A stretch of 64,000 nt of DNA. It comes from Pelotomaculum sp. (GTDB lineage Bacteria > Bacillota > Desulfotomaculia > Desulfotomaculales > Pelotomaculaceae). Positions 1 to 64,000 of this stretch are shown here, piece by piece. Numbering within the stretch: position 1 is the first letter of the stretch; each line of letters begins with the position of its first letter. The notes beneath the pieces were generated by a model. It ran no database searches. It worked only from the letters and a program-made list of their open reading frames with translations, and was not told where the DNA came from. A program made the translations under genes and the position numbers. The DNA lies in NCBI GenBank assembly GCA_018435055.1, contig JAHDOA010000006.1:1-64000 (forward strand), in the 5' to 3' direction.

Positions 1-1
1 A

Positions 2-145
2 AAAACCGTGTTGTCCACACTCTCCACAGCCTCGGCGACTAGGTCTAAAATTAACTACGACGACAAAATCATTTCAAAAGATGCAACTAATAATATCTTT
101 ATTGCTGACACTAAGTGGAAATATCTGGTTCACTTAAAAAAATAA
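2..145 (+). pseudogene. Possible C-terminal remnant of a PD-(D/E)xK nuclease (McrC-like)
   Basis: An open frame enters from the left edge and stops at 143-145 (48 codons, no start inside the window). Its last third reads IFIADTKWKYL. A hydrophobic strand followed by D-T-K-W-K resembles the D-x-K active-site strand of McrC and related restriction nucleases. In McrC more residues normally follow this strand, so the frame would be a broken 3' piece. The match is one short motif only; a chance open frame is a real alternative. It sits next to a helicase remnant, which gives mild contextual support. Confidence 0.22.
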
Positions 146-172
146 AACTATTGTCTTGACAAGGGGGACACT

Positions 173-892
173 TTATGGAATCCCATATAGTAATTTCATT
201 GCCCAATGCCGTGTTTCTTCGGTAGTCCTGTAATTAATTTTTAAGATGCTGCTTCGACCACGAACATTGATGCCACATTGTTTTAGAGAAACTTTATTGC
301 GGTATATTCTCTGGTGAGAATCTCCCACAATAAAAAGATCATTGCCATGCTCCTCTCCGGCGATAGCACGAATAAGTTTAAGCGCTTGCACGCTAAAGTC
401 TTGAGCTTCGTCAACAACCACAGCAGCGTAAGTGGGCTTGTTCTTCAATTTTCCAAGCAAATATCTTGCCTCAGACATGGCAGTTTCAACATCACGCACT
501 TTTTCTTCATCCATGAGATGCCGCATTTCCTGAAATACACTCCACACAGCGATGCGTACCTTGCGATCCAGGCGCACGCCCCGACCTAAGCGCGGTGCTT
601 TTAAATACCTTTCCAGGCTCTCTATCTCCTTTGGTTTTATAACCTTGTTCCACTCATCCATGTAAAATTCTTTTGCCAGTCCCAGTTCCGCTGGCGCTAC
701 TGTAAATGCCTGATCCCAGAGAGAATCCAATTCGGCGCCGTAAATTATTCTATTTTCATAACCCTGGGAACGGAGAAAATCACCTACCCAAGCATCCAAA
801 TTAATCACATCGATTTGCCTCAAAACACTTACGTCACAAATCTTTTTCAGGTTTTCGCGAATATCGCTGGCCAGGTTGAGCACAAAGAAGGG
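173..892 (-). pseudogene. UvrD/Rep-like superfamily 1 helicase, truncated fragment
   Basis: The fragment carries core SF1 motifs: Walker B VVVDEAQD near residue 155, motif III GDSHQRIY near 188 and motif IV-like KINYRTTEE near 215. The Walker A region and the whole C-terminal helicase half are missing; full family members are about 600-750 aa. A GTG at 883 could start a 236-aa protein, but the frame stays open to a TAG at 893-895 and the residues before the GTG (PFFVLNLASDIRENL) still look like the segment just after motif Ia. This indicates 5' truncation rather than a true start. The 3' end stops abruptly after RTTEE...LLYGIP. The piece is most likely a decayed gene from an accessory or defence locus. 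Confidence 0.7.
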
Positions 893-898
893 CTAATA

Positions 899-1204
899 TC
901 TTATAATGAGTTCCATGTACTAAAAAATGATTTGATCCGTTTAAAACCTTGAGGATCACCCACATTGCCCAACATATCCCATGAAAACGATAGGCTGCGC
1001 CAGTTTAAAGCGGGGACAGCAAAATAGATCCCAGGACTGTTTTTAGGTCGAGACAGGGTTATTTCACCTTTGCCATAAATGTCCCCGCGTTGTAATTTAG
1101 TTAACGAGGGGACAAGTAAATAAAAGCATGGCCCAGCGAGTGAGACATAATCCCACTCAATGAGCCATAACCATGCGCAGTAGGTCATAACCGCGCAAAA
1201 AGGG
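899..1204. other. Non-coding gap beside the helicase remnant
   Basis: No convincing gene. A 95-codon minus-strand frame at 901-1188 has no ribosome binding site and no family resemblance. The stretch holds scattered GGGGACA/TGTCCCC words (near 1012 and 1079) of the kind repeated elsewhere in the window. Confidence 0.5.
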
Positions 1205-1206
1205 CG

Positions 1207-1654
1207 TGGCGAGTAAATCGATAAGCCGAGTTCTGTCGTGGGTGATCATCTATCTGGGACGTCTGTCGCCAGCCGCCTCTAGCGACCTAACCCGGGAACG
1301 CGACGGGCCGCCGCAAATGTTCCCCTATTTGGTCTTGCTCCAGGTGGGGTTTACCTAGCCGGCCGGTCGCCCGGCCGCTGGTGCGCTCTTACCGCACCGT
1401 TCCACCCTTGCCGTTTGAGAAGTGAGATGTAAGAAGTAAGACGTGAGAACTTATTACAATTCGGCTTCGCCGAATTGCTTCTTAATCTCACTTCCAACCT
1501 CCCACCTCTCACCTCTCAAAACGGCGGTCTGCATTTCTATGGCACTTTCCTTGGGGTCGCCCCCACTGGGTATTACCCAGCACCCTGCCCTGCGGAGCTC
1601 GGACTTTCCTCAGGCGCCATAATGGCGCCCGCGACCACCTGATTTACTCGCCGC
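1207..1654 (-). ncRNA. rnpB: RNase P RNA, bacterial type A
   Basis: This is the catalytic RNA that removes 5' leaders from pre-tRNAs. On the minus strand the 5' end GGCGAGTAAATC (about 1652) pairs perfectly with GATTTACTCGCC at the 3' end (about 1209), forming P1. Conserved blocks follow in order: GAGGAAAGTCCGAGCTCC (CR-I), GGTGCTGGGTAATACCCAG, GGAAAGTGCCATAGAAA, and near the 3' end AGACCAAATAGGGG and ACAGAACTCGGCTTATCG (CR-V). The total of about 447 nt is long for the family because of an insertion of roughly 105 nt at 1414-1520, in the P12 position. It lies upstream of the zinc-ribbon/Nif3/TrmK genes on the far side of a short gap. Ends are approximate to a few bases. Confidence 0.94.
1414..1520 (-). 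repeat. Repeat-built hairpin extension inside RNase P RNA
   Basis: In the P12 position of rnpB lies an insert made of degenerate GTGAGA/AGAAGT words: on the plus strand GAGAAGTGAGATGTAAGAAG on one arm and CTCACTTCC...CCTCTCACCTCTC on the other, so the arms can pair. The tip is a perfect 9-bp hairpin CAATTCGGC-TTC-GCCGAATTG (1457-1477). Similar words (TTGAGAAGTGAGA) recur in the valS T-box leader near 50150. Confidence 0.75.
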
Positions 1655-1694
1655 TATTGCATAATAAAAAATAGATGCCTGGTTTCATGGTAAT

Positions 1695-1703
1695 ATTGTA
1701 CCA
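1695..1703 (-). promoter_or_regulatory. Candidate extended -10 promoter of rnpB
   Basis: Minus-strand TGGTACAAT gives an extended -10 (TGn plus TACAAT) about 40 bases upstream of the mature RNase P RNA 5' end. No good -35 is visible at the proper distance, so the assignment is tentative. Confidence 0.35.
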
Positions 1704-1784
1704 CAGATAGTTTTAACATCCTAAAGTCTAATTAACCGTTCCTAAACACATAGTCATAAAGAGCTTGCCGCCGGCGCCCCCTTT

Positions 1785-2501
1785 TCAGCCCTGCTTTTCC
1801 CAGTAAAGCATCCGGCCGCAGTTACTGCAGTAAACTATATCTTCACCAATTTTCAGCAACCTCAGCTCATTGAATGTAATCCCCATCCGGCAGCCCATAC
1901 ATGTCGCTTTTTCTACCCGCGCCAGGGGATCGTTAAATCTTTTTTTCATATCCATATACCTTTGCCAGGTTTCCACATCCAGTTTATCAAGCAGCTTCTG
2001 CCTGGCCAGGGGGATCTGGGCAATTGACTGCCGGATCTTTTGCTGGCCGGCCAAAAGGCCGCTATGCTTTCTGCGGTATTTTTCTGCTTTATTGTTCAGC
2101 CCAGCGCTCATACCCTCCAGTTTTGCCCGTAGTTCATCCTGTTTTTCCATTAATGCAAGGATCTCGTCTTCCGCCTTTTTTACCATGTTTTTTAGACTTT
2201 CCAGCTTTTTGCTGTTTGAATTCATTTCTTTGACATTGGTAATCGAACCGTCATATAATTTTTTTCCCAGGGATGCGAGCTGTTCGTTGGCGCTGCTAAC
2301 GTCCATCTCTTTTAATTTTTGACTTTTTTTTACGCCGTTGTATTCTTCCTTTATTTTATTAAACAGCGCCCTGCCTTCCTCAATATCGGCTTTAATAGAT
2401 TTCAGTTCTTCCGCCATCTTACCTCCTTTTAATTTTTTTTCCAGGGCCCTTTTCCGGCCATCGAGGGCCTGGATTTCCCATAGCAGTTTTAAATCCGGCA
2501 T
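1785..2501 (-). CDS. Coiled-coil protein with C4 zinc ribbon (CT398-like, DUF164)
   Basis: This 238-aa protein is charged, with long helices predicted to form a coiled coil over about residues 10-185. It ends in a zinc ribbon with four cysteines, C201-x2-C204 and C225-x2-C228 (CMGC and CSNC). That layout defines the CT398/C4-type zinc ribbon family, widespread in bacteria and of uncertain biochemical role. The start is supported by GAGGAGATGTCGGT directly upstream. It lies 50 nt after nif3 in the same direction, the usual Clostridia neighbourhood between rnpB and nif3, suggesting one operon with nif3 and trmK. Confidence 0.9.
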   Translation of the reverse strand: MPDLKLLWEIQALDGRKRALEKKLKGGKMAEELKSIKADIEEGRALFNKIKEEYNGVKKSQKLKEMDVSSANEQLASLGKKLYDGSITNVKEMNSNSKKLESLKNMVKKAEDEILALMEKQDELRAKLEGMSAGLNNKAEKYRRKHSGLLAGQQKIRQSIAQIPLARQKLLDKLDVETWQRYMDMKKRFNDPLARVEKATCMGCRMGITFNELRLLKIGEDIVYCSNCGRMLYWEKQG

Positions 2502-2551
2502 ACCGACATCTCCTCAAAAAAATTTAAGATAGGAAGCGCTGACTCCCTATC

Positions 2552-3670
2552 TTAAAAGAATGTGAAAGGGTCTGTAATTGTTTCCGATAAAAACAGCTGG
2601 ATATCAATACCGGCCTGGCGGCAAATATCACCCAGATATTCTTGCAGCGCAGGCAAAACCACAGCCTCTGTACCATAATGCCCCGCGTCAATAAAGTTCA
2701 TGCCGGCGGCGGCAATATCCTGGGCGGTGTGGTATTTTACGTCGCCGGTAACGAATGTGTCCGCTCCAGCTTTTAGCGCCTGCGGCCAGAGATCGGCGCC
2801 GGAACCGCCGCAAACAGCCACTGTTTGGACCGGGCGATCCGGGTTGCCTCCCATACGGACAGCGTCCAGCCCGAGCGCTTCCTTGACAATTCCCGCAAAC
2901 CGGCCCAGCGACAGCGGTTCCGCAAGTTTGCCCACCCGGCCCAGGCCGCAGGACATATCTCTGTTCTCCAGCGGTAAAATATCATAAGCGACTTCCTCAT
3001 ACGGGTGTGCCGCCAGCATCGCGTCCAGGACTTTTTTCAACAAACCAGCGGGGACAATGGTTTCCAGCCGGGTCTCTTCCACCCGCGCCAGCTCGCCGGC
3101 CCTGCCGTAAAACGGGTTTGCTCCCGCCAGGGGTTTAAATGTCCCCGTCCCCCCGGCCATAAACGAGCAGTGGCTGTAGTCCCCGATCCATCCGGCGCCC
3201 GCGTCCAATACCGCCGCGCGTACTTTTTCCTCATGCCCCACCGGTATAAATATTACCAGCTTATAAAGACGGGACTGCCCGGCCTGCTGCAAAACAGCCG
3301 TTCCGGTCAAACCAAGCTTTTCGGCCAGAATGCTGTTTACCCCGCCGGCTGCGGCGTCGAGATTGGTATGCGACGCAAAAACTGTAATATTATTGCGTAT
3401 GAGAAAGCTGATCAGCTCACCCAGCGGCTGCCTGATATTAATCGCCCGGGGCGGCTTGAACATTAGCGGGTGGTGGCTGATAATCAATGAGGCGCCCCTG
3501 TCCGCAGCTTCCCGCGCTACTGCCGGGTTAACATCTATAGTCAACAGGATCCTTTCAACTGCACCCTGAGGATCACCCACCTGCAGGCCGCTGTTGTCCC
3601 AGCCTTCAGCCAGGTAAGAAGGAGCCAAATTTTCCATTATATTAAAAATGTCAACGCATTTTACAGACAA
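2552..3670 (-). CDS. Nif3-like dinuclear metal centre protein (YqfO type)
   Basis: A 372-aa member of the Nif3/NGG1p family, annotated in many genomes as GTP cyclohydrolase I type 2-like; its physiological substrate is not settled. Metal ligands visible are H66-H67 (ISHHPLMF), H101 with D105 (HTNLD), and a C-terminal H and E in DAGHYGTEAV. Residues about 125-225 form the inserted PII-like domain typical of the long (about 370 aa) Firmicute form. The start overlaps the 3' end of trmK by 10 nt, indicating translational coupling; nif3-trmK adjacency is conserved in Firmicutes. Confidence 0.92.
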   Translation of the reverse strand: MSVKCVDIFNIMENLAPSYLAEGWDNSGLQVGDPQGAVERILLTIDVNPAVAREAADRGASLIISHHPLMFKPPRAINIRQPLGELISFLIRNNITVFASHTNLDAAAGGVNSILAEKLGLTGTAVLQQAGQSRLYKLVIFIPVGHEEKVRAAVLDAGAGWIGDYSHCSFMAGGTGTFKPLAGANPFYGRAGELARVEETRLETIVPAGLLKKVLDAMLAAHPYEEVAYDILPLENRDMSCGLGRVGKLAEPLSLGRFAGIVKEALGLDAVRMGGNPDRPVQTVAVCGGSGADLWPQALKAGADTFVTGDVKYHTAQDIAAAGMNFIDAGHYGTEAVVLPALQEYLGDICRQAGIDIQLFLSETITDPFTFF

Positions 3671-4350
3671 TCAATAATCCTCCTGATCCGCACAAGTTTG
3701 TTTTCAGTGGCCCGGGCCTTTTCCACGGCGGCAGCGCTGTTTGCGGCCCGCATACCGGCCAGGGCCCGCTCATAGCGGCCTGCAATTATCTCCAAATACC
3801 TGCCGAACAAAGGGTCCTTTTTTTCCGCCAGCCGGGGTCCCAGCTCCAGCAGGAGGGGGTCTTGCACTGCTTCGCAGCCGGGCGCGGAGGAAATAACAAC
3901 ATAGATCCTGCCGCCCTCCTCTACCAGCTGTTCATCGGATATTTTCCAGCCGTTTGCCGCCAGCCAGATCCTGAGATCGCCGGGGTCTGCCTGCGGCTGC
4001 AGAATGAGCATTTTGACAGTATTTAAGATTTCCGGGGAGGCCGCCAGTATTTCCCTGATGGTATTGCCGCCCATACCGGCCAGCACCAGGACACCGGCTT
4101 CAGCAGGCTTTAAAACCGTCAGCCCGTCTCCCAGCCTGAGGTCGATGTTTGATTCAAGTTTATGTTCCGCTACCTGGCGGAGCGCCGACTGGAAAGGGCC
4201 GGACCGCAGTTCGGTAGCGATTACCCTCGCGCACCGGCCTGTTTTCACCAGATAGATGGGCAGGTAAGCGTGATCGGCGCCGATATCGGCAACCACAGAC
4301 CCCGCCGGCACGTATGCGGCGGCCACGGCCAGGCGTTTGGCCAGCTCCAT
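3661..4350 (-). CDS. trmK: tRNA (adenine-22-N1)-methyltransferase
   Basis: A 229-aa class I SAM-dependent methyltransferase of the TrmK family, which methylates A22 in the tRNA D-loop. The SAM-binding motif VADIGADHAYLP lies at residues 20-31, a second acidic strand (DLRLGDGL) near 71-78, and the family signature AGMGGNTI near 91-98. The length is standard. A GGGGGAAAGCA ribosome binding site precedes the ATG. The upstream neighbour in many Clostridia is rpoD; here the next 340 nt hold no gene. Confidence 0.92.
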   Translation of the reverse strand: MELAKRLAVAAAYVPAGSVVADIGADHAYLPIYLVKTGRCARVIATELRSGPFQSALRQVAEHKLESNIDLRLGDGLTVLKPAEAGVLVLAGMGGNTIREILAASPEILNTVKMLILQPQADPGDLRIWLAANGWKISDEQLVEEGGRIYVVISSAPGCEAVQDPLLLELGPRLAEKKDPLFGRYLEIIAGRYERALAGMRAANSAAAVEKARATENKLVRIRRIIDCL

Positions 4351-4687
4351 TGCTTTCCCCCGTACGCTGTATATGTTAACACCAGTATATTAGATTTGGA
4401 CAAAAAAGACAAACGGATAAAGGTATGGTGGAAAAAAGCAGCCTCCTGGAGAACCCTGGATAAACTAATGCCGGCGCCGGCAGCCTTTACATCCAACCAT
4501 CCCGGTATACTGACTGTGCGGCGCACTGCACGGTTATCGCGTATTTCAGCCCGAACAAGATTTGCGAATTGGTTCGATGAGGGTTCGATGTGGGAAAAAC
4601 TCCTTTCTGGTTTAATTATATATACCCGAGGGTAGCGTGGTTTTTATTTTACTCCGCGTCCTTTTTCCCACTAGATTTTCTAAATTT
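4351..4687. other. Non-coding gap between trmK and the pseudopilin gene
   Basis: No supported gene, RNA or clear terminator. It should contain the trmK promoter, but no consensus -35/-10 pair stands out. Confidence 0.45.
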
Positions 4688-5152
4688 CTATAAGCCGGGT
4701 AACTCCCCTACAACCGGCTCTTTTGATGTCCCGTTGCTACCTTCGCCATAGAGCACAGTAGCAGAACCCTGGTCTTGCTTTTTTTCCCAGCCCGTTCTTA
4801 TGTAAAAACTATTCTCCGTGGATTTATACAGGTAAGATTTGCCCCAGGGATCTGACATGTCGAAAGCATACTCTTCGTTCCCTTCATCAGTCTCTCTAAC
4901 AACAAGTCCGGCATTTAACATATCGGCCTCGAGCTCATCGCCACAGGGATATGCGCCGTTTTCGGCATAGTAGATGTCGAGCGCCGCCTGCATGGTGCTG
5001 ATCTGCGCTTTGGCCTTGGTGATTTTAGCCTTTTCTATATAACCTTGATAAAATTTTATCCCGCCGGCCACCAGCACGGCGATGATAACCATTACGACCA
5101 TCATCTCGACCATTGTGAAACCTTTCTCGTTGCGCAACAATCTGCGTATCAT
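4688..5152 (-). CDS. Type IV pilin-like / GspG-like major pseudopilin
   Basis: A 154-aa prepilin. The leader MIRRLLRNEKG ends at G11 and cleavage before F12 gives FTMVEMMVVMVIIAVLVAGG, with the conserved Glu at +5 (E16) and a hydrophobic helix used for export and filament packing. The C-terminal part has the GspG-like pattern of an ISTMQAALDIYYAENGAYP segment and an acidic DPWGKSY stretch. I chose the ATG at 5152 rather than 5206 because it has GGGACGGTGAAATA upstream and gives a normal short leader. It is the last gene after pilD-pilB-pilC and presumably the pilus subunit they assemble. Confidence 0.88.
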   Translation of the reverse strand: MIRRLLRNEKGFTMVEMMVVMVIIAVLVAGGIKFYQGYIEKAKITKAKAQISTMQAALDIYYAENGAYPCGDELEADMLNAGLVVRETDEGNEEYAFDMSDPWGKSYLYKSTENSFYIRTGWEKKQDQGSATVLYGEGSNGTSKEPVVGELPGL

Positions 5153-5305
5153 TATTTCACCGTCCCTTTCTTTATGGGAAAATACCCTTACCCGGAAATC
5201 TTGCATCAGCGACCTGTAGTGAGATGGCTACCCATCCCCGGCGGAGGAATCCCTATAAATCCCTATAAATTACCGGAGAACCCCCGGTAAAAAAACTATT
5301 ATACA

Positions 5306-6538
5306 TTACATCCCTCCCCCCGGCCCGGCCTGCATGACATCTGCCATGCCAAACAGGGGCAGGTAGATAGAAAATGCGACAAAAGCCACGATTATACCCA
5401 TCGCGGCAATTAGTACCGGTTCAATAAGGTTGGACAAACCGGCAAAAAGCCTTTCTGTCTCCTCCTCATAATAAACAGCCAGCCTTTCCAGGATATCATC
5501 CAGCCGGCCTGTCTCCTCGCCGACAGCGATCATATGCGAGACCATAGGGGGAAACAGGGAACTTTTCTTCAACACAGGGGCAATCCTTTCCCCTTCTCCG
5601 ACGTTAATCCTGACCTTGTTGATCTCCTGTGCCACCAGGATGTTTCCGGATACATTTTCCATCACTTCCAGTGATTGCATCAGGGGCATGCCGCTCATCA
5701 GGAGGGTGGCCAGCGTCTGTGTAAACCTGGCTGTTATTGCCATGCGGGCCGCCTTCCCCAGAAAAGGCAGTCTCAGCAAAATCCTGTTCATGGCCATGTT
5801 TGAGCTTTTCCAGGCGCTTGCCCACTGCAAAACCAGGTACATGACGGCAAAGAATAGAGGTATAAGGTACCAGTAGGACGCCAGGGCGCTGCTCATGCTG
5901 ATAACGATGCGGGTGGGCAGCGGCGGTTCAGCGCCCATTGACTCAAACATGCCGCTAAAGACAGGCACGACAAAAACCAGAATGCCGATCACTGAGACCA
6001 GCATCATTATGGCGACCAGCAGCGGATATGTCATTGCCGACCTTATTTTCCCCCTGGACCGGTGTTCCTTTTCGAAATGCGCGGCCAGTCGCGCCACGAC
6101 CTGTTCCAGCGTACCGCTTATCTCACCTGTGGCGATCATGTTGATGAAAATTTCCGGCAGGCGGCCCTGGTGAACCCGAAAAGCTTCGCTGAGGCTTTTC
6201 CCTTGTTCCAAACAGGTGATCACCTCCGGCAGGATCCTGGTTAACCGCCGGTTTTCCGTCTGCCGGGCAAGGATGTTCAGGCAATGCAGCAGGGGCGCCC
6301 CCGCGTCCAACATGGCGGAAAACATCCGGCAAAAAACGGCCATGCTGTTGGCATCGATTTTTGAGTTAAAAAACCTGCTTCCTTCAAAAACAGCGCTGCG
6401 GGCGGGCTTTATTTCCACCGCAAAGCAATTCTTTTCCCGCAAAAGGGCTGCCACCGCGCCGGGGCCGCTGCATTTGATTTTCCCGCACACCATTTGGCCG
6501 GACAAGTTCCTGGCTTTATAACTGAATACCTGAGGCAT
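5306..6538 (-). CDS. pilC: Type II secretion / type IV pilus inner-membrane platform protein (GspF/PilC)
   Basis: A 410-aa polytopic protein with two repeated T2SSF domains (about residues 68-190 and 270-395), each ending in membrane helices. Conserved pieces include FCRMFSAMLDAGAPLL, FTQTLATLLMSGMPL and the glycine-rich GEETGRLDDILERLA. It anchors the assembly ATPase and passes pilin subunits into the filament. It lies 42 nt after pilB in the same orientation. Length and domain order are normal for PilC. Confidence 0.93.
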   Translation of the reverse strand: MPQVFSYKARNLSGQMVCGKIKCSGPGAVAALLREKNCFAVEIKPARSAVFEGSRFFNSKIDANSMAVFCRMFSAMLDAGAPLLHCLNILARQTENRRLTRILPEVITCLEQGKSLSEAFRVHQGRLPEIFINMIATGEISGTLEQVVARLAAHFEKEHRSRGKIRSAMTYPLLVAIMMLVSVIGILVFVVPVFSGMFESMGAEPPLPTRIVISMSSALASYWYLIPLFFAVMYLVLQWASAWKSSNMAMNRILLRLPFLGKAARMAITARFTQTLATLLMSGMPLMQSLEVMENVSGNILVAQEINKVRINVGEGERIAPVLKKSSLFPPMVSHMIAVGEETGRLDDILERLAVYYEEETERLFAGLSNLIEPVLIAAMGIIVAFVAFSIYLPLFGMADVMQAGPGGGM

Positions 6539-6580
6539 GTTATCCCTCCAGCAAACCAGAGTGTCTGGGTAGCTTTGTTT

Positions 6581-8116
6581 TTATTCCCGCAGGCAGGCGC
6601 GCATAATCTCTTTGACCGTGGTGAGGCCTTTGCTTGCCTTTGCCAGCCCGTCCTTCTTGAGAGTGATCATACCGGCGCTTACAGCCGCCTGCCTGATTTC
6701 TTCCGTGGAGACGTTTTGTAAAATAATATTCTGCAGCTCCGGCGACAGCGTCATCACCTCATAAATTGCGATGCGGCCTTTGTAACCGGTATAATTGCAG
6801 ACCTCACATCCTGCGCCGGCAAACAGGCTTGTCCCCGGCGCCAGACCGGCAAAGGCCCTTTCCTGATTATCCGGCTTTACTTCCTGTTTGCAGCGCAGGC
6901 ATATACGGCGTACCAAACGCTGGGCGACCACGCCCGTAACAGAAGAAGCCACCATAAAGGGGGCTGTCCCCATATTAATCAACCTGGTCACTGCCCCCGG
7001 CGCGTCGTTCGTATGAACGGTGGATAGTACAAGATGGCCGGTAACTGACGCCTGCACGGCAATTTCGGCTGTCTGCGGATCTCTAATCTCACCGATCATA
7101 ATCACGTCCGGGTCCTGTCTTAAAATGGAGCGCAGGTAATTGGCAAAAGTAATGCCCGCTTTTTCATTTATCTGCGCCTGGTTAATGTTGGCCAGGGTAT
7201 ATTCTACCGGGTCTTCGACTGTAATAATGTTTTTCTCGATGGTGTTGATTTCATTTAAAGCAGTGTACAGGGTGGTAGTCTTGCCGCTGCCCGTTGGCCC
7301 CGTCACCAGCAGCATACCGTGCGGCGCCTTGATAAAACTCTGAAAACGCTCAAGATTATACCCGGACAAGCCCAGCCGCGGCAGGTTGTATTTATAAACG
7401 TTTCCCTTGTTCAGCACCCGGACAACTACCTTTTCACCAAACATGGTCGGCAACGTAGAAATCCGCAGATCAATATCGCATCCGGATAATTTTAAAGGGA
7501 TCCGGCCGTCCTGCGGCAGGCGCCTCTCAGCGATATCCAGGTTGGCCATCACCTTGATGCGTGAGACAACAGGGAAAATCATTTTGCGGGGCAATTTCAT
7601 AATTTCGCTCAGGAGGCCGTCTATCCGGTACCTGACACGTACATAATCCTCAAATGGCTCAATGTGGATGTCACTGGCCTCTTCATCAATTGCTCTTGTC
7701 AATATCAGGTTAACCAGCCTGATCACCGGCGCTTGATCAATAGATTCCTCTTCCGGGGTTGCGCCCGGTTCACCGTCCTCCGGCCCAATTCCCAGGTCCT
7801 GCATCACCATTTCTATTTCCGGTGTGCCGAAATGTTTCTCAATAAGCGTTTTGATCTCTTTTTTAGCGGCGGCCAGCGGCTCTATGTCGCAGCCGGTAAA
7901 CAGCCTTAAGTCGTCAAGCGCCAGGATATTAAAGGGTTCAGCCATTGCAACAAACAAACAATTTCCTGACTTCCTGACTGGAACCAGCATATATCTGCGT
8001 ATTAAATGTTCCGGTATCAGGCTAAAAAGATTCGGATCTATTACGCCGGCCGGGGATAGTTCCTTGTAACCTGGTATATTAGTCAATACCGGGCCGCCCG
8101 CCAGCCCCATTTTCAT
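6581..8116 (-). CDS. pilB: Type IV pilus / type II secretion assembly ATPase (PilB/GspE)
   Basis: The chosen start gives 511 aa. Order: N-terminal MshEN-like domain, then the secretion ATPase domain with Walker [12 protein letters not shown], Asp box ITVEDPVEY, Walker B MIGEIRDPQTAEIA and His box GHLVLSTVHTND, plus the zinc-binding CLRC...CEVC insert typical of extension ATPases. I prefer the ATG at 8116 over 8149 because GGGGGGTG lies just upstream and the extra 11 residues look untranslated. No retraction ATPase (pilT) is present in the window, which fits a competence pseudopilus or secretion role as well as a pilus. Confidence 0.94.
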   Translation of the reverse strand: MKMGLAGGPVLTNIPGYKELSPAGVIDPNLFSLIPEHLIRRYMLVPVRKSGNCLFVAMAEPFNILALDDLRLFTGCDIEPLAAAKKEIKTLIEKHFGTPEIEMVMQDLGIGPEDGEPGATPEEESIDQAPVIRLVNLILTRAIDEEASDIHIEPFEDYVRVRYRIDGLLSEIMKLPRKMIFPVVSRIKVMANLDIAERRLPQDGRIPLKLSGCDIDLRISTLPTMFGEKVVVRVLNKGNVYKYNLPRLGLSGYNLERFQSFIKAPHGMLLVTGPTGSGKTTTLYTALNEINTIEKNIITVEDPVEYTLANINQAQINEKAGITFANYLRSILRQDPDVIMIGEIRDPQTAEIAVQASVTGHLVLSTVHTNDAPGAVTRLINMGTAPFMVASSVTGVVAQRLVRRICLRCKQEVKPDNQERAFAGLAPGTSLFAGAGCEVCNYTGYKGRIAIYEVMTLSPELQNIILQNVSTEEIRQAAVSAGMITLKKDGLAKASKGLTTVKEIMRACLRE

Positions 8117-8183
8117 CAAGACACCCCCCGGGAGATTCCCGCTCACCAACTATCCAAAAAAACATCCTGGGTTACCTGGAAAT

Positions 8184-8205
8184 TGCAGGTGCGGCTTTAG
8201 CCGAT
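8184..8205. repeat. Short palindromic repeat GCGGCTTTAGCCG
   Basis: The pilD-pilB gap carries GGTGCGGCTTTAGCCG, one of several intergenic GTGCGGCTTTTAGCCGCAC-type palindromes in this window (also near 20325 and 42784-42803). Confidence 0.55.
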
Positions 8206-8235
8206 TAGCGCATCTCCGGCTGGTTAAAACGCGCC

Positions 8236-8997
8236 CTACAAGAGATGCTTTAAGTACCATGAAATGATCTCATATCCGCTGTGGAACATGATCAACGCCC
8301 CAGCCGCCAGAAAGGGGCCAAAGGGAATCAGGTCCTTCCTGTTTTTTATCCGCAGCAAAATCAGTATTAGGCCGGCCAGCCCCGCCAGCAGGCATGCCAA
8401 TAAAACAGCGGTTATTCCATTGGGCCAGCCCAGACATAGCCCTATTACAGCTGCCAGCTTGATGTCCCCGCCGCCTATGCCTCCCCGGCTGGCCAACGCC
8501 AGGGCCAGTAAAAACAAAAAGGCCGCTCCAAAACCCATCAGGGCTGATAGAACGGCCGGTTCACCTGTAAATATGACAAAAATTGCCCCCAAAAAAAGGA
8601 CAATTACTATTAACTTGTTTGGAATGATCAAGTATTCCATATCAATAATGGAAATGACCACCAATATAGATGTTAGCAGCAGCGCTTTGATGAGTTCAAT
8701 AGACAAACCAAAGCGCAGACAGGCCGTCATGAAAAGCAAACCGGTCAATAGCTCAACCAGGGGATGGGAAATGCTGATCTTGCCGCCACAAAAACGGCGC
8801 CTGCTTTTAAGCCAAAGATAATTGAGAAGCGGCGCCAGGTCAACAGCCTTTATTCTCCGGCCGCAGCAGGTACAGCGGGAAGGCGGAAATAAAATTGACT
8901 CGCCCCTGGGAATGCGGTACGCACATACGTGCAAAAAACTCCCAACAACAATTCCTGTAATAAAAAAGATATACGGCAGAACATCAAAAAAAACCAT
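8236..8997 (-). CDS. pilD: Prepilin peptidase (A24 family leader peptidase)
   Basis: A 253-aa membrane aspartyl protease that cleaves and N-methylates prepilins. The N-terminal part has VGSFLHVCAYRIPRGES and a cysteine-rich cytoplasmic loop. The catalytic aspartates are D119 (in IIDMEYLIIPN) and D178 (in GGGDIKLA), matching the Asp...GxGD arrangement. About seven hydrophobic segments are visible. The usual two CxxC pairs of the loop are only partly kept: C42 and C45 are present but the second pair shows a single C70 (FCGGK). It is the first gene of the minus-strand pil operon. Confidence 0.92.
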   Translation of the reverse strand: MVFFDVLPYIFFITGIVVGSFLHVCAYRIPRGESILFPPSRCTCCGRRIKAVDLAPLLNYLWLKSRRRFCGGKISISHPLVELLTGLLFMTACLRFGLSIELIKALLLTSILVVISIIDMEYLIIPNKLIVIVLFLGAIFVIFTGEPAVLSALMGFGAAFLFLLALALASRGGIGGGDIKLAAVIGLCLGWPNGITAVLLACLLAGLAGLILILLRIKNRKDLIPFGPFLAAGALIMFHSGYEIISWYLKHLL

Positions 8998-9242
8998 TTT
9001 ACTATCCCTGTTTCAGCCCGGACATAATTTAATAAAGGTAACGATGTTTTACAAAATTGCAAAATCACTATTAAAATGTATTATATCACGATAATATTGA
9101 AATAATTGTCGATTTGTGTAATTTATGTATAATTATTTTACAAAGAATTATTGTACCTTGAATACAATGCCGGCGCTACCTACCTCGTCGCGACTATTTC
9201 ACCTGAAGGCGGCCATAAGCAACTGCCTTTTTCCGGTATAAT
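8998..9242. other. AT-rich non-coding gap between pilD and hicA
   Basis: No supported gene. The part up to 9150 is very AT-rich and should hold the divergent pilD promoter, but I cannot pick a convincing pair of hexamers. Confidence 0.45.
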
Positions 9243-9264
9243 AAAAGAGCCTTCGGGCTCTTTT
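9243..9264. terminator. Perfect 9-bp hairpin with UUCG loop
   Basis: AAAAGAGCC-TTCG-GGCTCTTTT is flanked by AT-rich sequence on both sides and can act as a rho-independent terminator in either direction. No intact gene ends immediately upstream on either strand, so it may insulate hicAB or be left from a lost gene. Confidence 0.65.
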
Positions 9265-9289
9265 AAGAATATTATTATTTTAAAACATA

Positions 9290-9318
9290 TTGGCTTATAC
9301 ATATCTATTGTGTATAGT
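9290..9318 (+). promoter_or_regulatory. Candidate hicAB promoter
   Basis: TTGGCT (9290-9295) and TATAGT (9313-9318) are separated by 17 bases, 20 bases before the hicA ATG. An imperfect inverted repeat TTATAC...GTGTATA overlaps the spacer and -10, a natural place for HicB or HicAB to bind and autoregulate (inference). Confidence 0.5.
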
Positions 9319-9337
9319 GTAATCAAAGGGTGGGAAC

Positions 9338-9547
9338 ATGAAACGAAAAGACTTGATAAAACTTCTAGAGAAAAACGGATGGTGGATGAAACGGGAAGGG
9401 CATGACCACACCATTTATACTAACGGAACAGTAAACGAACCAATCCCCCGGCAAACTGAAATAAACGATATATTAGCAAAAAAAATCATTAAGCGGAGAG
9501 GGCTGAAAATAGCCTCTGGTCTACCACATAAAGGAGCGTGCGACTAA
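9338..9547 (+). CDS. hicA: HicA-type mRNA interferase toxin
   Basis: A 69-aa small basic protein with the HicA fold signature: an N-terminal helix (KRKDLIKLLEKNGW), then REGHDHTIY with the catalytic histidine expected at H24, and PIPRQTEINDILAKKIIKR at the C-terminal helix. HicA toxins cleave mRNA in a dsRBD-like fold. The ribosome binding site AAAGGGTGGGA precedes the ATG. It is directly followed by hicB without a gap, forming a toxin-first type II toxin-antitoxin operon on the strand opposite the pil and com genes. Confidence 0.9.
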   Translation: MKRKDLIKLLEKNGWWMKREGHDHTIYTNGTVNEPIPRQTEINDILAKKIIKRRGLKIASGLPHKGACD

Positions 9548-9943
9548 ATGACAAAGGTGTATCCTGTTATCCTTACCCCAACCAGTCATGGGTACGTGGT
9601 AACCGTTCCCGGCCTCGACATTAATACACAAGGTAAAGATCTCGCAGAGGCTATTTATATGGCTCGTGACGCCATTGGGCTTTGGGGGATATGCGAACAA
9701 GACGATGGACGTATTATCCCTGAACCGTCTACATCCGAACCCCCGCATGAAGCCAATGAGCTTGTTTCATGGGTAGACATCGACTTTGCAAAATACCGCA
9801 AAGCAAACGATTTAACTACTATGAGAGTCAACGTATCGATTCCTAAATATCTAAAAGTCCTTGGTGATGAAGCAGGAGTCAATTTTTCTCAGATCCTCCA
9901 AGAAGGACTAAAAGCCCGCCTCGGGATCGAAAGGCAGCCTTAA
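9548..9943 (+). CDS. hicB: HicB-type antitoxin
   Basis: A 131-aa antitoxin. Residues 1-65 form the degenerate RNase H-like HicB domain (YPVILTPTSHGYVVTVPGLD ... A-x5-A pattern). Residues about 92-126 (MRVNVSIPKYLKVLGDEAG...) look like a ribbon-helix-helix DNA-binding domain for autorepression. Its ATG immediately follows the hicA stop codon, so the two are translated together. Both domains seem intact, so the pair is probably functional. Confidence 0.9.
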   Translation: MTKVYPVILTPTSHGYVVTVPGLDINTQGKDLAEAIYMARDAIGLWGICEQDDGRIIPEPSTSEPPHEANELVSWVDIDFAKYRKANDLTTMRVNVSIPKYLKVLGDEAGVNFSQILQEGLKARLGIERQP

Positions 9944-10049
9944 GCCGGATGCTTTTAACTTTTTGATTAAACCCGCTGATACCGGCTGGTTATATGCTGT
10001 TCATTTACAGCCGGATTGTTCAGGCCATATATTTTGTCGCCCGGGCAAA

Positions 10050-10418
10050 TTAGTACCCGGTTAATTTGTTGTATATTTTGCTTTTATATGATCCCAGGGC
10101 ATAGTTCAATGTTCTTTTTTCCATTAGCATATCGAATTTCAGTATCTTGCCGGTCAGTTTTCTCTGCAGTAAACCTCTTTCTTCCCCATGGCAGCTGTCA
10201 ATCATTTTCTGCAGGGACATTATTTCTTTTTTTAGCTCCATCTCTTCCGGCAGCACGCCGGCGTTTTTTAAGATGGTGTAAGCCGCGCGGAGATCCGCCG
10301 GAATGTGCGCCGTGTCATCCAGGTTCAAGGGCTTGCCTTTATTGGGCAGGTTATCGAATTCCCCGCTCCGCATAGCCTCCCGGATTTTTCCCTCCGCGAT
10401 AGTCATAAATATATCCAT
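10050..10418 (-). CDS. DUF1992 (DnaJ-homologue, DJC28-type) protein
   Basis: A 122-aa protein with the DUF1992 signature GEFDNLPNKGKPLNLDDT (about residues 19-36) after an N-terminal helix containing IAEGKIREAM. The family is small, soluble and without established function; its name comes from similarity to the conserved domain of eukaryotic DNAJC28, and it has no J domain. It stands alone between hicAB and comEC; its length is normal. Confidence 0.85.
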   Translation of the reverse strand: MDIFMTIAEGKIREAMRSGEFDNLPNKGKPLNLDDTAHIPADLRAAYTILKNAGVLPEEMELKKEIMSLQKMIDSCHGEERGLLQRKLTGKILKFDMLMEKRTLNYALGSYKSKIYNKLTGY

Positions 10419-10511
10419 GCGTCCGGCCTCACTCTGAACTTATTTCAGTATACCTCCAGAATATTATAACAAAATAATCACCGGGAAATATAAATTTAAG
10501 CGCAATATTGC

Positions 10512-12944
10512 TCACATCTTATTCGTTTTTTTGCCTTGCATGATTTTTAAATTATTCCCGTCTGTGCGCATGATCACGGCGCCGTCCAGGTCCGTGCGGT
10601 AAACGGTTACGCCGGCGGCATTGAGCATATCCAGTGTGCTCCGGGCCGGGTGCCCAAAAGTGTTATGGGCGCCGACGGAAATTACCGCCGCTTCAGGCCG
10701 GACCTGCTCAACCAGGTCCGCCAGCAAGGAGCGGCTGCCGTGGTGCGGGACTTTAAGCACATCGGCTTTTAAATCCGCTTCTCCCCGCAACAGCTCCTGC
10801 TGTTCATCCAGCTCCGCGTCACCAGTAAAGATGAACGACCTGCGGCCATAGGAAATCTTGATGATCAGCGAGCTGTTGTTCAGGCCGGCCTGCGACCTCA
10901 TGACTTCACTTTTCACCGGTGACAGGACCTCTATTTTTATAGCGCTGTCCAATGCTATCCGGTCGCCCGCCAGGGCCACTTTTACAGGAATATCCCGCGC
11001 CTCAAGGCTATCCAGCAGCGCTGTGTAGGCTGCCGGCACACCTTCCGCCCGGCTGCTGCCGGCCGCCTCCGCGCCGGCATATGTAACCAGCGCCATTTTC
11101 ACGGGTAACCTTTTTGCCAGCCAGACAGCGCCCCCGCTGTGGTCCTCGTGGGGGTGGCTGAGCGCCAAAATATCCAGCCTGTGCACACCGGTTTTTCTCA
11201 GGTAAGGCTCCACTATCTGATCTCCGGCCCCTGTCCCCGTGTCAAATTCACCCGGCCTGCCGCCGGCGTCGATCAGCATGTTCCTGCCGCCCGGGGTCTG
11301 CACCAGGATGCTGTCGCCCTGCCCCACATCGATGAAATGGACTGTCAGATCCTGCCCGGGGCGCCAGGGCCACCAGAGCAAAACCAGGGCGGCAGCCAGG
11401 GCCGCGCCCGCCGGCGCCCACCTTTTGACGCGCTGCGCCACAGCCTCGCTGCAGCGGCCGGCATACACCCTGACCACGGCCAGCAAGCCGGCGTACCAGA
11501 CGGCGGCCAACACCACAGGCGGCGTAGAAAGGAAAATAACCGCCCCGGGAAGTCGCTGGCAAAAAACTATTACCGCTAAAAATATATCTAAAACGATACC
11601 TGTGCTGACGTTTACCAGGGAGGCCAGCGGCAGCCACAGCAGGCCAAGAAACGCGGCCAGTATGCCCAGGAGCATAATAATGCCGGTCAGGGGCACGGCC
11701 AGCATATTGGCAATGATAGACACAGGCGACAGGAGGTTATAGTACCAGGCCACCAGCGGCGCCGTGGCCAGCTGGGCGGCAAAGGTGACGGCAAGCGCCT
11801 GTATGGCCAGCCGGCCGGCAATACCGGGCGGCGCTCTGAACAGGTTAAGGCAGGCGCTGGTTAAAAACGGCCCGAGATATAAAATGCCCCAGGTCGCGGC
11901 GAAAGACAATTGAAATCCGGGGTGGTAAATCTGCAGCGGGTTCCGCAGCAAAATAATCAGGGCGGCCAGGGCTAGAGTTGTGGGCCAGTCCTGGTCGCGG
12001 CCAAAATGATGGGCCCAGACTAAAAGCAGCGCCATGATCGCCGAGCGCATCACAGCCGGGTTCAGCCCAGTCATCATGGCATAAATTACCAGCAGCGGTG
12101 TGGCCAGCGGGGCCGTCCAGACAGGCGGCAGCCGCAACAGCCTCAGCAGCGCCAGCAAACCACCCAGCACCAGTCCGACATGCAGCCCGGATACACTGAG
12201 TATATGCACCACGCCGGTTTCAGAAAAGGCCCGCCTGGTTTCACTGTCTATAAGACCCTGGACGCCAAAGATTATCCCGTTTAAAACTGCGGCCTGCGCA
12301 GGCGATAAGGAATGGGTGGCGGCAGCCGACAATTTTTGCTTCACCACCAGGGCGGCGCCCTGCAGCGGATTAGCCCCGCCGGCGCCAATCTTCCGCACAG
12401 CCTCATCGCCTTTGGCTATTAAAACAACCCTGATCCCTTGACGCTCCAGGTAAGTCCTGTAATCGAACAATCCGGGGTTGCCGGCGGGTTCAGGCCGGGT
12501 GAGCAACCCGGCGGCGCTTAGTATGTCGCCGTAAGCAAAAACCTGGTTTGTATCTTTTAACTGCAGGCGGACCGCTCCTGTTACTTGACCGGTTTTGCCG
12601 GATTTGGTCAACTCCTGCGCCTCAAGCAAATAATATACTTTATCCGCGCGGACATCAGGCTCTGCCACAACCCGGCCGGTCAGTACCACCCTCTGCCCGT
12701 CGTAATTGACCAGGGGAGTCTCGCTGCCTTCTATCCAGAGGCGCGACAGTGATAGGCCCAGCATGAGAAAAATGACTATCAAAAGCCGGCTGTTTTTACG
12801 CCAGGCCGATAAATATCCGATAGCGGCGGCAGCAAAAGAAAAAGCGGCCAGGATAAAAGCCACAGACGCTTTGACAGCAGTTATTTCTCCTATTAAAATG
12901 CCGGCTATAAAAAATATTGCGAAAACAACTACAGGCCTGTTCAT
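10512..12944 (-). CDS. comEC: ComEC/Rec2 DNA-uptake channel
   Basis: An 810-aa integral membrane protein needed to move single-stranded DNA across the membrane during transformation. Order: N-terminal helices and DUF4131 OB-like region (about 1-190), the Competence domain with many membrane helices (about 215-490, including HILSVSGLHVGLV), then a metallo-beta-lactamase-like domain (about 530-800) with LSHPHEDHSGG and PHHGS...SVGAHNTFGHP. This is the full three-part form. comEA lies 0.9 kb upstream on the same strand, split from it by a lytic transglycosylase gene. Confidence 0.95.
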   Translation of the reverse strand: MNRPVVVFAIFFIAGILIGEITAVKASVAFILAAFSFAAAAIGYLSAWRKNSRLLIVIFLMLGLSLSRLWIEGSETPLVNYDGQRVVLTGRVVAEPDVRADKVYYLLEAQELTKSGKTGQVTGAVRLQLKDTNQVFAYGDILSAAGLLTRPEPAGNPGLFDYRTYLERQGIRVVLIAKGDEAVRKIGAGGANPLQGAALVVKQKLSAAATHSLSPAQAAVLNGIIFGVQGLIDSETRRAFSETGVVHILSVSGLHVGLVLGGLLALLRLLRLPPVWTAPLATPLLVIYAMMTGLNPAVMRSAIMALLLVWAHHFGRDQDWPTTLALAALIILLRNPLQIYHPGFQLSFAATWGILYLGPFLTSACLNLFRAPPGIAGRLAIQALAVTFAAQLATAPLVAWYYNLLSPVSIIANMLAVPLTGIIMLLGILAAFLGLLWLPLASLVNVSTGIVLDIFLAVIVFCQRLPGAVIFLSTPPVVLAAVWYAGLLAVVRVYAGRCSEAVAQRVKRWAPAGAALAAALVLLWWPWRPGQDLTVHFIDVGQGDSILVQTPGGRNMLIDAGGRPGEFDTGTGAGDQIVEPYLRKTGVHRLDILALSHPHEDHSGGAVWLAKRLPVKMALVTYAGAEAAGSSRAEGVPAAYTALLDSLEARDIPVKVALAGDRIALDSAIKIEVLSPVKSEVMRSQAGLNNSSLIIKISYGRRSFIFTGDAELDEQQELLRGEADLKADVLKVPHHGSRSLLADLVEQVRPEAAVISVGAHNTFGHPARSTLDMLNAAGVTVYRTDLDGAVIMRTDGNNLKIMQGKKTNKM

Positions 12945-12993
12945 AAAAATCTCCGCCGTGACCTCGAATTTTTTGAGGGCAGGTGAGGGATCG

Positions 12994-13659
12994 CTATACT
13001 GTAAAATTTATTCTGTTTGCCAGCACCTTTCGTACATAATCCCTTGTTTCTTGATAGTTTGGTATGCCCCCCGCGCTGTCCACCGCTCCCGGGCCGGCAT
13101 TGTATGCGGCCAGAGCCAGGCTTACGTCACCGCCGTAACGGTCAAGCATTTGTTTTAAATAACGCACGCCGCCATCGATATTCTGCGCCGGGTCATAGGG
13201 ATTTCGCACCCCCAGCCCGGCGGCGGTAGCGGGCATTAGCTGCATCAAGCCAATTGCTCCCGCAGGTGAAACGGCGCTGGAATTGAAGTTTGATTCGGCC
13301 TGTATTACCGATTTAACCAGGGATCGGTCCACCCCATACCTGGCCGCCGCATTTTTGATCAAATTGTCCAGGCCGGCGCCGGTTCCGGCGCTGCTGCCGG
13401 CCGTCCTGCCATCTCCGCCGGATGCGGCCGCGTTTTGCGCGGCATACCCTCTCCCGGTTTTTACCGGGGCGGCGGGCGCCGCTTTGACGCCGCCGGCGAC
13501 GTAATAATTTGCCGGCGCCAGCTCCAGACCTCCAGCCAGGGCCAGTATAAGCAGCATTTCAAACTCACCGCTTTGTTCGCCGGTCCCCTTCTTCCCTTCG
13601 CTCTGAGGCCCTGCAAGGTATTCCAACAGCAACATTCTAATCAACTGGTTGACTTCCAT
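12994..13659 (-). CDS. Lytic transglycosylase, SLT domain (goose lysozyme-like)
   Basis: The chosen start gives 221 aa. The C-terminal SLT domain (about residues 95-215) has the catalytic glutamate in [15 protein letters not shown], then [10 protein letters not shown] and [10 protein letters not shown], all diagnostic. It cleaves peptidoglycan glycan strands. The N-terminal 90 residues are low-complexity Ala/Gly-rich with no clear signal peptide, so export is uncertain. The ATG at 13659 follows GGAGAGGTG at good distance; the upstream GTG at 13671 overlaps that site. Sitting between comEA and comEC, it could open the wall for DNA uptake (inference). Confidence 0.9.
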
Positions 13660-13720
13660 GAAAAGGCGCACCTCTCCGTATTATGATAAACTTATCCGGC
13701 TATTGATAATTCTCATACCG

Positions 13721-13765
13721 GGGGTTTTGGAATAGTTCTCCACAAAAGTCAGAACCCCTTTTTTT
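13721..13765 (+). terminator. Terminator-like hairpin facing the plus strand
   Basis: GGGGTTTTG (13721-13729) pairs with CAGAACCCC (13750-13758), with one G-T pair, followed by TTTTTTT. It is oriented for plus-strand transcription, although the flanking genes are on the minus strand. Confidence 0.45.
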
Positions 13766-13874
13766 AGTATTGAAACGCGCTGACCTGAAGTAAAGATTTA
13801 AAGGATTTACTGAAAATTTATTGAATTCCTTATTTGCATAAAGAGTGATCACTTCCGTTCCAGCACTCTTATTT

Positions 13875-14507
13875 TTAATAAATGGATATTTTGTCCTTGA
13901 GGTCGGCAAATTTTTTGTCGCCAATCCCGGAAACATCCTTTAGATCTTCTATGGCCTGAAAAGGGCCGTTTGTATCTCTGTGCTGAATAATCCGCTGCGC
14001 CAGTGAGGGGCCGATGCCGGGCAGGGTATCGAGCAGGGCCTGATCGGCCGTGTTTATGTTGACCAGGCCGGCGGCGGCAGCGCCTGTTCCAGCTGGAGAA
14101 CCGCCGCCCCCAGCCGTATTAAGCCCCGCCAGCCGGCCGCCGGCTGCTGCCGGGCTGTCCTGATCACCCTGATAAGACACATAGATATCCTGCCCGTCAA
14201 CAATTTTTGCGGCAAGTTTTAATGAGTCCAGATCCGCCTCCCCCAGCGGAACGGCCATATTAACGGCGTCAATAATCCGTGTGTCGGCCGGCAGCTCGTA
14301 AACACCCGGTTTGGCCACGGCTCCGGCTACATGTACTTTTATATTCTTTACTTTTGTTTGCTCCGGCGCCGGCGCTTCCAAAGCCGGTTCAGCCGCCGGG
14401 CGCTCCTTCACCTGCGCCAGCCTGTATCCGCCGCCGAATAGAATGATCCCCACCAGGATTAAAAGGATTAATTGTTGTCTTTTTTCAATCTGGATCAACC
14501 TGAACAC
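13875..14507 (-). CDS. comEA: ComEA-family DNA receptor
   Basis: A 210-aa protein with one N-terminal membrane anchor (LLILVGIILFGGGYRLA, about residues 14-30), a SLBB domain (about 55-112, VHVAGAVAKPGVYELP) and a C-terminal double helix-hairpin-helix (about 147-208, VNINTADQALLDTLPGIG ... DLKDVSGIG). This architecture is that of ComEA, which binds double-stranded DNA outside the membrane and passes it to ComEC. Length is normal. The SLT and comEC genes follow on the same strand. Confidence 0.93.
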   Translation of the reverse strand: MFRLIQIEKRQQLILLILVGIILFGGGYRLAQVKERPAAEPALEAPAPEQTKVKNIKVHVAGAVAKPGVYELPADTRIIDAVNMAVPLGEADLDSLKLAAKIVDGQDIYVSYQGDQDSPAAAGGRLAGLNTAGGGGSPAGTGAAAAGLVNINTADQALLDTLPGIGPSLAQRIIQHRDTNGPFQAIEDLKDVSGIGDKKFADLKDKISIY

Positions 14508-14593
14508 CCCGGGCGATTAATATATTGAGGTTAATTCTACCAGATGCGACTAATTCCTCCTTTTTACCCGGATAATGCTGTATGGATTTGGCA

Positions 14594-15304
14594 TTATTTT
14601 TTATTGATAAACAGCCGGCCATCGGTGCTCAGTGTGGCCAGGAGAACTTTTTTGCTAGTAAGCCGCTGCTCGCTTAATACTTTCTGCAGCCATGTCTCAT
14701 CAAGGTCAATTTGCGCCAGGTTATCCTTCATTATATCACCGTCCATAACCAGGACTGTCGGCAACCCCTCATAGGCGGTGGAGATCCCCAGATCCGCGGG
14801 TGTAACCGGACGGTGCTGGGATTTTAAAATTACACTTAACTTTCCTGAGGTTTCCAGTACGGCAAATTCAATGTCACTCAGATCTACGATCCCCTTTTCA
14901 CGCATCTGGGCTACCAGGTCATCCAAATTATAACGGGCTTTTCTCATTTCCTTCCTTAGCAGGGCGCCATTTTTCATAATAATCTGGGGGTGGCCGCAGA
15001 TTATGCCGCGCAGCTTCCGGCTGAACAGGGTGGCGTAAGAAAGGGAAATTTGCAGGGCGGCTAAAATTAAGAGGGGCAGGATGCTGTGCCAGAGGGGGAT
15101 GTCGGTAAGCTCCATCGGCAGCGCCGCCAGCTCAGCGATAATAATGGCCACCACAAAGTCGAAAGGGGACAGCTGGCCGATTTCCCGCTTCCCCATCGCC
15201 CTGATTACCAGCAGGACCAGGAAATATACTAAAGTGGTGCGGTAAACATACTCCAAGATCAAAAACAAAACACCAGCCTTTGCTAAATATATTTGAAGAT
15301 TCAT
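14594..15304 (-). CDS. DUF421 membrane protein (YetF/YcaP type)
   Basis: A 236-aa protein with about three N-terminal membrane helices (to residue about 85) and a soluble DUF421 domain carrying LRGIICGHPQIIMKNGALL and LDDLVAQMREKGI. In spore formers such proteins have been linked to the spore or cell membrane, but the molecular role is unknown. It appears to be monocistronic, divergent from the kor operon. Confidence 0.88.
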   Translation of the reverse strand: MNLQIYLAKAGVLFLILEYVYRTTLVYFLVLLVIRAMGKREIGQLSPFDFVVAIIIAELAALPMELTDIPLWHSILPLLILAALQISLSYATLFSRKLRGIICGHPQIIMKNGALLRKEMRKARYNLDDLVAQMREKGIVDLSDIEFAVLETSGKLSVILKSQHRPVTPADLGISTAYEGLPTVLVMDGDIMKDNLAQIDLDETWLQKVLSEQRLTSKKVLLATLSTDGRLFINKK

Positions 15305-15376
15305 GATATTTAATTAAAATATTACTTTACATTGCGGGCAAATCAGGTAAAATATTAATTAGATGAAAAAGTTGTA

Positions 15377-15402
15377 TTATATTGAGATATATCTCAATAT
15401 AA
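15377..15402. promoter_or_regulatory. 26-bp perfect palindrome, candidate operator of the kor operon
   Basis: A perfect palindrome centred between 15389 and 15390 with arms TTGAGATA/TATCTCAA extended by TTATA/TATAA. The right-arm word ATCTCAATAT recurs at 15436-15445, giving a second half-site. A possible -35 TTGTAT (15372-15377) abuts it. Symmetry and placement between divergent genes suggest a dimeric repressor site. Confidence 0.5.
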
Positions 15403-15503
15403 GATATCAATAGGCAGTGGACAATGCGTCCTTTAATCTCAATATGATATAGTTTTTACAAATAAACATAATGTATTGCGCTTAAGATTTGAGGTGAAAA
15501 GAT

Positions 15504-15719
15504 ATGCACTTAGAAGCCGGATTTGCTGCCAGCTACCGGACAATTTCCATTAACACAGCCCTGTGCAAAGGTTGCGGCATCTGCGCGGCACTTTGCCCCG
15601 GGGCATTGCGCATGACCGGCAGCGGCAAGGCGGCGGTATCGGACCAGTCTCTCTGCACCGGTTGCCGCAATTGCGAAAACCACTGCCCCGACTATGCAAT
15701 TTTTATAAAGGTGGCTTGA
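15504..15719 (+). CDS. korD: 2-oxoacid:ferredoxin oxidoreductase, delta (ferredoxin) subunit
   Basis: A 71-aa protein with two 4Fe-4S motifs: C21-x2-C24-x2-C27-x3-C31 and C51-x2-C54-x2-C57-x3-C61, each followed by a proline. This is the electron-transfer subunit of four-subunit 2-oxoacid:ferredoxin oxidoreductases. The start has GAGGTGAAAAGAT upstream. It is the first gene of an operon delta-alpha-beta-gamma with 2-nt spacing to the alpha gene. Substrate (2-oxoglutarate or branched-chain 2-oxoacid) cannot be set from this subunit. Confidence 0.92.
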   Translation: MHLEAGFAASYRTISINTALCKGCGICAALCPGALRMTGSGKAAVSDQSLCTGCRNCENHCPDYAIFIKVA

Positions 15720-15721
15720 CA

Positions 15722-16885
15722 ATGACTGAAGTTATTCCATTGGCCCGTTTAATGCAGGGCAACGAGGCTGTCGCCGAAGGGGCCCTGGCCGCCGGCGCGC
15801 GTTTCTTTGCCGGGTACCCGATCACCCCTTCTACCGAGATTGCCGAGATACTGGCAAAAAAACTGCCTGCCGTTGGCGGTAAGTTTATCCAAATGGAAGA
15901 TGAAATATCCAGCATGGCCGCCGTTATCGGCGCCTCCCTGGTGGGATTAAAGTCCCTGACCGCTACCAGCGGCCCCGGATTTTCTTTAAAACAGGAGAAC
16001 CTGGGCTTCGCCGCTTTAGCGGAGATACCCTGTGTCGTGGTCAATGTCCAGCGATACGGACCAAGTACCGGCATTCCCACCGCTACCGCCCAGGGAGACA
16101 TCATGCAGGCCCGCTGGGGGACGCACGGCGATCACCCCATGATTGTCCTGTGCCCGGCCTCGGTACAAGAATCCTTCACTTTAACAATACAGGCTTTCAA
16201 CCTCTCTGAACGTTTCCGGACACCGGTGGTCCTGCTCTCGGAGGAAATAATCGGCCACAGCCGGGAGAGGGTCGTCCTGCCCGATTTGTCTGAAATAAAG
16301 ATAATCAACCGCAAAAAACCGCCGGCCGGGCTTGACAGGTACTGTCCTTATCAAGCAGACGCGGACGGTGTCCCACCGATGGCCAATTTTGGCGAGGGAT
16401 ATCGTTACCATGTCACCGGGCTGATCCATGATGAAAGCGGCGGTCCTACTACCGACCCTAAAAAGGCAGAGAGTTTAATCAACCGGTTGAACAATAAAAT
16501 CATGGATCATCTTGATGAAATAACCATGACAGAATCATTGATGACCGAAGATGCTGAAATTATCATTTTTGCTTACGGCGCGACTGCCCGTTCCGCTAAA
16601 AGCGCGGTGAAAAAAGCCAGGGAAATGGGCATTAAAGCCGGTCTTTTTCGCCCGCTCACGATCTGGCCTTTTCCCGCCAAAGAAGTTGCCGCCCTGTGCG
16701 CCCGGGCCAACGCCATAATTGTACCCGAACTGAACCTGGGCCAGTTAATTGGCGAGGTGGAAAGGGTTGCCGGACTTGATACCAGGGTAACGGGCATTAA
16801 CCGGGTGAGCGGGGAAATGATCAGGCCGGATGAGATCCTGGATGCAATCAAAACAGAGGTCAAGGTGAAAAAACATGCAAAATAG
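15722..16885 (+). CDS. korA: 2-oxoacid:ferredoxin oxidoreductase, alpha subunit
   Basis: A 387-aa subunit starting at ATG 15722; the frame is open further upstream but that part overlaps korD. It contains the pyrimidine-binding domain (AEGALAAGARFFAGYPITPSTEIAE near residue 20; QMEDEISSMAAVIGASLVG near 60) and the transketolase-C-like domain (IIFAYGATARSAKSAVKKAREMGI). It oxidatively decarboxylates a 2-oxoacid to an acyl-CoA, reducing ferredoxin. The separate alpha and beta chains and the length match KorA/VorA-type enzymes rather than fused pyruvate:ferredoxin oxidoreductase. Confidence 0.93.
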   Translation: MTEVIPLARLMQGNEAVAEGALAAGARFFAGYPITPSTEIAEILAKKLPAVGGKFIQMEDEISSMAAVIGASLVGLKSLTATSGPGFSLKQENLGFAALAEIPCVVVNVQRYGPSTGIPTATAQGDIMQARWGTHGDHPMIVLCPASVQESFTLTIQAFNLSERFRTPVVLLSEEIIGHSRERVVLPDLSEIKIINRKKPPAGLDRYCPYQADADGVPPMANFGEGYRYHVTGLIHDESGGPTTDPKKAESLINRLNNKIMDHLDEITMTESLMTEDAEIIIFAYGATARSAKSAVKKAREMGIKAGLFRPLTIWPFPAKEVAALCARANAIIVPELNLGQLIGEVERVAGLDTRVTGINRVSGEMIRPDEILDAIKTEVKVKKHAK

Positions 16886-17702
16886 CGTTGAAAAATACCT
16901 GCGCACGGAAAAACTGCCCCATATCTGGTGTGCCGGCTGCGGTAACGGGATTGTTCTCGGCGCAATGGTGCGGGCTTTTGAAAAGATGGGCTGTAACCAA
17001 AACAATACCGTGATCGTATCCGGCATCGGCTGTTCTTCCCGGGCGGCCGGTTACATGGATTTCAACACGCTGCATACGACCCACGGCAGGGCGCTGGCCT
17101 TCGCCACCGGCATTAAAATGGCCAAACCGGGCATAGATGTGTTTGTCATTATGGGTGACGGCGACGCCGCCTCCATCGGGGGAAACCACCTGATCCATGC
17201 CGCCCGGCGCAACATCGACCTGACTGCGATCATTTTTAACAACCAGATTTATGGAATGACCGGAGGCCAGTATTCGCCGCTGACACCTCCGGGATCCATC
17301 GCTACAACGGCGCCCTACCACACCATCGAACGCAATTTTGACCTGCCGGAACTGGCCCGGGTGGCCGGCGCCACCTATGTCGCCAGGGGTACTACCTACC
17401 ACGCGGCAATGCTGACCAACCTGATCACGGCCGGGGCCGCCCACAAAGGATTCAGTCTGATTGAAGTAGTGACAGCCTGCCCCGTTTCCTTTGGACGCCG
17501 CAACAAGATGGGCGGCGCCTACGATATGCTGATGTGGCAAAAAAAACAGGCTGTTTCCGTGGAAAAAGCAAAAAGTATGACGCCTGAAGAATTGCAGGGG
17601 AAATTTGTCATCGGCGAGTTGTACAAGGGAGCAGCGCCGGAATATACCGAGGTCTACGATCGTTTAATAGAAAAGGCCCAGGGTAAATCAGAGGAGGAAT
17701 AA
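16875..17702 (+). CDS. korB: 2-oxoacid:ferredoxin oxidoreductase, beta subunit (TPP-binding)
   Basis: A 275-aa subunit. The thiamine pyrophosphate/magnesium motif is GDGDAASIGG (residues 95-104) closed by AIIFNNQIYGMTGGQ. Cysteines C19, C22 and C53 (WCAGCGNG; GIGCSS) are the expected ligands of the beta-subunit iron-sulfur cluster. It overlaps the alpha gene by 11 nt. The short beta chain fits the KorB/VorB group. Confidence 0.94.
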   Translation: MQNSVEKYLRTEKLPHIWCAGCGNGIVLGAMVRAFEKMGCNQNNTVIVSGIGCSSRAAGYMDFNTLHTTHGRALAFATGIKMAKPGIDVFVIMGDGDAASIGGNHLIHAARRNIDLTAIIFNNQIYGMTGGQYSPLTPPGSIATTAPYHTIERNFDLPELARVAGATYVARGTTYHAAMLTNLITAGAAHKGFSLIEVVTACPVSFGRRNKMGGAYDMLMWQKKQAVSVEKAKSMTPEELQGKFVIGELYKGAAPEYTEVYDRLIEKAQGKSEEE

Positions 17703-17705
17703 ACC

Positions 17706-18254
17706 ATGTTGTCACAGAATTGCGAAGTATTACTTAGCGGCACTGGCGGTCAGGGGCTGATCCTGGCGGGGCAAATCCTTGCCGAAGCGGTGGTCAGGGA
17801 CGGGAAAAACGTTGTCCAGACCCAGTCTTACGGCCCGGAAGCGCGCGGCGGCGCCAGCAGGGCCGAGGTTATTATCAGCAACGGGGAAATAGATTACCCG
17901 CTGGTAACCAGACCCGATGTCCTGCTGGCGATGAGCGCGGAGGCCCTTAAAAAATTTGTCGGCAAACTGGGTGAAAACAGTATCCTGATGGTGGACAGCA
18001 CGCATATCAAGGAAATACCGGCGACAACCGCCAGGATATATAAAATACCCTGCAGCAGTATTGCCAGAGAAACGCTCGGCAAGGAAATGGTGGCCAATGT
18101 TGTGGCGCTGGGCGCCCTGGCCGCGGCTACGGGCGTGGTCACAAAAGAATCTTTAATATCAGCGCTGATGTCACATATTCCCCGCGGCACTGAGGTTTTA
18201 AATCAAAAAGCCCTGGACATCGGCTGGAATTCCGCCTGCCAACCGGCGGCTTAA
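17706..18254 (+). CDS. korC: 2-oxoacid:ferredoxin oxidoreductase, gamma subunit
   Basis: A 182-aa subunit with the gamma-domain hallmarks GTGGQGLILAGQILAEA (about residues 12-28) and QSYGPEARGGASRAEVIIS (about 41-59). It contributes to the interface and CoA binding. It follows korB by 3 nt, completing delta-alpha-beta-gamma. No recognisable terminator follows before the regulator gene 140 nt downstream, so read-through into it is possible. Confidence 0.93.
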   Translation: MLSQNCEVLLSGTGGQGLILAGQILAEAVVRDGKNVVQTQSYGPEARGGASRAEVIISNGEIDYPLVTRPDVLLAMSAEALKKFVGKLGENSILMVDSTHIKEIPATTARIYKIPCSSIARETLGKEMVANVVALGALAAATGVVTKESLISALMSHIPRGTEVLNQKALDIGWNSACQPAA

Positions 18255-18394
18255 AGTAAATGATCGATCCGGTAAAAGATTTATCCCGTCTTTGGTCAAG
18301 ATTTTGTGCCGAATGAAGGGATTTTTCTTTAGGAAAAACCATATGCGCCAAGAATTGTAACAAAAATAATCAATTTTCAGGGAGTTATAAAGTT

Positions 18395-20185
18395 ATGTCC
18401 AGGCTTGCCCAGGTCAGCGAAAACGGCCAGAAGGTAGCCGAGGCGATCGCCTCGGTGTTAAAAGTGGAAGTCGAGATTATCGATACCGAACTGGTACGCG
18501 TGGCGGGAACCGGGATCGTCAGAAATGATGTCGGGTCGCGCCTGCTGCGCGGTTTGGTTAATAAACATGTACTGCAGACCGGAAACCATATTTTCATTAG
18601 CGAAGCCGGCTTCCATTCGATTTGCCTGTCCTGTCCCCTTTCCGGCCGGTGTTTTTACCGCGCTTCCATAGTATACCCGATCACCGCTGAAAACGAGATC
18701 ATCGGCACAATCAGCCTGATTGCCTTTGACGATGTCCAGAAAGAAACCCTGTCAAAGAATACCGGTACGCTGATCGAGTTTATCAGACGGATGGCCGACC
18801 TGATCAGCAGCAAAGCTCTGGAGCGGGAAATCACGGCGGAGCGGATGGTCATGACGAACCGCCTGGAAGCGCTTGTGGATGCTGTTTATGAGGGTGTAGT
18901 GGCAGTTGACAGCGATGGCCTGGTGACGCATTTTAACCAATCAGCCGAGCGTCTTTTCGGCGCCAAAAAAGAAAATGTAATCGGCAAGGACGCCGGGGAA
19001 ATATTTCCCGCCCTGCCCCTTTTTGAAGTACTGCAGGAAGGGAAAGGTTTTAATTCACGGGAAGTGTTATTTAATTTTGGCGGGCGCAGGCTGCATCTTT
19101 TGAGCACTGCCCGGCCGATAAAGGTGGATAACAGCCCCATAGCGGGAGTAGTGGCTACATTCCGCGATTTTAAGGAAACCCAGAGGCTGGCCTACGAGAT
19201 CATGAGCACGCAGGAAATGGTTGATTTTGAGGATCTCATCGGCGTGAGCAAATCGTTTGCCAGGGTAAAGTCCAAGGCTGTCAAAAAATCCGCCGGCAAC
19301 CTGACCATACTGCTGATCGGGGAGAGCGGCACCGGAAAAGAGGTTTTCGCCCGGGCCATTCATGCCAGCGGGCCGTATGGACACAAGCCGTTTGTGTCCA
19401 TAAACTGCGGGGCAATCCCGGAAAATTTGCTGGAAACCGAACTTTTTGGCTATGACGAGGGGGCTTTTCCCGGCGCCAGGCGGGGCGGCAAACAGGGTAA
19501 ATTCGAGCTGGCCGACGGCGGCACTATTTTCCTTGATGAAATCGGCAACCTGTCCCTTTACCTGCAGGCAAAGATATTAAGGTACCTGCAGGACGGCCGC
19601 ATTGAGCGGGTGGGCGGCGGCAGGTTGATTCCCGTCGATGTGCGCGTTATCGCGGCGACAAATAATGACCTGCAGGAGATGGTGCGGAAAAATCTTTTTC
19701 GCGATGAGCTGTACTACCGGCTCAGCGTCATTCCGCTGGAAATACCGCCCCTGCGGGAAAGGCCGCAGGATATCCCGCTGCTCCTTGACTTTTATATGAA
19801 AAGGTTCAGTAAGCTGCTCGGCAAAGACATCCGGGGATTCAGCGACGAGGCGATGAAGGCCTGCGTTAAATACTACTGGCCGGGCAATGTAAGAGAACTG
19901 GTCTATACTGTCGAATACGCCATCAACCTGGAAGAAAACCAGCTGATATCACTGGAAAGCCTCACTCCCGAAATTCGCGAAGGGACCAGAAAAAAAACCA
20001 GGAGCGGCCTGGCCGGCGACGGCAGGCTGCTGCAGTTGGCGCAACTGGAAAAAGAGGCGATCGCCGCAGCGCTGGATCGGTTTGGCTGGAACGACGAAGG
20101 CAAAATAAAAGCAGCCCTTGCTTTAGGCATCAGCCGGGCTACTATCTACCGGAAGGTACAAAAGTATGGCTTGAAACAGGCTTGA
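18395..20185 (+). CDS. Sigma-54-dependent-type transcriptional activator with PAS and Cys-containing sensor
   Basis: A 596-aa protein. Residues 1-145 form a sensor of unassigned family with cysteines C77, C80 and C86 (CLSCPLSGRC), which might bind metal or sense redox. A PAS domain follows (about 152-262). The AAA+ domain (about 280-520) has Walker A GESGTGKE (309-316), Walker B GGTIFLDEIG (375-384) and the R-finger region. A Fis-type helix-turn-helix ends the protein (LGISRATIYRKVQKYGL). The sigma-54 contact loop normally GAFTGA reads GAFPGA (356-361). Its position just after korDABC suggests it may control that operon or a related acid pathway (inference). Confidence 0.9.
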   Translation: MSRLAQVSENGQKVAEAIASVLKVEVEIIDTELVRVAGTGIVRNDVGSRLLRGLVNKHVLQTGNHIFISEAGFHSICLSCPLSGRCFYRASIVYPITAENEIIGTISLIAFDDVQKETLSKNTGTLIEFIRRMADLISSKALEREITAERMVMTNRLEALVDAVYEGVVAVDSDGLVTHFNQSAERLFGAKKENVIGKDAGEIFPALPLFEVLQEGKGFNSREVLFNFGGRRLHLLSTARPIKVDNSPIAGVVATFRDFKETQRLAYEIMSTQEMVDFEDLIGVSKSFARVKSKAVKKSAGNLTILLIGESGTGKEVFARAIHASGPYGHKPFVSINCGAIPENLLETELFGYDEGAFPGARRGGKQGKFELADGGTIFLDEIGNLSLYLQAKILRYLQDGRIERVGGGRLIPVDVRVIAATNNDLQEMVRKNLFRDELYYRLSVIPLEIPPLRERPQDIPLLLDFYMKRFSKLLGKDIRGFSDEAMKACVKYYWPGNVRELVYTVEYAINLEENQLISLESLTPEIREGTRKKTRSGLAGDGRLLQLAQLEKEAIAAALDRFGWNDEGKIKAALALGISRATIYRKVQKYGLKQA

Positions 20186-20199
20186 ACAGAAATTCCCGC

Positions 20200-20325
20200 C
20201 GGGGACATAGCCCGAACCTGGAGGAATCCCTTTAGCTGAGCTGTGTCCCGTTCCCCTGTCTGGTATCATGCAACGACAAAGATTGCTAAAACAGGGGCGC
20301 CCCCTTCCCTTGCGCGTCTAAAGCC
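20200..20325. repeat. Dispersed intergenic repeat, copy A
   Basis: An inverted repeat CGGGGACATAGC (20200-20211) with GCTGTGTCCCG (20240-20250) is followed by a block containing CTGTCTGGTATCATGCAACG. The same arrangement, with close sequence, occurs at 42644-42820 (copy B). It fills the gap between the convergent activator gene and leuS and ends near a CTAAAGCCGCACCTGC word shared with copy B. Confidence 0.7.
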
Positions 20326-20357
20326 GCACCTGCAAAGGATTGCGTCCCAGTTCCGCT

Positions 20358-22841
20358 TTATTTCACTACAATGTTGACCAGTTTATCCGGCACCGTTATT
20401 GTCTTAACAATTTTTTTGCCTGCCGTCAGCTTTAAGATCTTGGGATCTTTCAGCACCCTTTCCTGCATCTGCGCCGCCGCAAGCCCGGCCGGAACCAGCA
20501 TGCGGTCCCGCACCTTACTGTTGATCTGGACGACGATCGTAACCTCATCTTCAACTATCGCCGCCGGGTCGTAAACAGGCCAGGCCTGCAGGTGGATACT
20601 GTCCGCGTGCCCGGTCATTTCCCAGATTTCCTCGGTGATATGCGGGGCGAAAGGGGCCAGCAGCAGGAGCAGTGACTCTACCGCTTCCCTCAGTATAGCC
20701 GGATCACGGTCGGATTCCGGGACCTCCTTGAATTGGTACAGCGCGTTGACCAGCTCCATAATGGCGCTGACAGCCGTGTTGAAATTGAACCGGGCGCTGA
20801 TGTCTTCGGTTACCTTTTTTATAGTTTTATGGGTAACGCGGCGCATCTCCCGGTTTATCCCCACAAGATTGGCCACACGCTTGCGCGGCGCTTTTTTCAA
20901 CGTTTCAACCAGAGGCGCGACCAACCGCCAGACGCGGTTTAAAAAGCGGAAACAGCCTTCCACTCCCTGATCGCTCCACTCCAGGTCGCGTTCCGGCGGC
21001 GCCGCAAAAAGGATAAACATCCTTGCCGTGTCGGCCCCGTAACGGGCAATGATATCTTCCGGGCTGACCACGTTGCCCTTGGATTTAGACATTTTCGCCC
21101 CGTCTTTCAAGACCATGCCCTGGGTTAAAAGGTTGGTAAAGGGTTCTTGATTGCTTACCAGCTCCAGGTCGTAGAGCACTTTTGTGAAAAATCGTGAATA
21201 TAAAAGGTGCAGTATGGCGTGTTCCACCCCGCCGATATACTGGTCTACAGGCAGCCAGTAATCTACTTTGGCTTTGTCCCAGGGGCCTTCTGTTTCCCCC
21301 GGGCTGGAATAGCGGTAATAATACCAGGAAGAGCACATGAAGGTATCCATCGTGTCGGTTTCCCTTTTTCCCGGTCCGCCGCATTTGGGACAGGTTGTAT
21401 TGACAAAGCCGGGGTAGTCCGCCAGAGGCGACCGTCCTGTCGGCTTGAATTTCACATTCATGGGCAGCAGCACCGGCAGATCTTTTTCCGGTACCGGCAC
21501 GACCCCGCAAACATCGCAATAGATGATGGGGATAGGCGCGCCCCAGTAGCGCTGGCGGGAGATCAGCCAGTCGCGCAGCCTGTATGTCACCCTGAACCGG
21601 CCCTGTCCCTTTTCTTCCAGATAAGCGGTAATCGCCTTGATCGCTTCCTTGTTGGGCAGGCCGTTAAACCTGCCGGAATTTACCAGAAAACCTTCCTCCT
21701 CATAAGCTGACAGCATTTCGTCCGCTTCCAGCGTCACCCCGGCGGGCTGGATCACCACCCGGACCGGGAAATTGTATTTGCGGGCGAATTCAAAGTCACG
21801 CTGATCATGGGCCGGCACACCCATGACGCAGCCGGTGCCGTATTCTAAAAGGACGTAATTGGCGATCAGAACCGGCACCTTTTCCCCGGTCAGGGGATTG
21901 ACGCAGTTGACCCCGAGCGGCAGGCCGACTTTTTCCACCTCGGTAGAGGTGCGGTCAATTTCACTCAGGCTTTTTACCTTGCGTACAAAGTCCCTGATTT
22001 GCGCTTCTTTCCCCGACCCGGCAATCAGCTTTTCCACCAGCGGGTGTTCGGGCGCCAGGACCATGTAGGTGATACCAAACACAGTATCCGGGCGGGTCGT
22101 ATATACAGTTATAATATCTTCGGCGCCTTCTATTTGAAAATCGATTTCCGCGCCCTCGCTGCGGCCAATCCAGTTTTCCTGCATGATCTTAACTTTTTCC
22201 GGCCAACCATCCATGAGGACCATATCCTGCAGCAGACGGTCGGCATAGCTGGTAATCTTAAAAAACCACTGGGCCAGCTCCCGCTTCTCGACAGTCGTCT
22301 TGCAGCGCTCGCAGCCCCCGTTGACCACCTGCTCGTTGGCCAGTACCGTAGCGCAGTCCGGGCACCAGTTTACGGCGGACAGCCTTTTGTAGGCCAGCCC
22401 CCTGTGGTAGAGCTGGAGAAAGAGCCACTGCGTCCAGCGGTAGTACTCCGGGTCGCAGGTGGCCAGCTCCCTGTTCCAATCATAGCTGATGCCCAGCTGT
22501 TTCAACTGATCCCGCATTTTGTCTATGTTATCAATGGTCCAGTCAGCCGGATGAATACCGCCGTGTTTTATGGCGGCGTTTTCAGCCGGCAGTCCGAACG
22601 CGTCCCACCCCATCGGGTGCAGCACATGCATACCCTGCATGGTTTTGAAGCGGGCCACCACGTCGCCTATGGAATAGTTCCTGACGTGACCCATATGCAG
22701 TTTACCCGAGGGGTAAGGGAACATTTCCAGACAGTAATATTTCGGCCGGTCGGAATAGTCCGGCACAGCGTAAAGGTCAATTTCATCCCAGCGGTCCTGC
22801 CATTTTTTTTCCACTTCATTAAAATCATACTTTACTTTCAA
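20358..22841 (-). CDS. leuS: Leucyl-tRNA synthetase
   Basis: An 827-aa class Ia synthetase charging tRNA-Leu. The HIGH motif appears as GKLHMGH near residue 46-52 and KMSKS as AKMSKSKGN near 577. The editing (CP1) domain lies between, with a zinc-binding CPDC...CERC element after NWCPDC and TTRPDTVFG in the editing pocket. The C-terminal anticodon-binding and leucine-specific domains are complete. Expression is controlled by the T-box leader at 22943-23269, driven by a consensus promoter right after rsfS. Confidence 0.97.
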
Positions 22842-22944
22842 TTTAGTGCCTCCTTGATTAATCCAGCCGCAAAATTATTAAACTAATACCCTGTCTAATA
22901 TCCCATATCTTAAGGCAATGTGCAAATTAAATTGTATATACAAA

Positions 22945-22971
22945 TAAAAAACCCCTGCATCCCTGTAGGGG
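22945..22971 (-). terminator. T-box-controlled terminator of the leuS leader
   Basis: Minus-strand CCCCT...AGGGG hairpin (22971-22952) followed by TTTTTT, competing with the antiterminator formed around the T-box core. Confidence 0.85.
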
Positions 22972-23020
22972 CGAGAGGTTTAACCCGCGGTACCACCCTT
23001 TTTGGCAAAGATATAATAAA

Positions 23021-23095
23021 TGGTGGAGCTGGCGGGGATTGAACCCGCGGCCTCTTCCATGCCAAGGAAGCGCGCTCCCACTGCGCCACAGCCCC
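23021..23095 (-). tRNA. tRNA-Ala (anticodon GGC)
   Basis: A full cloverleaf: acceptor GGGGCTG/CAGCTCC, D-arm GCGC/GCGC, anticodon stem CTTCC/GGAAG with loop TTGGCAT (anticodon GGC), T-arm GCGGG-TTCAATC-CCCGC, discriminator A and encoded CCA. All stems are paired, with one G-U in the acceptor. It is transcribed on the minus strand within the leuS T-box leader; its first base directly follows the 5' strand of Stem III and its CCA is 8 nt before the 3' strand. It therefore shares the leuS promoter and lies upstream of the leader terminator. Confidence 0.96.
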
Positions 23096-23275
23096 ATCTT
23101 TACCCTCTTACAGCTATAACGGCGCCACCGGACCGGGGTACTAACCATTCCCCCGGACAGCTCAAAGGCGAGTTTCGGCAGCCTCATCCGCCGCCTCGCA
23201 CCTGCCGGCGGCTCTCTAAAGAACAGCGCTGCTTACTGCTCCTCATCATCGCCTTGCAAACTAAAACCGAAGACC

Positions 23276-23304
23276 ATTATAAAACATAGACCCAGATATG
23301 TCAA
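23276..23304 (-). promoter_or_regulatory. Consensus sigma-A promoter of the leuS leader/tRNA-Ala
   Basis: On the minus strand TTGACA (23304-23299) and TATAAT (23281-23276) are both perfect and separated by exactly 17 bases. Predicted start is about 23269, just before T-box Stem I. It lies directly downstream of the rsfS stop codon. Confidence 0.9.
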
Positions 23305-23335
23305 CAACATAAAACACAGCAACCCAAAGCGGAAG

Positions 23336-23698
23336 CTAAATATTTACCGGATCATCAACAACGCGGGCGTCGCCCCACAGGCGCTCCAAGTTGTAAAACT
23401 GCCGCTCTGCTCCTTGAAATACGTGGATAATAACATCACCATAATCCAGCAGCACCCAGTTGGCCTCCCGGAAACCTTCCCGGCGGAGGGCAATAAGTCC
23501 CTCTCTTTTCAAGTCTTCCTGTATTTTCTCCACTATCGCCTGTACCTGGGTATCCGTACGTCCGCCGCATATGATAAAATAGTCGGCTATAATTGATACC
23601 GCCCTGATGTCAAGAACAGTCACATCCATAGCTTTCTTGTTTTCCGCGGCCTGCACAGCAATATTTACGATTGCCTGTGGACTTAATGGCAATGCCAT
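23336..23698 (-). CDS. rsfS: Ribosomal silencing factor RsfS (YbeB/Iojap)
   Basis: A 120-aa protein that binds L14 of the large ribosomal subunit and blocks subunit joining under starvation. The family core is visible: DVTVLDIRAVSIIADYFIICGG (about 25-46), SDTQV-like TDTQVQAIVEKI, and WVLLDYGDVIIHVFQGAERQFYNLERLW near the C-terminus. Length is normal. It follows the thioesterase gene and precedes leuS, which has its own promoter. Confidence 0.95.
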   Translation of the reverse strand: MALPLSPQAIVNIAVQAAENKKAMDVTVLDIRAVSIIADYFIICGGRTDTQVQAIVEKIQEDLKREGLIALRREGFREANWVLLDYGDVIIHVFQGAERQFYNLERLWGDARVVDDPVNI

Positions 23699-23807
23699 TC
23701 CCCCTTATAATAATTATTAATTCCCTTTGTAAATTACTTATTCTTTCTTTAAACGAAAATTTCCTTCCTGATAATAAAAACCATTTGGCCAGAGGCATAC
23801 TTGTGTT

Positions 23808-24209
23808 CTAAGTACCCTTAACATAGGCTAGACCCTCTGCCAACGCCACCAGGTCGCCTTTTTCATCCCTTACCTCCAGGCGGTAGAGCCCGGTCCGCCT
23901 GGTCAAATTCTCTTCCCTGGCGACCGCGGTTAGCACAGCCCCCGCGCTGGTAGCCTTCACAAAATTGATACTGACATTAAGGGCCAGCGCCAGGGGTCCG
24001 TGCGAATTACTGGCAGCGGCAAAAACAATATCAGCCAGCGCAAATACTGTGCTGCCATGAGTTAACCCCGCCCCGTTCAGCAGCTCCGGTGTCACCTTTA
24101 AGGTTGCACTGGCATAACCAGGCCTTATTTCTGTGAGACTGATCCCCAGACGCCTGGCTAGAGCGTCCTTTTCCAGACGCTGCCGGCAAATTGCTATAGC
24201 ATCGCTAAT
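23808..24209 (-). CDS. PaaI/hotdog-fold acyl-CoA thioesterase, apparent AUU start
   Basis: The 133-aa reading spans the PaaI thioesterase core: RLGISLTEIRPGYASATLKV, then NGAGLTHGSTVFALADIVFA with the catalytic region, and SINFVKATSAG. The only canonical in-frame start, GTG at 24095, would remove the first 38 residues, including the conserved LGI-x-PGYA strand. The frame is closed by TAA two codons before ATT at 24209-24207, and GAAGGGGGAATAAAAA gives a strong ribosome binding site exactly before this ATT. I therefore infer initiation at AUU, a rare start. Likely substrate is an aryl- or acyl-CoA; it cannot be refined here. Confidence 0.8.
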   Translation of the reverse strand: MSDAIAICRQRLEKDALARRLGISLTEIRPGYASATLKVTPELLNGAGLTHGSTVFALADIVFAAASNSHGPLALALNVSINFVKATSAGAVLTAVAREENLTRRTGLYRLEVRDEKGDLVALAEGLAYVKGT

Positions 24210-24313
24210 TTTTTATTCCCCCTTCGGTAATAGCTAAGCTGGTTTATTAAGACCGGTAGCTTATTGGATTCGCATGCCACGCTTATCTAACCCGCCTGCG
24301 GTAAATAAAAGCA

Positions 24314-24339
24314 ACCCGTGCAATTTAAATAACACGGGT
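24314..24339 (-). terminator. Terminator downstream of the RRM gene
   Basis: ACCCGTG (24314-24320) pairs with CACGGGT (24333-24339) around a 12-nt AT-rich loop; on the minus strand TGCTTTTATTT follows. It is a modest 7-bp stem, in the correct place to end the RRM transcript before the thioesterase gene. Confidence 0.5.
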
Positions 24340-24383
24340 ATAAACCTGTTAATTTTTGACATAACAAAAAAAACCGCTTCTAT

Positions 24384-24653
24384 CTAGGACATCCCTTCCG
24401 CCCTGTCTTCCCTGGCCCTGGCTTCGTTTACTGTAATAACCCTCCCATTCAGTTCGGTACCGTTCATTGCCGCGATCATCGTTTCCGCATCTTCATCCCG
24501 GACCTCAACAAAGCCAAACCCGCGGGATCGACCGGTCTCACGATCAGTAATAACGCGGCTACTCAAAACTTCGCCATGCGCGGAAAAAGCATCCGCCAAA
24601 TCCTCGGCTTTGGTAGCCCACGGTAGATTGCCCACGTATAGGGTACGCGCCAT
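24384..24653 (-). CDS. Small RRM-type RNA-binding protein
   Basis: An 89-aa protein that is a single RNA recognition motif: RNP2 LYVGNL at residues 5-10 and RNP1 RGFGFVEV at 44-51, with the aromatic residues that stack on RNA bases intact. Such stand-alone RRM proteins occur in cyanobacteria and scattered other bacteria and bind RNA; their targets here are unknown. It lies between nadD and the thioesterase gene, where many Clostridia have yqeK instead. Confidence 0.93.
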   Translation of the reverse strand: MARTLYVGNLPWATKAEDLADAFSAHGEVLSSRVITDRETGRSRGFGFVEVRDEDAETMIAAMNGTELNGRVITVNEARAREDRAEGMS

Positions 24654-24758
24654 CTACTAATCACCTCTTTCCAATGTAACTATTTTTTCTAAAGTTATTA
24701 TTTACAAAAGAAAATGTCCTGATGCAAATTTAGTCAGGCTAAGATTTTTCCAAATTCA

Positions 24759-25379
24759 TCACTGGTATAGGTTATTTTCTAATATATAATCCTCCACAGA
24801 TTCTGGAAGAAGATATTTTATAGGCTTTCCTTCACGCACACGCCGCCTGATGTCAGTGGAGGAAATAGCCAGGGCCGGCGCCTCCATGAATGAAATATTT
24901 TGTTTAAATTCGTTTGGCAGTGAATCAAGTTTTTCATTTAATGCCGTTAAACAGTAACCGGGACGCGTGGCAGCCACAAAATTACACATGGACAAAAGGA
25001 TGCGGGAATCTTTCCAGGTAAAAATTTCTAATATAGCGTCCGCTCCCGTAATGAAATAAATTCTCTTATCAGGATGCAGGCGCATCATTGTCCGCACCGT
25101 GTCAATAGTATAAGAAGGCCCCGGGCGCTCTATCTCCATCGGCGATGAGTAAAAATAAGGATTTGAAGCGACCGCCAGGCATGTCATTTTGTAACGAACC
25201 GGGGACCCGCTAACTATGTGATCAGGCTTATGGGGCGGGTTGCCGGCCGGAATAAAAAATACCTTTTCCAGGTTAAAAGAGTACCTTGCCCCTTCAGCCG
25301 CGACCAGGTGCCCGTAATGTATGGGGTCAAACGTGCCGCCCATGATACCCAGGCGCCGTCCTGCAGTCTCTTTATTCAT
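24759..25379 (-). CDS. nadD: Nicotinate-nucleotide adenylyltransferase
   Basis: A 206-aa nucleotidyltransferase that forms deamido-NAD from nicotinate mononucleotide and ATP. The T/HxGH signature is GGTFDPIHYGHL (14-25), with the second ATP motif ISSTDIRRRVREG near residues 172-184. It follows proB in the same direction after 64 nt. The HD-domain partner yqeK, commonly next, is absent. Confidence 0.95.
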   Translation of the reverse strand: MNKETAGRRLGIMGGTFDPIHYGHLVAAEGARYSFNLEKVFFIPAGNPPHKPDHIVSGSPVRYKMTCLAVASNPYFYSSPMEIERPGPSYTIDTVRTMMRLHPDKRIYFITGADAILEIFTWKDSRILLSMCNFVAATRPGYCLTALNEKLDSLPNEFKQNISFMEAPALAISSTDIRRRVREGKPIKYLLPESVEDYILENNLYQ

Positions 25380-25443
25380 AAGGAAATTGTACTGTTTGTG
25401 CGCTGTAAAAGCAAGGAAAAATCATTAAATCATTGGCTAAAGA

Positions 25444-26577
25444 TTACAGGTTTAACACCATGTTGTTCCGGTGCACTATTTCATCATAGTCCTTGTGGCC
25501 GAGGATGCGGGATATTTCTCTGGTCTGGACCCCTTTAATCTGATCGATTTCAGCTGAAGAATACGAGGTTATCCCCCTGGCGATCTCCTGGTTATCCGGA
25601 CCCACAATGCTTACGGTGCTGCCTATTTCAAACTGCCCTTCCACACCCGTGATACCGGAGGGAAGCAGGCTTTTACCATGCTTCAGCATAGCTGCGGCGG
25701 CGCCTTCGTCAACGCGTATCTTCCCGCATACCGCCGCGCTATAGGCTATCCATTGTTTTCTGTTTTCCAGCTTGTTGCTGCAGGGCCAGAAAACTGTTCC
25801 TACCAGCTCCCCGTTAATTACCTTGAGAATGATATCCTTTTCATCAGCGCATGCCAGTACCGTGGATACGCCGGAGTGGGCGGCTATCCGGGCGGCTGAT
25901 ATTTTTGTCGCCATGCCGCCGGTGCCCAGCTTGCTGCCGGCGCCGCCCGCCAGCGACTCGATTTCAGGAGTTATTTCCGGGACCTCCTGGATCAGGCAGG
26001 CGCCGGGATCCCGCCGCGGATCGGCTGTGCATAGCCCCTGGATATCTGAAAGCAGGACAAGCAGTTCCGCATCAACCAGCCCGGCTACGAGAGCCGACAG
26101 CGTATCGTTCTCGCCTAGTTTGATCTCGTCAACCGCCACAGTATCATTTTCGTTAATCACCGGGATAACACCGAACTGAAGCAGGGCATGCAGTGTATTT
26201 CTGGCGTTCAAAAACCGCCGCCGGTCTGAAAAGTCCTCTCTGGTGAGCAAGACCTGCCCGGCAGTAACTCCGTATTCAGAAAAAAATTTTTCATAAATGT
26301 GCATCAGGATCCCCTGGCCTACCGCAGCGGCAGCCTGTTTGGCGGGGATAGTCCGGGGACGGCCGGACAGGCCCAGCCTGCCCGCGCCTGTGCCGATAGC
26401 GCCGGAAGTAACCAGCAGCACGTCCCTTCCCTGGTTATGCAGGTTAGATAGCTGCCTGACCAGGCTTTCTATCTGAAAAAGGTTCAGCTTGCCCGTAGGA
26501 TAGGCTATCGAACTGGAGCCGACCTTGACCACAATTCTTCTGGCGATGTTAAACCTACTGCGCTTATTTTCTGTCAT
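25444..26577 (-). CDS. proB: Glutamate 5-kinase with PUA domain
   Basis: A 377-aa enzyme for the first step of proline synthesis, phosphorylating glutamate. The amino-acid kinase domain (about 10-255) has RIVVKVGSSSI, LVTSGAIGTG, VIPVINENDTV and GTGGMATKISAA. A PUA domain follows (about 280-365). It lies between obg and nadD, but proA, which usually makes up a pair with it, is not in the window. Confidence 0.96.
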   Translation of the reverse strand: MTENKRSRFNIARRIVVKVGSSSIAYPTGKLNLFQIESLVRQLSNLHNQGRDVLLVTSGAIGTGAGRLGLSGRPRTIPAKQAAAAVGQGILMHIYEKFFSEYGVTAGQVLLTREDFSDRRRFLNARNTLHALLQFGVIPVINENDTVAVDEIKLGENDTLSALVAGLVDAELLVLLSDIQGLCTADPRRDPGACLIQEVPEITPEIESLAGGAGSKLGTGGMATKISAARIAAHSGVSTVLACADEKDIILKVINGELVGTVFWPCSNKLENRKQWIAYSAAVCGKIRVDEGAAAAMLKHGKSLLPSGITGVEGQFEIGSTVSIVGPDNQEIARGITSYSSAEIDQIKGVQTREISRILGHKDYDEIVHRNNMVLNL

Positions 26578-26623
26578 ATCTCACCCAAATAAACATGAAT
26601 TAATGTTAACCAGTAATAAAACC

Positions 26624-26655
26624 ATTTCACAGGATTAACAAGATTAAAAATAATT
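26624..26655. repeat. Copy of the ACAGGATTAACA dispersed repeat
   Basis: TTTCACAGGATTAACAAGAT in the proB-obg gap matches a word family found also near 35156, 44642, 44771, 47183 and 47276. Confidence 0.6.
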
Positions 26656-26758
26656 GTATTTAAGAAATTTCCGGAAACCAATTTTAGGGTATAAACCCTG
26701 TGATATTCCTTGCTGGGAAAAGTATACCATAGCTGTACAGCTAAATGAAGGGCTGGTT

Positions 26759-28021
26759 TTACTCGAAAAATTCAAATTCAAACTTGCCTATGTTAACTGT
26801 ATCCCCTACCTTTATACCCTCTGACTTGAGTTCATCCTCGATTCCCATCCGCTTGATGATCCACTGCAGGCGTTCCACCGCTTCTTCGTTTTCCATGTCG
26901 GTCATGGCTACATGGCGCTCGATTTCCTTGCCCTTAACATAGTAAATACCTTCCTCGCGATGAACGCTGAAACGCGGTTCAGCTCTGTGCGCCACCGGCT
27001 GCCCGGTGGTCTCCCGCATTTTGGCGGGGAGTTTTTCGATTAGTTCGGCCACCCGGTAAATCAGTTTATCCAGGCCCGCGCCGGTTGCCGCAGAAACGGG
27101 AAATATTTCATAATCAAGGCCGTAAGCCTCTTTCAACCTGAGCAGGTTGTCAGCAGCGCCGGCCAGGTCCATTTTGTTGGCGGCGATCACCTGGGGCATC
27201 CTGCCGAGTTCGGGGCTATACAGGGATAATTCCCGGTTGATCACCAGGAAATCGTCCACCGGGTCGCGTCCCCCGCTGCCCGCAGTATCGATGACGTGGA
27301 TGAGCAGGCGTGTGCGCTCCAGGTGCTTTAAAAAATCGTGGCCAAGGCCCGAGCCGGCATGAGCGCCCTCGATCAGGCCCGGTATATCGGCCATAACAAA
27401 GCTCCGTTCATCCTCCACCCGGACCACACCCAGATTGGGGCTAATGGTGGTAAAAGGATAATCCGCTATTTTAGGCCTGGCTGCCGATACCCGGGAAATC
27501 AAAGTAGATTTGCCCGCGTTGGGAAAGCCCGCCAGGCCGGCGTCCGCCAGCAGCTTGAGCTCCATATTCAGCCAGCGCTCCTCGCCCGGTTCCCCCTTCT
27601 CCGCCATTTTCGGCGCCTTGTTGTGCGGGGTGGCAAAGCGCGCGTTGCCCCGGCCGCCCCGGCCGCCCCGGGCGATCACCACCTCCTGGCCGTTTTTGAC
27701 CAGGTCAGCTAAGAGTTCACCGGTATCGTCATCCCTGATCAAAGTCCCCACCGGCGCCCTGATGATCAGGTCCCCGCCGGAGGCGCCATGCATATTTTTG
27801 CCTTCCCCATGCCTGCCGCGCGCCGCTTTATAGTGACGCTTGTAGCGAAAATCAACCAGGGTGCGCAAACCTTCATCAGCCCTGAATATAACATCTCCGC
27901 CCCGGCCGCCGTCGCCGCCCCAGGGTCCCCCTTCCGGGACATATTTTTCCCGGCGCATGGCTACGCAGCCGTTTCCGCCGTCGCCGCCTTTGACATATAT
28001 TTTCGCCTGATCAAAAAACAT
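26759..28021 (-). CDS. obg: Obg-family GTPase (ObgE/CgtA)
   Basis: A 420-aa essential ribosome-assembly GTPase. The glycine-rich Obg fold covers about 1-158 (FFDQAKIYVKGGDGGNG). The G domain has P-loop GFPNAGKST, switch DYPFTTISPNLGV, DIPGLIEGA and NKMD. The C-terminal OCT domain (about 345-420) is present, as in Firmicutes. Its start lies just after spo0B, the conserved spo0B-obg order. Confidence 0.97.
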   Translation of the reverse strand: MFFDQAKIYVKGGDGGNGCVAMRREKYVPEGGPWGGDGGRGGDVIFRADEGLRTLVDFRYKRHYKAARGRHGEGKNMHGASGGDLIIRAPVGTLIRDDDTGELLADLVKNGQEVVIARGGRGGRGNARFATPHNKAPKMAEKGEPGEERWLNMELKLLADAGLAGFPNAGKSTLISRVSAARPKIADYPFTTISPNLGVVRVEDERSFVMADIPGLIEGAHAGSGLGHDFLKHLERTRLLIHVIDTAGSGGRDPVDDFLVINRELSLYSPELGRMPQVIAANKMDLAGAADNLLRLKEAYGLDYEIFPVSAATGAGLDKLIYRVAELIEKLPAKMRETTGQPVAHRAEPRFSVHREEGIYYVKGKEIERHVAMTDMENEEAVERLQWIIKRMGIEDELKSEGIKVGDTVNIGKFEFEFFE

Positions 28022-28056
28022 CAGATCACCTGCCTGGATGCAAGAATTGCTTTGAA

Positions 28057-28665
28057 CTACCCACCACTTAATTTATCAGTTCCCTTAGTCTGTCCATTTT
28101 CCGCCCTTTTTCTAGGGAATTCTAAAAGAATTTCAAGGTTTTCGCCAGTAAGATTAACATTGGACTCCCCGCCATGTTTGTGCAAATGCTCCCTGACGGG
28201 CGCAAGGCATTTTTTTAACAACAAAAAGTCGCCTATATTGGAAGCCCGGCTGCCAAGACAAACGGTGTACTTTTCCCGGCTTTCTGCAAACCGGAGCGTG
28301 AGACTTCTTTTGCCCATCCCGGGCGGGAATAAGTTTCCTAAAAAACAGCTCCAGACATATTCCAGCGCCAACCCGGCCACGGTACCGGGGACTGCGCATT
28401 CATCCATTTTGGAGTCTACCGTCAGCGCCACTTCCATTTGATATTTGGCGGCTTCATTAATACCGACCAAAAGAGCTAACGCAACCTCAGGTATTTCCAG
28501 CCGTGCAGTTTGGCTCATCACTCTCATATCAGCGATGACCTGTCTAATATATTCCTGTACCCGGTCAGCTTTATTTAATTGCAGGCAGCCGGATATAACC
28601 TGCAGATGGTTTAAAAAATCATGCCTTTGTACCTGGATTACTTCTAATAGTTTTTGTAGTTCCAT
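28057..28665 (-). CDS. spo0B: Spo0B-like sporulation phosphotransferase
   Basis: A 202-aa protein beginning with a helical hairpin that holds the phospho-accepting histidine H15 in QRHDFLNHLQVISG, the signature of Spo0B/DcuS-type dimerisation helices. The C-terminal 100 residues are a degenerate ATPase-like fold lacking clear N and G boxes, as in Spo0B, which carries phosphate from Spo0F to Spo0A. Position between rpmA and obg is the same as in Bacillus. Sequence conservation of Spo0B is low, so the name depends partly on location. Confidence 0.82.
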   Translation of the reverse strand: MELQKLLEVIQVQRHDFLNHLQVISGCLQLNKADRVQEYIRQVIADMRVMSQTARLEIPEVALALLVGINEAAKYQMEVALTVDSKMDECAVPGTVAGLALEYVWSCFLGNLFPPGMGKRSLTLRFAESREKYTVCLGSRASNIGDFLLLKKCLAPVREHLHKHGGESNVNLTGENLEILLEFPRKRAENGQTKGTDKLSGG

Positions 28666-28820
28666 ATGTTAACTCCTTTCAGGCGTTGAATGGTTCGATA
28701 AGCATTACTGATTTTCATTTAAAATGGGGTAAATTCACAACGATCCATTCACTAAAAAATTCGCCTGCAGGTCACTTATCCACATATTTCACAAAGCATA
28801 ATTTTACTAAACACTAATAA

Positions 28821-28859
28821 AAACACCGTTCTCAAACCTTACGGTAGAAAACGGTGTTT
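28821..28859 (-). terminator. Terminator after rpmA
   Basis: AAACACCGTT (28821-28830) pairs with AACGGTGTTT (28850-28859); on the minus strand TTTTTATTAG follows. It separates rplU-rpmA from spo0B-obg. Confidence 0.8.
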
Positions 28860-28888
28860 GCATCGCTCAAAAAGCAGCTCCCTTATGC

Positions 28889-29161
28889 TTATGACGAAAC
28901 AGCGACTTTCTCCGGTATCACACTGACAGTTTTCTTATCCCGGCCCAGGCGGTCAAAACTTACCATGCCGTCAATTTTGGCAAATAGTGTATCATCACTG
29001 CCGATACCAACATTGCGGCCGGGGTGTATTTTGGTGCCGCGCTGCCGGACTAGAATACTGCCGGCTAAAACATACTGCCCGTCCGCCCTCTTTACGCCAA
29101 GCATTTTGGGTTTGGAGTCGCGACCGTTACGTGAACTGCCTACACCTTTCTTATGTGCCAA
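28889..29161 (-). CDS. rpmA: Ribosomal protein bL27
   Basis: A 90-aa large-subunit protein reaching the peptidyl-transferase centre. It begins [16 protein letters not shown]. The start codon is TTG, with GGAGAGGTG upstream. Most Firmicute L27 proteins carry a cleavable N-terminal extension of about nine residues removed by the protease Prp; this one has no extension, and no prp gene lies between rplU and rpmA. Confidence 0.97.
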
Positions 29162-29192
29162 AGTAAATCACCTCTCCTATTTAAAAATTCTG

Positions 29193-29504
29193 TTATACTT
29201 CGATTTTTTCAACTATAACCTGGGAAAAGGGTTGTCTGTGACCCTGTTTGCGCCGGTAGTTTTTCTTGGCTTTAAACTTAAAAACGATAATCTTTTTGCC
29301 TTTTCCGCTGCGCAGTACCCGCAAGGTTACCCTGGCGCCTTCTACCAGGGGCGTGCCAATTTTAACCTCTTCACCGTTTACAACAGCCAGGACCCTGTCT
29401 ATCCCGACCTCTTCACCGGCTGCAGCGGGCAGTTTCTCAATATTCAGCTTATCGCCTTCCTGCACACGGTACTGTTTACCGCCAGTTTCAATAATAGCAT
29501 ACAA
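29193..29504 (-). CDS. rplU: Ribosomal protein bL21
   Basis: A 103-aa protein starting [18 protein letters not shown] and ending with the RNA-binding [22 protein letters not shown]. The start codon is TTG preceded by GGGGGTTATTAGTT. It is 31 nt upstream of rpmA, so the two are co-transcribed from the promoter at 29618-29645. Confidence 0.97.
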
Positions 29505-29611
29505 AACTAATAACCCCCTTCATTCGGGACACGCCGGAAACAGGTGGGGCACATGCCCGCTTTTTAAGACCAGTTCCGCGCGGTACCACAATACTTTGAA
29601 AATACCTACAG
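29505..29611 (-). promoter_or_regulatory. 5' leader of rplU-rpmA, possible L21 autoregulatory leader
   Basis: About 107 nt separate the predicted start from rplU. It includes the word GTGGTACCGCG, identical to part of the T-box core, and a GGGCATGTGCCC hairpin. L21 leaders are known in Firmicutes, but I cannot verify the fold by eye. Confidence 0.4.
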
Positions 29612-29617
29612 TACAAC

Positions 29618-29645
29618 ATTTTAACACACAAGATTTATTTGTCAA
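29618..29645 (-). promoter_or_regulatory. Promoter of rplU-rpmA
   Basis: Minus-strand TTGACA (29645-29640) and TAAAAT (29623-29618) with a 16-base spacer, about 115 bases before the rplU start. Confidence 0.75.
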
Positions 29646-29657
29646 TAGCGCCCCGGC

Positions 29658-29760
29658 GTGTCAAGGGCGTGTCAAGGGGGCGTGTCAAGGGGACGGTTCT
29701 TCTGACACGATCGGACACGATCGCATCCCAGCGTGTCAAGAGAACCGTCCCCGTGACACG
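29658..29760. repeat. GTGTCAAGGGGACGGTTCT inverted repeat
   Basis: Three direct units of (G)CGTGTCAAGGG lead into GGGGACGGTTCTTCTGACACG, which is answered by CGTGTCAAGAGAACCGTCCCC, so the right-hand part can form a long hairpin around ATCGGACACGATCG. It lies between rng and the rplU promoter. A related word GGGGAACCGTCCCC is in the valS leader at 50303-50316. Confidence 0.75.
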
Positions 29761-29761
29761 G

Positions 29762-31453
29762 TTATGTTCTAACCGGGCGCGCTTTGGCATAGGTGCGGTA
29801 GACTTTGCAAACTTCTACCGGGATGGTTTCTCCGACAAAGGCGGCGGCGCCTTCAATATCCAAAATAAAACCGTTTATCCGGGCGATGCCGTCATGAAAA
29901 TTTGTCATATGGGGCTCTTCCACTTTTACCTCTAAGACCTCACCCGGCTTGACCGGGAGCGTGTTGGCCCTGATTTCTTCATTATCATGCAGCGGCCGGA
30001 TGGTCACAGATTCGATATGTTGACTGGCAGAACCACGGATATAAAGGCTCTTCCCCGTCTTATTCTCCAGATCACGCAGGCTGGTCCCGCCGCTGCCGAT
30101 CAGCCGCGCCGCCACCACCGGGTTGGCCTCGACCAGAATGGTCTGCGCCGTGGTCTGGCGGGCGGCATTGTAAATCTGGTTTTTAAAGTTGATACCCAGC
30201 GTCTCCTCGGAAAGCACCTTTCCCCTGCCTTCACAGTACGGACATGGTTTCTGCAGCACCTCGGCCAGGCTGGGCCGCACCTTTTTACGGGTCATCTCCA
30301 CCAGGCCAAGTTGGGTAATGCCGAGGATATTTGTTTTGGTCTTATCTTTCTTGATCTCTTCTTCCAGGACCCGCACCACTTCGCTGCGGTGCGCTTCCAG
30401 GGTCATGTCGATAAAATCGACAATCACAATCCCGCCGATTTTGCGCAGGCGCAGCTGGCGCGCAATCTCGCGCGCCGCCTCCAGGTTGGTCTTCAGCACT
30501 GTATCTTCCAGGTTGGTGGTACCTACGTACTTGCCGGTGTTTACATCAATGGCCGTCAGGGCCTCCGCCTGATCGATCACCAGGTAGCCGCCGCATTTGA
30601 GCCAGACCTTGTGATTTAACGCCTTTTCTATTTCCTGTTCGATGCCGTATTCTTCAAAAATATTTTCCCGCTCGTCTAAAAACACTTTTAGTTTCAAGCG
30701 CGGGTTGGAGATATCCTGCAGTTCCAGAACCTTTTCATACTCATAACGCGAATCCAGGATTAAACGGTCCACGTCCTCGGTGAAGACATCCCGCAGGACC
30801 CGCTGCACCAATTCCAGGTCACGGTGCACTACGTTCGGAACAGTGCCGCCGGCCGCCCTGCTTATAATTTTACGCCACAATTTGGTTAACAGGATGATGT
30901 CTTGACTCAGTTCCTCTTCTTCAACACCTTCAGCTACCGTGCGTACAATCACGCCCATTCCTTCAGGCTTCACTCCGGCTGCCAGGTCCTTTAACCGTTC
31001 CCTTTCTTTTTCAGACTCTATTCTGCGGGAGATGCCGATATAATCCAACGTGGGCATCAACACCAGGTAACGGCCCGGCAGGGTAATGTGGGTGGTCACC
31101 CGGGGCCCTTTGGTGCCGATCGGCTCTTTTACTATCTGTACCAGGATTTCCTGTCCCTGCTTTAAAATGTCACAAATATTAGCGCCGAGGGTATAACCGG
31201 CATGCCCGCCTCCATCCTGTGAATTGGCCGGCAGGGCGTCCTCGACATACAAGAAAGCGTTTTTTTCCAACCCGATATTGACAAAGGCTGCCTGCATACC
31301 GGGCAGCACATTTTCTACCCTTCCCCTAAAAATATTTCCCACCAGGCGCTGGTTTATGGATCTTTCTATATATATCTCCACAAGTATTTTATCTTCAAGT
31401 ACAGCTACCCTGGTTTCTTCCTCTCCAACATTCACCACAATTTCCTTTAACAT
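29762..31453 (-). CDS. rng: Ribonuclease E/G family endoribonuclease (RNase G)
   Basis: A 563-aa enzyme that processes rRNA and mRNA. The S1 RNA-binding domain (about 35-125) contains GNIFRGRVENVLPGMQAAFVNIG-like sequence; the RNase H-like catalytic part has IDVNTGKY and GGIVIVDFIDM with the two metal-binding aspartates; CPYCEGRG is the Zn-link. I choose ATG 31453 (MLKEIVVNVG) rather than 31498 because the family begins here and GGAGAGGATAGG precedes it. It lacks the long C-terminal scaffold of RNase E. Confidence 0.95.
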   Translation of the reverse strand: MLKEIVVNVGEEETRVAVLEDKILVEIYIERSINQRLVGNIFRGRVENVLPGMQAAFVNIGLEKNAFLYVEDALPANSQDGGGHAGYTLGANICDILKQGQEILVQIVKEPIGTKGPRVTTHITLPGRYLVLMPTLDYIGISRRIESEKERERLKDLAAGVKPEGMGVIVRTVAEGVEEEELSQDIILLTKLWRKIISRAAGGTVPNVVHRDLELVQRVLRDVFTEDVDRLILDSRYEYEKVLELQDISNPRLKLKVFLDERENIFEEYGIEQEIEKALNHKVWLKCGGYLVIDQAEALTAIDVNTGKYVGTTNLEDTVLKTNLEAAREIARQLRLRKIGGIVIVDFIDMTLEAHRSEVVRVLEEEIKKDKTKTNILGITQLGLVEMTRKKVRPSLAEVLQKPCPYCEGRGKVLSEETLGINFKNQIYNAARQTTAQTILVEANPVVAARLIGSGGTSLRDLENKTGKSLYIRGSASQHIESVTIRPLHDNEEIRANTLPVKPGEVLEVKVEEPHMTNFHDGIARINGFILDIEGAAAFVGETIPVEVCKVYRTYAKARPVRT

Positions 31454-31504
31454 AAAACCTATCCTCTCCATAATAAAAACAAACGTTTTACACTGCAAAT
31501 CTTT

Positions 31505-32197
31505 TTACCATAACAGGTCCGCTAGATTCCCGCCGGCAGAAAGTAGCGCCCTGCGGCTTAATACAAAATTCCCCCGCGCGCATAGCCCGCTGTCCTCCAT
31601 GAATGCGGCAATAAGTTCTTCACACCTGATATTGCCGCTGCTGCCTGTTTTCAGTTCGGCTGCCAGTTCTATTATATCATTATCCATATGGGCCGATAGG
31701 GCAAAAATACCAGGCTTTATGTCGCATTTTCTCTTGTCGCCCGTCTTGCTGCGGCGCTCCACCAGGATCTCCGGCCGGGCTAAAAAACTGTCTACAGTTC
31801 GTTGCAGCGTTTCGTTTTGCGGGGGCGCTATAAGGGCTGCCCGGGCCGTGTAGGCGGCACGGTCGACAATGGCCATCAAGGCCGGCGCTGACTGGGCTAC
31901 CGGCCTGACTTCGATTAGCCGCAGCCCATCCGGCATAGCGGCTGCAAGAGATTTTGCCACAACCCCGGCGGGGATATCCCGATCCAGTTCTATATCAGCG
32001 AATTCCGCTTCCCCGGCTGTGCCTACCGCCAGCGGGGCGGCAAACGATAGTTTCGCGTGCGGGTTGAATCCCCGGGTAAAGGCGATGGGCAGTCCGGCCC
32101 GCCTGGCTGCCCGCTCAAAGGCTCTAATCAGATCCAGGTGAGAGATATATTTGGCCGGACCTTCTTTGGCGTACATCATTCTATACCGGGGCATCAC
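31505..32197 (-). CDS. TIGR03936 / DUF2344 radical SAM-associated protein
   Basis: A 230-aa protein starting with RYRMMYAKEGPAKYISHLDLIRAFERAARRA-type sequence typical of DUF2344, with AFTRGFNPHAKLSFAAPLAVG following. It is nearly always next to or fused with the TIGR03960 radical SAM protein; here the two overlap by 4 nt. The joint function is not known, but linkage to rng and rplU points to RNA or ribosome modification (inference). Confidence 0.9.
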   Translation of the reverse strand: MMPRYRMMYAKEGPAKYISHLDLIRAFERAARRAGLPIAFTRGFNPHAKLSFAAPLAVGTAGEAEFADIELDRDIPAGVVAKSLAAAMPDGLRLIEVRPVAQSAPALMAIVDRAAYTARAALIAPPQNETLQRTVDSFLARPEILVERRSKTGDKRKCDIKPGIFALSAHMDNDIIELAAELKTGSSGNIRCEELIAAFMEDSGLCARGNFVLSRRALLSAGGNLADLLW

Positions 32198-34041
32198 AGA
32201 TCACCCCCCGCATAAAAAGGTTCAATCTCCAGCGCCGGGCATAACCCGCAGCCGGGGCAGTCCCCGCTGCGGCAGTCCGGGGTAACGGCCCCTGCCAGCG
32301 CCCGTTTATGCTCAAGGACAAGGTACTGCCTGGATACCCCGGCGTCAATGTGGCCCCACGGCAGCGGGTCGTCATAGCTAAAGCGGCGGTAGGCGTAAGC
32401 CGCCGGGTCGAGCCCGGCCTGGCGGAAGGCTTCCAGCCAGAGGTCAATATTGAAATATTCCGACCACCCGTCAAACCGGCATCCCAGCGCAAAAGCCCTG
32501 GCCAGCGCACTGCCCAGACGCCTGTCGCCCCGCGCGAAGGCCGCTTCAATAAAGCTAAGGCCGGCGTCATGGTAATTCAACGTCAAGCCCCGCTCCCTTG
32601 TTTGGGACGAAAGGGCATTCTGTTTCCTTCTCAGGTCTTCCAGCCGCTCCTGCGGCTCCCACTGGAACACGGTATGCGGCTTGGGCACGAATGACGAAAC
32701 GCTGACAGTCACCTTCAGGCGACCGCGGGACACGCCGCTTTTACGCCCCAGGGCCAGCACCTGCCTGGCCAGCCGGGCAATTCCGGCCACATCATCGTCT
32801 GTCTCTGTGGGCAGGCCAATCATAAAATATAATTTTATCGCCTGCCATCCCCCCCTGAAGGCCGCCCCCGCCGTTTCCATCAGGTCCTCTTCAGTGACTC
32901 CTTTATTGATCACGTCCCTGAGGCGCTGTGTGCCTGCCTCCGGCGCAAAGGTAAGGCTGGAGCGGCGCACGCGCTGGACTTCCCTGGCCAGTTCCATTGA
33001 AAAATGGTCCGCCCGCAGGGAAGGCAGTGACACATTAACCCCCCGGCCGGCATGTTCTTGCGCCAGAGACTTGACCACTTCCAGGACCGGGGTGTAGTCG
33101 CTGCTGCTGAGGGAGGTGAGAGAAATCTCGTCGAAGCCGGTATTCTTAACCAGCCCGGCGGCCTGGCGCAACACCGTTTCAGGTTTTTTCTCCCGTACCG
33201 GGCGGTAGATAATACCAGCCTGGCAAAAACGGCAACCCCTGGTACAGCCCCTGAAGACCTCAATCATCATGCGGTCATGCACGGCAGCCGTGGCGGGCAC
33301 AACAGGTTTTAACGGAAAGGGCGCCGCGTCAAGGTCTTTAACTACCCTTTTGGTGATTTTTTCCGGCACATCTGCGCGTACCGGCCTGATCCGGGAAAAT
33401 GCTCCGTCCTCCCCGTAAGAAACATCATAAAGCGATGGCGCGTATACACCGGGAATCCCTGCCGCCTGAAATAGTAGCTCGTTTTTTTGAAAATTTGCCC
33501 GTTTGCCCGCCAGTACGAGATCCAGCAGTTCGTTAATCACGTCTTCACCTTCGCCGATCACAAAAAGGTCAATAAAGTCCGCCATTGGTTCCGGGTTGAA
33601 GGCGCATGGCCCGCCCGCGATCACCAGAGGATCTTCTTCATTCCTCTCCTCAGCGTACAAAGGTATGCCGGCCAGGCTGAGCATATATAGGATGTTGGAA
33701 AAGCTCATTTCATACTGCAGGGTAAAAGCGACTATATCAAAATCCTTGACCGGCCTTTGCGACTCCAGGGCAAACAGGGGCAGGCCGTCTTCCCGTATCC
33801 GGTCCGCCATATCCGGCCAGGGGGCGAATACCCTCTCCATTAAAGCGTCCGGCCGGCTGTTGACAATATTGTACAGGATATGCATTCCCAAATGGGACAT
33901 GCCCACCTCATACACATCAGGAAAGGCAAAAACCGTCTTGAGTTCTATTTTGTCCCATTCCTTGCGTATCGAATTCCATTCGCCGCCCGTATAGCGGGCG
34001 GGCTTTTTTACCTGTGATAAAATATTTTCGAGCTGATTCAT
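32194..34041 (-). CDS. TIGR03960 radical SAM protein with B12-binding-like N-domain
   Basis: A 615-aa protein. The N-terminal 200 residues form a cobalamin-binding-like fold (FAFPDVYEVGMSHLGMHIL; VIGEGEDVINELLDL). The radical SAM core begins with EVFRGCTRGCRFCQAG, giving the CxxxCxxC iron-sulfur site, followed by SLTSLSSSDY and SLPSLRADHFS. The C-terminal part carries a short Cys cluster (CRSGDCPGCGLC). Family function is unassigned. It is probably co-transcribed with the DUF2344 gene and rng. Confidence 0.92.
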   Translation of the reverse strand: MNQLENILSQVKKPARYTGGEWNSIRKEWDKIELKTVFAFPDVYEVGMSHLGMHILYNIVNSRPDALMERVFAPWPDMADRIREDGLPLFALESQRPVKDFDIVAFTLQYEMSFSNILYMLSLAGIPLYAEERNEEDPLVIAGGPCAFNPEPMADFIDLFVIGEGEDVINELLDLVLAGKRANFQKNELLFQAAGIPGVYAPSLYDVSYGEDGAFSRIRPVRADVPEKITKRVVKDLDAAPFPLKPVVPATAAVHDRMMIEVFRGCTRGCRFCQAGIIYRPVREKKPETVLRQAAGLVKNTGFDEISLTSLSSSDYTPVLEVVKSLAQEHAGRGVNVSLPSLRADHFSMELAREVQRVRRSSLTFAPEAGTQRLRDVINKGVTEEDLMETAGAAFRGGWQAIKLYFMIGLPTETDDDVAGIARLARQVLALGRKSGVSRGRLKVTVSVSSFVPKPHTVFQWEPQERLEDLRRKQNALSSQTRERGLTLNYHDAGLSFIEAAFARGDRRLGSALARAFALGCRFDGWSEYFNIDLWLEAFRQAGLDPAAYAYRRFSYDDPLPWGHIDAGVSRQYLVLEHKRALAGAVTPDCRSGDCPGCGLCPALEIEPFYAGGDL

Positions 34042-34213
34042 GGCATCTTATCTCCCGCAAACACTGACTTTAATATAGTATTGCCCAAATAACGGTAAAG
34101 TGTTCCTGAGCTGGACTGCATATGGCAATTTACCGGTACCCGGCTGCTATATATTAAATATTACCATATTTACAAAGGATGCAGGCATTTTGACAGGCAA
34201 ATTAAAAAAAATA

Positions 34214-34229
34214 AGCGGGAGTCCCCGCT
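34214..34229 (-). terminator. Terminator after spoIVFB
   Basis: AGCGGG-AGTC-CCCGCT, followed on the minus strand by TATTTTTTTTAAT, 20 nt beyond the spoIVFB stop codon. Confidence 0.85.
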
Positions 34230-34247
34230 GCTTTTCGTCCTGTTAGT

Positions 34248-35120
34248 TTATTTTAATAATTCGCCGATGTTTATGTCCATGCCTTTGTTGAACAACGCGT
34301 CAACTATCTGCGCCTCGCTGACCACACCCCTGTACTGCCAGTCTTTATCCAGCAAAATTACCACATGGAACCGCTGTGGAATAAAAGCCCTGGTAACATC
34401 CTGGAGCCGCACATCATCAAATGAAACCAGAGGTTCGGCAGGAAGCACTCCCGCCGCGACTAGCTCGAGTTTCTTTTGCGTCAGATGCCTGATAAAGTGG
34501 AAGGGCGCCAGCCCTTTTTCCCGTGTGGCCGCGTATAGTAAAAAACTGCCGGCGATCAAGATATCCAGGCCGGATATGCCCAGCAAGAGGCCGGCAGCGC
34601 CCAGCAGGACAATGGACACGCCCCAGAATTGGCCCAACCAGGCCGCTTTATAAGTAGCCTCTTTAAAGCCCACCCGCCTGGCCAGGTAAGCGCGAAAAAC
34701 CCTGCCGCCATCCAATGGCAGCGCCGGCAGGAGATTAAAGGAGGCAATCAATAAATTGGATTGTATAAAAAAGGAGGTCAGCTGGTCATCCCACAGTCCA
34801 TATCCTCTTAAGGCCGTACCAAACCCCGCCAGTAAAAGGTTGGCTGCCGGGCCGGCGGACGCCACCAAAACCTCCCGGGCCGGATCCAGGACCACCTCGC
34901 CGCCGATACGGCAGACACCGCCAAAAGGCAGCAGTTCCACATCCGCTACATTTACGCCCAAACGCCGGGCGGCAGCGACATGCGCCAATTCGTGCAGCAA
35001 TACAATAGAAAAGGCAATCAGGCCCTTGGCCAGGACCCCGGCCACAAAAAACAGCCCGAGCAGGGCCAGGAATATGTTATTAAGATGGATCTGCACACCT
35101 GATACAGTACATACCTTCAA
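34248..35120 (-). CDS. spoIVFB: SpoIVFB-type site-2 (M50) intramembrane metalloprotease
   Basis: A 290-aa membrane protease. HELAH (H43-H47) is the zinc site and LLPALPLDGGRV supplies the third ligand (LDG form of NPDG). About six hydrophobic segments cover residues 15-200; a CBS-like cytoplasmic tail follows (about 220-290, ending GVVSEAQIVDALFNKG). SpoIVFB cleaves pro-sigma-K in the mother cell during sporulation. The upstream SpoIVFA-like gene supports the name. Confidence 0.92.
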   Translation of the reverse strand: MKVCTVSGVQIHLNNIFLALLGLFFVAGVLAKGLIAFSIVLLHELAHVAAARRLGVNVADVELLPFGGVCRIGGEVVLDPAREVLVASAGPAANLLLAGFGTALRGYGLWDDQLTSFFIQSNLLIASFNLLPALPLDGGRVFRAYLARRVGFKEATYKAAWLGQFWGVSIVLLGAAGLLLGISGLDILIAGSFLLYAATREKGLAPFHFIRHLTQKKLELVAAGVLPAEPLVSFDDVRLQDVTRAFIPQRFHVVILLDKDWQYRGVVSEAQIVDALFNKGMDINIGELLK

Positions 35121-35155
35121 GGCTAAAACCTTCTCCCAGGAATTTAACTAAAAAT

Positions 35156-35196
35156 ATTTCACAGGATTTACAAGATTTAAAAGATTAACAGGATGT
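35156..35196. repeat. Copy of the ACAGGATTTACA dispersed repeat
   Basis: TTTCACAGGATTTACAAGAT and AGATTAACAGGATG in tandem, between spoIVFA and spoIVFB. Confidence 0.6.
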
Positions 35197-35298
35197 AATT
35201 TTTTAATCTGAAGATAATGAATACTTGTCGTTCTTCAATACGTTTACATTCTTTTTAAACCTGAATCGTGTTGATCCCTGTAATAATTTCTTTGATAT

Positions 35299-36054
35299 TT
35301 ATTGATTAAACTGCAGCCTGCTCAGCGGATCGACCAGTTTTTTATTTTCTCTCAGTTCAAAATGGAGACAGCCGCCGGTTACGTCACCTGTATTACCTAC
35401 TTCACCGACAGTTTGCCCGGCCTTGATATCCTGACCTTCGCTAACAGCCGCTCTGGCCAGTTTGCCATACAGGGTAAAGGATCCCTGTCCATGATCAATT
35501 AAAACATATTGGCCCAGTTCCGGGCTGTCACCCACCTTTTTTACCTGACCGTCCCGAACGGCCCTTACCGCGCTTCCCACCCCGGCGGCAATGTCTATGC
35601 CCGCATGAAAACGCTCCATCTCGTCAATTGGGTCCACCACCATCCCAAAGTTGCGGACCACCTGGCCGGAAACAGGCAGGGGCAAAAAAGCTGACGGGCT
35701 GTTATTTACTTTTGAGACAACCGGCCGGGGGCTGCTGAAAAAAGGCCAGTCCGCATCTGTCAGCTGCAGCCCATACTGGACTAACCTCTCAAATACCGGC
35801 TGGTAGTCCCACTCCGTAGTCAGTACATACCGCAGGTTTTCTCTGACCTGAACGCCCCAGGGGCTGCTTGTCCCCTTAAGCGCGAGAAAGGCGGCCAGTA
35901 TCAGCAGCACAACCGCCACCCGGTAGAAAGTTCCCCTTTTATTGCTGCCATATTGCTTTGGTTTTTTCCACCTGGGCTGCTTGTAATAGGCAGATCCCCA
36001 GTCGTCCTGTTGAAAATTGTTGCTGGTTTTATCAAAACCTTTCAGTGCGCTCAC
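35299..36054 (-). CDS. spoIVFA: SpoIVFA-like protein with degenerate M23 (LytM) domain
   Basis: A 251-aa bitopic protein: charged cytoplasmic N-terminus, one membrane helix (about residues 47-63, VAVVLLILAAFLALKG) and an extracytoplasmic M23 domain (about 125-245). The first zinc histidine is present in HAGIDI, but the HxH near the end reads GGCLHFE, with Cys in place of the first His. The domain is therefore probably not catalytic, as in SpoIVFA, the regulator of SpoIVFB. It lies directly before spoIVFB and after rodA. Confidence 0.87.
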   Translation of the reverse strand: MSALKGFDKTSNNFQQDDWGSAYYKQPRWKKPKQYGSNKRGTFYRVAVVLLILAAFLALKGTSSPWGVQVRENLRYVLTTEWDYQPVFERLVQYGLQLTDADWPFFSSPRPVVSKVNNSPSAFLPLPVSGQVVRNFGMVVDPIDEMERFHAGIDIAAGVGSAVRAVRDGQVKKVGDSPELGQYVLIDHGQGSFTLYGKLARAAVSEGQDIKAGQTVGEVGNTGDVTGGCLHFELRENKKLVDPLSRLQFNQ

Positions 36055-36127
36055 CCCAATTTTATTTTAAATTTCCTAATTCAATATATTTTCCTTTATT
36101 AGGAAATATGACAGGCGCTAACAAAAA

Positions 36128-36147
36128 ACCGGAGCAGCGGCTCCGGT
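36128..36147 (-). terminator. Terminator after rodA
   Basis: ACCGGAGC-AGCG-GCTCCGGT is an 8-bp GC-rich stem followed on the minus strand by TTTTTTG, 5 nt beyond the rodA stop codon. Confidence 0.9.
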
Positions 36148-36151
36148 CGAT

Positions 36152-37309
36152 TCAAAACATTATATTCTGCTTCTTCATGTTTATACTCAGCAGCAGGCCG
36201 AGCGCCGCCAGGTTGGTAATCATGCTGCTGCCGCCGTAGCTGAACATCGGCAGGGGTATGCCTGTTACCGGCATGATTCCCGTAGTCATACCCACATTCA
36301 CCAGGACATGAAAAGCGATCATAGATATTACGCCGGTTGCTACCAGGTAGCCGAAATTATCCTTGGCGTTAACGGCTATACAGACACAGCGGTAGATTAA
36401 AATAAAGAATAGAAACAACAGGGCGACAGCGCCGACAAAACCCAGTTCTTCCCCGACCACGGAGAAAATAAAGTCTGTATCCTGGATAGGCAGAAAATCG
36501 CCGTGCGTCTGGCTTCCTTGAAAAAGTCCCCGCCCCAGAAAACCGCCCTGCCCGATAGCAATCTGGGACTGAATAATGTGGTAACCATCTCCGTGCCAAT
36601 CATCCCAAGGGTTAAGAAAAATAGTAAGCCGGTTTAGCTGATAATCCTTTAAGGGGATCCAGAGGTGAAAAGAGCTGTTGGCCTCGCACCAGAAGTGCGC
36701 CCAGATCCACAGTGAAACAAACGCCAGGCCGCCGGCGACAAGACAAAAAAGCAGCCAGGGCCGCGCGCCCGCCGCGAAAAGCATGCCAAACATGATCGCC
36801 ATGAACACCAGGGATGTGCCCAGGTCCGGCTGCTTTAAGATCAATATTAGCGGCGCGCCGATAAAGGCAAAACAAGGCATAAGGTCTTTAAAACTCCTGA
36901 GTTTGCCCTGGCGCGAGTTGAGAAAAGCAGCAAAACAGATGATAATAATGAGCTTGGCAAATTCGGAAGGCTGAAAGCGAAAAGGACCGATTTCGATCCA
37001 GCGCTGCGCCCCCAGCGCGGAATCGCCCATAAAGATGACAGCGCCCAACAATATCAGGTTTAATATATACAATTTTTTCATATGCCTGGCCAGATCTTCA
37101 TAATTAATATTAACCATAAAGATCATGGCGCCCATACCAATAACGACAAAAAGGATCTGCTTGATAAAATCCTTTTTCAGCACAGTATCGTCTTTGGTAG
37201 CGCTGAATATAACAACAAGGCTGAAAATAATTATTAAAGCCACCACTGCGAGCAGCGTATGGTCAAGTTTTTTTAACAGCCGGCTTTGTTTAAACAATGC
37301 CTGGCACAC
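36152..37309 (-). CDS. rodA: SEDS-family peptidoglycan glycosyltransferase RodA
   Basis: A 385-aa protein with about ten membrane helices and the SEDS signatures RWIEIGPFRFQPSEFAK (about 105-121), QSQIAIGQGGFLGRGLFQGS and TGIMPVTGIPLPMFSYGGSS. It polymerises glycan strands with the transpeptidase PBP2 encoded upstream (mrdA). SpoVE and FtsW share this fold; its place next to minE and mrdA favours RodA. Confidence 0.94.
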   Translation of the reverse strand: MCQALFKQSRLLKKLDHTLLAVVALIIIFSLVVIFSATKDDTVLKKDFIKQILFVVIGMGAMIFMVNINYEDLARHMKKLYILNLILLGAVIFMGDSALGAQRWIEIGPFRFQPSEFAKLIIIICFAAFLNSRQGKLRSFKDLMPCFAFIGAPLILILKQPDLGTSLVFMAIMFGMLFAAGARPWLLFCLVAGGLAFVSLWIWAHFWCEANSSFHLWIPLKDYQLNRLTIFLNPWDDWHGDGYHIIQSQIAIGQGGFLGRGLFQGSQTHGDFLPIQDTDFIFSVVGEELGFVGAVALLFLFFILIYRCVCIAVNAKDNFGYLVATGVISMIAFHVLVNVGMTTGIMPVTGIPLPMFSYGGSSMITNLAALGLLLSINMKKQNIMF

Positions 37310-37445
37310 CCTTTTCCGCTAAAAATAATCTCGTGAATACAGAAAACATAGATCTATTATATAATAACCAGTTGTAAATTAACATGCCCCGGAAATATGT
37401 CAGACACCCTTATCATGGAATACCGGCTGCTGAATAAATAAAAAT

Positions 37446-37466
37446 GCGGGAAAATAAAAAGCCCGC
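37446..37466 (-). terminator. Terminator after minE
   Basis: GCGGG (37446-37450) and CCCGC (37462-37466), with ATTTTTATTTATT following on the minus strand. The stem is short and the loop is 11 nt. Confidence 0.55.
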
Positions 37467-37502
37467 TATATTCTAACGAGCATTATAAATTCGGATGCTA
37501 AT

Positions 37503-37772
37503 CTAGGCTTCCGCTACCCTTCTCATGCCTTTTACCGGGATGTTGGCCACCAGCGCCACCGTGTTGCCGCTTGAATCCAGGTTAACCTCCAGCGCCGATT
37601 CGTCGATTTCCATGTATTTGGATATTACCTGAATTATCTCGCCTTTCAGGGTATCAAGCAGTTGAGGCGATATACTGGCCCGATCGTGCACCAGGACCAG
37701 GCGAAGTCTCTCTTTGGCAACGTTTTTACTTCCACCGTCCCTATTAAAAAGCCTTGCAATAAATTCCAGCAT
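37503..37772 (-). CDS. minE: Cell division topological specificity factor MinE
   Basis: An 89-aa protein. The N-terminal membrane-targeting and MinD-activating helix region is followed by AKERLRLVLVHDRASISPQ and the C-terminal dimerisation domain VISKYMEIDESALEVNLD. MinE drives MinCD oscillation that keeps the division site at midcell. It follows minD by 23 nt. Confidence 0.95.
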   Translation of the reverse strand: MLEFIARLFNRDGGSKNVAKERLRLVLVHDRASISPQLLDTLKGEIIQVISKYMEIDESALEVNLDSSGNTVALVANIPVKGMRRVAEA

Positions 37773-37795
37773 CGCTGCTCTCCCCTCCCTGTTTT

Positions 37796-38587
37796 TTATT
37801 TCCTGCCAAACATTTTGCGGATTTTACTAAAGAAGCCTTCTTCATCCAGGCTCATCAGCGGCACATCTTCACCCAGTACGCGCCTGACAATATTGCGGTA
37901 GGACTGCCCCAAACGTGAACCCTGGTCCAGCACTACCGGCTCACCACGGTTAGTAGTGATGACAATCATTTCATCTTCGGGGATCACACCCAAAAGGTCG
38001 ATGGCCAGGATGTCAATAATATCTTCTATGCTCATCATATCACCCTGCCTGACCATTTTTGGGCGAATACGATTGATAATCAATGTCGGTTCGCGCAGTT
38101 CGGCAGCCTCCAGCAATCCGATGATCCGGTCGGCGTCACGCACCGCTGAAACCTCCGGTGTGGTTATTACTATGGCCTTATCCGCGCCGGCGATGGCATT
38201 GCGGAAGCCCTGCTCAATACCGGCCGGACAATCGATAATGATATATTCAAATTCTTTTCTTAAATCGTCGCACAGCGCCTGCATCTGTTCCGGACTTACC
38301 GCTGTTTTGTCTTTGGTCTGGGCGGCAGGCAGGAGGTGCAGCCCGTCAAGGCGCTTGTCCTTGATCAGAGCCTGCCGCAGCCGGCAGTTGCCGCTGGTTA
38401 CATCAACGATATCAAATACAATCCTGTTTTCCAACCCCAGAGCCATGTCCAGGTTTCTCAGCCCTATATCCGTATCTACAAGCGCTACCTTCTTGCCCAG
38501 GTAAGCCAGGCCTGCCCCGAGGTTGGCGGCAGTAGTGGTCTTGCCTACCCCTCCCTTGCCGGAAGTAATTACGATTACCTCGCCCAT
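37796..38587 (-). CDS. minD: Septum site-determining ATPase MinD
   Basis: A 263-aa deviant Walker ATPase. The P-loop is KGGVGKTT with the signature lysine at residue 11, switch region DTDIGLRNLDMALG and DCPAGIEQGF. The C-terminal amphipathic helix GFFSKIRKMFGRK binds the membrane. It recruits MinC and is released by MinE. Genes run minC-minD-minE. Confidence 0.97.
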   Translation of the reverse strand: MGEVIVITSGKGGVGKTTTAANLGAGLAYLGKKVALVDTDIGLRNLDMALGLENRIVFDIVDVTSGNCRLRQALIKDKRLDGLHLLPAAQTKDKTAVSPEQMQALCDDLRKEFEYIIIDCPAGIEQGFRNAIAGADKAIVITTPEVSAVRDADRIIGLLEAAELREPTLIINRIRPKMVRQGDMMSIEDIIDILAIDLLGVIPEDEMIVITTNRGEPVVLDQGSRLGQSYRNIVRRVLGEDVPLMSLDEEGFFSKIRKMFGRK

Positions 38588-38683
38588 CCTTAAAGTTTCC
38601 TCCTCTTATTAAGTCGTGGTCATCTGGAACATCGCCCTGATTATCGAAACCATGATATATAACGCCGTGGAGCGCTGCAGCTT

Positions 38684-39109
38684 TTAAGGCTTCGCCTGAC
38701 GTTCAGCGGGAGTCTGGAATGCTTCAATGGTGACAACACCATCCTTGATACGGGCCATTTCCGGATGGTCTGCGTCAATCGCCTCATTGTCAGGCGGCCG
38801 GGTAATATGATCGGAAATCCTGAGCTGGGTAGGCTGCAGTTTAAAAGCCATCACTATGGCGTTTTCGTCACCGCCCGCCCCGGCGTGCACCACGCCTCGC
38901 AAGGCGCCCATAACTATAACGTTGCCGGTCGCCGATATCTCCGCCCCAGGGTTGACATCACCCAGGACCACAACGTTTCCGTGGTAACTGATAGTTTGGC
39001 CGGAGCGCAGGGTCCTCTGCACCAGAATAGTATTTTCGTCTACCAGATCTTCCTGGTCTGCAGCATGTTTTGGAAAAGGGCTGTTATTGCTCCCTTTGGA
39101 AATGGCCAA
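38684..39109 (-). CDS. minC: MinC, C-terminal domain only
   Basis: A 141-aa protein matching the beta-helical C-terminal MinC domain (residues about 25-110: LRSGQTISYHGNVVVLGDVNPGAEISATGNVIVMGALRG), which dimerises and binds MinD. The N-terminal FtsZ-inhibiting domain of normal MinC (about 100 residues) is absent. A TTG start at 39109 has AAGGAGAG upstream, and the mrdA terminator begins just 80 nt before, leaving no room for the missing part. Thus it is a naturally short MinC, not a frameshift. Confidence 0.9.
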   Translation of the reverse strand: MAISKGSNNSPFPKHAADQEDLVDENTILVQRTLRSGQTISYHGNVVVLGDVNPGAEISATGNVIVMGALRGVVHAGAGGDENAIVMAFKLQPTQLRISDHITRPPDNEAIDADHPEMARIKDGVVTIEAFQTPAERQAKP

Positions 39110-39195
39110 ATCTATCTCTCCTTCTAGTTTCGCAAATGCTTACTGTTAGTTCTACAAATTGGCAATCAAATCCTGCTAAAACAAAACAAAAAAAA

Positions 39196-39212
39196 GGGGT
39201 AAAAGACACCCC
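39196..39212 (-). terminator. Terminator after mrdA
   Basis: GGGGT (39196-39200) pairs with ACCCC (39208-39212); on the minus strand TTTTTTTTG follows. It separates mreBCD-mrdA from minCDE. Confidence 0.7.
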
Positions 39213-39245
39213 ATTTCTATCTAAATTATGACAAGAATTGCCTCT

Positions 39246-41201
39246 TTAAGGTTGATTTTTCTGCGGCTCGCCAGGCACAGGCAGCCCCAGGTGAGCCGCC
39301 AGCATATCCTCCGCCACCGGCCCCGCTATCGTCCCGCCGTGCCCGGCATACTCCAGCACTGACGCAATGGCTATATCCGGATTATCATAGGGCGCATAAC
39401 AGACAAACAAGGCGTGCGGTTCATGGTCATCTACCTCCGCCGTGCCCGTTTTAGCAGCAACCGGGGGAAAGCCTGTAAAAAAGCCGTACGCTGTGCCGTC
39501 AGGCGGCTGGGTAACCTCATACATACCCTGTCTGACTATAGCCAGATTCTGTGGTGAAACATTAACCTGTCCCAATACAACCGGTTTGTTTTCTTTTATT
39601 ATTCTACCGTTGAAATCCACTACCTTTTGCACGATGTAGGGCTTATACAGCGTCCCTCCATTAGCAATGGCGGCTATATAGTTAGCCAGTTGCAGAGCTG
39701 AATAGTGGTTGTCCCCCTGCCCGATAGAAGAAATAATCGTGTCATAATCATGCCAGTCCAATTCCCATTCGATCTCTCTCAGTTCATCTGATTTTTTGCT
39801 TAACAAAGACTTGCGCTCGTTTTCATCGGTAGTTCTGCTGAGGAGATCATTGTAGCGCTGGTTTATTTCTTTTACTTTGGCCAGGGATTTTTCATCCAGG
39901 TAATACAACCTTTGCTCTATCTTTGTATCCCGGTCGGGTACTACGCCCGCATCTTCACCCGGCAGCTCGATGCCCGTGATTTTGTCCAGGCCGAATTGGC
40001 GCGCCATGCCGGCAATATGATCTATACCGATTTTCAAACCGACCTGGTAAAAATATGTGTCGCAGGAAACCTTTAAAGCCCTGATTAAATCTACCTGACC
40101 GTGGCCGCCGGGCTTCCAGTCCATGAAAGTCCGGCCAAGGAAAAAATACCCCGGGTCTGATATGGTGTCCCCGGCTTTTACCAGGCCGCTTTCCAGGGCA
40201 GCAAGGGCCACAATCATTTTGAAAGTGGAACCCGGCGCGTATGGCAGCAAGGCCCTGTTCAGCATTGGTTTCAGGGGTGAATTGAATAAGTCATTATAAT
40301 CCTTTTGTGACAGCACTCCGGCCAGCTTGACCGGGTCATAAGACGGGTAGCTGGCCAGGGCCAGCACCTGGCCGCTGTGCACGTCAAGAGCTACAGCCGC
40401 CCCGGCCCTGGCTTCTCCATAGCCCTCTTTAATAGCCTGCTGGGAGGCCCTGGCCAGGGCTTCCTCGGCTACTTTCTGCACTTTATAATCAATGGTAAGC
40501 AACAGGTTATTACCGGGCACCGGTTCCTTTATCCCCAGGTCCCGTACCGGCCTGGCCAGGGAATCCACTTCCATTTGACGTCCGCCGTCCTGGCCCCGCA
40601 GGTATTGTTCATAGGTATTTTCAAGTCCGGTTTGGCCGTAAGGGTCTCCCATTTTGTACCCTTTATCCTTATTCGCCGCCAGCTGTTCCTCGTTAATCTG
40701 GCGCACATACCCCATCACGTGGGTCAGCAGGTTCCCGTTCGGGTATTCACGCAGCGGCTCAACATATATTTCCACACCAGGCAGTTCCATGCGCTGCTCC
40801 TCAATCCGGGTGACAATATCCAGCGGGATCATGGTAGCTATTTTTACAGGTTCATAAGAGCGTTTTTGCTGGTCAATTTTTTGCTGTATTTCCCCGGGGT
40901 CCTCACCGAGAATAGCGGCCAGCTTCTCCACCACGTCATCGATGTTCTTACGTCCGGGGTTTACCAGGGATACAGTGTAAACAGGCTGGTTGCCGACCAG
41001 CTTCACTCCGTTCCGGTCAAAGACCTCACCGCGTGGCGCAGTGATGGTGACCAGCCTGATACGGTTCTCTCTGGCCAGGGTGGAAAACTTATCGTTTTGC
41101 AGAAGCTGTAAATAGGCTAATCTAAATACTAGAATAGAAAAAAAAATGCTGACAATAATCAGGTATGTACGCATTTTCCTTTCTATAAAATTTCTTTCCA
41201 T
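39246..41201 (-). CDS. mrdA: Penicillin-binding protein 2 (class B transpeptidase)
   Basis: A 651-aa elongasome transpeptidase. One N-terminal membrane helix (about 11-30) precedes the PBP dimerisation domain and the transpeptidase domain with active serine in GSTFKMI, SIGQGD as the SxN region and AAKTGTAE as KTG. An insert around residues 395-450 is rich in charged helices (KSLAKVKEINQRYNDLLSR). ATG 41201 follows GGGGAGAGGGATC and is preferred to 41216. It works with RodA, MreC and MreD. Confidence 0.95.
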   Translation of the reverse strand: MERNFIERKMRTYLIIVSIFFSILVFRLAYLQLLQNDKFSTLARENRIRLVTITAPRGEVFDRNGVKLVGNQPVYTVSLVNPGRKNIDDVVEKLAAILGEDPGEIQQKIDQQKRSYEPVKIATMIPLDIVTRIEEQRMELPGVEIYVEPLREYPNGNLLTHVMGYVRQINEEQLAANKDKGYKMGDPYGQTGLENTYEQYLRGQDGGRQMEVDSLARPVRDLGIKEPVPGNNLLLTIDYKVQKVAEEALARASQQAIKEGYGEARAGAAVALDVHSGQVLALASYPSYDPVKLAGVLSQKDYNDLFNSPLKPMLNRALLPYAPGSTFKMIVALAALESGLVKAGDTISDPGYFFLGRTFMDWKPGGHGQVDLIRALKVSCDTYFYQVGLKIGIDHIAGMARQFGLDKITGIELPGEDAGVVPDRDTKIEQRLYYLDEKSLAKVKEINQRYNDLLSRTTDENERKSLLSKKSDELREIEWELDWHDYDTIISSIGQGDNHYSALQLANYIAAIANGGTLYKPYIVQKVVDFNGRIIKENKPVVLGQVNVSPQNLAIVRQGMYEVTQPPDGTAYGFFTGFPPVAAKTGTAEVDDHEPHALFVCYAPYDNPDIAIASVLEYAGHGGTIAGPVAEDMLAAHLGLPVPGEPQKNQP

Positions 41202-41222
41202 GATCCCTCTCCCCAAATATTT

Positions 41223-41714
41223 TTATAGCTCCCTGCTCAGGACCTGAATGTAACGGAAGATGCTCCTGAAAACAAAGGGAACAAGCAGCGCGGTATATGC
41301 CGCAACCGGCAGAGCGACACTGAACAAAGCGTGCAAAGGGTCAATAGTGATATTCAGGTAAAGCAGCAGCAGGTAGTTGGCCATCAAGCCGGCCAGTGAG
41401 GTAAAAAATGTAACAACGGTGGCAATCGGAATGTTTTCTCTGTAGAGGCGTCCACCAGCGGCGCCGGCCAGGTAACCGGCGGCCATTTTCGCCAGGGCGT
41501 TTAAGCCGATATAGTTGCCGGAAAACAGGTCCTCGACAATCCCCCCGGTGAATCCCAAAAAAGCCCCCGTCCTGGTTCCCCGGAAAAAACTGCCGAAAAC
41601 TACAACCAGCATCACCAGGTCGGGCTTAATCCCCGCGATGGCCACGTTTTCCAGAACTGTCGACTGCAATATAATGATTACCCCGAGCAGGAGCGGATAA
41701 AGAATAAACTGCAT
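41223..41714 (-). CDS. mreD: Rod shape-determining protein MreD
   Basis: A 163-aa protein with about five membrane helices and the conserved KPDLVMLVVVFGSFFRGTRTGAFLGF-type region near residues 30-55 (PDL and GxxxGFxxG). It links MreC and the elongasome enzymes in the membrane. It begins 3 nt after the mreC stop codon, in the mreB-mreC-mreD-mrdA series. Confidence 0.92.
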   Translation of the reverse strand: MQFILYPLLLGVIIILQSTVLENVAIAGIKPDLVMLVVVFGSFFRGTRTGAFLGFTGGIVEDLFSGNYIGLNALAKMAAGYLAGAAGGRLYRENIPIATVVTFFTSLAGLMANYLLLLYLNITIDPLHALFSVALPVAAYTALLVPFVFRSIFRYIQVLSREL

Positions 41715-41717
41715 AGC

Positions 41718-42581
41718 CTAACCCCCTGCGTGCAGACCGTTGGTCCCGGGCTGTACAAACGTGACAATCATTACTTCTTCCAAATTATATAAATCAGCAA
41801 AAGGGGATAACTCGGCGCTTAAAAAAAGCCCCGAAGGTTCATTCTGCACATTATTTATTCTCCCCACCGGTATGCCTTTGGGAAATAAACTGCCCTGGCC
41901 GGAGGTGACCACCGCCTGTCCCGCTTCCACCAGGGCATTGTTGGGAATATGGATCATCCTGGCTATCCCGGCAGCGCCGGCTACCCCTTCGACTATTCCC
42001 GGCGCGCGCGTGTCCTGCACCAACGAACCAACGCCGCTGCGCGGGTCTGTAATCAACAGGACTTCACATGTAGAGGCGGAAACAGCGATCACTCTGCCTA
42101 CCAGCCCCTCCGGCGTAAGGACGCTCATATTTTCCTTGATACCTTCACCTGAGCCGCGGTTGAGAGTAATAGTGCCGAACCAGTTTCCCGGGTCCCGGCC
42201 GATCACAGACGCTATTACGAAATTATAATTACCGGCCATGACGTTCTTGTAGTCCAGCAGCGCCGCCAGGCGCTGGTTCTCAATCAAATATTCGTTAAAC
42301 TGAATTTTTTCGCTTTCCAGGCGTTTTACTTCCTGCTCCAGTGCCTGGCTGCGCGCCGCGGCGCCGACCATAGAAACCGGCAGGGAAATAATATACCGCC
42401 CCTGTCTGCCCAGCCAGGTCAGACCGCTTTGTACCGGCGCAAGCACATCCCGGAATTTGGATCCCGGAGATGTCAGCCCTGTCCGTTCAGGGACTGTACA
42501 ACGCATGGCCGCCAGGGTGACCGCTACCAAAACGGCTAGCAAAAACAGCCTCTTAGCAGTTGCCCAACGCACCCGCTTCAC
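41718..42581 (-). CDS. mreC: Rod shape-determining protein MreC
   Basis: A 287-aa protein with an N-terminal membrane helix (about 10-27), a coiled coil (about 70-105, ALEQEVKRLESEKIQFNEYL) and the double beta-barrel MreC domain (about 115-275) containing VIGRDPGNWFGTITLNRGS and VTSGQGSLFPKGIPVG. It scaffolds PBP2 and RodA outside the membrane. Confidence 0.94.
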   Translation of the reverse strand: MKRVRWATAKRLFLLAVLVAVTLAAMRCTVPERTGLTSPGSKFRDVLAPVQSGLTWLGRQGRYIISLPVSMVGAAARSQALEQEVKRLESEKIQFNEYLIENQRLAALLDYKNVMAGNYNFVIASVIGRDPGNWFGTITLNRGSGEGIKENMSVLTPEGLVGRVIAVSASTCEVLLITDPRSGVGSLVQDTRAPGIVEGVAGAAGIARMIHIPNNALVEAGQAVVTSGQGSLFPKGIPVGRINNVQNEPSGLFLSAELSPFADLYNLEEVMIVTFVQPGTNGLHAGG

Positions 42582-42612
42582 TCCTCCAAAATTTTAATCG
42601 GGAACATTCCTC

Positions 42613-42635
42613 TGTAGGGCGGGCTTTAGCCCGCC
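42613..42635. repeat. GGCGGGCTTTAGCCCGCC palindrome
   Basis: TGTAGGGCGGGCTTTAGCCCGCC in the mreB-mreC gap. Its near-reverse GGCGGGATAAATCCCGCCCTACA occurs at 53217-53239. Confidence 0.65.
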
Positions 42636-42643
42636 ATTCCGAT

Positions 42644-42820
42644 CGGGGACATACCTCCTACCACAAAGGAATACCCGCAAGGGGAGGTGTGTCCCCGTTC
42701 CGCTGTCTGGTATCACGCAACGATACAATGTTGCAGAGAGAGGTGTGTCCCCATTCTGTAAGGGATTTACCCCGCCAAAGATGTGCGGCTAAAAGCCGCA
42801 CCTACAATTCTATATCCTGG
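42644..42820. repeat. Dispersed intergenic repeat, copy B
   Basis: CGGGGACATACCTCC (42644-42658) pairs with GGAGGTGTGTCCCCG (42683-42697), then CTGTCTGGTATCACGCAACG follows. It parallels copy A at 20200-20325. The palindrome TGCGGCTAAAAGCCGCA closes it at 42784-42800. It lies between mreC and mreB. Confidence 0.72.
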
Positions 42821-42857
42821 GATAGACATCCATGCCGGTTTGTAATAGGTTTTACTC

Positions 42858-43889
42858 TTAAGACACCCTTTTTGGCTGGATCAGCACCTTGCGCAATACA
42901 TCGATATTTTCCAGCACCCGTCCCGCGCCGTAAGCCACAGCCAGCAGGGGTTCATCCGCCAGGTGCACAGGCATGCCCGTCTCCTCAATGACCAGGCGGT
43001 CCAGGCCGCGCAGGAGGGAACCGCCGCCGGCCATCACAATACCGCGGTCCATAATATCCGCCGCCAGTTCGGGCGGAGTATTTTCCAAAGTGTTCTTGAT
43101 CCCTTCAATTATGCTGGCTATCGGTTCGGAAAGGGCCTTGTATATTTCGGTCGAGGTAATTTGGACGGTTTTTGGCAATCCTGTAACCAGGTCACGCCCC
43201 CGCACCTCTTCGGTTTCGATTGTTTCCGCGGGATAGGCCGAGCCGATCAGTATTTTAATTTGTTCGGCAGTGCGCTCGCCAATCATCAGGTTGTACGTAC
43301 GTTTAACGTGGTTGATGATCGCGTCGTCCATTTCATCGCTGGCAATCCGGATAGAACGGCTGGTAACAATACCGCCCAGGGAAATAACCGCTACCTCCGT
43401 GGTGCCCCCGCCAATATCAACAATCATATTCCCTGTGGGCTCATGGACCGGCAGACCCGCTCCGATGGCCGCGGCCATAGGCTCTTCGATCAGGTAGGCT
43501 TCCCTGGCGCCGGCCTGGAGAGCCGCCTCCCGCACCGCTCTTTCTTCCACGGCGGTAACCCCGTACGGCACACCCACCACTACCCGGGGACGGACCATAA
43601 AAGTGCGCCCCCGCAAGGACTTATTGATGAAGTATTTGATCATCGTCTGCGTGATGTCAAAGTCTGCGATAACCCCGTCTCTAAGCGGTCTTATGGCTAC
43701 AATATTTCCGGGAGTGCGGCCAATCATTTTTTTGGCTTCCTCCCCCACAGCCAGGACCTGGCCTGTATCTTTCTGGATGGCCACCACCGAGGGCTCGCGT
43801 ATTACAATTCCTTTTCCTTTCACATATACCAGGGAATTGGCTGTGCCTAAATCCATCCCCATATCTTTCGAAAACAGACCGATGCGCAT
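42858..43889 (-). CDS. mreB: Actin-like rod shape protein MreB
   Basis: A 343-aa actin homologue that positions wall synthesis. ATP-binding pieces are [20 protein letters not shown] (phosphate 1, about 10-29), [18 protein letters not shown] (phosphate 2) and [17 protein letters not shown] (adenosine motif). Length is normal. It is first in mreB-mreC-mreD-mrdA, though a 276-nt repeat-filled gap follows it. Confidence 0.97.
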
Positions 43890-43932
43890 CGTCCGGCCCC
43901 TTTCTAAAAAAATTATGCTGCTTTTTAGCTGT

Positions 43933-44643
43933 CTAAATTAAACCATGAGCCTTAAGGCTAATGAACTTATTGTCTCCAATAATAATGTGATCCAGAACCT
44001 CAATGCCGATAATTTTTCCGGCTTCCATAACCCTGTGGGTGATATCCTTGTCTTCCCTGCTTGGCGCCGGATCGCCGCTGGGATGGTTATGTAGGAGTAT
44101 TACCGAGGCCGCGCCCCTTTTTATGGCATTGCGGAACAACTCTCTGGGGTGTACGACTGACGAGTTCAGGGTTCCCACGGATACCTTGTCAGTCCCGATG
44201 ACCTGGTTTTTGGTATTCAGCAAAATGGCCCTGAAGTGCTCCCGGTCAAAATGTCTCATTTCCTCCATAACAAGAGCGGCGGCATCGTCAGGCGTCTTGA
44301 TTACACGGCGCGGTTGATCGGAATATTGTGCGGTCCGCCTGCCCAGTTCCAGCGCGGCTTTAATCTGACACGCCTTCGCCGGGCCCACACCTTTTATTTC
44401 ACCCAGTTCTTCTACCGTAGCTCCTAAAAGCCGCCGCAAGTTTTCGAAACGCGACATGATCATTGAGGCCAAATCAAGCGCGGTTGCCTCGCGGGAGCCT
44501 GTCCGCAGAAGAATTGCCAGGATCTCAATATCTGAAAGGGCCTCCGCCCCTTCCTTCAACAGCCTTTCCCGCGGCCTGATATCCTCGGGCAAATCTTTTA
44601 TGGTCGGCCGGTAACCAGTGGAATCCAAAAAAACCAGCTCCAA
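43933..44643 (-). CDS. radC: RadC family JAB/MPN domain protein
   Basis: A 236-aa protein. The N-terminal helix-hairpin-helix ([26 protein letters not shown]-like) precedes the JAB metalloprotein domain (about 110-235) with E in the first strand and [18 protein letters not shown] as the JAMM zinc site. The family is found next to mreB in many bacteria, although a role in DNA repair has been questioned. Length is typical. Confidence 0.95.
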
Positions 44644-44826
44644 AAAATTTACAAGGTTTACAGGGTTAGATAGATATTAAGGATCGATTCTAAAACAATG
44701 AATTTCTTTTATCCTATCCTGAAAATAAATATTCTCATATCCGTATGGTGCAACTTTAGCGGCATGAATGTCTGTTAATCCTATAAAAATTCTGTTAATC
44801 CTGTTAATAGTCCTGTTAATCTGACA
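44642..44826. repeat. Cluster of TTAATCCTGT repeats
   Basis: The maf-radC gap holds TTTACAAGGTTTACAGGGTT near 44647 and four successive TGTTAATCCT or CTGTTAAT words from 44771 to 44820. They belong to the dispersed family also seen at 26624, 35156, 47183 and 47276. Confidence 0.65.
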
Positions 44827-44841
44827 GAATGTTTTTATATC

Positions 44842-45417
44842 TTACAGCACATTAATACCAAATTCCTTGAGCATCAGCGAAAGCCTGGCCAGCGGCAGGC
44901 CGACCACATTGGTATAACAGCCTTCCAGCCGTTTAATAAATACTGCGCCCCGCCCTTGTGCGCCGTATGCTCCCGCTTTGTCCAAAGGCTCTCCGCCGGC
45001 AACATAGCGGCGGATTTCATCCTCCCCTATGGCTCTAAAAAAAACCCTTGTTTGCTCATGCCCTACGAGGGACTTCCCGCTGCGGGCGCCGGCCAGGGCT
45101 ATTCCCGTAAACACCTCGTGGACGCTGCCCTGCAGTCTGGAAAGCATAGCAAACGCTTCATCTTCGTCCAGGGGTTTGCCCAGCACCTGCCCCTGCCATA
45201 CCACAACAGTATCGGCGGCGATAACAATGCCGTCATTCAACTGCCGGGCAACTGCCGCAGCTTTTTTTTCAGCCAGGCATCGAACCAGTTCCGGCGGGCT
45301 CAAGCCGGGCAGCGGGGTCTCATCCACGTTGCCTGCCCTTATCTCAAAATCCAGGCCGATTTGCTTCAACAGTTCCGCCCGGCGGGGCGAGGATGATGCA
45401 AGGATCAGTTTTTTCAT
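44842..45417 (-). CDS. maf: Maf-like nucleoside triphosphate pyrophosphatase
   Basis: A 191-aa enzyme hydrolysing non-canonical or canonical (d)NTPs and linked to septum formation. It begins KKLILASSSPRRAELLKQIG with the SSSPRR signature; IVIAADTVVVWQGQVLGKP, EVFTGIAL and GGEPLDKAGAYGAQG follow. ATG 45417 is chosen; upstream codons overlap DUF4321. AGGATATGATAAAA is a usable binding site. Confidence 0.94.
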   Translation of the reverse strand: MKKLILASSSPRRAELLKQIGLDFEIRAGNVDETPLPGLSPPELVRCLAEKKAAAVARQLNDGIVIAADTVVVWQGQVLGKPLDEDEAFAMLSRLQGSVHEVFTGIALAGARSGKSLVGHEQTRVFFRAIGEDEIRRYVAGGEPLDKAGAYGAQGRGAVFIKRLEGCYTNVVGLPLARLSLMLKEFGINVL

Positions 45418-45422
45418 TTTTA

Positions 45423-45680
45423 TCATATCCTGCGATATACTACATAACCCAAGATCATGCCCAGCGCAGTAAGCGGCCCCAGGGCAAAGGTAAAGCCGAA
45501 AGTGATGTGCAAAAACCTCAAGTCCAGGGTAAAAGGCTTTAATCCTATTAACGAAGACGATTTCAACCACGGCAGCACAGGCGCCAGCGCATCCCCGGCA
45601 GCACTGCCGGAGAGGCCGCCAATCAGGATTAGAAAAATCAGCACCCAGATACTACCGCTGCTCTTGACGCTCCTGACCAT
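45423..45680 (-). CDS. DUF4321 small membrane protein
   Basis: An 85-aa protein with two membrane helices (about 10-30 and 58-80) and a short extracytoplasmic loop. Composition and location next to maf match the DUF4321 family of Clostridia, which has no known function. Its stop codon is 5 nt before the maf start. Confidence 0.8.
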   Translation of the reverse strand: MVRSVKSSGSIWVLIFLILIGGLSGSAAGDALAPVLPWLKSSSLIGLKPFTLDLRFLHITFGFTFALGPLTALGMILGYVVYRRI

Positions 45681-45815
45681 GTATTACACCCACATTAAAA
45701 AGGATTATCTTTAAAAAACAAGCCCTATGCCTAATACAGTTTATCATCCTAAACATTTTATGACAAGCTGTGGCGATAAATTTAAAATTATGGGGACATT
45801 GGTATGCAGGCCCAA

Positions 45816-47126
45816 TTATTCCATTATCTTATTCCCCGCTGCCAGAATCCTGCCGCGCGCTTCCGCCACCAAATAGATCGAGCCGGTTACACACAGCAGG
45901 TCCTCCGGCCAGGCCAGGGCCGTGGCTTTCTCCAGGGCCTCCCCCACATCTTCCACCTGGAAAATATGCGCGGCGTACCGGCCGGCTAGTTCTGCCAGGC
46001 GCCGCCAGTCACCGGCCCTCGGGCTGTCCGGTTTGGTCACAACCACAGCTTTGACGCCGGGAACAAGTACTTCCGCCACACGGGCGCGCTCCTTGTCGTC
46101 CAGCATACCGATTACCAGGACAATGTCCCGGCCGGGAAAATAATCCGCCAGGGCCTGCTTGAAGCTTCTGGCGCCATCATAGTTGTGCGCCCCGTCAATT
46201 ATGGTCAGCGGTTTATAGCCGATGATCTCCGCCCTGCCGGGTATGAACGCCGCAGCCAGTCCCTGGCGGATCGCTTCCGCGCTAATCACGGCGCCTGTTT
46301 CGGTCAGGCTTTCTATTACCCCAATCGCCGTCGCGGCATTGGCCTGCTGGTGCCGGCCCAGCAGTTTTATTGTTAAATCCTTGTAAAATCCTTTTTGTCC
46401 GGTAACGGAAAAACGCTGGCCGCCGGCTGAATGCGCGACAGGTTCCCAGGTTATGTCCTGCCCAATCCTGATCAGCCGGCAACCTTTCTCCCCGCAAGCC
46501 TTTTCGATCACCTGCAGCCCGGCGCCGGTTGCGGCGGTTACAACCGGCATGCCGGGCTTGATAATACCTGCTTTGACAGCGGCTATATCCTTGATCGTAT
46601 GGCCAAGGTAATCCATGTGGTCCATAGCCACATTTGTTATTACAGCCAGCATGGCAGGGGCCACGTTTGTGGAATCGATAGCTCCACCCAGCCCGACCTC
46701 AAGCAGCAGGTAGTCCACTTCTTCCCTGGAAAAATACAAAAAAGCCAGGGCCGTTCCGACCTCAAACTCAGTTGGGTGTTCGTACCCTTCCGCCGCCATC
46801 GACTCTAAGTGAGGCCGGAGTTCGGTCAACAGCGCAGCAATCCTTGCCGGTTCTATCTGCGCCCCGTTGATCATGTATCTTTCAGTGTAAGAATGCAGAT
46901 GGGGCGAAGTAAAGGCGCCCACCCGGTATCCCGCCTCACGCAGTACCGCCGACAACATTGCCGTGGTGGAGCCTTTACCGTTCGTCCCGCCTATATGGAC
47001 AATTTTCAGCCCGCTTTTGTGCGGGTCGCCCAGCCTTCTCAGCAGCTCTTCGATGCGGCCGAGGCCCAGGTTAATGCCGAATTTAGTCAGACCCCTGAGA
47101 TAGTCCATCGCTTCGTCAAAATCCAT
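45816..47126 (-). CDS. folC: Folylpolyglutamate synthase / dihydrofolate synthase
   Basis: A 436-aa Mur-ligase-like enzyme that adds glutamate to folates. The P-loop is GGTNGKGST (about 46-54), followed by FTSPHLHSYTERYMING, LLEVGLGGAIDSTNV and the central TNVAMDHMDYLGHTI. The C-terminal domain has IDGAHNYDGA. It lies downstream of valS, the usual valS-folC order. Confidence 0.95.
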   Translation of the reverse strand: MDFDEAMDYLRGLTKFGINLGLGRIEELLRRLGDPHKSGLKIVHIGGTNGKGSTTAMLSAVLREAGYRVGAFTSPHLHSYTERYMINGAQIEPARIAALLTELRPHLESMAAEGYEHPTEFEVGTALAFLYFSREEVDYLLLEVGLGGAIDSTNVAPAMLAVITNVAMDHMDYLGHTIKDIAAVKAGIIKPGMPVVTAATGAGLQVIEKACGEKGCRLIRIGQDITWEPVAHSAGGQRFSVTGQKGFYKDLTIKLLGRHQQANAATAIGVIESLTETGAVISAEAIRQGLAAAFIPGRAEIIGYKPLTIIDGAHNYDGARSFKQALADYFPGRDIVLVIGMLDDKERARVAEVLVPGVKAVVVTKPDSPRAGDWRRLAELAGRYAAHIFQVEDVGEALEKATALAWPEDLLCVTGSIYLVAEARGRILAAGNKIME

Positions 47127-47182
47127 AATCTTTAGCCCCTTATAGATATACGCCGCAATATTAGTTTTTCAGGTATAAAAAC

Positions 47183-47316
47183 ATTTTGACAGGATTTACA
47201 GGATTTTAAATGGATTTACATGATTATTAAATAAAATTATATTGTCTTTAAATTAATAATTTTTATTCACTTAATATCCTGTTAATCCTGTTTCAATCTT
47301 GTTAATCCTGTCAATT
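47183..47316. repeat. ACAGGATTTACAGG / GTTAATCCTGT repeats
   Basis: In the valS-folC gap, GACAGGATTTACAGGATT (47188-47205) and three GTTAATCCTG copies (47281-47310) occur in opposite senses, so the region may fold on itself. Confidence 0.65.
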
Positions 47317-47346
47317 TGTTTTCCTACATACAGAATTACATTAACT

Positions 47347-50001
47347 TTATTTTCCCTTCAGCATGGACAGCCTTTCTTTAATGGCGGATTGCTTGCCGGA
47401 CAGCTCTTCCTCCTTGGCTCTTTCCTTCTCAATAACCTCAGCCGGCGCTTTCCCCAAAAATCCGGCATTGCCCAGCTTGCCGCGCACCCGGGCCAGGTCC
47501 TTCTCCACATGCAAAAGTTCTTTTTCCTGGCGGGCTGCCTCCTTATCCACATCAATCAGCCCTTTTAAGGGGACAAAGATCTCCACCCCTTTAGTCACAG
47601 CGTGCGCCGCCTGTTCCGGCATTTTCTCTAGTACCGCATGTGTTTTTATAGCTGCGTTAGACAAGAGCTGTATATATTCCATATTTTTTTCTATTATCGG
47701 CCTGGTATTATCCGGCGCTATCAACAATACTTCAGCCCTGCGTCCCGGCGGCACGTTCATTTCTCCCCGGATATGGCGGATAGCCCTGGTCACTTCCATC
47801 AGTATGTCCATTTCCTGTTCGGCTGCCGTGTCCACCAGATCCGCACGGGCCTCAGGCCAGGGCGCCCGCATAATGGTGATCCCGTGAGCGGGCAGGTGCT
47901 GCCAGATCTCTTCAGTAATAAAGGGCATAAACGGGTGCAGCAGTTCCAGCGTTCCTTTTAGAACAGAGGACAAAACACTCTGCGCCGTATGCCTGTCAGC
48001 GGCGCTTGTTTTTCCATAGAGCCTGGGCTTGGCCAGCTCGATGTACCAGTCGCAGAATTCGCTCCAGGTGAATTCATACAACACCCTGGCCGCTTCGCCC
48101 AGCTCGTAAGCCTCTAAGAACCTCGTCGTCTCTTTTATCGCGGACTGGTAACGGCTGATAATCCAGCGATCGGCCAGGTTTAAAGGACCTGGCTTTCCGT
48201 CCGGGTCATAATCCTCCAGATTCATCAGGGTAAAGCGTGACGCGTTCCACAGCTTGTTGGCGAAGTTACGGGCGCCGTCCAGCCTTTCAAAATGAAATCG
48301 CAGGTCGTTGCCGGGGGTGTTGCCCGTGACCAGCATGAAGCGCAGGCTGTCAGCCCCGTGAGACTCGATTACATCAATGGGGTCAACTCCGTTGCCCAGA
48401 GATTTGCTCATTTTCCGGCCCAGGGCGTCCATAACCAGCCCATGTATGAAGACATCACGGAACGGCGCCTCGTTCATAAACGCCAGTCCGGAAAAAATCA
48501 TCCGGGCCACCCAGAAAAAGATAATATCACGGCCGGTGACCATTACCGTGGTGGGGTAGTAATAGGCCAGATCAAGAGTCTTTTCAGGCCAGCCCAACGT
48601 GGAAAAAGGCCAGAGCGCCGAGGAAAACCACGTGTCCAGCACATCGGGGTCCTGCTCCAGCGCAGCGCCGCCGCACCTGGTGCATCTGGCAACCGGTTCT
48701 TTGGAAGCGATCATCTCTTCACAGTCCTGGCAGTACCATACCGGAATACGGTGTCCCCACCAGAGCTGGCGGGATATGCACCAGTCACGTATATTTTCCA
48801 TCCAGTTCAGGTAGATCTTGGTGAACCGTTCAGGAATAAACCGGATCCGGCCTTCTTTTACCGCGTCGATGGCCGGCCTGGCCAGGGGCTTCATCCTGAC
48901 AAACCACTGGCGGGACAGCATCGGCTCGATGACAGTGCTGCAGCGGTAACAATGGCCGACCGCGTGTGAGTGGTCTTCTGTTTTAACCAGGTAGCCGCCG
49001 GCAGCTAAATCCCGCACGATTTTCTTGCGGCATTCATAACGGTCAAGGCCTTGATAGCGGGGTCCCGCTTCTTCATTCATCTTCCCTTCTTTATCGATTA
49101 CCGCCACCTGGGGCAGGTTATGCCTCCGGCCCACCTCAAAGTCGTTGGGGTCATGGGCCGGGGTAATCTTCACCACCCCGGTGCCAAAGGAGGGATCGAC
49201 ATATTCATCGGTTATAACCGGCATCTCCCGCCCCACCAGGGGCAGGATCAGTATTTTTCCTACCAGGTCCCGGTAGCGCTCGTCGCCCGGGTGTACCGCC
49301 ACCGCCACGTCGCCCAGCATTGTTTCCGGGCGAGTCGTCGCCAGAATAACATCCCCGCTGCCGTCTTTAAACGGGTACCTGATATGGTAAAAATGCCCCG
49401 GCTGGTCCAGGTGTTCCACTTCGATATCGGAAATAGTGGTATGGCACTTGGGGCACCAGTTCGTAATATAATAATCCCGGTAGATTAAGCCCCGCTCATA
49501 CAGTTTGATAAAGACTTCCAGGACCGCCTCCGAGCATCCTTCATCCATAGTGAAGCGTTCCCGCTGCCAATCGCAGGAGGCGCCCAGCCTGCGCAACTGG
49601 GTGGTAATCCTGCTGCCGTACTTTTCCTTCCAGTCCCAGACGTTTTTCAAAAACTCTTCGCGGCCGATATCATAACGGGAAACACCTTCTTTGGCCAGGC
49701 TTTCTTCAACCCTGGCCTGGGTCGCTATACCGGCGTGGTCCGTACCCGGCAGCCAGAGCGCGTTATATCCCTGCATCCGCCGCCAGCGGGTCAGGATATC
49801 CTGCAGGGTATTGTCTAAAGCATGTCCCATGTGCAGCTGCCCGGTGACATTCGGCGGGGGCATTACTATACAAAAAGGTTCCTGCCCGGCGTTTACAACA
49901 GTATGGAAAAACCCGCTTTCTTCCCAGAGTTTGTACCTTTTACCCTCGACCAGGCGGGGGTCGTAGGTTGAAGGCATTTCCGATTTGAACAATGATTCCA
50001 C
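47347..50001 (-). CDS. valS: Valyl-tRNA synthetase
   Basis: An 884-aa class Ia synthetase. HIGH appears in NVTGQLHMGHALD (about 52-64), the zinc-binding and editing regions follow, KMSKS as GRKMSKSLGNGVDP (about 525-538). The C-terminal coiled-coil arm (about 815-884) is complete. It is controlled by the T-box leader upstream. folC follows on the same strand. Confidence 0.97.
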   Translation of the reverse strand: MESLFKSEMPSTYDPRLVEGKRYKLWEESGFFHTVVNAGQEPFCIVMPPPNVTGQLHMGHALDNTLQDILTRWRRMQGYNALWLPGTDHAGIATQARVEESLAKEGVSRYDIGREEFLKNVWDWKEKYGSRITTQLRRLGASCDWQRERFTMDEGCSEAVLEVFIKLYERGLIYRDYYITNWCPKCHTTISDIEVEHLDQPGHFYHIRYPFKDGSGDVILATTRPETMLGDVAVAVHPGDERYRDLVGKILILPLVGREMPVITDEYVDPSFGTGVVKITPAHDPNDFEVGRRHNLPQVAVIDKEGKMNEEAGPRYQGLDRYECRKKIVRDLAAGGYLVKTEDHSHAVGHCYRCSTVIEPMLSRQWFVRMKPLARPAIDAVKEGRIRFIPERFTKIYLNWMENIRDWCISRQLWWGHRIPVWYCQDCEEMIASKEPVARCTRCGGAALEQDPDVLDTWFSSALWPFSTLGWPEKTLDLAYYYPTTVMVTGRDIIFFWVARMIFSGLAFMNEAPFRDVFIHGLVMDALGRKMSKSLGNGVDPIDVIESHGADSLRFMLVTGNTPGNDLRFHFERLDGARNFANKLWNASRFTLMNLEDYDPDGKPGPLNLADRWIISRYQSAIKETTRFLEAYELGEAARVLYEFTWSEFCDWYIELAKPRLYGKTSAADRHTAQSVLSSVLKGTLELLHPFMPFITEEIWQHLPAHGITIMRAPWPEARADLVDTAAEQEMDILMEVTRAIRHIRGEMNVPPGRRAEVLLIAPDNTRPIIEKNMEYIQLLSNAAIKTHAVLEKMPEQAAHAVTKGVEIFVPLKGLIDVDKEAARQEKELLHVEKDLARVRGKLGNAGFLGKAPAEVIEKERAKEEELSGKQSAIKERLSMLKGK

Positions 50002-50020
50002 TCCTCACAATGGTTAATAA

Positions 50021-50054
50021 AAAACCCTCTCCGTCTCCAAGGACGGATGAGGGA
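50021..50054 (-). terminator. T-box-controlled terminator of the valS leader
   Basis: Minus-strand CCCTC...CCGTC pairing with GACGG...GAGGG and then TTTTTT. Confidence 0.8.
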
Positions 50055-50345
50055 ATTCATCCGCGGTACCACCCTGATTCCAGTTAATAGTAAAACGATT
50101 CATGGGCTAATCTTCAGCAGCGTAACCTGCTGGCCACATCCCGCTTCTCACTTCTCAACCGGCGGCTCTTTTATTGCTGTAACGGGCAAAACCCGCCGGC
50201 GCTTACTGTGAGTTCAGCGCTGAAGCTCCGGGGCGACAGGAACAGGCGCGGGCAGGAAATCTTTCAGCCTGGGATTTCCATCTCTAACACCGTAAAATGC
50301 CCGGGGAACCGTCCCCTCCCTTTCACAGCCTTTAAATATAACTTA
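50021..50345 (-). promoter_or_regulatory. T-box riboswitch leader of valS
   Basis: On the minus strand, Stem I opens at CTTCAGC (50226-50220) and closes with GCTGAAG near 50115; an inner CCGGCGG/CCGCCGG helix is visible. The T-box core GGGTGGTACCGCGG is at 50074-50061, followed by a terminator made of CCCTCATCCGTC and GACGGAGAGGG (50054-50027) with a T run. GTT (Val) lies in the expected codon-reading region, but I cannot fix it by eye. Upstream of Stem I the transcript carries a GGGGACGGTTCCCC hairpin. Confidence 0.88.
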
Positions 50346-50351
50346 CAAAAT

Positions 50352-50380
50352 ATAATAAAGATTTTAAGCGGCGGTGTCAA
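50352..50380 (-). promoter_or_regulatory. Promoter of the valS leader
   Basis: Minus-strand TTGACA (50380-50375) and TATTAT (50357-50352), 17-base spacer; predicted start about 50345. Confidence 0.8.
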
Positions 50381-50487
50381 CCGAAAGAGGTCCTTCGCCC
50401 GTGGAAAACATTTTAAATATCTGCTTTTAACCCATCTATTTGTTTTATTTATGACTCTGTCGGAGCGGCGCTAGTGGGGACGTTAAG

Positions 50488-50943
50488 CTAAACAAATGGC
50501 CGCTCCCTGGCGGGAAGCCTTTTCCTGATATGAGAATTTACACCCAGTAGGCCGCCGAAGGAGCCTGCAATTCCCAGCATCAGGGCACGCGCCAGCAATT
50601 CAGCGACGCTGAAACCCTCACTACTGCCGATATAAAATAAAACAGCCAGCAGCAGTCCATAGGATAGGCCGGTCAAAAAACCGTGCGCCAGCCCCATTGA
50701 CCCTGCCGCCCTGCCGCAGACAGCGCCGCCGGTAACAGCCCCAAAAACGGAGCCTGCTATTACAAAAGTACTGAAATTATAGACCGGTCCCACGGAAAGC
50801 ACAACCCAGGCAAACATTAATACGCAGGCGGCAAAAGTCACCCCCAGCGCCCAGGCCAGGCCAAACAGCGCCGCCCCGGCCCTGAACCTTCTAAACACAG
50901 GCGCCTGAGTCCTGGACCAGTGCACAAAAGTTAACCCCTTCAA
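50488..50943 (-). CDS. TIGR04086-like four-helix membrane protein
   Basis: A 151-aa hydrophobic protein with four predicted membrane helices (about 25-50, 57-80, 85-105, 112-132) and small-residue-rich helices (GSVFGAVTGGAVCG). It resembles the TIGR04086/YrzE family of sporulating Firmicutes, of unknown function. It starts divergently from the downstream plus-strand substrate-binding protein gene. Confidence 0.7.
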   Translation of the reverse strand: MKGLTFVHWSRTQAPVFRRFRAGAALFGLAWALGVTFAACVLMFAWVVLSVGPVYNFSTFVIAGSVFGAVTGGAVCGRAAGSMGLAHGFLTGLSYGLLLAVLFYIGSSEGFSVAELLARALMLGIAGSFGGLLGVNSHIRKRLPARERPFV

Positions 50944-51093
50944 AATAACACCCCCTTATTACTTACATTAAATACTATGCCATATTTGCCACATTATGCA
51001 AATATTGCCTTGGTTTTTCCATACCAGCATTAGTCATCAAAACTTTTTGTTTGAAATAGTAATTGATAGAAAAGTAAAGCAGGGGGGTTGTAC

Positions 51094-52176
51094 TTGCAGA
51101 AAAGAACTGGATTATTAATGATAGTCCTTGTCCTTCTTGGCGCCTTTTCGTCTTTTGCTATAGTTAAAAGCTTTAAAAAACCGGTCGAAGTGGGGCAGAT
51201 TCATAATGTAAAGGTTTTGGAGTCAGTGCGCTCACCCTTTTACCTGCCCCAGTACCTGGCTCAAAACCTCGGCTTTTTTCAGGAAAAAAACCTGAACGTA
51301 ACAATTAGCGCGACAAGCGCTGAAGCCATACGCGCCTCACTGATTGACGGCAGAGCCGACATTGTCATCTGCGGCCTGCAAAGAATTATGTTTAGCCCCG
51401 CTGTAAATCTGCCCCAGCCGAAGATATTTGCCGTGGCAGCGGCCCGGGACGGCTCTTTGCTACTGGCCAGGACAGATAACGATCCAAAGGGTTTTCAGTG
51501 GCAGGACCTGAAGCGCAAAACCATCGTCGGCAGCGCGCATAATGACAGCACGCAAATAGCCCTGGAAGATGTTTTAAGGGACCACGGTCTGGCTCCCTAC
51601 AGGGAAGTGACCATATACTATAATATCCCGGACAACCTGCGCATCGCCGCTTTTCGCGCTGGTACGGGGAATTATATTCAACTGCTTGAGCCCGAGGCTT
51701 CCCTCGTTGAGGCTAATGGTTTCGGCCGGGTTGTCGCGTCGGTCGGCAGCGCCGCCGGGGACATGGCTGTGACAGCCTACGCCGCTATGCCCGGCAGCAT
51801 CGAATCGAACCCTGAAATGTTCCAGAAGTTCACCAACGCCATTTATAAAGCACAGCTGTGGATAAGCGCACACAGCGCCGAAGAAGCAGCAGAGGCCGCC
51901 GCCGGCTTTTTTCCGAACTTGGACAAAGCAGTTTTGTTGAACTCTATCCGGCGTTACCAGTCACTGGGCGTTTGGGCCGCCAACCCGGTAATTACAAAGG
52001 AATCATACGAAAGATTCCACAGGGCGGCAAAAAATGCCGGGGAAATCGCCGGTCCAATCCCCTATGAGTCAATAGTTATAAATGATTTTGCCCTGAACGC
52101 GGTGCAGAATGTGGTTTATGTGCCAGAGGAAGAAAAAGAAAGCAAAAATATCTTCCAACGGATTTTAGGCAGATAA
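51094..52176 (+). CDS. ABC-type substrate-binding protein, NMT1/SsuA-like
   Basis: A 360-aa exported protein starting with a signal or anchor (LLMIVLVLLGAFSSFAIV) and then a periplasmic-binding fold: SPFYLPQYLAQNLGFFQEKNL, IDGRADIVICG (ligand-binding loop) and domain two with RAGTGNYIQLLEPEASL. No lipobox cysteine is seen, so it may be membrane-anchored. TTG 51094 is chosen as start because AGGGGGG lies 7 nt before it; TTG 51088 is too close to that site. No permease or ATPase gene accompanies it. Ligand unknown; the family takes up nitrate, sulfonates, thiamine precursors and similar compounds. Confidence 0.85.
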   Translation: MQKRTGLLMIVLVLLGAFSSFAIVKSFKKPVEVGQIHNVKVLESVRSPFYLPQYLAQNLGFFQEKNLNVTISATSAEAIRASLIDGRADIVICGLQRIMFSPAVNLPQPKIFAVAAARDGSLLLARTDNDPKGFQWQDLKRKTIVGSAHNDSTQIALEDVLRDHGLAPYREVTIYYNIPDNLRIAAFRAGTGNYIQLLEPEASLVEANGFGRVVASVGSAAGDMAVTAYAAMPGSIESNPEMFQKFTNAIYKAQLWISAHSAEEAAEAAAGFFPNLDKAVLLNSIRRYQSLGVWAANPVITKESYERFHRAAKNAGEIAGPIPYESIVINDFALNAVQNVVYVPEEEKESKNIFQRILGR

Positions 52177-52324
52177 AAGTAAATCTGTTAAAGTTGCCCG
52201 CAAGGTTTTGGTATTAGTGGGCTCTAAATTTTTGGCCTGGTGATCCCCCGTAAAAGCGTGGTTTTTATTATGTATTAATTAAGGCCGCGCAGAAAACAAT
52301 ATAAAAAAATACGGAGGTATCAAA

Positions 52325-52966
52325 ATGAGAAAAATATTAGTTATTGTCCTGCTGCTTTGTCTCAGCCTCAGCGCCGGATGCGGAGTTCTGCAACGACCGG
52401 CGCCGGCGCCGGAACCCACGCCATCGGTGATCCCGGAGATGTCAAAATTAGGCTTTAGCCCGGTCGATTTAAATAAAGCGCCCGACGTAATCAAAAACAT
52501 CGCCTCCGACATTGCCAAAAAAGAGGCGGTCACCTGGGCCCAGGCCGATGGGACCAACTATATCCTCGCCAGCGTTGGGGAGAATACAAGATACAAAATT
52601 GAAATCACTGATGTAATCCAGAAGGTGCCAGCCCCGGACTTTATCTGGCTCGAGGTTAAGGGCAAATATGTGAGCGCCGTGGATGGCGACAAAAGCGGAC
52701 CTGTTACGGTAGTCAGTCTGAACCAGCCCAACAAGACTATAAACGGGGCGGGGTTTGAAATAGTCAAGGAGACGGCGGCGCCGTCCGCGCCTGCCCCCGC
52801 GGCGCAAACCCCGGCGCCGGCAGCCAAGACACCAAAAGCCGCACCGGCGCCAGCGCCTTCTGGCGGGCCGGATAAAACGACTGCCGAACAAGGTAAAACA
52901 ACTACAGACCAGACTAAAAATACACAGCCGTCCGAGAGTAATTCAGAAAACAAAAATGCCAAGTAA
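52325..52966 (+). CDS. Putative lipoprotein with Ala/Pro-rich tail
   Basis: A 213-aa protein with a lipoprotein signal (MRKILVIVLLLCLSLSAGC; lipobox LSAGC, Cys19). Residues about 40-145 form a compact domain of unknown family; the last 65 residues are low-complexity Ala/Pro then Thr/Gln/Asn. It is most likely attached to the outer face of the membrane with a flexible tail reaching into the wall. GGAGGT precedes the start. I do not recognise the domain. Confidence 0.75.
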   Translation: MRKILVIVLLLCLSLSAGCGVLQRPAPAPEPTPSVIPEMSKLGFSPVDLNKAPDVIKNIASDIAKKEAVTWAQADGTNYILASVGENTRYKIEITDVIQKVPAPDFIWLEVKGKYVSAVDGDKSGPVTVVSLNQPNKTINGAGFEIVKETAAPSAPAPAAQTPAPAAKTPKAAPAPAPSGGPDKTTAEQGKTTTDQTKNTQPSESNSENKNAK

Positions 52967-53306
52967 GCGCTTGAACAAATACTTATCCCAGGGCAAATAG
53001 CCCTTGGATTAAGTCTGTAACAGAAGACAACAACTGCGGAACAAATTCGCTTGCGGTGACCTGCAGGCTTACAACCCGGCTTAAGGTTCGTCCCTTAAAA
53101 TTGTCCGAACTCATTCCCCCCCCGGACTTGGTCAAACTCGCCCAGCACTCAGGCATATTTTTTATTAGCCATATCTACAAGTTTCACACTGCATAATCCC
53201 CTTAACAATAAAAAGAGGCGGGATAAATCCCGCCCTACAATTTTGGCATATGTCACCATTTCATTTACATTAAGATCAATCAGGGGAATATAACACATGC
53301 CGGCGG
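52967..53306. other. Intergenic region with a GGCGGG palindrome
   Basis: No gene supported between the convergent lipoprotein and engB genes. The palindrome GGCGGGATAAATCCCGCC at 53217-53234 followed by CTACAATTTT is a member of the repeat family also at 42613-42635 and may double as a terminator. Confidence 0.5.
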
Positions 53307-53915
53307 CTAACGGCCGAGGTCCAACGACTCATTTCCCACCCAGCGGCAAATTATCTCCAGCAGTTCCTCCCGTCCCTGGCCGGTTTCGGCAGAGAAAGGC
53401 ACCAGCCGGTCCCCTTCCGCCAGAGGCAGGGCGGCGCGGATGACTTTTAAGGACTGCAACAGCCTGGAACGGGAATTTTTATCCGCCTTCGTAGCCACGA
53501 CCACGGCGTTTACACCACGGCTCTTCAGCCAGCCGTACATTTGGATATCCTGGGCGGTAGGCGGGTGCCGGCTGTCTATCAGCAGCACGACGCCTTGCAG
53601 GTTTTTTCTGGTCAGCAGGTAGTCTTCCACCATTTTGCGCCAGCTTTCCTTTTCCCGTAGCGAGACTTTGGCGTAACCGTAGCCGGGCAAATCAACCAGG
53701 TGAAAAACGCCGTTAACCATGAAAAAATTGATCAGGCGGGTGCGGCCGGGGGTGTTGCTGGTGCGCGCCAGCCCTTTCCTGTTGACAAGTTTGTTTAATA
53801 GTGAAGACTTCCCTACATTAGAACGCCCGGCCAGGGCAATTTCTGGAAGCCCCCCGGCCGGGTAGTCAGCAATTTTAACCGCACTGGTAACAAATTCGGC
53901 GCCTGTTATTTTCAT
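53307..53915 (-). CDS. engB: Ribosome-assembly GTPase EngB (YsxC)
   Basis: A 202-aa GTPase needed for 50S subunit assembly. P-loop GRSNVGKSS (about 31-39), switch [24 protein letters not shown] and TKADKNSRS mark all G motifs. Its ATG overlaps the lon stop codon (ATGA), so translation is coupled to lon, as in Bacillus. Confidence 0.97.
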
Positions 53916-56329
53916 GAAGGAATCAGGGTACCCCCCTCGTTTACTACGGCCGGCGTATAAGCCGGCGGCTGCGGCATGACCGGCGCGTCAGCCGTCATGG
54001 GCGCCGGCACATACTCCCTTTCAATAAGAGCCGTTTCCAGCACCTGGTCCATGTGGTCAACCAGGATAAATTTCATTTTGTCCTTGACCTTTTTCGGGAT
54101 CTCATCTAAATCCTTTTTATTATCTTTGGGCAGAACCACGGTTTTTATCCCCGCCCGGTGGGCTGCCAGCACTTTTTCCTTGACCCCGCCAACCGGCAGG
54201 ACCCTGCCGCGCAGGGTGATTTCCCCGGTCATCGCCACATCATGGCGCACCTTCCGGCCGGTAATGGCCGAAGCGAGGGCGGAGGCCATAGTTATGCCGG
54301 CGGAAGGACCGTCCTTGGGAATCGCCCCTTCCGGGATGTGGATGTGGATGTCCTGCTTGTCATATAAGTCTTCGTCAATGTCTAATTCACCGCCGCGGCT
54401 GCGCACATAACTGTACCCGGCCTGGGCCGATTCTTTCATCACATCGCCCAGCTTGCCGGTCAGGGTCAGGCGGCCCGTGCCCTTATAAACAGAGACCTCG
54501 ATAGCCAGGGTGTCCCCGCCTACTTCCGTCCAGGCCAAACCGGTGGCTACCCCGACCTGGTCATCCAGCTCGGCGACGCCGTAGCGGAAACGCGGCGAAC
54601 CCAGGAACTGGTTCAAATTCTGGGCGGTCACATGGAGCTTCTTGATCTTGTCGGCGACGACCTGGCGCGCGGTCTTGCGGCAGATCGTGGCGATCTGTCT
54701 TTCCAGGTTGCGCACGCCCGACTCGCGGGTATATTCCCGGATTATCCTCCGGATGGTGTTTTCAGACACCCGCAGCATTTCTTTAGTGAGACCGTGTTCT
54801 TTTATTTGCTTCGGCAGCAGGTGCCTGACGGCGATCTGCACTTTTTCCTCTTCTGTGTACCCCGACAGGTAAATTATCTCCATCCTGTCCTGCAGGGGAC
54901 GGGGAATATTTTGCTGCACATTGGCCGTAGTGATGAACATCACGTTGGACAGGTCAAAAGGCGCCTCGATGTAGTGGTCGCTGAAAGTATTGTTCTGCTC
55001 CGGGTCGAGCACCTCCAGGAGCGCCGCTGACGGGTCCCCGCGAAAGTCCATACTCATCTTGTCGACTTCATCCAGCAAAAAGACCGGGTTTTTGGAACCG
55101 GCCTGGCGGATGCCCTGGATAATCCGGCCGGGCATGGCGCCGACATAGGTGCGCCGGTGGCCGCGGATTTCCGCCTCGTCCCTTACCCCGCCGAGTGACA
55201 TGCGGATAAATTTACGTTCCAGGGCGCGGGCAATAGAGCGGCCCAGGGAGGTTTTACCCACACCCGGCGGCCCCACGAAGCAAATAATCGGCCCCTTCAT
55301 TTTTTTGGCCAGCTTGCGGATGGCCAGGTATTCTAAGATGCGCTCCTTAACTGTTTTTAAGCCGTAATGGTCTTCCTCCAGGATGCCCTCCGCCGCTTTC
55401 AGGTCCAGACGATCTCTTGTTCCCTTATTCCAGGGCAGCGCCAGCAGCCAGTCCAGGTAGTTGCGCACGACTGCCGCCTCGGCGGCCATCGGAGGCATCT
55501 TTTCCAGGCGCTCCACTTCCTTCAGCGCCTTCTCCTCCACCTCTTTCGGGAATTTGGCCTTAGCAATTTTTTCCCGCAGCTCTTCACCTTCGGCCATGCG
55601 CTCGTCTTTTTCGCCCAGTTCCTTCTGGATGGCCTTCATCTGCTCGCGCAGGTAATATTCCTTCTGGGTTTTTTCCATCTGCTTGCGCACGCGGATGTTG
55701 ATCTTGCGCTCGAGCTCGACAATCTCCAGCTCTTTTGCCACTATGGCGCACAGTTTTTCCAATCTCCTGACAATGTCAACAGCCTCCAGGATACCCTGCT
55801 TATCCTCTACACGCAGCGAGAGGTGGGAAGCGATAATATCGGCCAGCCGCCCCGGTTCTTCCAGGTTGACCACCGAAACAACCGTTTCGGGCGGAATACG
55901 CTTTGACAGCTTGACATACTGTTCAAACTGGTATACCAGGCTGCGCATCAAAGCCTCGATCTCACTGTTCTTTTTAAAATCTTCAGAATATTGCTCAACT
56001 TCTACCTGGAAATACGGCGCGTAAGCTACAAACCGGTTTATTTTAGCCCTGGCAAGCCCCTCGACCAGTACCCGTATTGTCCCGCCGGGTAGTTTTAAAA
56101 GCTGTTTAACTTCAGCGACGGTGCCAATTTGAAAAACATCTTCCGCACCGGGTTCATCAGTCTGGGCTTCTCTCTGGGTAGCCAGAAAAATGATCCGGTC
56201 ATGGATCATCGCTTCTTCAATGGCCTGCACCGATTTGGCGCGGCCCACATCCAGGTGTATAACCATATACGGAAAAACAAGCAATCCCCTTAAGGGTAAC
56301 AGGGGAAGGACCTTAATTTCCGATTGCAA
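53912..56329 (-). CDS. lon: ATP-dependent protease Lon (LonA)
   Basis: An 805-aa protease. Order: N-terminal substrate domain (1-210), long coiled coil, AAA+ with [13 protein letters not shown] and FLLDEVDKM, and the protease domain with catalytic Ser in [17 protein letters not shown] and Lys in [16 protein letters not shown]. It destroys misfolded and short-lived regulators. A terminator at 56441-56462 separates it from lonB. Confidence 0.97.
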
Positions 56330-56440
56330 AGCTGCACCCCCTTTTCTATATTGTGTTATTTATTAGTGCAGTTATATACAGATTCATTCTATCATAAATG
56401 TTAAAAATACCGCTATAGCAATAATTACCGCGAATAGTAC

Positions 56441-56462
56441 AAACCCGGCCTCTGCCGGGTTT
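56441..56462. terminator. Terminator between lonB and lon
   Basis: AAACCCGGC (56441-56449) pairs with GCCGGGTTT (56454-56462); on the minus strand GGGTTTGT follows, fitting the end of lonB; a weaker T-run faces plus. Confidence 0.75.
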
Positions 56463-56534
56463 TAGGAGAAGTTGCGTGTGACGTACAAAGATTTTCTTGA
56501 AATTAGTGATGTTATACATGTTTTCTTGATATGA

Positions 56535-58250
56535 TTATGAAATGGTTTGCCCTGAGCCAAAACCGGCGCTCAGTATATCCAGCGGGGTCGGCGTATTTAA
56601 TCCCAGTTTTCTCCCTTTTGTCTTCTTAATTAAAGCAGCGCGGAATACCTCTTCCAGCCTTTCCACCGGAACCACTTTAATTCCCTGTAATTCCTTAAAA
56701 AGATCCTGATAATTTTCTGCCGGTATCACTACCTTTGAGGCGCCGGCCTGGCGCGCCGCCTCAACCTTGGCTCCCACCCCGCCGACGGGCCTCACCAAGC
56801 CGCGTATAGATATTTCTCCCGTCATGGCTACCCTGTTGTCAACGGGAACACCCGTGATTGCCGAATAAATGGCCGTGGCTATGGTAATGCCGGCGGATGG
56901 TCCGTCGGCAGGAGCGCCGCCCGGAAAATTCACATGCAGATCATAGTCGCGGGGGTCTATCTCCATTGTCCGCCTTAGTACGGTCAGAACATTTTCCACC
57001 GAACTTTTAGCCATGCTTTTACGCCGCACTGTCCGGCCGCCGCCACCGATCTCTTCCTCGTCGACCATACCGGTTACTGTAAGCCGGCCCTGTCCGTGCG
57101 CCGCGGGAATGGCATTGGCTTCCACCTCCAGCAGTATACCCAGGTTCGGCCCATAAACAGCCAGGCCGTTAACCACGCCCACCTGCGGCCGTGGCGGGAT
57201 TTTTTTCTCCGGCCTGGGCGTGTACTGGCCGCTCTGGATCACCCATTCAATGTCGGCGGCGCAAATTTCTTTTCTGGCCTCAGTAATGGCAATCCCGGCC
57301 GCAATCTGAATAATATTAACGGCCTCACGCCCGTTAGTAGCGTATTTTTTGACTACATCCAGGGCGCCCGGCTGGAGCGGGATGTTTATTTTGTCTGAGG
57401 CGTTTTTAGCTATTTTTTCAATCTCGTCAGGCAGGAGCTGGCGAAAATATATCTCCAGGCAGCGCGAACGGATGGCGGGAGATATATGCTCGGCATCCCT
57501 GGTGGTAGCCCCCACCATGCGGAAATCAGCCGGCAGCCCGTTTTGGAAAATATCGTGGATATGGCTTGGGATGTTGTGGTCTTCCGAGCTGTAATAGGCG
57601 CTTTCCAGGATTACTTTGCGGTCCTCCATTACTTTCAGCAGCTTATTCAGCTGAATGGGATGGAGTTCCCCGATCTCATCGATAAACAACATGCCTCCGT
57701 GGGCCTTCGTCACCGCGCCCGCTTTGGGCTGGGGAATGCCCGCGATCCCCAGCGGCCCGGCGCCCTGGTAAATTGGATCATGCACAGAGCCGATCAGCGG
57801 GTCGGCAATACCGCGTTCGTCAAAACGCGCCGTGGTAGCGTCTATCTCCACAAAACTGGCGTCAGGCCTGAATGGCGAGCAGGAATTCTTTTTGGCCTCT
57901 TCCATCACCAGCCTGGCGGCGGCAGTTTTTCCCACACCGGGCGGCCCATAGATAATCACGTGCTGCGGGTTAGGGCCGCAGAGAGCTGCCCGCAGTGCTT
58001 TTAAGCCCTCTGCCTGCCCAATGACCTCAGAAAAACTGGCCGGGCGTGTTTTTTCAGAAAGCGGTTCGGTTAACGATATGGAACGCATTCTCTGCAGTTT
58101 CTCAATTTCTTTTCTGGACTCTTTTTCTACCGCGGTCTTGCTCCCATTTTGCGCCTTGAGTAAATTCCAAAAATAAAGGCCGATGATCACAGCGAAAAAA
58201 ACCTGAATAAATGTTAGAAAACTTCCTAGACCAGTAGGAAATTCCCCCAT
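56535..58250 (-). CDS. lonB: Membrane-anchored Lon-like protease LonB
   Basis: A 571-aa protein with one N-terminal membrane helix (about 10-28), AAA+ with [13 protein letters not shown] and MLFIDEIGELHP, and the Lon protease domain with [16 protein letters not shown] (Ser) and RPVGGVGAKVEAARQAG (Lys). In Bacillus LonB is expressed in the forespore, so this supports a sporulating host. It stands in the conserved clpX-lonB-lon-engB order, interrupted by the acetate transporter gene. Confidence 0.95.
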   Translation of the reverse strand: MGEFPTGLGSFLTFIQVFFAVIIGLYFWNLLKAQNGSKTAVEKESRKEIEKLQRMRSISLTEPLSEKTRPASFSEVIGQAEGLKALRAALCGPNPQHVIIYGPPGVGKTAAARLVMEEAKKNSCSPFRPDASFVEIDATTARFDERGIADPLIGSVHDPIYQGAGPLGIAGIPQPKAGAVTKAHGGMLFIDEIGELHPIQLNKLLKVMEDRKVILESAYYSSEDHNIPSHIHDIFQNGLPADFRMVGATTRDAEHISPAIRSRCLEIYFRQLLPDEIEKIAKNASDKINIPLQPGALDVVKKYATNGREAVNIIQIAAGIAITEARKEICAADIEWVIQSGQYTPRPEKKIPPRPQVGVVNGLAVYGPNLGILLEVEANAIPAAHGQGRLTVTGMVDEEEIGGGGRTVRRKSMAKSSVENVLTVLRRTMEIDPRDYDLHVNFPGGAPADGPSAGITIATAIYSAITGVPVDNRVAMTGEISIRGLVRPVGGVGAKVEAARQAGASKVVIPAENYQDLFKELQGIKVVPVERLEEVFRAALIKKTKGRKLGLNTPTPLDILSAGFGSGQTIS

Positions 58251-58593
58251 TTTCTGTCTCCTCCTTAAGGATGGTTCTAACCTTTAGTATTGCTAAGTTT
58301 TTTATATTTTAACCCTGCCCCGGGCGAATATGTAAAAAGAAAATTCATGTTCAAAAACAGGGATAAAATACTTGTACTATTGTTTCAGCATGATCGCAAA
58401 TATTGTACTATAGTCACACCCTGCGTGTTTTCATTGTACCTATGACCATAGACAACCTTGCCATATATATATATAATTATTACAAATTGCTTATGCGCCT
58501 ATTGAAAAGACTTATTAAAGGTGGTGTTGCAAAACCGGATTATTATAGAATGTTTTGTTCTTATTGTAGTATTTTTTTGGGGGGATAGAGAAT
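58251..58593. other. AT-rich gap between lonB and the acetate transporter
   Basis: No gene. It must hold two divergent promoters. A TATAGAAT (58544-58551) could be the -10 for the transporter, but no good -35 is present at the right distance. Confidence 0.4.
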
Positions 58594-59184
58594 ATGTCGA
58601 AAAATGTTTATGAGATTAAAGAATCCAGCATTGCTGATCCCGGCCCGCTTGGTCTGGCTTGTTTTGCCCTGACTACTTTTTGCCTGAGCATGGTCAACGC
58701 CGGCCTGGTTGACAAAGCAGCCACCATCGTGGTGATTGCCCTGGCCCTGATTTATGGCGGGACTACCCAAATTCTGGCCGGCATGTGGGAATTTAAGAAA
58801 AACAACGTGTTCGGCGCTACCGCTTTTTCGTCGTACGGCGCGTTCTGGATATCTTTAGGTGTATTTGATCTGTTGGCCACATTGGGGCTGGTAACGGTGC
58901 CTGCGCAGGGCGTTTGGCTGTTCCTGCTGGCCTGGACTATTTTTACTTTTTACATGTGGATCGGTAGTTTCGGCACAAACAAAGCCCTTACTCTAACATT
59001 CACGCTGCTGCTTCTGGCGTTCATACTGCTGACCATCGGCGCGGCCGGCAACCACGCGGCCCATACCTGGGGCGGTTATGTCGGCATCGCGACGGCCCTG
59101 GTCGCCTGGTATACTTCAGCGGCTGGAGTGATCAACACTGTCTACGGGCGGGTTGTTTGTCCGGTAGGCCCCTGCAAAAAATAA
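58594..59184 (+). CDS. Acetate uptake transporter (GPR1/FUN34/YaaH/SatP)
   Basis: A 196-aa protein with six membrane helices. The family signature NPAPLGL appears as DPGPLGLACFALTTF (about 11-25), with YGGTTQILAGMWEFKKNNVFGATAFSSYGAFW following. It carries acetate or succinate with protons. A GGGGGGATAGAGAAT binding site precedes the ATG. It is the only plus-strand gene in the clp/lon block and looks like an insertion between clpX and lonB. Confidence 0.93.
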   Translation: MSKNVYEIKESSIADPGPLGLACFALTTFCLSMVNAGLVDKAATIVVIALALIYGGTTQILAGMWEFKKNNVFGATAFSSYGAFWISLGVFDLLATLGLVTVPAQGVWLFLLAWTIFTFYMWIGSFGTNKALTLTFTLLLLAFILLTIGAAGNHAAHTWGGYVGIATALVAWYTSAAGVINTVYGRVVCPVGPCKK

Positions 59185-59197
59185 ATTATTATAATTT

Positions 59198-59231
59198 AAA
59201 AAATCCTGACCCTATCCGGTCAGGATTTTTT
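59198..59231. terminator. Bidirectional terminator between the acetate transporter and clpX
   Basis: AAAAAATCCTGACC (59198-59211) pairs with GGTCAGGATTTTTT (59218-59231), a 14-bp stem with T-runs in both directions, shared by the convergent genes. Confidence 0.93.
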
Positions 59232-59244
59232 TATCGGCCTGGTT

Positions 59245-60495
59245 TTATGCGGTTTCTTCTTTCTTTTTTTTGCGGTCGATGACGATAGTGTGGGGAGGTT
59301 CTTTTTTCCTGATGGTATCACCCGTCACCGTACACTTGGCTATATCCTCACGGGACGGGATGTCATACATGACATCAAGCATGACTTCCTCCAGAATCGA
59401 CCGCAGGCCCCTGGCGCCTGTATTGCGTTTAAGCGCCTCCTCTGCCACCGCATTCAAAGCGTCCTGGGAAAAATCAAGGGCCACGCCGTCCAGTTCAAAA
59501 AGCTTCTCATACTGTTTCACCAGGGCGTTTCTCGGTTCAACGAGAATGCGGATCAGGGCTTCCTCATCCAGGGCGTCAAGAGTGACAATTATCGGCAGCC
59601 TGCCTACAAACTCCGGAATGAGACCGTATTTGAGCAGGTCCTCAGGCAGAATTTTACTCAATATTTCACCGATTCTCTGCTCTTTTCTGGCCGTAATTTC
59701 CGCTCCGAAGCCCATCGCCTTTTTACCAATGCGGTTAAATATAATTTTTTCAATGCCGTCGAAGGCGCCGCCGCAAATAAACAGCACGTTCGTAGTGTCC
59801 AGCTGGATAAATTCCTGGTGAGGGTGCTTGCGGCCACCCTGAGGTGGTACGCTGGCCACAGTTCCCTCGAGGATTTTCAACAAGGCCTGCTGAACGCCTT
59901 CACCTGAGACATCCCTGGTGATCGACGGGTTCTCAGACTTGCGGGCTATTTTATCAATTTCATCAATGTACACTATCCCTTTTTCAGCCTTTTCCACATC
60001 ATAATCAGCGGCTTGAATCAGTTTGAGCAGGATGTTTTCCACATCCTCGCCTACATATCCCGCCTCGGTAAGAGAAGTAGCGTCCGCAATGGCAAAAGGT
60101 ACGTTCAAAAGACGCGCCAGCGTTTGCGCCAGAAGCGTTTTACCGCTCCCGGTGGGGCCGAGCATAACGATGTTGCTTTTTTGCAGTTCCACATCATCGA
60201 TCTTGCCGCCCAGGTTTATCCTTTTATAGTGGTTGTAAACGGCAACGGACAAGGACTTCTTGGCGCTTTCCTGGCCGATGACGTACTGATCCAGGATCTC
60301 CTTGATTTCCTTGGGCTTGGGTATATCACTAATATCAAGGCAAAGGTCCTCACTCAGTTCTTCCTCAATAATCTCGTTGCACAGCTCAATGCATTCATCG
60401 CAGATATACACGCCAGGGCCCGCGACCAGTTTCTTCACCTGATCCTGAAGCTTGCCACAGAAGGAACACTTCAACTGCCCTTTGTCGCTAAACAT
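59245..60495 (-). CDS. clpX: ClpX ATPase, ClpP partner
   Basis: A 416-aa unfoldase. The N-terminal zinc domain has C10, C13, C32 and C35; then the AAA+ domain with [26 protein letters not shown] and the ClpP-binding loop IGF-like segment AMGFGAE. ATG 60495 follows AGAGGTGGAAAT and gives the standard length; the longer start at 60528 overlaps clpP. It follows clpP by 13 nt. Confidence 0.96.
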
Positions 60496-60508
60496 ATTTC
60501 CACCTCTT

Positions 60509-61099
60509 TTACCTTTGCTTTCTGACATTATAGATCTCGTCTATGAGCCCATATTCTTTAGCCTCCTGAGCCGACATAAAATAGTCGCGCTCAGTGTCCA
60601 GGGCAATCTTATCAAGAGGCTGGCCGGTATGCCTGGACAGTATATCATTCAAAGTGCTTCTCATGCGCAAGATTTCCTTGGCGTGGATCTCAATATCACT
60701 AGCCTGGCCCTGTACCCCGCCCATAGGCTGGTGAATTAGAATCCGGGAATAAGGCAGCGAATAACGTTTTCCCTTTGTTCCGGCGGCTAACAGCAGCGAA
60801 GCCATGCTGGCCGCCTGGCCGATGCAGATGGTGGCGACCGGGGGACGGACATGCTGCATGGTATCGTAAATGGCCATGCCGGACGTTACTACTCCACCGG
60901 GGGAGTTAATATAAAACTGAATATCTTTTTCGGGGTCTTCCGCCTCTAAAAACAGCATCTGCGCGATAATTAAATTGGCCACATTATCTTCTATGGACCC
61001 GCCGAGAAATATAATGCGGTCTTTTAAAAGCCTGGAAAAGATATCGTATGAGCGTTCGCCGCGGTTGGTCTGTTCAACAACAAATGGTATGAGGTTCAT
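60509..61099 (-). CDS. clpP: ClpP serine protease
   Basis: A 196-aa protease with catalytic triad S98 (GQAASMAS), H123 (ILIHQPMGG) and D172 (RDYFMSA). The N-terminal axial loop region [20 protein letters not shown] is normal, and no propeptide is obvious. Gene order is tig-clpP-clpX. Confidence 0.97.
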
Positions 61100-61143
61100 T
61101 TCAATCTCCTTAAAAAATATTTTTCCAAAGACTTTTCTTAATA

Positions 61144-62583
61144 CTATTCCGCTTCAGGTTCGTTGGTGTCCTTAATTTCCGGTTCATCGGCTGCAGGCTC
61201 GCCGCTCACGGCTCCATCCTCTAAAAGTTCTAAAGATTCGCTGCTTGCGGGTTCATCGGCTACAGTTTCGCCGCTCACGGGTTCAGGGGCGTTTTCAACT
61301 AACTTGGCGTTATCCGCCAAAAACTGCAGGGTTTTTTCACGGACAATCTGATCCGTGAGGAAATTTACCTGTGCTTTATTATCTAAAATCTTTTGGATCT
61401 CTTCCTCACCCCCGTTATAATAGCCTGCTACTTTGGCGGCTTCCTCCTTAATTTCCTCATCAGTGGCTTTGATATCTTCAGCCCTGGCTATGGCCTCCAT
61501 AACCAGGTTCATCCTGGCCGACCATACGGCGTCCGGCTGCATTTTTTCTCTTAATTCTTCTAAAGTAGTGTTGGCATACGTCAGGTAATTTTCCAGAGTC
61601 ATACCCTGGCTGTTAACGCGGCCCTCCAGGTTGCGGAGCATATCGTCCAGCTGACTTTCCACCATCGGTTCGGGAATTTCCAGCTCAATACTTTCAACAA
61701 TTTTACTGACAACCCCCTGCCTTATTTGGAATTTTGCCTTTTCCCCGGCAGCCTCCTTTAATTTATTCGCTATGTCATTTCTTAATTCCTCCAGCGTATC
61801 GAACTCACTGACGTCCTTGGCAAATTCGTCATCCAGGCCGGCCAGTTCCTTCCGCCTGATGGACTTTACAGTCACTGTAAAGACAGCGTCTTTCCCGGCC
61901 AGATCTTCTGAATGGTATTTTTCCGGAAAGGTTACCTTGACTTCTACAGTCTCCCCGACCAAAACATCGATTAACTGCTCTTCAAACCCGGCAATAAAAC
62001 TGCCGGACCCTATTTCCAGAGGGTATTCACTGCCTTCCCCGCCCTTAAAGGTCTCTCCGTCGACCCTGCCGACAAAGTCTATAACGGCGGTATCTCCTTT
62101 TTTGACTACCCCCTCTTCCATAGTGACGATTTTGGCGTGCTTTTGCTGCAGGCCGTCCAGCCATTTGGCAACCTCTTCTTCCGGCACATCGGTTGACGGT
62201 TTTGTTACTTCAATTTCTTTATACTGGCCGAGAACCACCTCCGGCTTAACCAGAACCGTCGCCTTTAACAGCACAGGCTTGCCTTCTTCGGCCTGCACAA
62301 CATCAAGTTTGGGCTGATCGACCGGCTCAATGCCTGTTTCCACAACAGCCTTGTAATAGGCCTCCGGCACAACCGATTCAATGGCTTCTTCCAGAATGAC
62401 TTCTTTACCGACATAGCGCTCAAATATCCGTTTTGGTGTTTTGCCCTTACGAAAGCCCGGGACATTGTACTTTTGCACGAGCCTGCGGTATGCTTTGTCT
62501 ATGGCCTTGTCAAGCTGTTCGGCCTCCAGCTCAATATCCAATTGAACAGTGTTTTTTTCGATCCTTTCAGCGTTTGCTTTCAC
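61144..62583 (-). CDS. tig: Trigger factor with long acidic tail
   Basis: A 479-aa chaperone and prolyl isomerase at the ribosome exit. The ribosome-binding motif is [10 protein letters not shown] (about 44-53), the PPIase domain covers about 155-245, and the C-terminal chaperone arms about 250-425. The last 45 residues are an extra acidic tail with a duplicated VSGE...ADEP unit. The start codon is GTG with AAGGGGGAGCATAA upstream. A -10 TATAAT at 62613-62608 may serve as promoter. Confidence 0.95.
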
Positions 62584-62639
62584 TTATGCTCCCCCTTAAA
62601 TTGTCTCATTATATAAGGTATTTATTAATAAAAAGGAAA

Positions 62640-62990
62640 ACCTGACTCCATATTAGCAATAAACACCAAATTACAGTATTAATATTGTAACCAATTTTTT
62701 AATTTTATTCTAGTAGGGAGGTATATATTTCCTTCTAAAATAAAACTAAAATACCACGGCTAAAAAAGCCCTGGCGCCTAAAACCTTGATTTATCAAGAG
62801 GCTTCAACATTTTCTCCAGTTGCCGTTTAAAAATTGCTTTAAAAAGGTGTTATTAAATTATATCTGCAAGGGTAGCAATTAGCAATAAAAAAATAAAAAT
62901 TAGGCCATTATCTATTAGATTTGCGTAATTGCGCCATTCATAATATACCAGGGACCCTATCTTAACAGCATTTTAGGCGCACGTATTTTT
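62640..62990. other. AT-rich gap upstream of tig and the tRNA operon
   Basis: No gene supported. It holds the tig promoter at its left end and nothing else I can name. Confidence 0.5.
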
Positions 62991-62991
62991 C

Positions 62992-63020
62992 TTGACAACA
63001 TTCTTATTATTTGCTAACAT
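62992..63020 (+). promoter_or_regulatory. Promoter of the tRNA operon
   Basis: TTGACA (62992-62997), 17-base spacer, TAACAT (63015-63020); about 50 bases upstream of tRNA-His. Confidence 0.85.
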
Positions 63021-63069
63021 ATTTTGTGCGGGTAATGGAGACATTACAGCCGCATGAATTGCGTATCAT

Positions 63070-63147
63070 GGTGGGTGTAGCTCAGCAGGCTAGAGCACCA
63101 GATTGTGGCTCTGGGGGTCGTGGGTTCAAGTCCCATCATCCACCCCA
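63070..63147 (+). tRNA. tRNA-His (anticodon GTG)
   Basis: Acceptor GTGGGTG/CATCCAC with the extra G-1 (63070) opposite discriminator C73, the identity element of tRNA-His. Anticodon stem CCAGA/TCTGG, loop TTGTGGC. CCA is encoded. Confidence 0.97.
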
Positions 63148-63159
63148 TAAAAAAATAAT

Positions 63160-63235
63160 TGGGGCGTCGCCAAGCGGTAAGGCACCGGTCTTTGGAACCG
63201 GCATTTCGTTGGTTCGAATCCAGCCGCCCCAGCCA
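63160..63235 (+). tRNA. tRNA-Gln (anticodon TTG)
   Basis: Acceptor TGGGGCG/CGCCCCA, anticodon stem CCGGT/ACCGG with loop CTTTGGA, T-arm TTGGTTCGAATCCAG, discriminator G and encoded CCA. Confidence 0.97.
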
Positions 63236-63239
63236 ATTT

Positions 63240-63300
63240 TAGATATTCGAAGTTCGAAGTTCGAAATTCGATTAAGAAGGCCGAACCTCGAATTTCGAGT
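63240..63300. repeat. TTCGAAG tandem repeat in the tRNA spacer
   Basis: ATTCGAAGTTCGAAGTTCGA and further TTCGAAATTCG are followed by CCTCGAATTTCGAG, so the spacer holds direct and inverted copies of a TTCGAA word. Confidence 0.8.
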
Positions 63301-63303
63301 TTT

Positions 63304-63379
63304 GGGCCATTAGCTCAGTCGGTAGAGCACCTGACTTTTAATCAGGGTGTCGCTGGTTCGAGTCCAGCATGGCTCACCA
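63304..63379 (+). tRNA. tRNA-Lys (anticodon TTT)
   Basis: Acceptor GGGCCAT/ATGGCTC, D-arm AGCTCAGTCGGTAGAGC, anticodon stem CCTGA/TCAGG with loop CTTTTAA, T-arm CTGGTTCGAGTCCAG, A73 and CCA. Confidence 0.97.
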
Positions 63380-63421
63380 AAAATGGGGTTGGAGCTTATT
63401 TGGGTTCCAACCCTTTAAAAA

Positions 63422-63507
63422 GCGGGCGTGGCGGAACGGCAGACGCGCTGGACTTAGGATCCAGTGGGGTTACACCCGTGAAGGTTCAAGTCCTTTCGCC
63501 CGCACCA
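63422..63507 (+). tRNA. tRNA-Leu (anticodon TAG)
   Basis: A class II tRNA of 86 nt: acceptor GCGGGCG/CGCCCGC, anticodon stem CTGGA/TCCAG with loop CTTAGGA, a long variable arm (TGGGGTTACACCCGT), T-arm AGGTTCAAGTCCTTT, A73 and encoded CCA. It is last in the operon and the likely insertion target of the integrase remnant that follows. Confidence 0.97.
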
Positions 63508-63951
63508 GTGATAGCAAGGCTTCCAGCGATTTGGAAGCCTTTTCCTTTTGCTCAAATATCTATTTCGGTAACATTTCGGTAACATTATTTTTTCGCTCTT
63601 TTTTAAAAGAGAATTACCTCCAGGCTGCCAGCCGCTTCCTGTTAGAGTGTCGGCGCGATGGCTGTAAAGGTTCATCGTCATGCTTATATTGGCGTGTCTC
63701 AGCCTTTCAGCAACCACTTTAGGATGAACGCCTTGTTTGAGCAAATAGCTCGCGTGTGCATACCTCAGCTGGTGGAATGTTATTTTATATCCTGCTGCCT
63801 CGGTTATTTTCTGAAAGTGCTTTGTTACCGTCGCCGGCACAATCGGATCGCCGTTCTGGAGGCAACATATAAGGTCTTTATCATCCTGTTTTTTACCGAA
63901 TGATAACATGGTCCTTTTTTGCGCTGTCTTATGCCATTCCTTACAATCCTG
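63454..63951 (-). pseudogene. Tyrosine recombinase (phage-type integrase), C-terminal fragment
   Basis: The frame matches the catalytic C-terminal half of tyrosine integrases: KDLICCLQNGDPIVPATVT, then HQLRYAHASYLLKQGVHPKV (HxxR box), ERLRHANISMTMNLYSH with the nucleophilic Tyr. The N-terminal core-binding domain and first catalytic Arg are missing; the frame is open to about 63951, where TAA blocks it, so an ATG at 63909 is not the true start. The 3' end runs antisense into tRNA-Leu and stops at 63454-63456. It is the decayed end of an element inserted at tRNA-Leu. Confidence 0.8.
63516..63541 (+). terminator. Terminator of the tRNA operon
   Basis: AAGGCTTCCA-GCGATT-TGGAAGCCTT, a perfect 10-bp stem, followed by TTCCTTTT, just 8 nt after the tRNA-Leu CCA. 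Confidence 0.9.
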
Positions 63952-64000
63952 TTTTTTTTATTAAATTTATAATAACAATTTAACCATTATTATCCATGCG

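Follow-up and report, generated by a model that had tools for sequence, protein, structure and literature searches.

The window analyzed here, a 64,000-nucleotide stretch of DNA from Pelotomaculum sp., encodes leuS on its minus strand. The leader of this gene is a full-length T-box riboswitch with a complete tRNA-Ala(GGC) gene in the loop of Stem III, as detected with cmscan and ARAGORN (Table 1). Along the RNA, the elements follow in the order promoter, Stem I, AAGAG, Stem III 5′ arm, tRNA, trailer, Stem III 3′ arm, AA, antiterminator, terminator, and leuS. The upstream neighbor, which lies outside this element, we take from its sequence to be an rsfS-like gene.

Table 1. Features of the leuS leader and its surroundings, with their positions in the window and the evidence for each.
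Feature	Position	Strand	Evidence and remarks
Sigma-A type promoter, TTGACA-17 nt-TATAAT	23276..23304	minus	12/12 consensus; common to T-box leader and tRNA
T-box leader RNA, predicted start to end of terminator U-run	22945..23269	minus	RF00230 match; start (~23269) predicted from the promoter
T-box Stem I	23159..23252	minus	RF00230 alignment
Specifier codon CTC (Leu)	23170..23172	minus	Sequence and RF00230 alignment
AAGAG, 5′ RRRNG purine motif of the discriminator	23105..23109	minus	Sequence compared with the motif in PMC7778990 and PMC7583486
Stem III 5′ arm GGTAAAGAT, abutting the tRNA	23096..23104	minus	Sequence, RF00230 alignment, folding; covariation over 76 non-redundant loci
tRNA-Ala(GGC) with encoded CCA, G3:U70, A73	23021..23095	minus	ARAGORN; RF00005, 67.7 bits
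A/T-rich 3′ trailer TTTATTAT, between CCA and Stem III 3′ arm	23013..23020	minus	Sequence
Stem III 3′ arm ATCTTTGCC, followed by AA (23003-23002)	23004..23012	minus	Sequence, RF00230 alignment, folding
Antiterminator; T-box bulge TGGTACC at 22995-22989, UGGU pairing with ACCA	22967..22999	minus	RF00230 alignment; -9.1 kcal/mol
Leader terminator, AACCTCT...AGGGGTT then T-run	22945..22980	minus	-12.6 kcal/mol; exclusive with the antiterminator
leuS, leucyl-tRNA synthetase, 827 aa, TTG start, AAGGAGG upstream	20358..22841	minus	ORF; as tblastn query, finds LeuS homologues at 92 loci
rsfS-like ribosome silencing factor gene, upstream neighbor	23336..23698	minus	ORF

The Rfam T-box model (RF00230) matched from its position 1 to 219 at 22964–23258 with 126.8 bits (E = 2.4e-28), above the curated gathering threshold of 93, and its alignment accommodates the whole tRNA as one 82-base insert within the loop of Stem III. 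The Leu specifier is accompanied by leuS downstream and by a cognate tRNA-Leu(GAG) in the genome (L214), whose ACCA end is complementary to the UGGU bulge. Both the antiterminator and the terminator lie 3′ of the tRNA and have the segment CUCGCCCCU in common, so the two exclude each other; a simple terminator scan did not list the latter, probably because its stem has an internal loop. The tRNA itself has a cloverleaf, a GGC anticodon, an encoded CCA, and the AlaRS identity pair G3:U70. It is the only tRNA-Ala(GGC) among the 45 typed tRNAs of the draft genome; the only other tRNA-Ala found is CGC, and Ala(TGC) and Ile(GAT) are missing from the draft assembly. Among the 17 T-box matches in this genome, it is the only tRNA found inside one. 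At the level of sequence, the leader thus has every feature tested of a transcriptional T-box and of a tRNA-Ala gene. Rfam matches to tmRNA and miRNA models were dismissed as chance or tRNA-clan overlaps.

A first-pass annotation, made from the letters alone, had described a T-box with Stem I and CTC, Stem III, core, and terminator in this order, and a perfect tRNA-Ala(GGC) with CCA whose first base abuts the 5′ arm. All of these elements are present where it had put them, and the objection that no valid T-box exists here fails against a full-length match. Its Stem III stands as nine base pairs, one G-U among them, between GGTAAAGAT and ATCTTTGCC, but the first G of its GGGTAAAGAT belongs to the flanking RRRNG motif. 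It had also argued that the tRNA is made before the terminator, whatever the T-box decides, and had raised the objection that leuS might be transcribed only from a promoter downstream of the tRNA. A promoter lies just upstream of the T-box, and a scan of the minus strand between the tRNA and leuS returned none, which supports the argument and speaks against the objection.

The cloverleaf of the tRNA reaches −32.4 kcal/mol against −32.5 kcal/mol for the minimum free energy (MFE) of the same sequence, and −39.3 kcal/mol together with the Stem III arms. Whole-leader MFE folding gave z = −0.03 and did not favor the T-box fold, which costs ~8 kcal/mol to force. Such a calculation is uninformative for a co-transcriptional switch, yet it provides no support for the T-box fold.

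Two further features of the window lie apart from this locus. A long imperfect inverted repeat at 29676–29763 (GTGTCAAGGGGACGGTTCTTCTGACACG ... GTGTCAAGAGAACCGTCCCCGTGACACG) gave spurious miRNA matches and looks like a small mobile or REP-like element. On the minus strand at 29582–29528, the model of the ribosomal protein L21 leader (RF00559) matched below its threshold (29.2 bits vs 36), upstream of a same-strand obg-like gene.

Recurrence of the nested tRNA across genomes and phyla

We described the arrangement by a joint pattern, a tRNA T-arm and CCA followed after 6–36 nt by the T-box core, which names neither the tRNA type nor the downstream gene. It matched a single site in the window and no site in 100 shuffles; in genome contigs, it matched at least 119 stretches. 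Among the matches listed, ARAGORN found a tRNA-Ala(GGC) overlapping the pattern at 98 loci. The other tRNAs overlapping listed matches were Leu (2), Ser, Gln, and Pro; these five loci, and the matches with no tRNA, were taken as chance, leuS not being downstream. For the tRNA-Ala loci, leuS is downstream in 92 of the 98 listed, no more than 400 nt away in 75, and the other six reach the end of the stretch first. G3:U70, A73, and CCA are present in all 98, the specifier CUC in its expected context in 93, and the T-box UGGU in 96. Four LeuS-positive loci (L064, L102, L130, and L162) were left out of some counts for a contig end, a broken tRNA, or a short flank.

These loci, at least 98 in number, are spread over Bacillota, Chloroflexota, and scattered other phyla. 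Isolates are among the hosts: Desulfotruncus alcoholivorax, Desulfofundulus (D. thermosubterraneus), Desulfallas, Thermosyntropha lipolytica, Syntrophomonas palmitatica, S. wolfei subsp. methylbutyratica, Dictyobacter, Tengunoibacter, and Ktedonobacter robiniae. Metagenome-assembled genomes (MAGs) labeled Coprothermobacterota, Caldisericota, Armatimonadota, Atribacterota, Thermomicrobiales, and others also carry it, with the reservation that single labels may be misbinned. At the Rfam gathering threshold, 19 divergent loci yielded one T-box above the cut-off (L108, 94.7 bits, full length over the tRNA). A permissive RF00230 scan gave full-length matches over the tRNA, at 40–93 bits, in 16 of 17 further divergent loci. 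The exception, L165, is rearranged and has only an antiterminator fragment at its tRNA. A cross-phylum LeuS tree, built from tRNA-bearing loci only and possibly including misbinned MAGs, largely follows the named phyla; given this sampling, we claim neither vertical descent nor transfer.

In the class of the window, the exact pattern occurs in 37 of 113 genomes and 23 of 55 genera. Direct reading of the sequences added six class leaders with variant cores (GGTATCGCG, GGTAACGCG; L181, L182, L189–L191, and L205), and RF00230 matched full length over the tRNA in these six and in two more class relatives. The same exact pattern showed nesting in 54 of 63 genomes of the class of Syntrophomonas palmitatica and in 21 of 47 of the class of Ktedonobacter robiniae. 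A reversed control pattern matched once in the window's class and not at all in the other two.

The window comes from a draft genome of 70 contigs, so a mis-assembly, a pseudo-tRNA, or a non-functional T-box had to be considered. The first-pass annotation had itself named related genomes as the place where an assembly artefact would be exposed. They contain the same nesting, in isolates (Syntrophomonas palmitatica, Desulfofundulus thermosubterraneus, Thermosyntropha lipolytica, and Ktedonobacter robiniae) as well as in single-contig genomes such as G062 and G095. Together with identity elements kept in every listed locus and the covarying arms described below, this makes an artefact or dead element a negligible prospect.

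Several relatives differ in their surroundings. In seven Desulfotomaculum-type loci (L060, L083, L099, L134, L149, L187, and L188), a gene of ~1.7 kb lies between the tRNA-bearing T-box and leuS; it has an AMP-binding signature, appears acyl-CoA ligase-like by eye, and may also be controlled by the leucine T-box. Armatimonadota-type MAGs (L077, with similar spacing in L093, L122, and L138) have ~1 kb between T-box and leuS, and the intervening frame of L077 resembles by eye a branched-chain aminotransferase (ilvE-like), which would fit leucine control. In Ktedonobacter-type genomes (L050, L057, L068, L088, L111, L112, L127, and L158), the embedded Ala(GGC) is preceded by a further tRNA, Ala(CGC), ~300 nt upstream in most and ~1.5 kb in L057. 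Two Chloroflexi MAGs (L063 and L081) have a UGGA bulge rather than UGGU, though their embedded tRNA-Ala ends in ACCA. In the Atribacteria MAG of L165, no Stem I was detected before the tRNA-Ala and antiterminator fragment (2713–2847), and another T-box (7189–7451) lies ~4.4 kb further on, after a tRNA cluster.

The Stem III helix around the tRNA

PMC7778990 and PMC7583486 report the RRRNG-Stem III-AA motif as essential for aminoacylation sensing, so the tRNA occupies the variable tip of an essential helix. The window has AAGAG-Stem III-AA, and loose patterns found RRRNG in 71 and AA in 75 of 76 non-redundant loci. For these loci, the 30 nt before the tRNA were paired with the stretch after the CCA, and partners were then swapped between loci. 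Own partners had a mean of −10.75 kcal/mol vs −7.06 ± 0.28 kcal/mol for swapped ones (300 permutations, best −7.79). When the arms were anchored on the RRRNG and AA motifs only, regardless of pairing, 304 of 402 cells paired vs 234 ± 7 in 2000 shuffles (maximum 259), with positions alternating among G-C, A-U, U-A, and C-G; an earlier choice of anchors gave 306 of 448 vs 241 ± 8. Kinship makes these shuffles imperfect, and swaps among relatives work against the effect. A hand-picked Stem III alignment was kept out of the evidence because its rows were chosen. As judged by these comparisons of aligned loci, the arms flanking the tRNA covary and are selected as a helix.

In three loci from Coprothermobacterota and Caldisericota MAGs (L071, L089, and L092, with L089 judged by its resemblance to L071), Stem III arms are nearly absent. 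The picture of a tRNA that caps Stem III therefore does not hold everywhere; here, the tRNA may be the only helix at that position. They lend themselves to the idea of a folding scaffold, in which a fast-folding, stable cloverleaf replaces the tip of Stem III or Stem III itself and either aids the discriminator or pauses the polymerase. With arms that hardly pair, the acceptor stem of the tRNA could be the sole helix in these three, and PMC7583486 calls Stem III indispensable for binding of the tRNA 3′ end in the T-boxes studied. Against a scaffold, relatives make do with short plain Stem III hairpins (L184, L185, L196, and L197) or relic inserts, and the embedded tRNA retains all of its own identity elements, which exceeds what a scaffold needs. 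We consider this role very unlikely.

Leaders in which one element survives alone

The leuS upstream regions of 40 genomes of the class were compared and sorted into five states. In state A, the tRNA is nested in the T-box. State B lacks the tRNA, and the Stem III of its T-box is short and plain (L184, L185, L186, L196, and L197), a comparison that identifies the seat of the tRNA as the apical loop. In state C, a decayed insert occupies that seat: the insert of L172 is still recognizable as tRNA-Ala, and those of L174 and L176–L179 are more decayed. These relic-bearing T-boxes score 114–129 bits, and L180 (39 bits) seems to be decaying itself. State D has a tRNA-Ala(GGC) upstream of leuS without a T-box (L167, L192, and L198–L204), followed by a terminator-like sequence that in L203 resembles the T-box terminator; L167, which belongs to the genus of the window, has its bare tRNA-Ala(GGC) behind the same promoter. 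Several genomes have neither element within ~2.5 kb (state E).

A LeuS tree of 41 sequences requires eight changes among these states. The relic genomes group in a single clade (SH-aLRT 97), and L226, a tRNA-only locus from the same genus, falls in a group with a support of 99 whose other members are nested. The tree shows that either element has been lost separately and repeatedly; it does not date the origin of the nesting. T-box and tRNA each survive alone in relatives, so neither needs the other.

This independence bears on a proposal of the first-pass annotation, that the ACCA of the embedded tRNA could compete in cis through its match to the UGGU bulge. Such pairing would mimic or block uncharged tRNA-Leu. 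The two are complementary in 96 of the 98 listed loci, which speaks for it. The match loses its force because every embedded tRNA-Ala in the listed loci has ACCA, and because tRNA-Leu(GAG) ends in ACCA too: ordinary sensing already requires the UGGU match, which is therefore uninformative on cis pairing. Moreover, a trailer follows the embedded CCA, leaving no free 3′ end, and the relics lose ACCA while their T-boxes persist. The T-box outlives the tRNA and the tRNA outlives the T-box, and we give competition in cis next to no credence.

The gene content of the class points to a tRNA kept for its own function. A pattern census found tRNA-Ala(GGC) in 93 of 113 genomes, with the proviso that the pattern is restricted, the genomes are incomplete, and second copies may be missed. 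When gene places were compared by hand, ~70 genomes had it no more than 3 kb upstream of leuS or, for G014, beside the T-box where the contig ends; 21 had it only elsewhere, and two were unplaceable. Among the ~70 leuS-linked genomes, only G013 and G095 have a second tRNA-Ala(GGC). In this class, the leuS-linked gene is therefore usually the only tRNA-Ala(GGC) detected. Six relic genomes (G086, G087, G089, and G097–G099) each have another tRNA-Ala(GGC) that is not linked to leuS, which is what retention of the embedded copy for its tRNA function would predict; in the seventh, G088 (74% complete), the census shows none. The pattern fits a replacement GGC gene that freed the embedded copy to decay.

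A probable dual-use leader and its relation to known systems

Both elements are intact, have a common promoter, are conserved together, and are separately losable, all as read from the genomes. The leader RNA is probably dual-use, serving as the T-box sensor for leuS and as the precursor of the cell's tRNA-Ala(GGC). We infer the transcript, the order of folding and excision, the mRNA end, and charging as follows. One sigma-A promoter would give a single transcript that contains both a T-box for uncharged tRNA-Leu(GAG), controlling leuS by antitermination, and the tRNA-Ala(GGC) precursor. The tRNA would fold independently and cap the Stem III helix, whose base would serve the discriminator together with the flanking purines, so that sensing would tolerate the tRNA. 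According to PMC7583486 and PMC4919913, the T-box decision falls during transcription and Stem III is integral to the discriminator. In the dual-use leader, the decision would likewise come first, with Stem III and the tRNA closed into a single arm. RNase P and 3′ nucleases would afterwards excise tRNA-Ala from terminated leaders and read-through transcripts alike, which would make tRNA output independent of the leucine decision. The terminated leader, otherwise wasted, would gain a use as a tRNA source. After excision from read-through RNA, the leuS mRNA could start at the leader-terminator hairpin, much as in the Bacillus subtilis thrS leader after cleavage by RNase J/Y. The first 8 nt of the trailers are 73% A/T vs 49% in the leaders, and such A/T-rich trailers would suit a single-strand endonuclease.

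The deep conservation could mark a regulatory link that the dual-use model leaves out. Processing may be part of the control, with excision of tRNA-Ala by RNase P and 3′ nucleases setting leuS output. It might do so by destroying unused sensor complexes, by fixing or resetting the T-box decision, or by creating a stable 5′ end of the leuS mRNA, and would thereby couple leucine control to tRNA maturation. The frequency of nesting in Syntrophomonas-type and Ktedonobacter-type genomes is more than a passenger seems to need, and the A/T-rich trailers fit single-strand endonucleases. There is also precedent in B. subtilis, where RNases J and Y cleave T-box leaders and drive their turnover; for thrS/thrZ, a cut ahead of the leader terminator is known (PMC3542257, PMC3997798). 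However, T-boxes with a decayed tRNA still score as high as noted above, and T-boxes with no tRNA occur in the same class; such intact T-boxes indicate that processing is not required for control in those relatives. We therefore regard excision as a working regulatory step as unlikely, though if true it would couple tRNA-Ala maturation to the level of leucyl-tRNA synthetase across several phyla.

The T-box is the model case of an RNA that senses RNA, and recognition of Stem III as part of the sensor is recent. The dual-use leader would unite in one transcript a sensor that needs to be whole and a precursor that needs to be cut, so that the order in which folding, decision, and processing occur can be put to a direct test. 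Through this leader, an alanine tRNA is tied to leucine control in several phyla, and nature provides a way to gauge how large a load Stem III can bear. Its relatives supply ready-made controls: a relic tRNA, an empty Stem III, and a tRNA without a T-box. The embedded tRNA also explains one class of unexplained T-box insertions.

Such insertions are mentioned for every T-box domain in PMC7583486, whose consulted portion does not name an embedded tRNA. The first-pass annotation had known of no precedent, and we likewise found no description of a T-box with an embedded tRNA in the openly licensed papers searched, key T-box surveys not being among them, so priority is uncertain. With that caveat on priority, the embedded-tRNA leader is a new and deeply conserved T-box variant. 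It shares with the transcriptional T-box leuS leaders of RF00230 a Stem I with the Leu specifier CUC, the RRRNG-Stem III-AA arrangement, the UGGU bulge, and the choice between antiterminator and terminator, and differs in that Stem III holds a complete tRNA-Ala(GGC) gene. Co-transcribed tRNA-mRNA operons, of which E. coli thrU-tufB is an example, also yield tRNA and mRNA from one transcript, with the tRNA excised by processing enzymes, as we would expect here. In those operons, however, the tRNA sits beside other elements, whereas here it lies inside a helix of a riboswitch that senses another tRNA. The thrS and thrZ leaders of B. subtilis resemble the proposed dual-use leader in being T-box leaders cleaved upstream of the leader terminator (PMC3997798), but there RNase J/Y acts at a single-stranded site, and here RNase P and 3′ maturation would act at the tRNA.
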